Origin: Bacteroidales bacterium
Lineage (GTDB): Bacteria; Bacteroidota; Bacteroidia; Bacteroidales; PUMT01
Assembly: GCA_007132225.1 (NCBI GenBank)
Contig: SLPB01000181.1
Span: forward strand, 1 to 34,895
Reading direction: 5' to 3'
Length of the DNA: 34,895 nucleotides
In this document: one piece after another, positions 1 through 34,895 of the stretch
Layout: each line of letters starts with the position of its first letter
How positions within the stretch are numbered: position 1 is the stretch's first letter
The notes under the pieces: model-generated
Database searches by the model: none
Seen by the model: the letters and a program-made list of their open reading frames with translations, nothing else
Told to the model about the DNA's origin: nothing
Made by a program: the position numbers and the translations under genes

Positions 1-57
1 CGGAAGGCAGCCTTTTTTCCTTCTATATCATGTGGCAGTAACCTGCGCCCCAACCAG

Positions 58-1500
58 CTACCTGGTCCGGATAAGCATGAGGCCGCCAAAGGTGATCAAT
101 CCGTTCACAACCAGTATTTCATAACCAAACTGAAACCCGCCCAACAGGACTTCAGAATTGGAATCCAGAAGCCAGGTGAGCAAAGGCGAGGCGATGGCAA
201 TCCATGGAACAAACCTGTCCCTCACTTTCAAATCAGTGAATATACCAAAGGCAAACATCCCCAGCAGGGGCCCATAAGTATAACCGGCAACCGTAAATAG
301 AGCACTTATCACACTCTGATCGTTAAGAAGCCTGAAAAACACGATTATAATACCCAGGGCCACAGCCATACAGACATGCACCAATTTTCGCGTCTTCATA
401 AGGCCCCTCTCATCCTTTGAACCTGCATTAAGAATATCAACTGTAAAGGAGGTGGTCAGGGCAGTAAGGGTTGAATCAGCGCTGGAATAGGTGGCAGCCA
501 CCAGCCCGACTACAAAAAACACCATTATAAAAGGAGGCAGATAGCCCTGTGTTGCAATGAAAGGAAAAATATCATCTGCTCTTTCAGGAAGCGGAATGCC
601 GGTTTCCACGGCAAATATCAGCAGAAGGGCTCCAAGTGAAAGTAACAGAAGCTTGACGGGCACCAGTGCAATTGTGAACCAGTACATATTCTTTTTTGCC
701 TCGTAAATATTCCGGCAACTAAGATTTTTCTGCATCATATCCTGATCCAGTCCTGTCATTACGATGGCAATGAAAATGCCGCTAATAAACTGCTTTACAA
801 AATGCCTGCTGTCGTTCCAGTCCTCAAAATAAAACACTCTTGAATATTCACTCGCTCTAATCTCACTGATAATACCTGCGGTATCAAGTTGAAGCTCTCC
901 GGCAATTGCCAATATGGTAGCACCTGCAGCAATCAGCATGAAAAGCGTCTGCAGCGTATCGGTCCATATAATGGTCTTAATCCCTCCCCTGAAAGTATAG
1001 AGCCATATAAGAATAATGGTTATCGCCACCGTAGCGTAAAAGGGAATTGACCAGGCATCGAAAACGGTTATCTGAAGCACATTGGCCATAAGAAAAACCC
1101 GGAAAGATGCTCCTGCAAGACGTGAGAGAAGAAAAAAAAGTGCCCCGGTCTTATAGGAGTTATTTCCAAATCTGATATCCAGGTAGGAGTATATTGATGT
1201 GAGATTAAGCCGGTAATAAAGGGGCATGAGAATGTTGGCAATTATAAAGTAGCCAACCAGGTAACCCAAAACCATCTGCATGTAAGAAAAACTGCTCTCC
1301 CCCACCCAGCCAGGTATGGAAATAAAGGTTACTCCTGAAAGTGTGGCCCCGATCATGCCGAAGGCAACCACGTACCAGGGAGAGTTTCTGTTGCCAAGAA
1401 AAAATGCAGCATTCCCGCTATCACCTTTTGTAACCCGGGAAATCAATATAAGCAGAAAAAAATATACAAATACAACAGACAATACTAAAACAGGAGACAT
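58..1500 (-). CDS. Sodium:solute symporter family transporter
   Basis: A 480-residue, very hydrophobic protein with about 13 predicted membrane helices, the usual size and layout of the SSS family (SGLT/PutP fold), which couples uptake of sugars, amino acids or similar solutes to sodium entry across the inner membrane. Visible family signatures are ATLSGVTFISIPGWVGE near residues 51-67, the RGGIKTIIWTDTLQ stretch after helix 5, and the helix-8 segment AATYSSADSTLTAL, whose serines correspond to the Na2 sodium site. The ATG start precedes a first helix directly. It is transcribed away from recR across a 209-base gap and has no partner gene here, so the substrate cannot be named. The stop lies 57 bases from the window edge. 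Family assignment is firm; substrate unknown. Confidence 0.93.
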   Translation of the reverse strand: MSPVLVLSVVFVYFFLLILISRVTKGDSGNAAFFLGNRNSPWYVVAFGMIGATLSGVTFISIPGWVGESSFSYMQMVLGYLVGYFIIANILMPLYYRLNLTSIYSYLDIRFGNNSYKTGALFFLLSRLAGASFRVFLMANVLQITVFDAWSIPFYATVAITIILIWLYTFRGGIKTIIWTDTLQTLFMLIAAGATILAIAGELQLDTAGIISEIRASEYSRVFYFEDWNDSRHFVKQFISGIFIAIVMTGLDQDMMQKNLSCRNIYEAKKNMYWFTIALVPVKLLLLSLGALLLIFAVETGIPLPERADDIFPFIATQGYLPPFIMVFFVVGLVAATYSSADSTLTALTTSFTVDILNAGSKDERGLMKTRKLVHVCMAVALGIIIVFFRLLNDQSVISALFTVAGYTYGPLLGMFAFGIFTDLKVRDRFVPWIAIASPLLTWLLDSNSEVLLGGFQFGYEILVVNGLITFGGLMLIRTR

Positions 1501-1659
1501 GAAAGGAATTATTAATTGACTTAAACCAGGAAATCAGATGCAAGATTACATAAAAAAATTTTAAGGGAATACTCAGGATTTACACCTAAGCCCCGGCACA
1601 CTACTTTTACTGAAGATTAATCCTGATTAAGGCAGTAAATGGGAATTAACAGACAAAGC

Positions 1660-1690
1660 TTGTTAATCCACATTTTAGATATTAATTTTG
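1660..1690 (+). promoter_or_regulatory. Bacteroidota-type promoter before recR
   Basis: TTG at 1660-1662 and TAATTTTG at 1683-1690 are separated by 20 bases. This fits the primary sigma consensus of Bacteroidota (TTTG around -33, TAnnTTTG around -7). Transcription would begin about 7 bases downstream, only some 13 bases before the GTG start at 1710, giving a very short leader. Found by pattern alone. Confidence 0.5.
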
Positions 1691-1709
1691 TCATGCAAAT
1701 AACCAAAAA

Positions 1710-2348
1710 GTGAACCAGGACAATTATCCATCCAGACTTCTTGAAACGGCAATTTCAGAGTTTGCCGGCCTGCCCGGCATAGGAAAAAAAACAGCACTGA
1801 GGCTTGTCCTCCACCTGCTTAAGCAGGATATTTCCGATGTTAAGAAATTCTCATCATCTATATTGCAACTTAAACAGGAGATCAGGCACTGCTCGGTCTG
1901 CCATAATATTTCCGATACCGGAATATGCAATATCTGTTCCGACCAAAAACGCAATCACAAAATTTTATGTGTAGTAGAAAATATCAAAGATGTGATGTCG
2001 ATTGAAAACACCCGCCAGTATTCAGGAGTTTATCATGTGCTGGGTGGAATAATATCACCTATGGACGGTACAGGTCCGGGAGACCTTAACATAAAAACAC
2101 TTGAAGATAAAGTTGCCGGGGGAGGAATTGAAGAAGTGGTACTGGCACTCAGCACAACAATGGAAGGGGACACAACAAATTTTTACATCTATAGAAAACT
2201 AAACAAATTTCCTGTCACAATATCCACAATTGCCCGGGGGATTTCTATTGGAGACGAACTGGAATATGCTGATGAAGTTACACTTGGCCGTTCAATTACC
2301 AACAGAACCTTATTTGAGTCCTCTTTTAACAATGGTAAAGGATATTAA
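1710..2348 (+). CDS. recR: Recombination mediator protein RecR
   Basis: RecR works with RecO (and RecF) to load RecA onto SSB-coated single-stranded DNA at gaps. The 212 residues match family length. In order are a helix-hairpin-helix around [20 protein letters not shown] (18-37), a four-cysteine zinc finger (C61, C64, C73, C76), and a Toprim domain from about residue 85 with [13 protein letters not shown] and the [12 protein letters not shown] loop. The start is GTG: the only nearby ATG (1694) is out of frame and closes after six codons, and alignment to family N-termini favours the GTG. The gene stands alone, divergent from the symporter, with its own promoter. Confidence 0.97.
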
Positions 2349-2356
2349 ATTTACTG

Positions 2357-2390
2357 AAAAGATCGAACCTTTTTTATTTTTTTTCGTAAA
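2357..2390 (+). terminator. Possible weak terminator after recR
   Basis: A short AAAAG/CTTTT stem (2357-2361 with 2369-2373) with a 7-base loop runs straight into a T-rich tract starting nine bases after the recR stop. The stem is weak; it is offered because the U-rich tail is pronounced. Confidence 0.3.
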
Positions 2391-2495
2391 TTTAATTGAG
2401 TCCGCCTTTAAGCCCGTTTTTAATCATGGCACCCCAATACAAGACATGTGATTAAAGAGAACGCGGATTTTACATATAAATAAAATACGCGATAA

Positions 2496-3230
2496 ATGAA
2501 CACAGGCATTTCCCCAGGCTTTATCATCATTATAACCTGCCTTTTAATTATCAGCACATCGCATTCTGATGGCCAGGCGCTTTCTGACTCCCTCGTAAGA
2601 GCGGGAAACAGAAAGATTGAGGTCAACGACCTTGAAGGAGCGATCAGGGATTTTCAGATAGTTCTCTCACTACAGCCATCTGATAACAGGGCACGTAATG
2701 GAATAATAACCGTGCTGTACCTTCAGGGAGACACGCGTAAAGCAAGCCGGGAGGTTGACAGAGCAATATCCGGCAATCCTGACTATGCGGGTTTTTACTA
2801 CTCCCGGGGAATGATCTCCAACCAAAGAAATAATTACCGGCGTGCTATAGAAGATTTTACCAAAGCCCTCTCCCTTCAGGAATCAAATCTTTCAAGAATA
2901 TACCTGAACCGTGGCATCGCAAAACTTAACCTGGACGATACCCGGTCCGCACTGGAAGATTTCACACTTGCGATTGATCACAATTCAAATAACATTGCAG
3001 CTTATAATTTCAGGGGCATGATAAACTACAGGGATAATAAATTTGAGCTGGCCATAGAAGATTTTGACAGAATCATAACAATTAATCCTGATAATGATGT
3101 AGCCCATTACAACAGGGCTATGGCTTTATTACGTTCAGGTGTTTCCAGTACTGCATGTGTGAATTTTCACAGATCATGTCAGCTTGGAAACCGCAATGCA
3201 TGCCAAATGATCATTATGGAGTGTCAGTAA
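2496..3230 (+). CDS. Secreted tetratricopeptide-repeat protein
   Basis: A 244-residue protein. Residues 1-27 form a signal peptide (hydrophobic core IIIITCLLIIS, probable cleavage after SDGQA). The rest is about six TPR units, clearest at YYSRGMISNQRNNYRRAIEDF, YLNRGIAKLNLDDTRSALED and YNFRGMINYRDNKFELAIED. A short cysteine-containing tail (TACVNFHRSCQLGNRNACQ) resembles the end of periplasmic TPR proteins in which a Sel1-like repeat caps the array. It would act in the periplasm as a scaffold for protein contacts. It has no tight operon partner, and a hairpin-rich stretch follows its stop. The specific role is unknown. Confidence 0.85.
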   Translation: MNTGISPGFIIIITCLLIISTSHSDGQALSDSLVRAGNRKIEVNDLEGAIRDFQIVLSLQPSDNRARNGIITVLYLQGDTRKASREVDRAISGNPDYAGFYYSRGMISNQRNNYRRAIEDFTKALSLQESNLSRIYLNRGIAKLNLDDTRSALEDFTLAIDHNSNNIAAYNFRGMINYRDNKFELAIEDFDRIITINPDNDVAHYNRAMALLRSGVSSTACVNFHRSCQLGNRNACQMIIMECQ

Positions 3231-3303
3231 CAGATAAGCTTTTATCTGCAAAGCAAACCACTTAGCTGCTTATCTGCTGATTTGTCTGAATAATTACAGA
3301 TAA
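3231..3303 (+). repeat. Four copies of a TTATCTG/CAGATAA heptamer forming alternative hairpins
   Basis: Beginning on the first base after the TPR gene stop are CAGATAA (3231-3237), TTATCTG (3242-3248), TTATCTG (3270-3276) and CAGATAA (3297-3303). Copies 1 and 2 make a perfect 7-bp stem with a GCTT loop. Copy 1 extended to nine bases (CAGATAAGC) also pairs with GCTTATCTG at 3268-3276, and copy 2 can pair with copy 4. The folds exclude one another. The first may be a terminator, but no T-run follows it directly. Confidence 0.45.
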
Positions 3304-3457
3304 CCCTGAGCATCATCATTAATAATCAATCCTTATTTTTATCTTTATCCCAAAATGCGGCAAAAGCACCCTTAGGTTTTATAAGTGAAACCATTTACGA
3401 TGCGGATCATTAATCAAAAGCCCATCAGGTCAAACAGGTGAATATAAATTTTTGGTG

Positions 3458-4696
3458 GTGATAAAACTTTCAGTAATAATTGTAAGCTACAACGTAAAGC
3501 TTCTTCTTGACCAGTGCCTGCGTTCAGTAAAAAAAGCTTCATCAGGAATTGAGTCGGAGACTTTTGTTGTTGACAATAATTCCCTGGATGGATCTTCCGG
3601 GTTAGTTGCAAAAAAATTCCCCGATGTTAACCTTATCATTAACAACGTAAACCGGGGGTTTTCAAAAGCCAGCAACCAGGCCCTTCTTCATGCCAGGGGC
3701 AAATACATCCTTTTTCTTAACCCGGACACACTGGTTGAAGAAGATACTTTTAAAAGATGTATAGAGTTTATGGATTCATGCCCCGGGGCAGGGGCAGTAG
3801 GGGTGAAAATGATAGATGGAAAAGGAAAGTTTCTCCCAGAGTCAAAGAGGGCGGTGCCTACCCCACTGGTGGCATTTTTCAAGATTTGCGGACTAACCGC
3901 TCTTTTTCCGCGATCAAAACTTTTCGGAAAATATTACCTGGGCCATCTGGATAATGAAAAGACTCATAAAATTGAGGTGCTGACAGGTGCGTTTTTCTTT
4001 GCCAGAAAAACAGCACTTGACAAGACTGGTTGGTTTGATGAGGATTTCTTCATGTATGGAGAAGATATAGACCTTTCCTTACGCATGTTAAAAAATAACT
4101 ACAGTATTTATTATCATCCCGTTACGCGAATTACACACTATAAAGGTGCAAGCACCCGCAAATCAAGTGTTAATTATGTCCTTATCTTTTACAAGGCAAT
4201 GATTATTTATGCAAAAAAGCATTTTGACTTTCCGGGCTCATTCTTTTTAATGATACTTTTTTACATTGCCATATGGCTCCGTGCTTCATTGTCAATTACC
4301 AGGAGGATAATAAGCCGGATTGCTGCACCTGTTTTTGATGCAGCAATCATTTGTGCAGGATATCTTGTTGTACCTTCATCGTGGGAGCAACAGCTTTTAC
4401 CTGCAGGCCAGGCCCACCTTGCGGAAAACCAGTTTGTAATAATCCCGGCTATTATCCTTATCTGGATAACAGCCATTTATTTTTCCGGCGGATACAGGGA
4501 TCAGTTAGAAATTTCCAGAATGCTAAGGGGGGTGTTGTTCGGAGCTATGGCTATACTGCTTGTCTATGGAATGCTTATCCCCGGCTGGCACATTAAAACA
4601 GTAACAATAATACCTCTTGCTCTCTGGGCGGCACTTGGAATGAGCCTGACCAGAATTGCATTTTACTTTTTCAGGAAAAAAGCCGGGCAGCATTAA
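3458..4696 (+). CDS. Family 2 glycosyltransferase with C-terminal membrane domain
   Basis: Residues 1-250 form a GT-A glycosyltransferase of the rhamnosyltransferase-like GT2 group: LSVIIVSYNVKLLLDQCLRS at the start, VVDNNSLDGS, the FLNPDT sugar-nucleotide/metal motif near residue 90, and the acceptor-side motif GWFDEDFFMYGEDIDLS. It would move a sugar from a nucleotide donor to a surface-glycan intermediate on the inner face of the inner membrane. The last 150 residues hold about four membrane helices ending in FRKKAGQH; the YFSGGYRDQLEISRMLRGVL stretch resembles the N-terminal membrane part of polyprenyl-phosphate sugar-1-phosphate transferases, but no catalytic part of that family follows. 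No ATG fits: TTG 3452, GTG 3455 and GTG 3458 are tandem options; I chose 3458, giving MIKLSVIIV. No other glycan genes are nearby. Confidence 0.88.
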   Translation: MIKLSVIIVSYNVKLLLDQCLRSVKKASSGIESETFVVDNNSLDGSSGLVAKKFPDVNLIINNVNRGFSKASNQALLHARGKYILFLNPDTLVEEDTFKRCIEFMDSCPGAGAVGVKMIDGKGKFLPESKRAVPTPLVAFFKICGLTALFPRSKLFGKYYLGHLDNEKTHKIEVLTGAFFFARKTALDKTGWFDEDFFMYGEDIDLSLRMLKNNYSIYYHPVTRITHYKGASTRKSSVNYVLIFYKAMIIYAKKHFDFPGSFFLMILFYIAIWLRASLSITRRIISRIAAPVFDAAIICAGYLVVPSSWEQQLLPAGQAHLAENQFVIIPAIILIWITAIYFSGGYRDQLEISRMLRGVLFGAMAILLVYGMLIPGWHIKTVTIIPLALWAALGMSLTRIAFYFFRKKAGQH

Positions 4697-4733
4697 TAAA
4701 GCATGTGTGCTTTACGAAGTCAAAATATTTTTT
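4697..4733 (+). terminator. Hairpin directly after the glycosyltransferase gene
   Basis: TAAAGCA (4697-4703) and TGCTTTA (4708-4714) form a perfect 7-bp stem with a TGTG loop immediately after the stop codon; a T6 run follows at 4728-4733. It looks like a weak intrinsic terminator or mRNA 3'-end stabiliser. Confidence 0.4.
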
Positions 4734-4921
4734 AAATTCCTTATAAACAGAGCTCAGCATATTGTTCGCAGGGTATTAAATCATCCGGGTTTCCAATAAG
4801 AATAGCCAGACCTGAGATTGCAACAGTCCCAGGGTTTGTATGTAATGGATAAAAATGGATTGAACAGTTTTTGATTATTTTTGTATTCAGATCATATCAT
4901 TTTTAAAGCAAATTCAGGACT

Positions 4922-6346
4922 ATGGCAAAATCAGAGCTTATATTACCCCCAATGGGGGAAGGGATAATTGAGGCTACCATAATAAAATGGCTTGTAAATG
5001 AAGGTGACCGGGTTGAGGAAGACCAGCCATTGCTTGAAATTGCAACTGACAAGGTTGATTCGGAAATCCCCTCCCCGGTAAACGGTATTATTTCAAAACT
5101 TATCCGGGCCGAAGGTGAGACTGCCGCTATAGGAGATATAATTGCAATAATAGAAACAGAATCCGGGTTTAATGAGACCCACCATGAAAAAGCAGAACAA
5201 AGAACTGAAGCAGCTAAAGAGAAGGACAAAGAAAAAGAGGAAGGGACTTACATAAGGGAAACAGTCAATAGTCCTGAAACAGATATAAATGTAACTGATG
5301 AAAAAGTTCATGATGTTCCCAGGCAGACACCATCCGGGATATTTATAACCCCACTGGTAAGAAGCATTGCAAAAAAAGAAAATATTTCTCCCGGTGAACT
5401 TGATAAAATTAAGGGAAGTGGTGAGAGTGGAAGAATAACCAAGGAAGATGTTCTGAATTACCTTAAAGTCAGGGCTGATAAAAATGTGGCTACAGACACA
5501 TCAGGACACCACAGTTATCCTGCGGGCACAATTCCGGAAGAACAGATAACCAAACCCGGCAAGCCTGATGACCGGGATGAAAAAACCGGGATTGCCGCAG
5601 AAACAACACCGGAAAAAACAGGCGTCTCCCCCGGAGAAGGAGACCAGGTTATTGAAATGGACCGCATGAGGAAACTTATTGGCCAGCATATGGTCAGATC
5701 AAAACATACCTCCCCCCATGTAACCTCGTTCATTGATGCAGATGTTACCGAGCTGGTTAAATGGAGAACAACAATAAAGGATGAGTTCAAAAGACGTGAA
5801 AAACAAAACATAACCTATACTCCTTTTTTTATTGAGGCAGCAGCCAAAGCCCTGCGCGACTATCCCATGATAAACACCTCGGTAGCAGGAACAACAATTA
5901 TTTTAAAAAAGTCAGTTAATATTGGTATAGCAGTGGCACTGCCTGACGGGAACCTTATAGCTCCGGTAATAAAAAACGCAGATGAAAGAAGCCTGATCGG
6001 ACTTGTTAAGGCATTGAATGATCTTGCATACAGGGCAAGGAATAATAAACTTCAGCCAGATGAAGTGGCAGGAGGAACGTTTACTATAACCAATTTCGGA
6101 ACCTTCAGAAATACTGCAGGCACACCAATAATAAACCAGCCCGAGGTTGCCATACTGGGCACAGGTGCAATTGTGAAAAAACCTGTAGTTATTGAATCCG
6201 ATCAGGGTGATGTTATTGCCATCAGACAGATTATGACACTTTCTTTATCTTATGATCACAGGGTGGTAGATGGCGCACTGGGAGGCAAGTTTCTCAGGAG
6301 AATTGCAGAGTACCTGGAAGCATTTGACACTGCAAGAACAATTTAA
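4922..6346 (+). CDS. Dihydrolipoamide acyltransferase (E2) of a 2-oxo acid dehydrogenase complex
   Basis: E2 carries acyl groups on a swinging lipoyl arm and passes them to CoA. The 474 residues show the standard order: one lipoyl domain (1-78) with acceptor Lys44 in EIATDKVDSE, a charged linker, the E1/E3-binding domain (about 140-180, FITPLVRSIAKKENISPGEL and GSGESGRITKEDV), a Pro/Glu/Thr-rich linker, and the catalytic domain from about 240 with His446 and Asp450 in SYDHRVVDG. The MRKLIGQHMVRSKHTSPHVT opening of the catalytic domain suits the branched-chain type used widely in Bacteroidota, but pyruvate cannot be excluded. E1 and E3 genes are not adjacent, so it must assemble with subunits encoded elsewhere. 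The ATG start is unambiguous. Confidence 0.95.
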   Translation: MAKSELILPPMGEGIIEATIIKWLVNEGDRVEEDQPLLEIATDKVDSEIPSPVNGIISKLIRAEGETAAIGDIIAIIETESGFNETHHEKAEQRTEAAKEKDKEKEEGTYIRETVNSPETDINVTDEKVHDVPRQTPSGIFITPLVRSIAKKENISPGELDKIKGSGESGRITKEDVLNYLKVRADKNVATDTSGHHSYPAGTIPEEQITKPGKPDDRDEKTGIAAETTPEKTGVSPGEGDQVIEMDRMRKLIGQHMVRSKHTSPHVTSFIDADVTELVKWRTTIKDEFKRREKQNITYTPFFIEAAAKALRDYPMINTSVAGTTIILKKSVNIGIAVALPDGNLIAPVIKNADERSLIGLVKALNDLAYRARNNKLQPDEVAGGTFTITNFGTFRNTAGTPIINQPEVAILGTGAIVKKPVVIESDQGDVIAIRQIMTLSLSYDHRVVDGALGGKFLRRIAEYLEAFDTARTI

Positions 6347-6395
6347 TTATTTATGGTCTGATCATAATCGCTTTTCTTTAATGTTTTTTTTTAAA

Positions 6396-6426
6396 TTTGT
6401 TTGCTTTAAATTGTTCCGTATATTGG
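6396..6426 (+). promoter_or_regulatory. Possible promoter for the PD40 operon
   Basis: TTTG (6396-6399), 19 bases, then TATATTGG (6419-6426), one base off the TAnnTTTG consensus of Bacteroidota. It would start transcription about 35 bases before the ATG at 6470. A T9 run (6384-6392) just upstream, after a weak TTATG/CATAA stem, may terminate the E2 transcript. Confidence 0.35.
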
Positions 6427-6469
6427 CATTGGTTTTACCAGCAAGATATGTTCTGTTTATGAAGATTCC

Positions 6470-8923
6470 ATGATCAAAGTACTGCTCTTCTTTGCGTTCA
6501 CCCTGGCAATTGCCGGCCCATTAAAAGCACAGGTATATTCTCAACTATACTCGGGGAAGCAGGAGATGTTTCTTGAAGCTGAATCTTATTATCTGTTTGA
6601 AGAATATAATGAGGCACTGCCCCTTTACCTGGAGATGCTTAAAGAACAGCCAGATAACGCATTTCTTAATTACAGGGCTGGCAGCTGCTACCTTAATATT
6701 CCCGGGGAAAAAAATCTTGCCATTGAATTTCTGAAAAAAGCCATAGAGGACATAGATAATCGTGATCGCCGGCCTACTTTCCGCACCAGAAAAGCACCTA
6801 TGGATGCACTTTTCAACCTGGGTTATGCCTACCATATTAATTACCAGTTTGAGAAAGCACTTGATATGTACAATGAGTTTAGAAATAATATCAATAACAC
6901 TGTATACAATATCGATATCGTAAATGAACATATAGAAGCAACTAAAAATGCCATAGAGAGTACAAAAAATCCTGTTTTTTTTCTGGAAGAAAACCTGGGG
7001 GAACGGATTAATACGAGGTTTTCAGAAACGAATCCTGTTGTTTCGGGTAATAAGAAAATACTTGTATTTACCCGCAGGCTGCCATTTTACGACGGAGTAT
7101 TCTTTTCTAAAAAAACCAGTGAAGGAGAATGGTCCTGGCCCATGGAGATAACTCCCCAAATAGTAAGTGAGGGAGACTGTTATCCTGTTTCACTTTCATA
7201 TGAGGGTGATGAGCTTTACCTGTATAAATCAGACAACCTGGTTGGTAATATATATGTAAGCCGTTTAATCGACGGACAATGGACTCCCATAAAAAAACTT
7301 AATGAAAACATTAACACAAACTACTGGGAATCCCATGCCAGCATATCAAAAGACGGAAACACACTCTATTTTACGAGCAATCGTCCGGGAGGCATCGGTG
7401 GACTGGATATTTATTATTCTAAAAGGAATAACTTGGGCGACTGGGGCCCCGCAGTGAATATGGGACCAAATATAAACACTCCCTATAATGAAGAGACTCC
7501 TTTCATTACAGAAGACGGAAGAACACTGTATTTCAGCTCATATGGGCACTACAACATAGGAGGCTATGATATTTTTTACTCATCACTTCTGGATAACGGG
7601 CAATGGTCAGTTCCGTTAAATGCAGGATATGGCATCAATACTCCGGATGACGACCTGTTTTTCAACCCTGTAAAAAACAGAACCTATGCATTTTTCTCAA
7701 AACATGATGAAGAGGGATTTGGGAACATGGATATATTCAGATACGAGTTCTTTTCTGACTCACATCCCCGCAAATTTCTTTTAAAAGGTGTAATGGAAAG
7801 AAAGGACGGATTGCAGACCTCGGCAAGGGCCAGGGTAAGCTTAATAGATCCGCTTTCAGGCGATAAAAAATATACTGTGACACCTGACCCAAAAACAGGT
7901 GAGTATGAGATAACAATAGAGGCTGGTGACTGGAAAGTATTATTCAGTGATGAGGGGCATGACGATATAATAAAATCTCTTGAGGTTCCCCTGGAAAGAC
8001 CTGATTCTGAAATAAAATCAGATGTGCTGATGGAGAGGACTGACCCGGTCATCCCGGGAATAGCAGAAGTTATAACCGATACGATAATTCTTCCCCGGGA
8101 AACATGGCCTGAAAAAACCCTCGGTATAGAAAAACATCAGCACCGGATACTGGAAGAAAAACATATCAAAATCCCTATGAGGCTTGAACCCGGAACCTTC
8201 CTGGAGGTCGAAAAATATCTTGATGGCGGACTGATTGGAACTGAAAACATAGATATTGAAAGAAGAAGATTTGTTTATGGCTATATACCTGAACCAGGTG
8301 AGAATCTGCTTAAGTTCAGATATACAGACCCCGAAGGTGAAATTATTGAAGAGCAAGTGGTTATTAGTTTCCATCCGCCCGTTTCAGAAGAGATGCTCAG
8401 TAAAGTCAAAAATGGTGAAAAGAGAGACTCATTAATAAAAATATTGCTTTATGCCGCTCCCGGCAGTATGCAAAATGCACTGGCAGAAATGGAGATTTCG
8501 CACCCCGGCATTGCATCACCTGAACATCTCGTGGAATATCTTCATACAAAACAGGCATTCAGGGATTATGATTCTATCTTTCACTCTGCACAGGAGTTTA
8601 TCGCTGCATTGATGCCGCATGTATCTGAAAATCTGGGGAAGTTCCTATCCGGCCTGATTAAAGAAGATAATGTTCCCGGATCAGTTAATGAATTGATATC
8701 CCTTATTATTGAGGGTAGCGACCAGTACGGCTATCTTAAATGGGAGATACTGGAGGTACTTCCAAAAATCACAACCACTGACACTACTCCTCCCGGCGAT
8801 GATCAGGAAGCTCCCGAAGATGGGTTGAACTTTTCTTTATGGTGGCTGATAATACTTGCTTTGCTTTTACTGACATTATTTTATTTTAAGGGGAAAATTA
8901 CCAAAAGAAAACATAAACATTAA
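6470..8923 (+). CDS. TPR/PD40 envelope protein with C-terminal membrane anchor
   Basis: An 817-residue exported protein. In order: signal peptide (1-20, cleavage after PLKA); TPR-like helices (30-165); a PD40/WD40-like propeller (about 190-430) with repeated SISKDGNTLYFTSNRPGG and EDGRTLYFSSYG blades; a carboxypeptidase-regulatory-like beta domain (about 435-520, GEYEITIEAGDWKVLF); an Ig-like strand region; a helical region (about 645-765); one membrane helix (about 789-807) and the basic tail KGKITKRKHKH. The N-out/C-in layout would anchor it in the inner membrane with the propeller in the periplasm. Its first 430 residues are clearly paralogous to the next gene, which ends in OmpA instead. 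The architecture resembles PorE-type envelope proteins without the OmpA part. Precise function unknown. Confidence 0.85.
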   Translation: MIKVLLFFAFTLAIAGPLKAQVYSQLYSGKQEMFLEAESYYLFEEYNEALPLYLEMLKEQPDNAFLNYRAGSCYLNIPGEKNLAIEFLKKAIEDIDNRDRRPTFRTRKAPMDALFNLGYAYHINYQFEKALDMYNEFRNNINNTVYNIDIVNEHIEATKNAIESTKNPVFFLEENLGERINTRFSETNPVVSGNKKILVFTRRLPFYDGVFFSKKTSEGEWSWPMEITPQIVSEGDCYPVSLSYEGDELYLYKSDNLVGNIYVSRLIDGQWTPIKKLNENINTNYWESHASISKDGNTLYFTSNRPGGIGGLDIYYSKRNNLGDWGPAVNMGPNINTPYNEETPFITEDGRTLYFSSYGHYNIGGYDIFYSSLLDNGQWSVPLNAGYGINTPDDDLFFNPVKNRTYAFFSKHDEEGFGNMDIFRYEFFSDSHPRKFLLKGVMERKDGLQTSARARVSLIDPLSGDKKYTVTPDPKTGEYEITIEAGDWKVLFSDEGHDDIIKSLEVPLERPDSEIKSDVLMERTDPVIPGIAEVITDTIILPRETWPEKTLGIEKHQHRILEEKHIKIPMRLEPGTFLEVEKYLDGGLIGTENIDIERRRFVYGYIPEPGENLLKFRYTDPEGEIIEEQVVISFHPPVSEEMLSKVKNGEKRDSLIKILLYAAPGSMQNALAEMEISHPGIASPEHLVEYLHTKQAFRDYDSIFHSAQEFIAALMPHVSENLGKFLSGLIKEDNVPGSVNELISLIIEGSDQYGYLKWEILEVLPKITTTDTTPPGDDQEAPEDGLNFSLWWLIILALLLLTLFYFKGKITKRKHKH

Positions 8924-8958
8924 CCTGTACAAGGTAATCTTTGCAAAAACCTGCCAAT

Positions 8959-11013
8959 ATGCGGCTTATTATATTCATAATTTCATTATCAATTTGCAAT
9001 GTATACACTCATGCTCAATGGCGCCAAAGTTCGCCTGATATTTTCGATGAAGCTTATGAATTCTACAGCTGGGGGGAATATGGGGAAGCACTGCCTCTTT
9101 TCACTCCTCTTTTAAGGGATCATGAGAATAATGACTATCTGCGGTATCTGGTAGCTGTATGCTATCTTAATATCGACGGACAGAGGCAGAGGGCATTGCC
9201 TTTTCTTGAACAGGCAACCCGGAACATCACTTTTGAGCATATACCAGGAAGTTTTAATGAGAAGTCGGCACCTTTGGAAAGTTTATATTATCTCGGACTG
9301 GCTTACAGGCTGGCCTACAGGTTTGATGAGTCGATTGAAAGCTTCCGCCGCCTGAAAAGCATGGCTGATAACAGGTATGATATGCAGCAGATTGAGAGAG
9401 AGATGGCTGTCACAAAAAACGCTGCTTTATTTTACAAAAACAGGGAAGATATCACTGAAGTCCCCATAAAGGCCTCTCCCGGTGTTGACCCTGCTCACAG
9501 TAACATAATTATAAGCGGAGATGAATCAACCATTGTTTATGTCGAACCTCAAAGATTCTATGACGCAGTATTCTTCTCCACAAATTCCGGCAGGGGGTGG
9601 TCAAAGCCTGTAAACATTACCACTCAACTGGGATCGGATGGACTTGCCTATCCGGTTTCTCTCTCCTTTGATGGCAAACAGCTCTACCTCTATCAATATG
9701 ACCGTCTTTCCAACACAAACCTTTACTTAAGCCAAAGAGTCAACAGCAGGTGGTCGGGCATGGAAAAACTAAGTGACAATATTAACTCAGAAGCTTTTGA
9801 ACAGCATGCCTCGTTGACAAAAGATGGAAATACGCTTTATTTTTCAAGTAACAGGCTTTCAGGAGAAGGAGGGTTTGATATTTACCATTCCCGGCTGGAT
9901 GAAAATAATGAATGGGGACCTGCTGAAAATCTGGGCTCCCTGATCAATACCCCGTTTGATGAATCATACCCTTTTATCAGTCCCGATGGCAAAACACTAT
10001 TTTTTAGTTCCAGGGGACACACGGGTATGGGGGGCTATGATATATTTGTGACACACAAAAAACCTGATGGTAACTGGACAACACCCCGAAACCTTGGCTA
10101 TCCCGTAAACACACCTGACGACGATACATTTTTCATCCCGGTCAAAGAAGGAACAACAGCTTATTTAAATTCACGTAAAGAGGAAAATAATGACCGCAGG
10201 AAGTTTAAGAAAATCAGCTCATTTGAGGTTGATTCTCTGCCCTTTTCCACTTTAGCTTTAAATGTATCGAAACAAGTGGATGTCAAAAAGCCGGATGCTG
10301 AAATATTTTTAAAAGTGCAGCAGATGAACCCCGGAAATACTAAAGAAGTCAGGCGAACGCTTATTCCCGGGGAAGATCATGAACTGGTACTTGAGTGGGG
10401 TGAATACAGTTTAGAGTTTTCTTCTGAAGGCAACATAACCAAATCTATTTCAGTCACAATACCCGAATATTATCCTGATAAAAAGTATTATGTAAATGCA
10501 AAACTCAACAAAATAACAGCCGGACAAACAGGGCTGGCAGTTAATGATACAGGTCAGGCAAAAAATAAGTCCGGATTACCTTTAAAGTCAGACAAAATTG
10601 TGGTAATGGAAATAGAGCCGGTTCTTTTTGGTTTCGACCGCCACGATCTTGATGACCGCGCCCTTGCAATAACTTCAGAAGTGGCCGGTTTGTTAAATGA
10701 ACATACTAAAGTAAACATTGAATTAAGGGGATACACCGATGCCCTGGGCCCTTCGGCCTACAATAAGCACCTTGCAGGGAAACGTGCAGAATCAGTAGCC
10801 GGTGCACTGGTCACTTACGGAATTAATAAAGACAGGATCAGTATTATTCCTGTGGGAATGAATAGTTACATAGCAAGGAACACTACCACTGATGGCCGGG
10901 ACAATCCTGAAGGAAGAAGATTTAACAGGAGGGTTGAACTTGTCTTTTCAAATTTACCGGTGCACATAGAATTTAAAAATATACTTTATATACCCGAAAA
11001 CCTTAAAAAATAG
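8959..11013 (+). CDS. TPR/PD40/OmpA-family peptidoglycan-binding envelope protein
   Basis: A 684-residue exported protein paralogous to its upstream neighbour. In order: signal peptide (MRLIIFIISLSICNVYTHAQ), TPR-like helices (20-150), PD40 propeller (about 170-400; SLTKDGNTLYFSSNRLSG, SPDGKTLFFSSRGHTGMGG), a small beta domain, then an OmpA C-terminal domain (about 550-664) with VLFGFDRHDLDDRA, ELRGYTDALGPSAYN and EGRRFNRRVELVF, which hold the aspartate and arginine used to grip peptidoglycan. It probably ties an outer-membrane or periplasmic complex to the cell wall. A TTG at 8941 lies upstream in frame, but ATG 8959 gives a clean signal peptide 35 bases after the previous stop. LSIC is only a poor lipobox, so lipidation is doubtful. 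PorE of type IX secretion has a similar plan; without other Por genes here I do not assign that role. Confidence 0.88.
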   Translation: MRLIIFIISLSICNVYTHAQWRQSSPDIFDEAYEFYSWGEYGEALPLFTPLLRDHENNDYLRYLVAVCYLNIDGQRQRALPFLEQATRNITFEHIPGSFNEKSAPLESLYYLGLAYRLAYRFDESIESFRRLKSMADNRYDMQQIEREMAVTKNAALFYKNREDITEVPIKASPGVDPAHSNIIISGDESTIVYVEPQRFYDAVFFSTNSGRGWSKPVNITTQLGSDGLAYPVSLSFDGKQLYLYQYDRLSNTNLYLSQRVNSRWSGMEKLSDNINSEAFEQHASLTKDGNTLYFSSNRLSGEGGFDIYHSRLDENNEWGPAENLGSLINTPFDESYPFISPDGKTLFFSSRGHTGMGGYDIFVTHKKPDGNWTTPRNLGYPVNTPDDDTFFIPVKEGTTAYLNSRKEENNDRRKFKKISSFEVDSLPFSTLALNVSKQVDVKKPDAEIFLKVQQMNPGNTKEVRRTLIPGEDHELVLEWGEYSLEFSSEGNITKSISVTIPEYYPDKKYYVNAKLNKITAGQTGLAVNDTGQAKNKSGLPLKSDKIVVMEIEPVLFGFDRHDLDDRALAITSEVAGLLNEHTKVNIELRGYTDALGPSAYNKHLAGKRAESVAGALVTYGINKDRISIIPVGMNSYIARNTTTDGRDNPEGRRFNRRVELVFSNLPVHIEFKNILYIPENLKK

Positions 11014-11018
11014 ATGTT

Positions 11019-11561
11019 TTGAGCATTCTTTCAGGAAAGAGCGTTAATTTAAGAGCCTTGGAGCCCACTGATATTGATCTGCTTTACAGTTGGGAAAATA
11101 ATTCAGATATATGGTCTGTAAGCAACACACTGGTGCCGTTTTCAAAGTTTATCCTTGAGAAATACATAGCTGATTCTCACATGGATATTTTTCAGGCCAA
11201 ACAACTGAGGCTTATGATAGATTACAGGACAGACAATAAACCTGAAACAGTGGGAGCAATAGACCTGTATGATTTTGACCCACTGCACAGGAGAGCCGGA
11301 ATAGGAATACTCATAAGTGATGAAAAGTACAGGAACCAGGGTGTAGCGACTGAAGCACTGAGATTGCTCATAGATTATTCCTTTACAGTTTTGCAGCTCC
11401 ACCAGCTGTTCTGCTATATCGATTGTGATAATAAAGTCAGCATCAAACTTTTCGAAAAGTTCAGGTTTAAAATTACCGGAGAGAAGAAAGACTGGAATAA
11501 AACCCCCGGAGAGTGGAAAAGCGAATTTATGCTACAACTTATAAATCCCCGTGATTTTTAA
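11019..11561 (+). CDS. GNAT-family N-acetyltransferase (RimJ/RimL-SpeG type)
   Basis: A 180-residue acetyl-CoA-dependent acyltransferase. The N-terminal LRALEPTDIDLLYSWENN and the acetyl-CoA pyrophosphate-binding loop YRNQGVATEALRLLIDYSF (about 107-125), then FCYIDCDNKVSIKLFEKFRF, are typical of the RimJ/RimL/SpeG branch that acetylates protein N-termini, polyamines or antibiotics; the substrate cannot be read from sequence. The start is TTG 11019: the ATG at 11014 is in another frame and stops after two codons. It begins 5 bases after the OmpA-family gene and is almost certainly co-transcribed. Its last 23 bases overlap the convergent HsdR-N gene. Confidence 0.88.
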   Translation: MSILSGKSVNLRALEPTDIDLLYSWENNSDIWSVSNTLVPFSKFILEKYIADSHMDIFQAKQLRLMIDYRTDNKPETVGAIDLYDFDPLHRRAGIGILISDEKYRNQGVATEALRLLIDYSFTVLQLHQLFCYIDCDNKVSIKLFEKFRFKITGEKKDWNKTPGEWKSEFMLQLINPRDF

Positions 11562-12012
11562 GTAAAGAAGGGTAATCAGGTATCTGCTTCAGAAACTCCC
11601 AGCTTTTTTTATCGTGGTCAAGCTTTGCACAATAGTGAGCCATTCCATTGCTTACTATAAGGTAATTAACCTTCATATCCAGATTATAACCTGCTACCTG
11701 GTCAAACACCAGTTGTGAAACAGGGATCCCCGGAGCTTTGCATTCAGCAATTATAAGCGGTTTGCCAAGCCTGGAGAACAATACAATATCCGCCCTTCTT
11801 TCCATCCGGTTAATTTTCAATGGCATTTCAACTGCCATAAGGGAAGGGGGATATTTTTTTTCTTTAACCAGATATGATATAAGGTTCTGCCGGACCCATT
11901 CCTCAGGGGTCAAAACAATATAACGTTTTCGAATATTGTCGAAAATATATTTTCTTTGTCCTTCAGATTTTATTTTAAAGGAATATTCAGGTAAATTGAG
12001 CTTCTGAAGCAT
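11539..12012 (-). CDS. Stand-alone HsdR-N-like PD-(D/E)xK nuclease-fold protein
   Basis: A 157-residue protein matching the N-terminal nuclease domain of type I restriction subunit HsdR, without helicase domains. The PD-(D/E)xK signature is complete: Asp75 in RRADIVLF, then Glu90-Cys91-Lys92 in PLIIAECKAPG, followed by QVAGYNLDMKVNYLIVSNG. Such short free-standing proteins are widespread single-copy genes in Bacteroidota and are not by themselves a restriction system; no HsdM or HsdS lies nearby. A role in DNA cleavage or repair is inference from the fold. The stop end overlaps the GNAT gene by 23 bases tail to tail. An ATG start lies 87 bases from the divergent AMP nucleosidase gene. Confidence 0.85.
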   Translation of the reverse strand: MLQKLNLPEYSFKIKSEGQRKYIFDNIRKRYIVLTPEEWVRQNLISYLVKEKKYPPSLMAVEMPLKINRMERRADIVLFSRLGKPLIIAECKAPGIPVSQLVFDQVAGYNLDMKVNYLIVSNGMAHYCAKLDHDKKSWEFLKQIPDYPSLLKNHGDL

Positions 12013-12099
12013 GATTAAATAATTACAGGTAAACCTAACCGCAGCAGGCAGTTATAAAATAATATTAAAGCTATCTTATTCCAGGAAATAAACAAAAAT

Positions 12100-12870
12100 A
12101 TGAAAACTAAACGGGAAATAGTAGATAACTGGTTACCCAGATATACAGGTAACCCGTTAGATAATTTTACAGAATATATTTTATTGACTAATTTCAGCAA
12201 TTACCTGGAATTGTTCTCGGAAATTAATGATGCCCCCGTCATAGGACAGGATCACCCTATGCCTTGCTGTGTAGCTAACGGTATTACCATAATAAATATA
12301 GGTATGGGCAGTGCCAATGCTGCAACTATCATGGACCTGTTAAGTGCAGTGAATCCAAAAGCAGTACTGTTTCTGGGAAAATGCGGTGGACTTAAAAGCA
12401 AGAACAAACTGGGAGACCTGATACTTCCAATTGCAGCTATAAGGAGCGAAGGAACATCGGATGACTACCTGCCTCCTGAAGTTCCGGCGTTACCTGCCTT
12501 TAATCTCCAAAGGGCCGTTTCATCGGCAATAGTTCAGGCTGAACGGGATTATTACACAGGAACCGTATTTACAACAAATAAAAGAGTATGGGAATATGAT
12601 CAGCGTTTTAAAAAATATCTTCAAAAAACCAGGGCAATAGCAATTGATATGGAAACTGCCACCATATTCATAGTTGGCTTTGCCAATGGTATTCCATCAG
12701 GAGCGCTCCTGCTGGTTTCGGACCAGCCAATGATATCAACAGGAATAAAAACATCCGAAAGTGACAGGAAAGTTACAGAGATGTTTGTAAATGATCATTT
12801 AACTATTGGCATAAGCAGTTTGCGTGAGATAATAACCCACTCTGCCTCGGTAAAACATCTGAAATTCTAA
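12100..12870 (+). CDS. amn: AMP nucleosidase
   Basis: Hydrolyses AMP to adenine and ribose 5-phosphate, helping set adenylate pools. The 256 residues form the short Bacteroidota type, a single PNP/UDP phosphorylase domain. Supporting stretches are the family N-terminus REIVDNWLPRYTG and YILLTNFSNYLELF, the phosphorylase core INIGMGSANAATIMDLL and VLFLGKCGGLK, and the nucleoside-site segment IAIDMETATIFIVGFANGIP. The longer regulatory N-terminal domain of enterobacterial Amn is absent, as expected for this group. It is followed by holA after only 5 bases. Confidence 0.92.
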   Translation: MKTKREIVDNWLPRYTGNPLDNFTEYILLTNFSNYLELFSEINDAPVIGQDHPMPCCVANGITIINIGMGSANAATIMDLLSAVNPKAVLFLGKCGGLKSKNKLGDLILPIAAIRSEGTSDDYLPPEVPALPAFNLQRAVSSAIVQAERDYYTGTVFTTNKRVWEYDQRFKKYLQKTRAIAIDMETATIFIVGFANGIPSGALLLVSDQPMISTGIKTSESDRKVTEMFVNDHLTIGISSLREIITHSASVKHLKF

Positions 12871-12875
12871 TAATA

Positions 12876-13880
12876 ATGACAGTCAACGAAATAGTTGGTG
12901 AGATAAAAAACAAAACTTTCCGTCCTGTATATCTGCTTCATGGACAGGAACCGTATTATATAGACATGGTCACAGATTTTATCTGCAAAAATGTTTTAAG
13001 TGAAGAAGAGAAGGCTTTTAACCAGTCAATATTTTATGGCAGGGACACCGATGTTGTGACATTGATAAACACAGCAAGAAGTTTTCCCATGATGTCCAGT
13101 CACCAGCTGATAGTTATAAAGGAAGCCCAGCAAATGAAAGATATTGACAAACTTTCCATTTATGCTGAGAATCCACTTAAATCAACTATCCTGGTCATTA
13201 ATTACAAATATAATTCATACGATAAAAGGAAAAAGCTTTACAAAGCAGTACAGAAATCCAACGGTGTATTGCTTGAGTCTCCACGATTATACGAGAACAA
13301 GATACCCGAATGGATAACATCATGGCTCAAAAGCAGGAATTGCAGCATTGATCTTTCTGCATCCATGTTGCTTGTTGAATACCTGGGTGCTGACCTGGGG
13401 AAAATTGCAAATGAACTGGAAAAGCTAATAATTGCAATGCCTGAAAATGACAAGAAAATAACTTCAGTAATCATAGAAAGAAATATCGGTATAAGTAAGG
13501 ATTATAATAATTTTGAACTGCAGAAAGCACTGGGGCAAAAAAACGTTTTAAAAGCCAACCGTATAATCAATCATTTTGCGAAAAATCCCAAAGCAAATCC
13601 CTTTACCCTGACTATCACATCACTCTACTTCTATTTCAGCAAATTATTCACACTGCATTTTTTAGAAGACAAATCCAGAAAAAATATTGCATCTCAACTC
13701 AGGATCAACCCATTTTTTGTGACTGAATATGAACAAGCTGCCAAAAAGTACAACCCCAGGAAAACTGCACAAATAATTTCCTGGCTAAGAGAATACGACA
13801 TGCGGTCAAAGGGCTTCGGCAATGTCTCTGTAAGTGAGGGAGACCTGCTTAAAGAGCTTGTATATAAAATTTTACACTGA
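12876..13880 (+). CDS. holA: DNA polymerase III subunit delta
   Basis: The delta subunit of the clamp loader, which opens the beta sliding clamp. The 334 residues match the family. Seen are the N-terminal FRPVYLLHGQEPYYIDM, the clamp-contact region FPMMSSHQLIVIKEAQQM (about 70-87), the LVINYKYNSYDKRKKLYKA stretch, and the C-terminal helical collar domain with YLGADLGKIANELEKL and FALQKALG-like FELQKALGQKNVLKA. It sits 5 bases after the AMP nucleosidase gene and 24 bases before the rhomboid gene, so the three probably share a transcript. Confidence 0.95.
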   Translation: MTVNEIVGEIKNKTFRPVYLLHGQEPYYIDMVTDFICKNVLSEEEKAFNQSIFYGRDTDVVTLINTARSFPMMSSHQLIVIKEAQQMKDIDKLSIYAENPLKSTILVINYKYNSYDKRKKLYKAVQKSNGVLLESPRLYENKIPEWITSWLKSRNCSIDLSASMLLVEYLGADLGKIANELEKLIIAMPENDKKITSVIIERNIGISKDYNNFELQKALGQKNVLKANRIINHFAKNPKANPFTLTITSLYFYFSKLFTLHFLEDKSRKNIASQLRINPFFVTEYEQAAKKYNPRKTAQIISWLREYDMRSKGFGNVSVSEGDLLKELVYKILH

Positions 13881-13904
13881 TACTTATCCCTAAAAATATT
13901 TTTT

Positions 13905-14522
13905 ATGACAATTTATATTGTGATCTTCACCGCACTTATTTCAGTATTGGCCTTTTCCAGGCCTCAACTGTTTAATAAGTTGCAGTTCAATCCTTATAAG
14001 GTTTATCACCGGAAACAGTATTACAGGTTGCTGACCCATGCTTTGCTGCACGCGGACTGGATTCATCTTATAATAAATATGCTCGTACTTTTGTCCTTCG
14101 GAACAGCAGTGGAGTATTATTTCGCACAGTCTGAAATTACAGGCACACTAAGATTCCCCGGCCTGATCTATATTCTGCTTTATGTAAGTGCGGTAGCAGT
14201 ATCATCGCTTACTACCCTGGCAAAACATAAAGATAATCCGGGGTATAATTCCGTTGGAGCTTCGGGAGGCGTATCGGCTGTTGTATTTACAAGCATCTTT
14301 TTTGCTCCCTGGCAGAACCTTTTGCTTTATGCAATAATTCCAATTCCCGGAGTTGTATTTGGTGCATTGTACCTTGCTTATTCACACCATATGAGCAATA
14401 AGGCTTCCGATAATATTAACCATGATGCCCATTTTATCGGTGCTGTTTACGGACTGTTATTCCCTCTGCTGGTGGACATTAATCTTTTTGGAGATTTTAT
14501 TCAACAGCTTTTCCGGCTTTAG
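13905..14522 (+). CDS. Rhomboid family intramembrane serine protease
   Basis: A 205-residue polytopic protein with six predicted helices that would cleave membrane-spanning substrates in the inner membrane. The catalytic pair is present: Ser120 in the GASGG motif and His176 in DAHFIGAVYG. The L1/helix-2 signature YYRLLTHALLHADWIHLIIN carries the conserved HxxxN. It lacks extra domains. Translation starts at an ATG 24 bases after holA. Catalytic residues are intact, so it should be active; the substrate is unknown. Confidence 0.93.
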   Translation: MTIYIVIFTALISVLAFSRPQLFNKLQFNPYKVYHRKQYYRLLTHALLHADWIHLIINMLVLLSFGTAVEYYFAQSEITGTLRFPGLIYILLYVSAVAVSSLTTLAKHKDNPGYNSVGASGGVSAVVFTSIFFAPWQNLLLYAIIPIPGVVFGALYLAYSHHMSNKASDNINHDAHFIGAVYGLLFPLLVDINLFGDFIQQLFRL

Positions 14523-14598
14523 CCTGCTAATATAAATAACCCCGCTTTTTAACCTTGCTGTTTACACCATCATAAATTTCAAGTTTATCTTTAACAGA

Positions 14599-15459
14599 AT
14601 GAAGGGTTTGAAACATAAAAGATTTATCTGCCTCAACGGTGAAATGCTGCCGGCCGGAAAACCATCAATTGTCCATGTTAACAGGGCCTTTTGTTATGGT
14701 GATGCGCTATTTGAAACCATACATGCTAACGGCACAAAGCTCCAGTTTTTCCAGGAACACTATGAACGCCTGGAAAAAAGCATGATAAAGCTCCGGATGA
14801 AAAAAAGCAGTCAGCTTGAAGTCAATGCCCTTGAGTCGGCTATCGTCAGATTATTAAATAAAAATCACCTTTACCAGGGTGTGCGTGTGCGGTTAACTGT
14901 TTTTCGCAACTCAGGAGGTTTTTATACTCCCGAAACCAATGACTGCTCATTTCTTGCTGAAACCATCCCACTGCCGCATGATCAATATCATTTAAATGAG
15001 AAGGGATTAAAGGCAGGGATGTTTACAACTCTCCGCAAGCATCCGGACGAGCTTTCAAACCTTAAAACAGCCAATTCCCTTATTTATATTATGGCAGGAT
15101 TGCACAAAAAAGAAGCAGGAGTGGACGAATGCATAATTCTCAATACACATGACAGGCTGGCAGAGTGTATAAGCTCCAATATTTTTATAAAGAAAGGAGG
15201 AACCCTTTACACCCCTGAATTGGATGAAGGATGCGTTGAAGGGATTATGCGCAGCCAGATAATTCGTGTCGCCGGACAGGAAGGTATGGAATGTAAAGAA
15301 TCCCAAATTTCGGAAATCGACCTCCTGCAGGCCGATGAATTTTTTATTACCAACTCAATAACAGGAATACAGTGGGTTGTTGCTTACCGGCAAAAGCGGT
15401 ATTTCAGCAAAACAGCCAGGATGCTGATTACCAGTCTTAATAAAGAGCAATTCGGCTAA
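14599..15459 (+). CDS. Class IV aminotransferase-fold PLP enzyme (aminodeoxychorismate lyase or BCAT-like)
   Basis: A 286-residue fold-type IV PLP enzyme. Landmarks are NRAFCYGDALFETIHANG (28-45), the PLP lysine Lys156 in LSNLKTANSLIYIMAG, the cofactor-binding LAECISSNIFIKKGGTLYTP, the phosphate-cup segment GCVEGIMRSQII, and FFITNSITGIQWV. The family includes 4-amino-4-deoxychorismate lyase (PabC, folate synthesis), branched-chain aminotransferase and D-amino acid aminotransferase. The short length and the GIMRSQII form lean toward PabC, but without pabA/pabB nearby I leave the reaction open. Convergent with yqgE, 40 bases away. Confidence 0.87.
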   Translation: MKGLKHKRFICLNGEMLPAGKPSIVHVNRAFCYGDALFETIHANGTKLQFFQEHYERLEKSMIKLRMKKSSQLEVNALESAIVRLLNKNHLYQGVRVRLTVFRNSGGFYTPETNDCSFLAETIPLPHDQYHLNEKGLKAGMFTTLRKHPDELSNLKTANSLIYIMAGLHKKEAGVDECIILNTHDRLAECISSNIFIKKGGTLYTPELDEGCVEGIMRSQIIRVAGQEGMECKESQISEIDLLQADEFFITNSITGIQWVVAYRQKRYFSKTARMLITSLNKEQFG

Positions 15460-15499
15460 TGCAGGTTGAAGTATCTCATGGACGGTTAAGGGTTAAGCT

Positions 15500-16090
15500 C
15501 TAATTTAATCCGGAATTTTCGGGAAAGTTTGTCCATAACTTAAACTTGTCCCCAAGGATATGCAGCACCTCCTGCCATGACTCCTTGTTCCGGCTGTTCA
15601 TTATGATTCCGCTTTCAAGTTCGCGCACCACCCATGAATCCTCTGATATTTCCCTTTCCAGCTGATTTGGCTCCCATCCGGAGTAACCTACAAAAAACCT
15701 TATCTGTTCACTGGTTAGTAAACCCTGATGAATGAGTTTCTTTACAACTTCGAAATCCCCCCCCCACCAAAGATCCTCAGTTACCTTAACACTTTTGGGT
15801 ATTATATCCCCCAAACTGTGAATATAATGCACCGAATCGGTACCCACTGGTCCGCCAACAGAAATTGAGGTATCAATTGCAGGAAAGTCTGACATAATTT
15901 CGCTTATGTCTACATCAACGGGTTTGTTAAGAACAAATCCAACTGAACCTTTTGAACTATGCTCTGTTAAAAGGACAATAGACCTTTTAAAATAAGCATC
16001 ATTTAAAAAGGGATCAGAAATAAGCACTCTTCCCTGCTTCGGGACAATATTATTGTGATCAATCTTAAATATGTCAAATGGCAGATCCAC
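15500..16090 (-). CDS. yqgE: YqgE/AlgH family protein
   Basis: A 196-residue member of the UPF0301 (YqgE/AlgH) family, whose biochemical role is not established. Family motifs are GRVLISDPFLNDAYFKRSIV, LLTEHSSKGSVGFVLNKPV, ISVGGPVGTDSVHYIHSLG, DLWWGGDFE and GYSGWEPNQLEREI. The start is GTG: an in-frame stop lies five codons upstream and no ATG precedes the conserved N-terminus. Codons for WWGGD are TGG TGG GGG GGG GAT, creating an uninterrupted run of nine G (15757-15765) in the coding strand, a slippage-prone tract. The reading frame is intact as given. Confidence 0.93.
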   Translation of the reverse strand: MDLPFDIFKIDHNNIVPKQGRVLISDPFLNDAYFKRSIVLLTEHSSKGSVGFVLNKPVDVDISEIMSDFPAIDTSISVGGPVGTDSVHYIHSLGDIIPKSVKVTEDLWWGGDFEVVKKLIHQGLLTSEQIRFFVGYSGWEPNQLEREISEDSWVVRELESGIIMNSRNKESWQEVLHILGDKFKLWTNFPENSGLN

Positions 16091-16258
16091 AAGCAGTGTT
16101 TTTTACAATTAGAACTTTGATATATAAAACAAATTATTATCTGCTTTTGTTTATCGCAAAACACATACCATCATTTACATTGCCTATTAATAACAAGTAC
16201 AATTTAAGAAAATTTAATTATTTATAAGCCTTATTTTCGGTAAATAATAAAGTTATCT

Positions 16259-17080
16259 TCACCCTTTATACAATATCGCAGCTTTTTCGGCCGAAAGGGC
16301 TATCCCCTTAATCATTGCAGAGCTAAAGCCCTCGTACTCCATAAGGTTCAGACCAGCAATAGTACAACCTTTGGGTGTTGTAACCTTATCTATTTCCTGT
16401 TCGGGGTGACTTTTTGCGGATAACAGGAGTGAAGCGGCGCCTTTAGCTGCTTGTGTAGCAATACTCAAAGCATGGCCGGATTGCAAACCAATCTCAATCC
16501 CGCCTTGTGATGCAGCCCTGATAGCACGCAGAAAAAATGCAATTCCACAGGCACCAATAGCGGTCGCTGCAATCATCTCATCCTCATTAACAACCAATGT
16601 CTTGCCAACCAGATCAAAGAGTCCTGAAGCGGTCTCCAGGGCATTTACACTTACTCCGTTGGAAGCAAGGCATGTCATTGATTCACCAACAGAAATTGCA
16701 ATGTTCGGTGTTGCCCTTACTACTGGTATACCCTCTCCGGTAATTTGCTCGATCTGATATATTTTCACACCGGTAACCACAGATATGACTGTATGCTGAT
16801 CTTTTTTCAAAACCGGGCTGATCTCCTTTAGCAGTTCATCAACCTGCTGAGGCTCGACAGCAATTATTACAACATCTGATGAGGTCACAGCCTCAACATT
16901 GTCATTCATTACAATAACCCCGGAGTCCTTCATAAAAGAAAGCAGGTGCACCCTTCTTCTTGTAAGCCTGATGTTTTCAGGCTTAAAAATACCGGAACGC
17001 AGCAGGCCGTGAGCTATTGAAAGACCAATGTTACCAGCTCCCAGGATTGCTATACGACTGTTTGAATCTAACTTATTCAT
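16259..17080 (-). CDS. proC: Pyrroline-5-carboxylate reductase
   Basis: Reduces 1-pyrroline-5-carboxylate to L-proline with NAD(P)H, the last step of proline synthesis. The 273 residues match the family. The Rossmann loop IAILGAGNIGLSIAHGLL is at 9-26, followed by VVIIAVEPQQVDELL, VVRATPNIAISVGESMTCL, and the C-terminal dimer/active-site helix with GACGIAFFLRAIRAASQGGI and the signature KVTTPKGCTIAGLNLMEYEG. No proA or proB is adjacent. A TATTTTTG box at 17142-17135 could be a promoter element, but no -33 partner is at the right distance. Confidence 0.95.
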   Translation of the reverse strand: MNKLDSNSRIAILGAGNIGLSIAHGLLRSGIFKPENIRLTRRRVHLLSFMKDSGVIVMNDNVEAVTSSDVVIIAVEPQQVDELLKEISPVLKKDQHTVISVVTGVKIYQIEQITGEGIPVVRATPNIAISVGESMTCLASNGVSVNALETASGLFDLVGKTLVVNEDEMIAATAIGACGIAFFLRAIRAASQGGIEIGLQSGHALSIATQAAKGAASLLLSAKSHPEQEIDKVTTPKGCTIAGLNLMEYEGFSSAMIKGIALSAEKAAILYKG

Positions 17081-17581
17081 TATATAACTGTTATTATTAA
17101 ACTATTTAAATTATAAAAAACTGCCCTGATCGTCCAAAAATAAGTCGTGAGAAAAAATGTCCCGTCTGAGAAATTTTATGCTGTATTTTTTTAAACTTTT
17201 TGCAAATGGGTAAATACAGTAACTGGTAATCAGGCAATCAGCACATTTGACACTTATACCGGAGGATCAGGCAACAACCTGTAAAAATAGTCAAAAAACA
17301 ACCAATTCAATAGAACAAGTATACAAATCCAACTTTTTCATACCCAACCCGGAGGAAAAACAAGTTTTAATTACCTGTTCACTATTCAATGGGTACCCGG
17401 CAAGAATCTTTTGTTATTACCTTATTATTAAATATCTTTAAATTATAACCAGCTGTTTTTTTAGTTATTACTTTCTTTGAAAGTATAGTATTTGATTCCA
17501 AAACATATTACCGGCATCATGAAAAATATTTTACAAAAAAGATCTTACTGCCCCGGGGAACAATCATATTTAAGGGCCATA
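17081..17581. other. Divergent intergenic region between proC and a TPR gene
   Basis: About 410-500 AT-rich bases, depending on which start the TPR gene uses. It holds a candidate -7 box for proC (TATTTTTG on the minus strand, 17142-17135), a 12-base direct repeat TTTAAATTATAA (17105-17116 and 17437-17448) that could be chance, and a TTG-started 64-codon reading frame at 17247-17441 with no recognisable features. I see no RNA gene. Confidence 0.5.
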
Positions 17582-18328
17582 ATGATCAGCTTCACTGTGC
17601 ACCGGATCATTTTAATACTCGCTATATTAATAAGCACCTCATTGCTGACTTATGCGGACAATCCCTCAGAAATGATCTACAGAGCTTATGTACAGGAGGA
17701 GATGAATCAATGGGCGGCAGCAATAAGAATACTTGAAGACCAATACAGTCAGTCAGGGGAAGCAGGCATACTTTACGAACTGACCCTGGCCAGGTACGGA
17801 TACATCGGATACAACCTGGGAACAGATAATAAATCAAAAGCCAGGGAGCAGATTTCACTGGCAGAGGAAAACATCGATAAGCTTACAGCCTCTGCCCGTT
17901 ATGAGGCCTCAGCCTATGCCCTGCAGGCAGCCATGTACGCTTTCCGGATATCAATGTCACCCTGGAGAGCTGTTTTCTGGGGACAAAGAAGCATGAACCT
18001 CATTGATAAAGCTATTGAGACAGATCCGCAAAACCCTGCAGGGTGGATAGAACACGGCAACGCAATGTTCTATGCACCCCCGGTATTCGGTGGTTCCAAA
18101 GAGAAAGCTATAGAAAGTTACAGTCGTGCAATCAGGTTAATGGAGAAAAACATGGAGGAAATTCACCACTGGCTTTATCTAAACACCCTGGTGGGCCTGG
18201 CAAAAAGTTATCGTGACACCTCCAACAAGCCAATGGCCAGAAGAACCTACCAGAAGGCACTTGAATTTGAGCCGGAGTTCAAGTGGGTAAAAGATGAGTT
18301 GCTGCCGGAATTATTGTCCGGGCAATGA
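17582..18328 (+). CDS. Secreted tetratricopeptide-repeat protein
   Basis: A 248-residue periplasmic protein. The frame is open from a TTG at 17492, but ATG 17582 gives a tidy signal peptide, MISFTVHRIILILAILISTS followed by LLTYA, so I prefer it; ATG 17519 is a second option. After the signal come TPR-like helical pairs: EMNQWAAAIRILEDQY, ARYEASAYALQAAMYAFRIS, MNLIDKAIETDPQNPAGWIE, KEKAIESYSRAIRLME and KPMARRTYQKALEFEPEFKW. The layout, with the AMFYAPPVFGGSKEKAIESY segment, is that of uncharacterised Bacteroidota TPR proteins. No partner genes; convergent with the aldehyde dehydrogenase 34 bases away. Confidence 0.82.
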   Translation: MISFTVHRIILILAILISTSLLTYADNPSEMIYRAYVQEEMNQWAAAIRILEDQYSQSGEAGILYELTLARYGYIGYNLGTDNKSKAREQISLAEENIDKLTASARYEASAYALQAAMYAFRISMSPWRAVFWGQRSMNLIDKAIETDPQNPAGWIEHGNAMFYAPPVFGGSKEKAIESYSRAIRLMEKNMEEIHHWLYLNTLVGLAKSYRDTSNKPMARRTYQKALEFEPEFKWVKDELLPELLSGQ

Positions 18329-18362
18329 GTCCCTGATAAATAAGAAATAATTATAATCCGGG

Positions 18363-19763
18363 TTAGACGAATTTTCGCAATTTACTGAAATTTTTAAATG
18401 GCGGGTACTTGTATGGATTATCAATGTACGTGGGCGTTTTTAAAATCGAGCGTGTATTGCTGAAAGCAAGAAAGCTTTGTTTTCCGTGATATCGCCCCAT
18501 GCCGCTACTGCCTGTACCGCCAAAAGGCAGATAATGATTGGCTACGTGAAGGATTGTATCATTGATACATCCTCCCCCTGAGGTAGTTTTTTGTATTATA
18601 TTTTCAGTCCCCGCAGCCTTCCCGAAATAGTAAAAGGCAAGTGGCTTTTCATTGGCATTAACATAGCTTATCACTTCATCTATATCACTGAAAGTCATTA
18701 CCGGAAGCACAGGACCAAAGATTTCCTCCTGCATTATGGGGTAGTCAGGCCTTACCTCGTCAATAATGGTTGGAGCAATATACCTGTTTTCAATATCAAT
18801 ATCCCCTCCGAATATTATCTTACCATGTTGCATGAGTTTTTGAATACGGTTAACAGCCTTTTCATGAATGATCCTGGGGTAGTAATGACTCAGTTTTATA
18901 TCAGGTCCATACATGGCGTTAATTTGGTTTCCTATTCTGGAAACCAAATCATCTTTAACAGAATGGTGAACAAACAGGTAATCAGGGGATATGCAGGTCT
19001 GACCTGCATTTATAGTTTTGCCCCATGCAATACGTTTGGCAGCAATGTCAATGTCTGCATCTTTTTCAACAATGCACGGACTCTTGCCTCCCAATTCGAG
19101 CACAACAGGGGTGAGATTCTCTGCTGCAGCTTTCATCACAACCTGCCCCACCAGGGGACTGCCTGTAAAAAAGATAAAATCAAAATGCTGGGCAAGTAAA
19201 CTTTTATTCACTTCCCTTCCTCCCTGGGCTATTCCAACGTGGCCGGGGTTAAAAGTTTTCCTGACCATCTCTTCCATTACCATGGCGGTAGCGGGAGCAT
19301 GCGGTGAAGGCTTAAGAAATGCGCAGCAACCTGAAGAAATTGCACCAACCAGGGGATTCATAAGTAAATGAAAAGGGAAATTCCAGGGAGCAATGATAAG
19401 AGCCACGCCTAAGGGCTCATAGATAATCCTGCCGGATGAAGGCAATAAATGGAATGGTGTCCTTACTTTTTTGGGTATGGCCCATTTCTTTAGCTTGCCA
19501 ATATGGTGGTCTATTTCCTGGATCACAATACTGATTTCAGTGAGGTATGCTTCTTCGGCAGACTTGTGCAGGTCCGCGCGCAAAGCTTCCGTGATCTTAT
19601 CTTCATATTCAAGAATGGCAGATTTGAATTTTTTAAGTTCCCCAATCCTGAAATTTATATTCAGGGTTTGATGATCTGAATAGAAAGCTTTCAGCTCCTC
19701 CATGGTGCTGATAATCTTATTTACAGGGGTATTCTTCATTTTTGATTTTTTTAATGTGTTCAT
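18363..19763 (-). CDS. Aldehyde dehydrogenase, ALDH3-like
   Basis: Oxidises an aldehyde to the carboxylic acid with NAD(P)+. From ATG 19763 it is 466 residues, the short length typical of the ALDH3 class (fatty, aromatic and coniferyl aldehydes). Catalytic parts are present: IIAPWNFPFHLLMNPLVGAI, FFTGSPLVGQVV, general base Glu223 in VLELGGKSPC, nucleophile Cys257 in NAGQTCISPDY, and EEIFGPVLPVM; the C-terminus carries PFGGTGSSGMGRYHGKQSF. The frame is open to 19802, but the extra residues (MHNCCALMVRLLT) look unconserved; ATG 19739 is another option. Downstream of the SDR and fucU genes on the same strand and probably co-transcribed. Confidence 0.92.
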   Translation of the reverse strand: MNTLKKSKMKNTPVNKIISTMEELKAFYSDHQTLNINFRIGELKKFKSAILEYEDKITEALRADLHKSAEEAYLTEISIVIQEIDHHIGKLKKWAIPKKVRTPFHLLPSSGRIIYEPLGVALIIAPWNFPFHLLMNPLVGAISSGCCAFLKPSPHAPATAMVMEEMVRKTFNPGHVGIAQGGREVNKSLLAQHFDFIFFTGSPLVGQVVMKAAAENLTPVVLELGGKSPCIVEKDADIDIAAKRIAWGKTINAGQTCISPDYLFVHHSVKDDLVSRIGNQINAMYGPDIKLSHYYPRIIHEKAVNRIQKLMQHGKIIFGGDIDIENRYIAPTIIDEVRPDYPIMQEEIFGPVLPVMTFSDIDEVISYVNANEKPLAFYYFGKAAGTENIIQKTTSGGGCINDTILHVANHYLPFGGTGSSGMGRYHGKQSFLAFSNTRSILKTPTYIDNPYKYPPFKNFSKLRKFV

Positions 19764-19836
19764 TGTTAAAAGCCTCACCATTAATGCACAGCAATTATGC
19801 ATACCACCTTATTAATCCTTATTATCCCCTGCCAGA

Positions 19837-20643
19837 TCAGTCCTTATTATGCCCCACAAAATGATCCATAGTTTTATACATACCGAGCAAACCTCCAACA
19901 AACCAGTCAAAAAAGCGCACAGGCATCAATCCCTGGCTGAACCTGATGAATCGAAGGCTCCATGGCATGCTTACAATAATTCTGTTTCGCTCGATGCCCC
20001 TGATTATTTTCCGGGCAACTTTCTCAGGTTTCAAAGCAGGTATAAAAGACCTGACTCCTTTGAACATACCAGTTTCTATATAATAAGGAGTAACAGTTGT
20101 AACTCTTATATCCTTCCTTAACCGATTCATTTCAAGGCGAAGACTCTCAGACCAGCCAATCATGGCCCACTTGCTCGCCACGTAAACCGACATTTTTGGA
20201 TTGGACAATAATCCTGCCAGGGAAGAAATATTACATATATGCCCTGAATTACGTTTCATCATATCCGGCAAAAGTTCCCTGGTTATAAGCATCGGTGCAT
20301 TGATATTCACATCAATGGTCTTTAAAACATCCGGGATTTTATACTCATAAAAAAACCCCCCAAACACTATACCAGCATTATTTATAAGTATATCAACAAC
20401 ACCAACATTCCTTTTGACCCATTTTATGGCAATTTTTATATCATCATAAGAGGAAACATCTATCCTGTAACTGTAAACTCTCCCCAAAGAGGAGAGCTCC
20501 GAACGGGTTGCCTCTGTTTTTTCCCTGTCAATGTCCCATATAACGAGCACTGAACCCCGTTCCAATACCATTTGCCCCATAATTTTTCCAATTCCGGAAG
20601 CACCGCCTGTAATAAGTACTATTTTATTTTTAAAACCACTCAT
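19837..20643 (-). CDS. Short-chain dehydrogenase/reductase, SDR16C (retinol/17beta-HSD11)-like
   Basis: A 268-residue NAD(P)-dependent oxidoreductase. The cofactor loop TGGASGIGKIMGQ is at 12-24, an acidic residue in VIWDIDREK suggests NAD(H) preference, and NNAG, the catalytic serine in ICNISSLAG and the YVASKWA pair (Tyr and Lys) are all present. The region TTVTPYYIETGMFKG and the hydrophobic C-terminal extension (SLRFIRFSQGLMPVRFFDWF) resemble the SDR16C branch acting on lipid alcohols and aldehydes. It lies between fucU (46 bases upstream) and an ALDH3-like gene (73 bases downstream), consistent with an alcohol-aldehyde-acid route. Substrate is inference. Confidence 0.9.
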   Translation of the reverse strand: MSGFKNKIVLITGGASGIGKIMGQMVLERGSVLVIWDIDREKTEATRSELSSLGRVYSYRIDVSSYDDIKIAIKWVKRNVGVVDILINNAGIVFGGFFYEYKIPDVLKTIDVNINAPMLITRELLPDMMKRNSGHICNISSLAGLLSNPKMSVYVASKWAMIGWSESLRLEMNRLRKDIRVTTVTPYYIETGMFKGVRSFIPALKPEKVARKIIRGIERNRIIVSMPWSLRFIRFSQGLMPVRFFDWFVGGLLGMYKTMDHFVGHNKD

Positions 20644-20689
20644 GGTTGATCCGCTGGATTATTTGAAAACGCTAAACTAATTATTAAAA

Positions 20690-21121
20690 TTAAGCCGGGG
20701 TAACTCCTTTGACCAGGAGGATATTCCCATACTTTGCCGTTTCCCCGGTCATTACTACTGCAAAGGCCTCTTTTGCCCGTCTGTAGAATGAAAAACGCTC
20801 AATACGTTCAATTGAAGAAACCTGAGGATTTGTTTTGATTATACGCTCCATATAGGAGAGCTCAACTAAGGGGTCCAGCTGATCACCATCCACAGGAGCC
20901 ATCATAACAAGAGGCCGGGAAACATAGGTGTCAAGCTCAAACAGGGGCAATATAGCTTCAAGCAGATCAGGTATCCGCAAGCCATCGGCGCGGACAATAG
21001 TTTTATTGAGAGATTCTCCGGGAAAGTGGGCGTCGGCCAGCACAAGTTCGTCGCCATGCCCCATCCTGGACATTGTCTGGAGTAATAGCGGACTGATAAG
21101 TGGTGATATTCCTTTTAACAT
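20690..21121 (-). CDS. fucU: L-fucose mutarotase, RbsD/FucU family
   Basis: Interconverts alpha and beta anomers of L-fucose. The 143 residues align well from memory with E. coli FucU (140): [17 protein letters not shown], His22 in [21 protein letters not shown]-type [30 protein letters not shown] and the C-terminal [14 protein letters not shown] with the conserved tyrosine. The AKYGN and ADAHFP motifs favour the FucU branch over RbsD. No other fucose genes (isomerase, kinase, aldolase) are adjacent. First gene of an apparent fucU-SDR-ALDH operon. Confidence 0.93.
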
Positions 21122-21559
21122 GACAGGTATGCTTTTATATTGACTAACAAAATACGAAAAAAATTGGTGCTGGCAATAATTGGATGCTGGAAACTATCTG
21201 CAGGTTCCAGAAACATATGCAGTCAAAACTCAAAGTATTCAGGTATATTTTTTCTCACTTTGGGTATATATTCCCCATTTTTTTGTCATATTCAATAATA
21301 ATTATAGAATTACCGGTCCACGATCAATCAGGACCATAACCCATAAGCACTTTTCTTAATAAAACCCCGAAGCTTTGACAACCTTTTGTGAAACCCGGGA
21401 TCCGGGCTTTTAAGTCAGCCGGATCTTTAAGTGGTATATTTTTTGAAATATGCATAAACATATTGGATTAGAGAAACCATTCCGGACAATGATCAGGATT
21501 ACACCATAAAATTAGTTTCCCTGATTTGAAGGACCGGAGAACTACTTAAGTATAATATC
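21122..21559. other. Divergent intergenic region, fucU to the outer-membrane fusion gene
   Basis: About 440 AT-rich bases that should hold promoters in both directions. I could not find a spaced TTTG/TAnnTTTG pair with confidence. A GC-rich CCCGG-GAT-CCGGG hairpin lies near 21399-21411 followed by a short T-run. No RNA gene or open frame of substance is visible. Confidence 0.45.
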
Positions 21560-24500
21560 ATGAAACCTATTAAAACAATCCTCATACTGCTAACTGTCAT
21601 ACTGATAAGCAATATTAGTCATGCCCAGCAATTTGGAAGAAACAAAGTCACCTATGATGCATTTAACTTCAGGGTTTTTGAAACCCCTAACTTCAGAATA
21701 CACCACTACCTGGAGGATGAAGAGGAACTAAAAAAATTCGCCCAGTTAACTGAAAGGTGGTATGAAAGACACCTGCCAATATTCCGGGATACCCTTGACA
21801 GGAAAATACCAATAATTCTTTACAACAACCACGCTGATTTTCAGCAGACCACAGTAATACAGCAGTTGATTGGTATTGGAACCGGGGGGGTTACCGAAGG
21901 CCTGCGGCAACGCGTGGTAATGCCCCTGTCTGCTTCCAGAAGAGATACGGATCATGTACTTGGCCATGAATTAACCCATGTGCATCATTTCAGGCTGTTT
22001 TTGGGAAACGGAGGACGCGGACTCGGGGGCAGGGCGATGGAAAATGTGCCCCTTTGGATGATCGAGGGGCAATCAGAATACATGTCCATCGGACGGGAGG
22101 ACGCCCATACAGCTATGTGGATGCGGGATGCTGTCAGGCATGACGATATCCCCACCATAAGAGACATGACCAGGCGTATGTACGAATACTTCCCCTACCG
22201 CTGGGGACATGCTTTCTGGGCATTTTATGGCGGAAATTTCGGCGATGACCAGATCATGCCCCTGTTTCTGGCAACAGCACAGATGGGTGTTGAAAGGGCG
22301 GTTGATACTTTAACAGGCTATTCGGCAGACTCTCTCTCGAAATTGTGGGCCAGCCAGCTGAGGGAAACATACCAGCCCCAGCTTGAAGGGAAACAGGAAT
22401 ATGTTGGAGAAAAACTCTTTGATCACACCAACGCAGGATACATGAATATCGCACCCGCTATAAGCCATGATGGTCAAAATATGGTGTTTATCTCAGATAA
22501 AAACGTAATTACAACCGATTTTTTCCTGGCAGATGTGCATGAAAAAGAGATTACCCGACGTATTACGAGAATTATCCGGGATGCTCGTATTGATGAATTT
22601 CATTTCATGGAGTCAGCGGGATCGTGGAATCCGGAGGGAACACAATTTGCCCTTACAGTATTCAGCGGGGGACGAAACAAAATATTGATTGCAGACCTGG
22701 ACAGAAGGAGAGTTGCAGAAAGGATCTCATTACCCGGGGTGCCCTCTTTTAATAACCCGGACTGGTCGCCTGACGGTGAAAAAATAGTGGTTGCAGGATT
22801 TAACCAGGGTCAGAGCAATCTGTATGTTTACAACCTGCAAACAGAAGAGGTTGAACAATTGACCGATGACAGGTATGTTGCACTGCAGCCTGCATGGTCG
22901 CCCGATGGATCAAAAATCGCGTTTATTACCGACAGGGAAGGCAATACGGATTTCCAGGAGCTCAGATTCGGAGATTACAGGTTAGCCGAGTATGATATAA
23001 ACAGCGGCAACATAAATGTTATTGATATTTTACCCGGTATTGACATTACTAATCCAAAATATTCACCTGACGGAACAGAGATATTTTTTGTTTCAGATGC
23101 AGACGGCTACAGAAATATTTACCGCTACAACAAAAATTCCGGGGAGGTCAGGAAAGTAACTGACCTTCAAACCGGCACCATGGGTATAACTTCATCGTCT
23201 CCCTGTTTTGATATTGCCAGGGGAAGTGAGGAGCTTGTTTATATTCTATATAAAAATGGCAATCATGAATTATTTAAAGAAAGTATTAAAAATCTCGACG
23301 GACCGGTGTTTACTGATGATGATATTGATAAGAGAGCTTCTATGCTGCCGCCGGTGGACATAGATCCTCCCACCGAGATAGTGGAGGAAAAGCTTGAAAG
23401 ATATCCCAGTACCGACCCGGAAAAATTCAGTCGAAAAGACTATGATCCGCGATTCACCCTGGAAGCCATAGGAGGTGCAGGTATTGGTGTGGGGGTCAGC
23501 CAGTTTGGTGCCGGTGCAGCAGGAGGGGTCAGTTTCATGTTCAGTGATCTGTTAAGGGAAAATATATTAACCACCTCTCTTCAGGTGCAGGGCAGAATAC
23601 AGGATATTGCCGGGCAGGCAGTATATATGAACCAAAGCAGGCGTATTAACTGGGGAGGTGTATTTTCCCATATTCCCTACAGATCTGCACGCGCGCAAAT
23701 GAGGCTGGACACTATTAACGGCACGTTAGTTGAAAACCTGGTTATGCTGGAACAACGGATATTTGAAAACGAACTCGGGGCTTTCGGTCAGTATCCTTTA
23801 TCAACAAACCTTCGTTTTGAGGGAGGTTTTAGTGCAAGCAGGTATGGTTTCAGGGTAGACAGCATCAACAACTATTTTGTAGGAAACATGCTTATTGACA
23901 GGGAAGAACATGAACTTGAAGCTCCGGATGCTTTCTTTATGTACAGAACATACCTGGCTTATGTAGGAGATAATGCCCGGTTCGGATTAACAGGCCCCAT
24001 GAGAGGCAGCCGCTACCGGTTCCAGGTTGACCGGTCCTTTGGCGAATACCAGTTCTGGGGACTCATGGGAGACTACCGCAGGTATCGTCATATTCCCCCT
24101 GTTGCTCTGGCATTCCGTACTATGCACTTTGGCCGGTATGGGGCTGATGCAGATCAGCTGCAACCGGTTTTTGTGGGAAATCCCTATTTTGTAAGGGGTT
24201 ATAGTTTCAGGGCTATCACACAGCCCGGAGAAACTTCAGACCAGTTCATAAGCATCAACAATCTGCTGGGAAGTAAAATTGCAGTGGTAAATGCAGAACT
24301 ACGTTTTCCGTTCACCGGTCCCCCGGAGTTTGCAGTGATAGAATCCCGGATGTTTTTCAGTGACCTGGTTCTTTTTGCTGACGGGGGACTGGCTTGGCAT
24401 GATTTTGATGATATAGAAATGAGGTGGCGGCCGGTAAGGGATGAGGAGATACGTATCCCGGTTTTCAGTACCGGTGTGGCATTACGTGTAAACCTGTTTG

Positions 24501-24601
24501 GAGCGATCATCCTGGAGCCATATTTCGCGCTGCCTTTTCAGCGTCGGGCCGACAGGACCACGGGTACTTTCGGATTTCATCTCTCATTTGGGGGATTCTG
24601 A
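21560..24601 (+). CDS. Metallopeptidase-like / PD40 propeller / outer-membrane beta-barrel fusion protein
   Basis: A 1013-residue exported protein with three parts. A signal peptide (1-22, cleavage after SHA) is followed by a zinc-metallopeptidase-like domain: HEXXH at His136-Glu137-His140 in GHELTHVHHF, with the gluzincin third ligand Glu169 in PLWMIEGQSEYMS. Residues about 290-590 form a TolB/PD40 propeller (FNNPDWSPDGEKIVVAG, LQPAWSPDGSKIAFITDREG, NPKYSPDGTEIFFVSDADG). From about 640 it is a beta-barrel of the BamA/D15 kind: glycine-rich and aromatic alternating strands, FVRGYSFRAI, and a terminal FGFHLSFGGF ending in Phe as outer-membrane insertion signals do. It likely sits in the outer membrane with periplasmic propeller and peptidase domains. 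Function unknown; all metal-binding residues are present. Monocistronic. Confidence 0.85.
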   Translation: MKPIKTILILLTVILISNISHAQQFGRNKVTYDAFNFRVFETPNFRIHHYLEDEEELKKFAQLTERWYERHLPIFRDTLDRKIPIILYNNHADFQQTTVIQQLIGIGTGGVTEGLRQRVVMPLSASRRDTDHVLGHELTHVHHFRLFLGNGGRGLGGRAMENVPLWMIEGQSEYMSIGREDAHTAMWMRDAVRHDDIPTIRDMTRRMYEYFPYRWGHAFWAFYGGNFGDDQIMPLFLATAQMGVERAVDTLTGYSADSLSKLWASQLRETYQPQLEGKQEYVGEKLFDHTNAGYMNIAPAISHDGQNMVFISDKNVITTDFFLADVHEKEITRRITRIIRDARIDEFHFMESAGSWNPEGTQFALTVFSGGRNKILIADLDRRRVAERISLPGVPSFNNPDWSPDGEKIVVAGFNQGQSNLYVYNLQTEEVEQLTDDRYVALQPAWSPDGSKIAFITDREGNTDFQELRFGDYRLAEYDINSGNINVIDILPGIDITNPKYSPDGTEIFFVSDADGYRNIYRYNKNSGEVRKVTDLQTGTMGITSSSPCFDIARGSEELVYILYKNGNHELFKESIKNLDGPVFTDDDIDKRASMLPPVDIDPPTEIVEEKLERYPSTDPEKFSRKDYDPRFTLEAIGGAGIGVGVSQFGAGAAGGVSFMFSDLLRENILTTSLQVQGRIQDIAGQAVYMNQSRRINWGGVFSHIPYRSARAQMRLDTINGTLVENLVMLEQRIFENELGAFGQYPLSTNLRFEGGFSASRYGFRVDSINNYFVGNMLIDREEHELEAPDAFFMYRTYLAYVGDNARFGLTGPMRGSRYRFQVDRSFGEYQFWGLMGDYRRYRHIPPVALAFRTMHFGRYGADADQLQPVFVGNPYFVRGYSFRAITQPGETSDQFISINNLLGSKIAVVNAELRFPFTGPPEFAVIESRMFFSDLVLFADGGLAWHDFDDIEMRWRPVRDEEIRIPVFSTGVALRVNLFGAIILEPYFALPFQRRADRTTGTFGFHLSFGGF

Positions 24602-24668
24602 AAACTTTTTCTGGTTTGCCATCTTACCTTATTCAGGATTATACGGCAATATACAGCAACCAGTCTGC

Positions 24669-24698
24669 ATAACCTGCTGCCGCCAGGAAGCAGGTTAT
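24669..24698. terminator. Perfect 10-bp hairpin between convergent genes
   Basis: ATAACCTGCT (24669-24678) pairs exactly with AGCAGGTTAT (24689-24698) around a 10-base loop. It lies midway between the convergent outer-membrane fusion gene and the SHOCT gene, the place for a two-way terminator, though no T-run follows on either strand. Confidence 0.4.
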
Positions 24699-24776
24699 CC
24701 GTAAGGGTAAACAGCCGGCTTGTTGACATGAAAATGGATAGTCCGACCGGGTAGCAGATTCACCGGCATCTATCTT

Positions 24777-25004
24777 TTAATTATCCGCACCAAGTTTTTT
24801 CTTCTGCTTTTCATACTCTTCCTCAGAAATTTCTCCCTGCACATAACGCCGCCTGAGATTTCCAAGACTGGTACTTCTGAAAGCCCTTCTTTTCCTTTTT
24901 CGACCCATTTGCCTTAGACCTACCCATAAAATAAGCAAAACCACGATAATGATGATGAAGGTCTGAAGATCATTTATTCCATCGTTTTGAAGTAGTAAAA
25001 CCAT
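24777..25004 (-). CDS. Small SHOCT-domain membrane protein
   Basis: A 75-residue protein: one membrane helix (about 15-31, TFIIIIVVLLILWVGL), a highly basic stretch (RQMGRKRKRRAFR) that should face the cytoplasm, and a C-terminal SHOCT motif (LGNLRRRYVQGEISEEEYEKQ). SHOCT is a short oligomerisation or tethering motif found at protein ends. It begins 89 bases after the PBP stop and may be co-transcribed. No function is known. Confidence 0.75.
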   Translation of the reverse strand: MVLLLQNDGINDLQTFIIIIVVLLILWVGLRQMGRKRKRRAFRSTSLGNLRRRYVQGEISEEEYEKQKKKLGADN

Positions 25005-25017
25005 AAATTCAGAACAT

Positions 25018-25103
25018 TTAAGATCCGGGAGTATAAAACAGTACTAAGATAATTAAAATCCCGGCAAATATGGCAAATAAAATGAGTGGCTTCCTAGTTT
25101 TTT
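25018..25103 (-). other. Hydrophobic +1-frame extension beyond the PBP stop codon
   Basis: The PBP ends AGA AAA AAC TAG. In the +1 frame the same DNA reads on as TRKPLILFAIFAGILIILV then LFYTPGS before a TAA at 25018-25020, a convincing single membrane helix. The switch point is a run of six A (25098-25103): one A fewer would fuse the tail to the PBP in frame. The +1 frame is also open back to an ATG at 25266 inside the PBP gene (82 codons), so an overlapping small gene is a second reading. No homology is known to me. Confidence 0.35.
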
Positions 25104-27400
25104 CTCCTGAACAGCCTCCTAAGGAAAGAAGGCCTTTCTTTTTCTTCGGGTGGTTTGGTTTCGGGCCTCTTGATTTCAATTTCGATGGTTCTATTATCCC
25201 TTTTGAATATATCAACAAAGCGCTCAAGAATGTTTCTCTCCTCAAGTTCCTGACAATCCATTGCACTTCTCAATTCCGGGGGTAATGAAGGAAAGGGAGA
25301 AACAAGCCGGCCGGCAAGTTCCCTGTTCTGCTGAACATCCTGCAAGGTTAATGCTACCAGGGGCAAAGCCAGTGCGCTTCCGGAACCATGGGATCCGCTG
25401 TGAAAATGAATGGCGCGGGAAGAAGCCCCTGCCCTGCTAATGATCACCATCCCGGGATTATATGCTGCGAACCAAGCATCGCCGTAATTCTGCGAGGTGC
25501 CAGTTTTTCCTGCCAAAGGAATATCAATGCCGTATATATATCTCAATGAAACACCCGTGCCCTCATCAATTGCCTTCTGCAGCATGGCATTCATCAGCAT
25601 GGCTGTACGTTCCGATATTATCCGGTATCTGTCCACGGCAGAAGACTTTTCATAGATAACCTTTCCATCCTCGGTGACAATCGATTCTATGCTCCAGGGA
25701 TTAATTTTATAACCTCCGTTTGCAAATGCGGAATAGGCTACTGCTGTTTCAAGCACGCTGGCCTCGGCAGTGCCAAGTGCCATGGATGGGTGAAAAGAGA
25801 GGGGAAAGGAGAAACCCATATCCTTCCAGAGAGAATCAGTTTTGTCAAAGCCGGTATCCAGGAAAAGGTTAAAAGTCGGAACATTGAGTGACCGGGCCAG
25901 GGCTACGGGAAGGGCATATCTTCCACCATAGACACCATCATAATTTACCGGGGTCCAGTCGTCGTAGTCGACAAGAACAATTGAATCGTTATCATAATAC
26001 TGGCAGGGCTCAATTCCCTTTTCCAGCGCAGCTGCATATAATATCGGCTTGAATGCAGAGGCAAGCTGCCGGCGTGCAAGAATCTGATCAAACGGCTGGG
26101 TTTGGAAATCAATGCCGCCAACCCATGCTTTAACTGCCCCCGTTCCCGGGTCAAGGGCCAGCAATCCCCCGTGCAGCAGCGCAAGAGCATGCTTAACACT
26201 GTCGGCCACGGTAAGCAATTCATTCCGGGAACCTTCCCAGCTAAAAATCCTTTGGAAGATAGTATCATTGGTGCGTTCATTTAAATTCATCCTGTCCATT
26301 TCCCGGCGGGCTACACCATCAAGAACCCTTTTCCCGACTGCCCCGGCATACTGATCATGGAGTCTCTTCTGCATGTGGGGCAGATGATTGCGAAAAGCCT
26401 TCAGGGCGGAATACTGAAGATCAAAATTCAATGAAGTATTTATTATCAGTCCGTCCTCTTCAAGGTTCCATTTATGTCCGGTGAGGGAATCGATATTATG
26501 CAGTATTCCATCTGCTTCACGTTTTACTCGGACCAGGAAATAACCGGCGGGATTCTGCACTTCCAGGTTCAGGTAATTCAGTCCGAGAGAAAGTCCGCAC
26601 AGTGAGTCTGCTTGGGCAGGGTCAATAAGGTTGTACTTCTCCATCTGCCGCAGCACCACATTTCTCCGAAAAATGGCATTTTCAGGATGCATACGGGGAT
26701 TGTAAAATGTATTGGCCTTGAGCATGCCCATAAGGACGGCTGACTCATCCAGGGTAAGATATTCGACCCTTTTGTCGAAATACCTCCATGACGCTGCACC
26801 AATGCCGTAAACATTTTCGCCGAACGAAACGGTATTCAGGTATAATGTCAGTATCTCCTCCTTGCTCAGGGCATTTTCAATCCGGTAAGCCAGTATGATC
26901 TCCTTGGTTTTATTAACCGGCAGGGTCAGCAGTCCGTAATTATCCCTGCCCAGAAGGTTTTTCACCAGCTGCTGCGATATTGTACTTCCCCCGCCTGCTC
27001 CGCGGTCATTCAGAACTACAGATTTTACCAAAGCACGCACAAGACTCCTGTAATCAATACCGTTATGACGGTAAAAACGTATATCCTCTATTGCGATAAG
27101 GGCATCAATCAGATGGGAGGGTATTTGTCCATACGCAACGTTAGTACGGTTCTCGGAAAAAAACCGACCTATTATCCTGCCTTCTTCAGAGTAAACAACA
27201 GAGGCAGTGGCGTTTTTCAAACCAAGTAATTCATCTTTGGACTGCAATCGGCCGAATGCGCCCAGGTAAACTGACAGGATGAACATTACACCCGCTGCCG
27301 CAATAAGCAGGAATATTCCCGGTATAATAATAAAGGGTTTGCGCAGTTTACCCTTCTTCCTTAAAAAAAATTTACTAAAAAGTTTGCTCCCTGACACCAT
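25094..27400 (-). CDS. Class A penicillin-binding protein (transglycosylase/transpeptidase, PBP1A type)
   Basis: Builds and cross-links peptidoglycan in the periplasm. The 768 residues show a basic cytoplasmic N-terminus, one membrane helix (about 22-45), a GT51 glycosyltransferase domain (about 65-240) with catalytic Glu105 in AIEDIRFYRHNGID, GGSTISQQLVKNLL and LYLNTVSFGENVYGIGAA, and a transpeptidase domain with Ser448-x-x-Lys451 (SAFK), Ser504-Leu-Asn506 and Lys632-Thr-Gly (KTGTSQNYGDAWFAAYNP). ASSRAIHFHSGSHGSGSALA follows the KTG motif. All active residues are intact. The C-terminus is a charged tail (RPETKPPEEKERPSFLRRLF, then RRKN) ending on an A6 run at the stop; see the separate entry for a hydrophobic reading beyond it. 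Confidence 0.94.
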   Translation of the reverse strand: MVSGSKLFSKFFLRKKGKLRKPFIIIPGIFLLIAAAGVMFILSVYLGAFGRLQSKDELLGLKNATASVVYSEEGRIIGRFFSENRTNVAYGQIPSHLIDALIAIEDIRFYRHNGIDYRSLVRALVKSVVLNDRGAGGGSTISQQLVKNLLGRDNYGLLTLPVNKTKEIILAYRIENALSKEEILTLYLNTVSFGENVYGIGAASWRYFDKRVEYLTLDESAVLMGMLKANTFYNPRMHPENAIFRRNVVLRQMEKYNLIDPAQADSLCGLSLGLNYLNLEVQNPAGYFLVRVKREADGILHNIDSLTGHKWNLEEDGLIINTSLNFDLQYSALKAFRNHLPHMQKRLHDQYAGAVGKRVLDGVARREMDRMNLNERTNDTIFQRIFSWEGSRNELLTVADSVKHALALLHGGLLALDPGTGAVKAWVGGIDFQTQPFDQILARRQLASAFKPILYAAALEKGIEPCQYYDNDSIVLVDYDDWTPVNYDGVYGGRYALPVALARSLNVPTFNLFLDTGFDKTDSLWKDMGFSFPLSFHPSMALGTAEASVLETAVAYSAFANGGYKINPWSIESIVTEDGKVIYEKSSAVDRYRIISERTAMLMNAMLQKAIDEGTGVSLRYIYGIDIPLAGKTGTSQNYGDAWFAAYNPGMVIISRAGASSRAIHFHSGSHGSGSALALPLVALTLQDVQQNRELAGRLVSPFPSLPPELRSAMDCQELEERNILERFVDIFKRDNRTIEIEIKRPETKPPEEKERPSFLRRLFRRKN

Positions 27401-27567
27401 TACTTGATGAATAAATCTTCAATAAGCATATAAACGTCACATTCCGGCCAAAATTATGATCATGCAGGAATAATCTTTAATTCAGCTAAAGGAGGGATTG
27501 TACCGTGGCTGGTCCTGCTTAACCAGTTTGTTTATTCATTTACCAGTATACAAAAATTAAAACCTCC

Positions 27568-28155
27568 TTAATCTTCCGAAAGCCAGTCATCCATCATGAC
27601 CATGATTTCTTCGGGAGGCAGGTACAGACTCTTAATCCTTTTAATATAATTCTCTGACATGCCGGCCTGCTTGAGTATAAATTCTTTTGTGGTAAGGATA
27701 TAGCCCCCCAGTCCGTGATTCAGGGCGTAGATATCCGCCGCCCGTTCTGCTGTTATAATAAAACTCCGGGAAATATAATAGTTAAGGCCAAATATTATCA
27801 TGGACCAGTTATTTTTTCTCATATAGTCCATGATATGCCCCAACTCGTGGCCAATCCACCCAACAAGGACATCTCCGGGTAAGTCGTGTGCCGGGATTTT
27901 ATCCCCGTTAAGGGAAAAAACCCGTCGTATTTTTATAATATAGGACCTGCATTTGCTGGAACCATACATGCTGGTTAATCTTGGCTGGGCCTGCATGAAG
28001 GATTTGCGTATATTGTCACTATACACAAAATCAATCTTTACATTTTTCAGTGCAGGGTAAAAAGAAAGTGCCCTGAGCGTTACTTCCCTTATTTCAGAAG
28101 GTATGGTTTTCAGGAGACTGAAATGCTCATGCGGTCTATTTTCCATATTCAACAT
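27568..28155 (-). CDS. Uncharacterised HExxH metallopeptidase-like protein
   Basis: A 195-residue protein I cannot place in a named family. It carries a zinc-protease signature: His103-Glu104-xx-His107 in WIGHELGHIMDYM, and a plausible third ligand Glu137 in FIITAERAADIYALNHG, a spacing and ExxAD pattern similar to M48-type gluzincins. One moderately hydrophobic segment (118-134) lies between them, perhaps membrane-associated. There is no signal peptide, so a cytoplasmic location is likely. Start is ATG 28155 or 28146 (MENRPHEHF). It sits between purL (131 bases upstream) and the PBP gene (167 bases downstream), all on one strand. Activity is inference from the motif. Confidence 0.7.
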   Translation of the reverse strand: MLNMENRPHEHFSLLKTIPSEIREVTLRALSFYPALKNVKIDFVYSDNIRKSFMQAQPRLTSMYGSSKCRSYIIKIRRVFSLNGDKIPAHDLPGDVLVGWIGHELGHIMDYMRKNNWSMIIFGLNYYISRSFIITAERAADIYALNHGLGGYILTTKEFILKQAGMSENYIKRIKSLYLPPEEIMVMMDDWLSED

Positions 28156-28286
28156 ATAGTATATTCAGGGTTAATTCCCATTCTGTAAAGTGACCCGCCG
28201 GTTCCTGAAAATATCGGGATGCAAGGAACATTGGCCTGATCTGATCATATTGAATTGATTTAAACGGTATTTTTAATAATTTATTC

Positions 28287-31200
28287 TTAGAGGCAGGTAT
28301 CAGTAATCCATTTCCGGGCATTTACAAAAGCTTCCAGCCAGGGTGTGACCTGGTCATTTTTACGCTCTGACGGGTAATTAGCCCAGTTATGAGGATACAA
28401 TGACCTTTCCAGGTGAGGCATCATTGCCAGGTGACGACCGTCAGCACTGGATATGGCAGCGGCAACATAGCCTGAACCATTTGGGTTACCAGGGTATTCG
28501 GCATATGAATATTTCATGGGTATATGGTAATCACTTTCCTGCATCGGCAGGTGGAACTTGCCTTCACCATGCGCAACCCATATACCAAGCCTGCTTCCGG
28601 CAAGTGATTTAAGCATAACAGAATTATTCTCCTGTATATCAACATTTAAAAAAGCTGATTCAAATTTATGTGAATCATTAAAAAGCATTTTTGTTTTATC
28701 CGCGCCCGCTCTGCCTACCAGTCCGAGTTCAACCATCAGCTGGCACCCGTTACAAACGCCAAGGCTAAGAGTATCCCCGCGGGCATAGAAGCTGTCCAGA
28801 GCCTTTTTGGCCTTTTCATTATACAAAAAAGCCCCTGCCCATCCCCTGGCAGAACCCAGCACATCACTGTTCGAAAATCCGCCTACAAAAACAATCATAT
28901 TAACGTTCTCAAGGGTTTCCCTTCCGCTGACAAGGTCGGTCATATGAACATCCTTCACGTCCATGCCTGCAAGGTGCATACACCATGCCATTTCCCGGTC
29001 GCCATTAACACCCTTTTCTCTAATAATGGCAGCCTTCACCCCGCTTTGTTCACGGCGGTCGGAATCAATCCCGTATTGTGACAAAACACCTTTAAACCTA
29101 TCCGGAAATTTATAGGATAGTGGCTGTTTGCTGTAATTCTTAAATCGCTTAAGTGAAAGACCTTCTCCCGATTGCTTCCTGTCAAGCAGGTATGATGAAC
29201 GGTACCACACATCTCTCAACTTATCTATTTTCAACTCGTATATTGCCTCATCATGTTTCAGGACAAATTCACGGGTATTGTTATACTCCCCCAGGATCTT
29301 TGCATCAATCCCTTTTTCTTTCAGGTCATACATAATTTCAGTGGCCTGTGCGACCTGAATAATTACTGCGGGCTTTTCACTAAAAAGTATATTAACTAAA
29401 TTCTCATCAAAATCAGACAAATCAACTTTTATTCCCGCTTCCTGTTCAGGGAAACACATCTCAAGCAATGCAGTAATAAGCCCTCCTCCGGAAACATCGT
29501 GGCCGGCAAGGACCTTCCCATTTAAAATCAATTTCTGCAGGGCATTAAAGGCGGTCGAAAAATATTCAGGATCCTTCACTGTGGGACAATCGCGGCCGAT
29601 AAAGTTTATCGATTGCGCAAAGCTGCTTCCCCCCAGGAAAAACCGATCTTTAGAGAGGTCGATGTATAAAACAGAGCTTCCCGGCACATCCTTTAATCCC
29701 GGGGTTACTGTTTTCCTGATATCGATAACCTCTGCCGCTGCAGATATTATCACTGTTCCCGGGGCATAGACAAGGGTGTCATCCTTGTATTTCTGAGTCA
29801 TGGACAAGGAATCCTTACCTGTTGGAATATTTATACCCAGGGCTTTGGCAAAATCCGAAGCAGCTTCAACAGCCTGGTAAAGCCGGCTGTCCTCCCCTTC
29901 ATGCCTGGTAGGCCACATCCAGTTGGCACTCAGCGACACCCCCCTTATGCCATCCTGCAGTGGCGCCCATAAAATATTGGTAAGAGATTCGGCGATGGAA
30001 AGCACCGACCCTCTTGCGGGATCAACCATGGCCGCCACCGGGGCATGGCCTATGGCAGTTGCCACTCCATGCTCTCCCCCATAATCAATAGCCATCACAG
30101 CAATATTGTTCAGCGGAAGCTGTATAGTACCGGTTGTCTGCTGCAGGGCAACCTTCCCGGTAACACTGCGGTCAACCTTGTTGGTAAGCCAGTCCTTACA
30201 GGAGACGGATTCAAGCTGGAGCACTGATATAAGATACTCCCTGAATCGTTTTTCGTCAAACTCCAGCTCACAGAAACCACTCTCCGGGGTTTTATCAGTC
30301 ATAACCGTACGGGGGGGATTGCCAAACAGCCATTTAAGCTGAAGATCTATTGGCTTCTCTTTTCTTACTTTATCCTCGAAGGTGAACTGCATATCGCCTG
30401 TAACTTCTCCTATGTTGTACATCGGCGCCCTTTCACGCTCTGATACCCGTTTCAGCAGGTCTACATCCTTCTCATGCAATACCAGCCCCATTCTCTCCTG
30501 TGATTCATTGCCCGCTAACTCCCTTGCCGATAAAGTGGGATCACCCACTGGCAGCTTATCCATTTCAATTATTCCACCTGCATTCTCCACAAGCTCGGAT
30601 AGACAGTTAAGATGGCCACCTGCACCGTGATCATGAATTGAGATAACCGGATTTTCATCCGACTCCATCATAGCACGTATGGCATTGCAAACCCTTTTCT
30701 GCATCTCAGGATTGGAGCGCTGAACAGCATTGAGTTCAATAAGATTGTCATATTCGCCGGTAGCAACAGAGGAAACTGCACTTCCCCCCATTCCTATCCT
30801 GTAATTATCTCCTCCAAGCAGTATAATGCGATCACCCTTTACAGGATCATCCTTCATGCTATCTTTTTTCTTTCCGTAACCTATGCCACCCGCCAGCATT
30901 ATCACCTTATCATAACCGTATATCTTTCCATGCTCCTTATGCTCGAATGTAAGCAGACTTCCGCAAATAAGCGGTTGTCCGAACTTGTTGCCAAAATCAC
31001 TTGCCCCGTTGGAAGCCTTGATAAGAATATCCCCGGGAGTCTGGTAAAGCCATGGGCGGGGTAAAACACCATTTTCCCATGACCTCCCTGTATCTGTGCG
31101 GGGATATGCAGTCATATATACAGCCGTGCCTGCAAGCGGCACAGCCCCTTTTCCGCCGGCAAGGCGGTCACGTATCTCCCCCCCTGTCCCGGTGGCAGCA

Positions 31201-32000
31201 CCGTTGAAGGGCTCCACTGTCGTCGGGAAATTGTGGGTTTCAGCCTTAAGGGAAATAACTGTCTCCACCTCCTTAGTCTCAAACCAATCAGGCTGGTCCT
31301 GACGGGCAGGTGCAAATTGCCTGGCTATGGGGCCCTGCAGAAAAGCACAATTATCCTTGTACGCCGACACCACCCTGTTGGGATTGTCCTGAGTAGTCTG
31401 CTTAATAAGCTGAAACAGGGAGTAAGGTTTCTCTACGCCGTCTATTACAAACATGCCGTTAAAGATCTTGTGCCGGCAATGTTCGGAATTCACCTGCGAA
31501 AACCCAAATATCTCACTGTCGGTGAGTTGACGGCCTATCTGTTTGCTTACCTCCTGCAGGTAATTTATCTCTTCCTCACTTAATGCAAGTCCTTCTTTTT
31601 TGTTATAGCCTTCAATATCATCAATAAATATTACAGGATCGGGCTCCTTGTCTATGGTAAAAATATCCTTGTCAAGATTATGATAGAGGTGCTGCAGCAT
31701 AGGATCATAACCTGGTTTACAGGAATCCTGCGCCGAAGCATTGTCGTCGAACCGGATAAACTCTTCAATACGAACGATACCCGCAATACCCATGTTCTGG
31801 GTAATCTCCACTGCATTGGTACTCCACGGAGTAACCATTTCACGGCGTGGACCAACAAATGTGCCTTCAATTAAGGGGGAATCTATGCAGGCAGCTCCGT
31901 CAAAAAGCCAGGTAAGTTTGTTAATTTCATTTTTATGAGGCTGCTCTTTAACCTGAACAGCATACAGGTTGCCGGGATTGTTCTGAAAAAAAATTATCAT
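28287..32000 (-). CDS. purL: Phosphoribosylformylglycinamidine synthase (FGAM synthase)
   Basis: Fourth step of purine synthesis: converts FGAR, glutamine and ATP to FGAM. The 1237 residues form the long one-chain type. In order: N-terminal PurS-like region, a linker with QIGRQLTDSEIFGFSQVNSE and HCRHKIFNG, the first AIRS-like half (ETHNFPTTVEPFNGAATGTG, FGNKFGQPLICG), DHGAGGHLNCLSELVE, the second half (HDVSGGGLITALLEM), and a class I glutaminase domain with nucleophile Cys1083 in LGVCNGCQLM, and His1196/Glu1198 in MMPHLERSLYPHNW. ATG start at 32000. No other pur gene is adjacent. Confidence 0.97.
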   Translation of the reverse strand: MIIFFQNNPGNLYAVQVKEQPHKNEINKLTWLFDGAACIDSPLIEGTFVGPRREMVTPWSTNAVEITQNMGIAGIVRIEEFIRFDDNASAQDSCKPGYDPMLQHLYHNLDKDIFTIDKEPDPVIFIDDIEGYNKKEGLALSEEEINYLQEVSKQIGRQLTDSEIFGFSQVNSEHCRHKIFNGMFVIDGVEKPYSLFQLIKQTTQDNPNRVVSAYKDNCAFLQGPIARQFAPARQDQPDWFETKEVETVISLKAETHNFPTTVEPFNGAATGTGGEIRDRLAGGKGAVPLAGTAVYMTAYPRTDTGRSWENGVLPRPWLYQTPGDILIKASNGASDFGNKFGQPLICGSLLTFEHKEHGKIYGYDKVIMLAGGIGYGKKKDSMKDDPVKGDRIILLGGDNYRIGMGGSAVSSVATGEYDNLIELNAVQRSNPEMQKRVCNAIRAMMESDENPVISIHDHGAGGHLNCLSELVENAGGIIEMDKLPVGDPTLSARELAGNESQERMGLVLHEKDVDLLKRVSERERAPMYNIGEVTGDMQFTFEDKVRKEKPIDLQLKWLFGNPPRTVMTDKTPESGFCELEFDEKRFREYLISVLQLESVSCKDWLTNKVDRSVTGKVALQQTTGTIQLPLNNIAVMAIDYGGEHGVATAIGHAPVAAMVDPARGSVLSIAESLTNILWAPLQDGIRGVSLSANWMWPTRHEGEDSRLYQAVEAASDFAKALGINIPTGKDSLSMTQKYKDDTLVYAPGTVIISAAAEVIDIRKTVTPGLKDVPGSSVLYIDLSKDRFFLGGSSFAQSINFIGRDCPTVKDPEYFSTAFNALQKLILNGKVLAGHDVSGGGLITALLEMCFPEQEAGIKVDLSDFDENLVNILFSEKPAVIIQVAQATEIMYDLKEKGIDAKILGEYNNTREFVLKHDEAIYELKIDKLRDVWYRSSYLLDRKQSGEGLSLKRFKNYSKQPLSYKFPDRFKGVLSQYGIDSDRREQSGVKAAIIREKGVNGDREMAWCMHLAGMDVKDVHMTDLVSGRETLENVNMIVFVGGFSNSDVLGSARGWAGAFLYNEKAKKALDSFYARGDTLSLGVCNGCQLMVELGLVGRAGADKTKMLFNDSHKFESAFLNVDIQENNSVMLKSLAGSRLGIWVAHGEGKFHLPMQESDYHIPMKYSYAEYPGNPNGSGYVAAAISSADGRHLAMMPHLERSLYPHNWANYPSERKNDQVTPWLEAFVNARKWITDTCL

Positions 32001-32100
32001 TGCAGGATTTTAATTTGTATGTATATGGAATTGCGAAATTAAAAAAACCTGCTTATTATTCCTCAGAAAATATTTAATTTAGTTGGCTGGTTTGATGAAT

Positions 32101-32145
32101 CCTCATGTTTATGCATTGTATTTGGTGTGACGAAGTAACATGAGG
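32101..32145. repeat. 9-bp inverted repeat between purL and the sugar porter
   Basis: CCTCATGTT (32101-32109) and AACATGAGG (32137-32145) are perfect inverted copies around a 27-base spacer. It lies downstream of the sugar porter stop and upstream of purL, so it could be a terminator stem or a protein-binding site. Its long loop and lack of a T-run make the role uncertain. Confidence 0.35.
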
Positions 32146-32162
32146 TACTCAATTGTTCATTT

Positions 32163-33590
32163 TTACTTTTTTTTCCACAACCACTCCATATCTTCAAGAG
32201 TTTTGCCTTTTGTTTCGGGAACAAATCTCCATAGAAAAATTGCGGCCAGGATACCCATTAAACCATATATCCAATATGAGAAGCCGTGGTTAAAAAGGCT
32301 GGTGAGAAAAGTGCTTTTATCCATCATTGGAAAAGACCAGCTGACCAGGTAGTTGGAGATCCATTGTGCTGCCACTGCCACAGCCATAGCACGACCACGA
32401 ATCCGGTTAGGATAAATCTCCGAAAGAAGAACCCAGGTTACCGGGCCCCAGCTCATGGCAAAGCATGCTACATAACCCAGCATAAATATCAGGGCTCCCA
32501 ATCCAAGAATCTGGAAATAGAATGTAAATCCCAGCGCAAACATAAAAAAGGCCATCCCCAATGCTCCAACTATCATCAGAGGCTTCCTTCCTATTTTATC
32601 AACAGTCATTATAGCAAGAACGGTAAAAGATAAATTAATAACCCCAACAATAACTGTCTGTAATAATGCAACATCTGTCCCTGCTCCCATATTCCTGAAA
32701 ATCTCAGGTGCATAGTACAGGACCACATTGATACCAACAAACTGCTGGAATACAGATAACATTATTCCAATTACAACTATTGCAATTCCGTAGGAAAAGA
32801 GCTTTCCGGGTTTTTGGCCAATTGTTTCATTGATTTCGTCCAGCACTTTTCGTGCTATTTCCGAGCCGTTTATTTTTGTAAGGACATCAAGTGCTTTTTC
32901 CTGATTATTGCGCATAACAAGATAGCGGGGTGTTTCGGGGACAAAGAAGAGAAAAATTAAAAACAGGGTTGCAGGAATAATCTCCGATGCAAACATCCAT
33001 CTCCAGCCTACCTGATGCAGCCATGAGTCATCACCCTGAAGTGAAATGGAGTAATTAACGAAGTAGACCACCAGCATACCAAAAATTATGGCAAACTGGT
33101 TCCAGGACACAAGCCGGCCTCTTATATGGGCAGGAGCTACCTCGGCAATATACATGGGTGACAGCATTGAAGCCATTCCCACTCCTATTCCCCCGATCAC
33201 CCTGTAAAACACAAACAGGTTAACATATGTATGATCCCCCTCCCCGATGGGTGCAAAAAACATTTCCGGCATGGAAGAGCCCAGTGCAGATATCAAAAAA
33301 AGCATAGCAGCAAGCATAAGACCTCTTTTCCGGCCAAGTTTAAGGCTTACTACACCACCCAGCAATCCACCAATGACACAACCAATAAGTGCGCTGGAAA
33401 CCACCCGGCCCAACATGGAGTTGGCGGCTGTTTCAGCCAATCCGTAAGGTTCAATGAAAAACTTTTCCAAAGATCCTACAGTCCCCGAAATAACTGCAGT
33501 ATCATAACCAAATAGCAGTCCCCCGAGAGTAGCAACCATAGTTAACCCGATTACATATCTCAGGCTCCCCTTGTTATTATTTCTTGTCAT
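32163..33590 (-). CDS. MFS sugar porter (XylE/GLUT-like)
   Basis: A 475-residue, 12-helix major-facilitator transporter of the sugar porter family, importing a hexose or pentose with protons. Signatures: GGLLFGYDTAVISG in helix 1, LGRKRG in the first loop, RGRLVSWNQFAIIFGML, PETPRYLV at the mid loop, FQQFVGINVVLYYAPEIF in helix 7 (sugar-contacting glutamines and asparagine), DKIGRKPL, GPVTWVLLSEIYPNRIRGRA and the ending PETKGKTLEDME. No kinase, isomerase or regulator is adjacent, so the sugar is not defined. The ATG at 33590 follows a long untranslated region. Confidence 0.95.
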   Translation of the reverse strand: MTRNNNKGSLRYVIGLTMVATLGGLLFGYDTAVISGTVGSLEKFFIEPYGLAETAANSMLGRVVSSALIGCVIGGLLGGVVSLKLGRKRGLMLAAMLFLISALGSSMPEMFFAPIGEGDHTYVNLFVFYRVIGGIGVGMASMLSPMYIAEVAPAHIRGRLVSWNQFAIIFGMLVVYFVNYSISLQGDDSWLHQVGWRWMFASEIIPATLFLIFLFFVPETPRYLVMRNNQEKALDVLTKINGSEIARKVLDEINETIGQKPGKLFSYGIAIVVIGIMLSVFQQFVGINVVLYYAPEIFRNMGAGTDVALLQTVIVGVINLSFTVLAIMTVDKIGRKPLMIVGALGMAFFMFALGFTFYFQILGLGALIFMLGYVACFAMSWGPVTWVLLSEIYPNRIRGRAMAVAVAAQWISNYLVSWSFPMMDKSTFLTSLFNHGFSYWIYGLMGILAAIFLWRFVPETKGKTLEDMEWLWKKK

Positions 33591-33985
33591 CAGGAAAATG
33601 ATTAGTTATAAGAATATTAAGGAGTTCATCTAAAAAATACAAGTCCGGCAGATATCCGGTACAACAATAATACTTTATTTTAAAATCCCCAAAGTAATAT
33701 AAATTAATTATTTTGCTGTTTCTATGACCAAAGGTAATAATGTGAGCGAACCGGTCCGAAAAAGGTCTTTCGGGGTTCAAAAAAAATAATGTTATCACCG
33801 TGGAATCAGATGATTTTTATACCAAAAACAGCTTTTCAAAAACCCGGGTGCTGGAGTCTTATCAATGAATTTTACTGGACCAGTTATTTCAGGTGAGATA
33901 AGCGGGACCGGGTTAACCAACCCTCGATTAAAACAGCATCCCTGGTCTGGAAAAATAAACTGTTGGGAGCAATATGGGTAATTTA
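33591..33985. other. Intergenic region upstream of the sugar porter
   Basis: About 395 bases without a convincing gene. On the minus strand a TACCTTTG box (33736-33729) matches the Bacteroidota -7 element and would give a leader of about 130 bases, but no TTTG lies at the usual distance. A 73-codon frame at 33577-33798 (-) overlaps the porter start and looks like chance. No RNA gene seen. Confidence 0.4.
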
Positions 33986-34366
33986 TTATTCCTTTTTCAC
34001 ATAAAACTTAGTGATGAGCCTGAGAACAAGGTCAAGCTTCTGATAACCCAGAAAGCTCTTGTTTGTAAAAATATTTACAACAAGAACCGGCAGGAAAATA
34101 ATGGCCAGAGTGATTAAAAAAATCATAACCAGACTTTCAGCTCTTATAAGAAAAAGTATCAGAAGAACCATAATAAAAATGGCATAAAAGACGACGAAAA
34201 CAGAAAAATTCTTTTTTCTCTTATGGCTTTTTTCAAGCAGCCGGGCCATAAGGCCTGGCTCACAGCATTCCTGTGAAAACTCCTTTTTCTCCTGGTAGCT
34301 AAGCTCACTCTTTATTTCATTATAAAGAATACGTCTGAGTTCTTTAAGTCGCTCCTGATCATTCAT
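33986..34366 (-). CDS. Small two-helix membrane protein of unknown function
   Basis: A 126-residue protein with a charged cytoplasmic-looking N-terminus (MNDQERLKELRRILYNEIKS, EKSHKRKKN), two close membrane helices (about 53-73, FSVFVVFYAIFIMVLLILFL; and 78-100, LVMIFLITLAIIFLPVLVVN), and a basic tail ending ITKFYVKKE. The two-helix hairpin with both ends cytoplasmic is the likely topology. It resembles no family I recognise. It sits alone between HMG-CoA reductase and the sugar porter on the same strand. Confidence 0.65.
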   Translation of the reverse strand: MNDQERLKELRRILYNEIKSELSYQEKKEFSQECCEPGLMARLLEKSHKRKKNFSVFVVFYAIFIMVLLILFLIRAESLVMIFLITLAIIFLPVLVVNIFTNKSFLGYQKLDLVLRLITKFYVKKE

Positions 34367-34555
34367 TATTTATTACATATTAAATTGTAAGTCGCGATAA
34401 ATATACGAAAAGTTTGAAAAACAACTCAGAGCTAAATCAGAAAGTGTTTTTTTTCACCTAATTATTCAGTCCTTTTCTTACTTCTGTAAATGCTGATGCC
34501 AAAAGTCAGGTAAAGCCTTGAAATAATAGCCAACACTGGGGTAAATAAAGATTGC

Positions 34556-34579
34556 AAAAATGGATTCCCTGTAAGGGAA
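34556..34579 (-). terminator. Intrinsic terminator after HMG-CoA reductase
   Basis: Reading the minus strand, a TTCCCT-TAC-AGGGAA hairpin (34579-34565) begins one base after the TGA stop and is followed after four bases by a T5 run (34560-34556). The small stem and near T-run suit a modest intrinsic terminator. Confidence 0.5.
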
Positions 34580-34580
34580 G

Positions 34581-34895
34581 TCAGGGAACCGGTCTGTTTC
34601 GCCCGTACTTTTCATGAGCTGTAACGAAATCGCCGGCCACCAGGGCCGCAGCCAGGGAAATTTCTCCGGCAAGCAGAGTACATGCAACGATTTCAGTAAA
34701 TTTTTTGACTTTGCCATCACCATAGCAGTCCATTATCTCCAGGCACTCGCGCTGGGTGGGCAGGGAAACTCCGCCTCCTACAGTGCCTGTTATAAGGGAG
34801 GGCAGGTTTAATGATACATAGAGGTCATTACCCTCAACCTCGGTATAAATGTATCCGACGCAGGATTCACTTATATTTGCCAGATCCTGACCACA
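34581..34895 (-). CDS. Hydroxymethylglutaryl-CoA reductase, class I, C-terminal part (cut by window edge)
   Basis: Only the last 104 residues are present; the gene continues beyond 34895. The translation opens CGQDLANISESCVGYIYTEV, then DLYVSLNLPSLITGTVGGGV, the LPTQRECLEIMDCYG segment, TLLAGEISLAAALVAGDFVT and ends AHEKYGRNRPVP. These match the end of class I HMG-CoA reductase: the GTVGGG NADPH-site loop, and the catalytic histidine in TAHEKYG, aligned with the His of the SHMIHNR motif in the human enzyme. It makes mevalonate from HMG-CoA, the committed step of the mevalonate route to isoprenoids. The TGA stop is at 34581-34583 with a terminator hairpin immediately after. Confidence 0.93.
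   Translation of the reverse strand, partial: CGQDLANISESCVGYIYTEVEGNDLYVSLNLPSLITGTVGGGVSLPTQRECLEIMDCYGDGKVKKFTEIVACTLLAGEISLAAALVAGDFVTAHEKYGRNRPVP

Follow-up and report, generated by a model that had tools for sequence, protein, structure and literature searches.

Omp85 proteins and their described relatives

Omp85 proteins build the outer membranes of bacteria, mitochondria and chloroplasts, and those that act as assembly factors usually possess POTRA domains. In Escherichia coli, the M48 gluzincin peptidase BepA resides at the outer-membrane assembly site, where it edits clients at the BAM complex; it is a separate protein with TPRs and is not fused to a barrel.

In the searched text of Heinz and Lithgow 2014 (PMC4104836), Omp85 subfamilies without POTRA count as accepted members of the superfamily. 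One of these, named 'WD40-Omp85', consists of a propeller closest to TolB followed by an Omp85 barrel, with no POTRA named, and is likened to a BamA-BamB fusion. The same text mentions neither a HEXXH domain before the propeller nor a link to tamB for this group; no word in it begins with 'peptidase', and 'metalloprotease' appears 5 times, for a group with a PF00149 domain. The latter, the 'Metallo' subfamily, also places an N-terminal metal-enzyme domain on an Omp85 barrel and is discussed with the same idea of periplasmic quality control (PMC4104836, text searched). Its PF00149 domain is not a HEXXH peptidase. In the patatin-Omp85 protein PlpD, according to the parts of PMC11116518 consulted, a patatin-like enzyme domain lies N-terminal to the barrel and remains in the periplasm, with a POTRA present and no propeller described.

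The window, the whole 34,895-nucleotide stretch of Bacteroidales DNA analysed here, encodes a protein in which a metallopeptidase domain precedes a propeller and a barrel, and whose family is very likely the same as the WD40-Omp85 subfamily, as far as the searched text of PMC4104836 describes it. The original prediction knew of no named system with this order of parts; the propeller-Omp85 portion was in fact named in 2014, whereas mention of HEXXH for that subfamily was not found in the text searched. In the wider literature searched, in part by title and the start of the abstract, neither a description of this domain combination nor an experimental study of peptidase-propeller-Omp85 fusions was found.

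Domain organisation of the window protein

The gene and its features are as follows:

21560–24601, + strand: whole open reading frame, a gluzincin-propeller-Omp85 fusion of 1013 amino acids with an ATG start
21560–21625, + strand: probable Sec signal peptide, residues 1–22, read from the sequence
21665–22399, + strand: metallopeptidase domain, residues 36–280, from structure prediction and fold match
21965–21979, + strand: HELTH zinc motif, residues 136–140, from sequence and conservation
22064–22081, + strand: EGQSEY, residues 169–174, with Glu169 the likely third zinc ligand
22190–22207, + strand: FPYRWG, residues 211–216, with Tyr213 the likely catalytic tyrosine
22400–23299, + strand: TolB-like β-propeller, residues 281–580, from profile and fold match
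23300–23455, + strand: linker, residues 581–632, from the predicted structure
23456–24598, + strand: Omp85-type barrel, residues 633–1013, from profile and fold match
24191–24202, + strand: VRGY, residues 878–881, Omp85 loop-6 motif, from sequence
24371–24388, + strand: LFADGG, residues 938–943, Omp85 FxDxG motif, from sequence

The full-chain AlphaFold2 model (pLDDT 84.7, pTM 0.78) contains both the metallopeptidase fold and the barrel, at residues 633–1013, on which the original prediction had staked its reading. The signal-peptide region is modelled with low confidence as a helix at residues 2–15.

The peptidase domain

Modelled alone, the peptidase domain (pLDDT 86.2, pTM 0.84) is predicted to have the gluzincin catalytic fold. 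The top match of the model is an M9 collagenase (Z 16.5, 3.4 Å, 233 residues aligned), and matches extend over M9 (Z 13.1–16.5), M30 (Z 14.7–15.3) and M1 (Z 11.5–12.7) enzymes; the lowest Foldseek E value is 4.4e-05. These enzymes share the fold and zinc-ligand spacing with the window protein, but are not known to carry an outer-membrane barrel and are 9–16% identical to it in the fold alignments. Profile scores stay below the cut-offs: PF13485 (Peptidase_MA_2, cut-off 32.4) scores 21.1 bits on the whole chain and 25.1 on the domain alone, although the clade-B relatives L127, L134 and L144, the three scanned, reach 52.7–57.7 bits, and the M9 collagenase family PF01752 (cut-off 26) scores 18.2 bits on the domain alone. 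Among the sequences of solved structures, one peptidase-domain profile (A3) gave 0 matches and another (A2) just 2 weak ones, at E of about 0.07.

The window protein has the HEXXH and downstream Glu that define gluzincins (clan MA), at the positions originally claimed (His136, Glu137, His140 and Glu169). His136, Glu137, His140 and Glu169 are kept in all 113 clade-A and all 17 clade-B alignment rows, and Glu173 is likewise conserved in both clades. Tyr213 is invariant across clades A and B and occurs in none of 8 clade-C sequences; its distance from Glu169 equals that in ColG between Glu555 and Tyr599, the catalytic tyrosine of that enzyme. Conservation and fold are stronger evidence for the motif than shuffle statistics, in which any HEXXH appears in 3.3% and HEXXH-x28-E in 0.16% of 5000 residue shuffles of the window protein, and together they rule out a chance HEXXH. 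The earlier gluzincin reading thus gains both a predicted fold and ligands conserved in the window's clade.

The propeller and the Omp85 barrel

The propeller that had been called TolB-like is recovered both as PD40 repeats (E 5.8e-21 in the Pfam scan) and as a TolB fold (Z 26.2, 2.7 Å, 252 residues aligned over 280–567), TolB being the nearest propeller by sequence and by fold alike. Membership in TolB of the Tol-Pal system is ruled out, since the chain scores 166.5 bits against the TIGR02800 equivalog cut-off of 343.15.

The barrel belongs to the Omp85 type. The Pfam model PF01103 (Omp85) scores 27.6 bits on the whole window chain, above its cut-off of 24, and 30.6 bits on residues 631–1013 alone, whilst the model of residues 633–1013 matches BamA of D. 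radiodurans (8xnb_A; Z 24.6, 4.0 Å, 315 residues) and, at Z of about 21–22, Sam50 and TamA. After residue 632 the model has 17 strand segments of at least 7 residues, which is not an exact count of barrel strands; a BamA-type barrel has about 16. VRGY conforms to the (V/I)RG(F/Y) pattern of Omp85 loop 6, and the chain ends in aromatic residues (...FHLSFGGF), as the original prediction had stated for its C-terminal barrel. The protein shares barrel fold and motifs with BamA, TamA and TamL, but has a peptidase and a propeller in place of POTRAs and a signal peptide that is, by sequence, type I without a lipobox. No POTRA family matched at E ≤ 0.1 in the Pfam scan of the chain, and residues 36–632 are occupied in the predicted structure by peptidase, propeller and linker. 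PF00149, the metallophosphoesterase family, has no match at E ≤ 0.1 in the window chain, ruling out membership in the 'Metallo' subfamily.

In relatives, PF01103 reaches E ≤ 0.01 in one of nine scanned (L144) and misses the 45% paralogue in the same genome. A barrel profile built on clade A matches 17/17 clade-B and 8/8 tier-D chains at E ≤ 1e-3 and none of 45 shuffled chains; it misses 4/13 clade-C, 3/3 tier-E and 3/3 tier-F chains at that threshold, so that the tier-E and tier-F barrels lack profile confirmation. RG[FYW] occurs after residue 600 in 99/114 clade-A, 11/17 clade-B, 6/8 clade-C and 16/19 lower-tier chains, some of which are incomplete at an end; L200, whose frame was taken from the wrong strand, is excluded from the full-length RG[FYW] and barrel-profile counts.

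Distribution in Bacteroidota and joint loss of catalytic residues

Fused proteins of similar build are common in Bacteroidota: the peptidase-domain profile matches 193 of 296 genomes and 122 of the 140 genera sampled. HEXXH is kept in 112 of the 120 genes read, among 122 listed for 47 genomes and including two from the window's own genome (L155, a propeller-only match, is excluded from clade counts), and the motif is therefore not routinely lost among homologues, a result that would have told against the original prediction. Tyr213 is kept in 111 of the 120 overall, in 109/110 fetched HEXXH genes and in 0/8 genes without HEXXH. The two features are lost jointly, in two lineages, as two losses on the tree. 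This tracking of HEXXH by Tyr213 is the pattern expected from selection for catalysis, whilst some lineages keep the chain after losing the zinc ligands, so that part of its role, at least, can do without catalysis.

The earlier alternative of a pseudo-peptidase finds no support in the window gene, for which that status is ruled out by intact zinc ligands and Tyr213, and describes instead a separate minority (8/120).

Gene neighbourhood

On either side of the window gene, the nearest gene lies on the opposite strand: the upstream one resembles L-fucose mutarotase genes, and the downstream one those for class A penicillin-binding proteins. Across 80 compared regions of the window's clade, with flanks of varying length (L046, on a 4-kb contig, is excluded), every neighbouring gene family is limited to at most 9; a dedicated operon is thus ruled out. 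The window contains no tamB, so the gene does not stand in an operon with it as expected of an outer-membrane subunit of the TAM (TamA/TamL); a tamB-like ORF is found in 1/79 clade-A loci (L060, about 3.6 kb away), and the tamB genes of the window's own genome are on contigs C10 and C30.

Relatives of the gene adjoin tamB or bamB-like genes, which adds to the resemblance to BamA, TamA and TamL. The same-strand order tamB-rnr-gene occurs in 14/28 clade-B loci (in 9/20 when only loci obtained later than the source loci of the neighbour models are counted), and neither tamB nor rnr is found in 12/28 (one, L345, with only 1.5 kb upstream); in tier D, the order gene-bamB-like-PEGA occurs in 6/6 loci. 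Clade B and tier D each had neighbour models derived from 5 source loci, which were scored too, and the tier-E and tier-F sets are small (1 and 3 loci). Pfam identifies the neighbours as TamB (60.6 and 51.5 bits) and PQQ_2/BamB (161.5 and 194.4 bits), and the neighbour proteins fall below the NCBIfam TamB and BamB equivalog cut-offs. This linkage had escaped the first reading of the DNA.

Possible roles of the fusion protein

The observations are best accommodated, with a slight leaning in its favour, by an Omp85 assembly or quality-control factor with a built-in, periplasm-facing and probably active metallopeptidase. The protein would be exported by Sec as an outer-membrane member of the Omp85 superfamily in which the POTRAs give way to a TolB-like propeller and a zinc endopeptidase that is M9/M1-like and faces the periplasm. 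The propeller may dock a client (an unfolded barrel protein, a lipoprotein or an exported protein) under the barrel mouth, where the zinc site could trim or destroy stalled clients, as BepA, likewise a gluzincin peptidase but without a barrel of its own, does at the BAM complex. The outer-membrane protease or quality-control device originally proposed remains plausible, although the Omp85 identity of its barrel had been missed. The Omp85 barrel, the gluzincin fold, the conserved zinc ligands and tyrosine and the tamB and bamB-like neighbours of relatives speak for this role, and the periplasmic enzyme domain of another Omp85 protein, PlpD, for the topology (PMC11116518, parts consulted). Against it stand the lack of conserved neighbours in the window's clade and of a POTRA, the missed PF13485 cut-off, the limited reach of PF01103 and of the clade-A barrel profile in relatives, the zinc-ligand-free lineages, the 12/28 clade-B loci without tamB or rnr, and the neighbours' scores below the NCBIfam equivalog cut-offs. 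With no conserved neighbours in the window's clade, the connection to tamB and bamB-like genes comes from relatives at most about 30% identical, whose role the window's clade may share.

An unlikely alternative role is that of a TolB or BamB substitute, in which the propeller would do the work, as a platform where partners (Pal-like or from BAM) dock, and the peptidase domain would chiefly provide structure. The proximity of the propeller to TolB, the minority that keeps the chain after losing the zinc ligands and the BamA-BamB fusion comparison of Heinz and Lithgow 2014 (PMC4104836, text searched) fit this role, but the TolB equivalog score falls well short, and the retention of HEXXH in 112/120 and Tyr213 in 111/120 genes is hard to account for without catalysis. 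It is slightly less probable that the barrel exports its own peptidase and propeller in a type V-like manner, so that extracellular protein is degraded or processed at the surface. The order of passenger then barrel does resemble that of autotransporters, and collagenases, which are secreted enzymes, are the nearest peptidase folds; however, the domains N-terminal to Omp85 barrels lie in the periplasm, and even the model protein for self-export by an Omp85, PlpD, was found to keep its enzyme domain there (PMC11116518, parts consulted). Nor is surface export needed to explain the tamB and bamB-like linkage seen in relatives. That linkage, in the form of the tamB-rnr-gene order in half of the clade-B loci, together with discussion of TamB as a potential phospholipid conduit in the parts of PMC11014939 consulted, could instead point to transport of lipid in place of protein, with the window protein terminating a TamB-type bridge at the outer membrane and its peptidase as a regulator. 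This is very unlikely: tamB is not a conserved neighbour in the window's clade, and TamL, the known TamB partner of Bacteroidota, is judged an unlikely lipid transporter in the parts of PMC12045153 consulted.

Extended beyond this gene, the preferred assembly or quality-control role would make the family a protease-coupled assembly module in much of Bacteroidota, a doubtful generalisation in which a POTRA-less Omp85 barrel, a docking propeller and a zinc peptidase, with TamB-like or BamB-like partners, would decide between insertion and destruction of a client in one chain, surviving as a catalytically dead scaffold in two lineages. In many Bacteroidota, the family is a candidate for the partner of tamB in the outer membrane. 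If the generalisation is true, insertion and proteolytic quality control would be joined in one molecule.

Domain architecture of the window gene product

The window gene encodes a single chain with three predicted parts, whose limits are taken from a full-chain AlphaFold2 model:

21560..24601, + strand: window gene ORF, 1013 residues
Residues ~36-280: peptidase domain (AlphaFold2 model)
Residues ~281-580: propeller (AlphaFold2 model), followed by a linker
From residue 633: barrel (AlphaFold2 model)
Residues 878-881: VRGY in the barrel, the Omp85 loop-6 motif
Residues 938-943: LFADGG in the barrel, the Omp85 FxDxG motif

Pfam detects PD40 repeats (E 5.8e-21), an Omp85 superfamily barrel at residues 793-1009 (27.6 bits, cut-off 24) and a below-threshold Peptidase_MA_2 match at residues 81-267 (21.1 vs 32.4 bits); the nearest solved structures by sequence are TolB propellers. 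The full-chain model, calculated from a 72-row alignment (A1), has a pLDDT of 84.7 and a pTM of 0.78. Re-alignment of Foldseek matches places the predicted propeller on TolB 2ojh (Z 26.2, 2.7 Å, 252 residues aligned) and the predicted barrel on D. radiodurans BamA (Z 24.6, 4.0 Å, 315 residues aligned), with Z of ~21-22 against Sam50, F. johnsoniae BamA and TamA. The peptidase domain modelled alone (pLDDT 86.2, pTM 0.84) resembles M9 collagenases (Z 13.1-16.5), M30 lugdulysin (Z 14.7-15.3) and M1 aminopeptidases (Z 11.5-12.7); it is mostly helical, and for such folds a Z below ~13 may, as the tool warns, reflect merely a common arrangement. Its Foldseek E-values are modest (best 4.4e-05), and the fold match gains strength because the HEXXH and Glu spacing agree with it.

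The domain order of the original prediction is borne out for this chain: its residue numbers are exact (HELTH at 136-140, EGQSEY at 169-174), the propeller has PD40 repeats and a fold placed on TolB, the C-terminal barrel exceeds the Pfam Omp85 cut-off and is placed on Omp85 proteins, and the full-chain structure prediction it proposed contains both peptidase domain and barrel.

Conservation and loss of the zinc site

Related genes in Bacteroidota form clades A (the window's own), B and C, with ~35-89%, ~24-32% and ~20-23% identity to the window protein respectively, and tiers D, E and F. Relatives were confirmed by tblastn in genome contigs, the best 80 of 128 being retained; with loci from own-genome and phylum searches these make 111 ORFs, the window's included, all of which carry HEXXH. 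H136, E137, H140, E169 and E173 are invariant in a joint alignment of clades A (113/113 rows) and B (17/17 rows). They are not invariant in clade C, where HEXXH is intact in none of 8 rows within the first 320 residues.

An even survey of 47 genomes, from 46 families with a listed match, was searched with a peptidase-domain profile (A2) and returned 124 rows representing 122 genes, two rows being second pieces of one gene each. The survey pieces are mostly ~1.1-1.4 kb, and the survey therefore informs on the peptidase domain rather than on the full-length protein. Of these genes 120 were read, 118 from DNA (2 of 120 loci being duplicates) plus the window genome's two; those on G001 contig 1 and G290 contig 65 stand outside the count. 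Of the genes read, 112 have HEXXH and 8 lack it, so its loss among homologues is not routine; in 12 of the 112, clipped by the profile alignment, the motif was read directly. Residue 213 is Tyr in 97/98 aligned survey genes with HEXXH (the window genome's two lie outside this count), in all 12 clipped genes and in 0/8 genes without HEXXH. Tyr599 of collagenase G is a catalytic residue. The 44 residues from Glu169 to Tyr213 in the window chain equal the Glu555-Tyr599 spacing of collagenase G, as numbered in the accessible part of PMC9574867.

Loss of the motif was mapped on a tree of 137 peptidase domains, built by a quick maximum-likelihood method with ligand columns removed; it has long branches at loci L272, L273 and L304. 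The 14 rows lacking HEXXH can be explained by a minimum of 2 changes, a value as low in 0/500 shuffles, and the starred branches force 2. The first loss is a single lineage of 12 rows, all in the window's class, and the second a separate pair (L147, L148). The dead copy is the only copy at E <= 1e-8 in 7/8 surveyed genomes that have one. Loci L193-L196, L205, L149-L154 and L257, a Bacteroidota lineage, keep a peptidase-like domain and a long chain, with HEXXH and Tyr213 gone.

Architecture and distribution of relatives

PF01103 at E <= 0.01 matched one of nine relatives scanned (L144) and gave no match to the window genome's own 45% paralogue. A clade-A barrel profile (E <= 1e-3, for 4000 sequences) matched 113/114 clade-A chains, the miss (L051) ending before the barrel, 17/17 clade-B chains, 8/8 tier-D chains and 9/13 clade-C chains, some of them incomplete and all four misses in family f4; it matched 0/45 shuffled chains. 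The chains of clades A and B, of tier D and of most of clade C therefore support the three-part order, which the original prediction had suggested seeking across Bacteroidota. No tier-E (0/3) or tier-F (0/3) chain matched at this threshold, and a barrel is favoured there only by an RG[FYW] motif in part of the chains and open frames of ~970-1300 codons.

Phylum-wide, the peptidase-domain profile matches 193/296 genomes and 122/140 genera (E <= 1e-5) and the full-length query 178/296 genomes (E <= 1e-20); the profile finds nothing in 103/296, among them both listed genomes of the window's own order. Outside the window's class, genomes often hold several copies, sorted into recognisable tiers: tier D has ~940-1005 codons and the motif HELVH, and motifs read in tiers E/F include HEFTH, HELTH, HELGH and HEYTH. 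One clade-B open frame (L137, genome G003) spans 1530 aa, its 5' end extended by ~450 codons relative to the usual start.

Genomic neighbourhood and proposed role

In clade B, tamB, rnr and then the gene follow on one strand in 14/28 loci (L306, L307, L309, L311, L312, L327, L328, L333-L335, L338-L340, L344). The neighbour models were built from 5 of the 28, and 9/20 loci added afterwards show the same order. L331 has rnr, beyond which the contig ends, L332 has a divergent tamB without rnr, and 12/28 loci have neither, L345 among them with just 1.5 kb upstream. In this order the RNase R gene sits between two envelope genes. In tier D (L314-L319), the gene is followed in 6/6 loci by two others, one encoding a BamB-like propeller protein and one a protein with a PEGA domain; 5 of these loci were used for the model. 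Neither arrangement occurs in the one tier-E, two clade-C and three tier-F loci compared. Scores exceed cut-offs for the tamB (Pfam TamB, 60.6 and 51.5 vs 22.4 bits), BamB-like (PQQ_2/BamB, 161.5 and 194.4 vs 27.6), PEGA (50.1 vs 20.8) and rnr (RNase R, 753.6 vs 597.85) neighbours; the TamB and BamB neighbours fall below NCBIfam equivalog cut-offs.

Omp85 barrels function in assembly or translocation, and the domains N-terminal to them lie in the periplasm. The putative zinc peptidase and a docking propeller would be positioned in the periplasm at the barrel mouth. This placement, together with the tamB or bamB-like neighbours of relatives, fits an assembly factor that carries a quality-control protease, with putative activity, topology and clients; the closest functional picture is BepA, a separate protease of E. 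coli. We infer the same role for the window's unlinked clade from the linked clades. The enzyme domain of PlpD, long believed exported, proved periplasmic, according to the accessible part of PMC11116518.

Relation to known Omp85 subfamilies

PF00149 is a metallophosphoesterase family, and the published name 'Omp85-metalloprotease' may for this reason mislead. In the accessible text of Heinz and Lithgow 2014 (PMC4104836), the subfamily so named, also 'Metallo', is based on PF00149; the same text names a WD40-Omp85 subfamily, in which the propeller is TolB-like, and likens it to a BamA-BamB fusion; no word in it begins with 'peptidase'. The original prediction knew of no named system with this order of parts; the propeller-Omp85 portion was already named in 2014. 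No report of its HEXXH domain, nor of a tamB link, was found among the papers listed in searches of the open-licence literature. The available text of the 2015 TAM paper (PMC4494059) describes operons of tamB with BamA, TamA and TamL, with no word beginning 'WD40', 'RNase', 'ribonuclease' or 'peptidase'. The accessible portions of two 2025 Bacteroidota BAM papers (PMC12611786, PMC12578637) contain no 'peptidase', 'TolB' or 'WD40', the latter describing BamI as an extracellular propeller subunit, and those of PMC11116518 call Omp85 subfamilies that bear metalloprotease or WD40-like domains not well characterised.

The window and its own genome

The window gene stands alone, with the genes either side on the opposite strand, and no neighbour family occurs in more than 9 of 79 clade-A loci plus the window (flank length varies). 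The window gene's 45% paralogue follows a BamA-like gene (107.1 bits to Omp85), lying ~6 kb downstream of it. At this locus (L355, contig C161 of the window's genome, 3779-16222), the paralogue is downstream, on the same strand, of uppS, BamA, two Skp-like genes, murI and then a 2-oxoacid oxidoreductase-like pair, names read by eye except for the Omp85 match. The genome's two tamB genes are on contigs other than the window's, one adjoining another Omp85 gene that is TamL-like by position.

Within the window, 6470-11013 (+) encodes a PD40 protein of 817 aa and then a TPR-PD40-OmpA protein of 690 aa; the latter has the domain order of the type 9 secretion protein PorE. Upstream of the window gene, L-fucose mutarotase-like, short-chain dehydrogenase and aldehyde dehydrogenase genes at 18363-21121 (-) suggest a fucose-type catabolic cluster.
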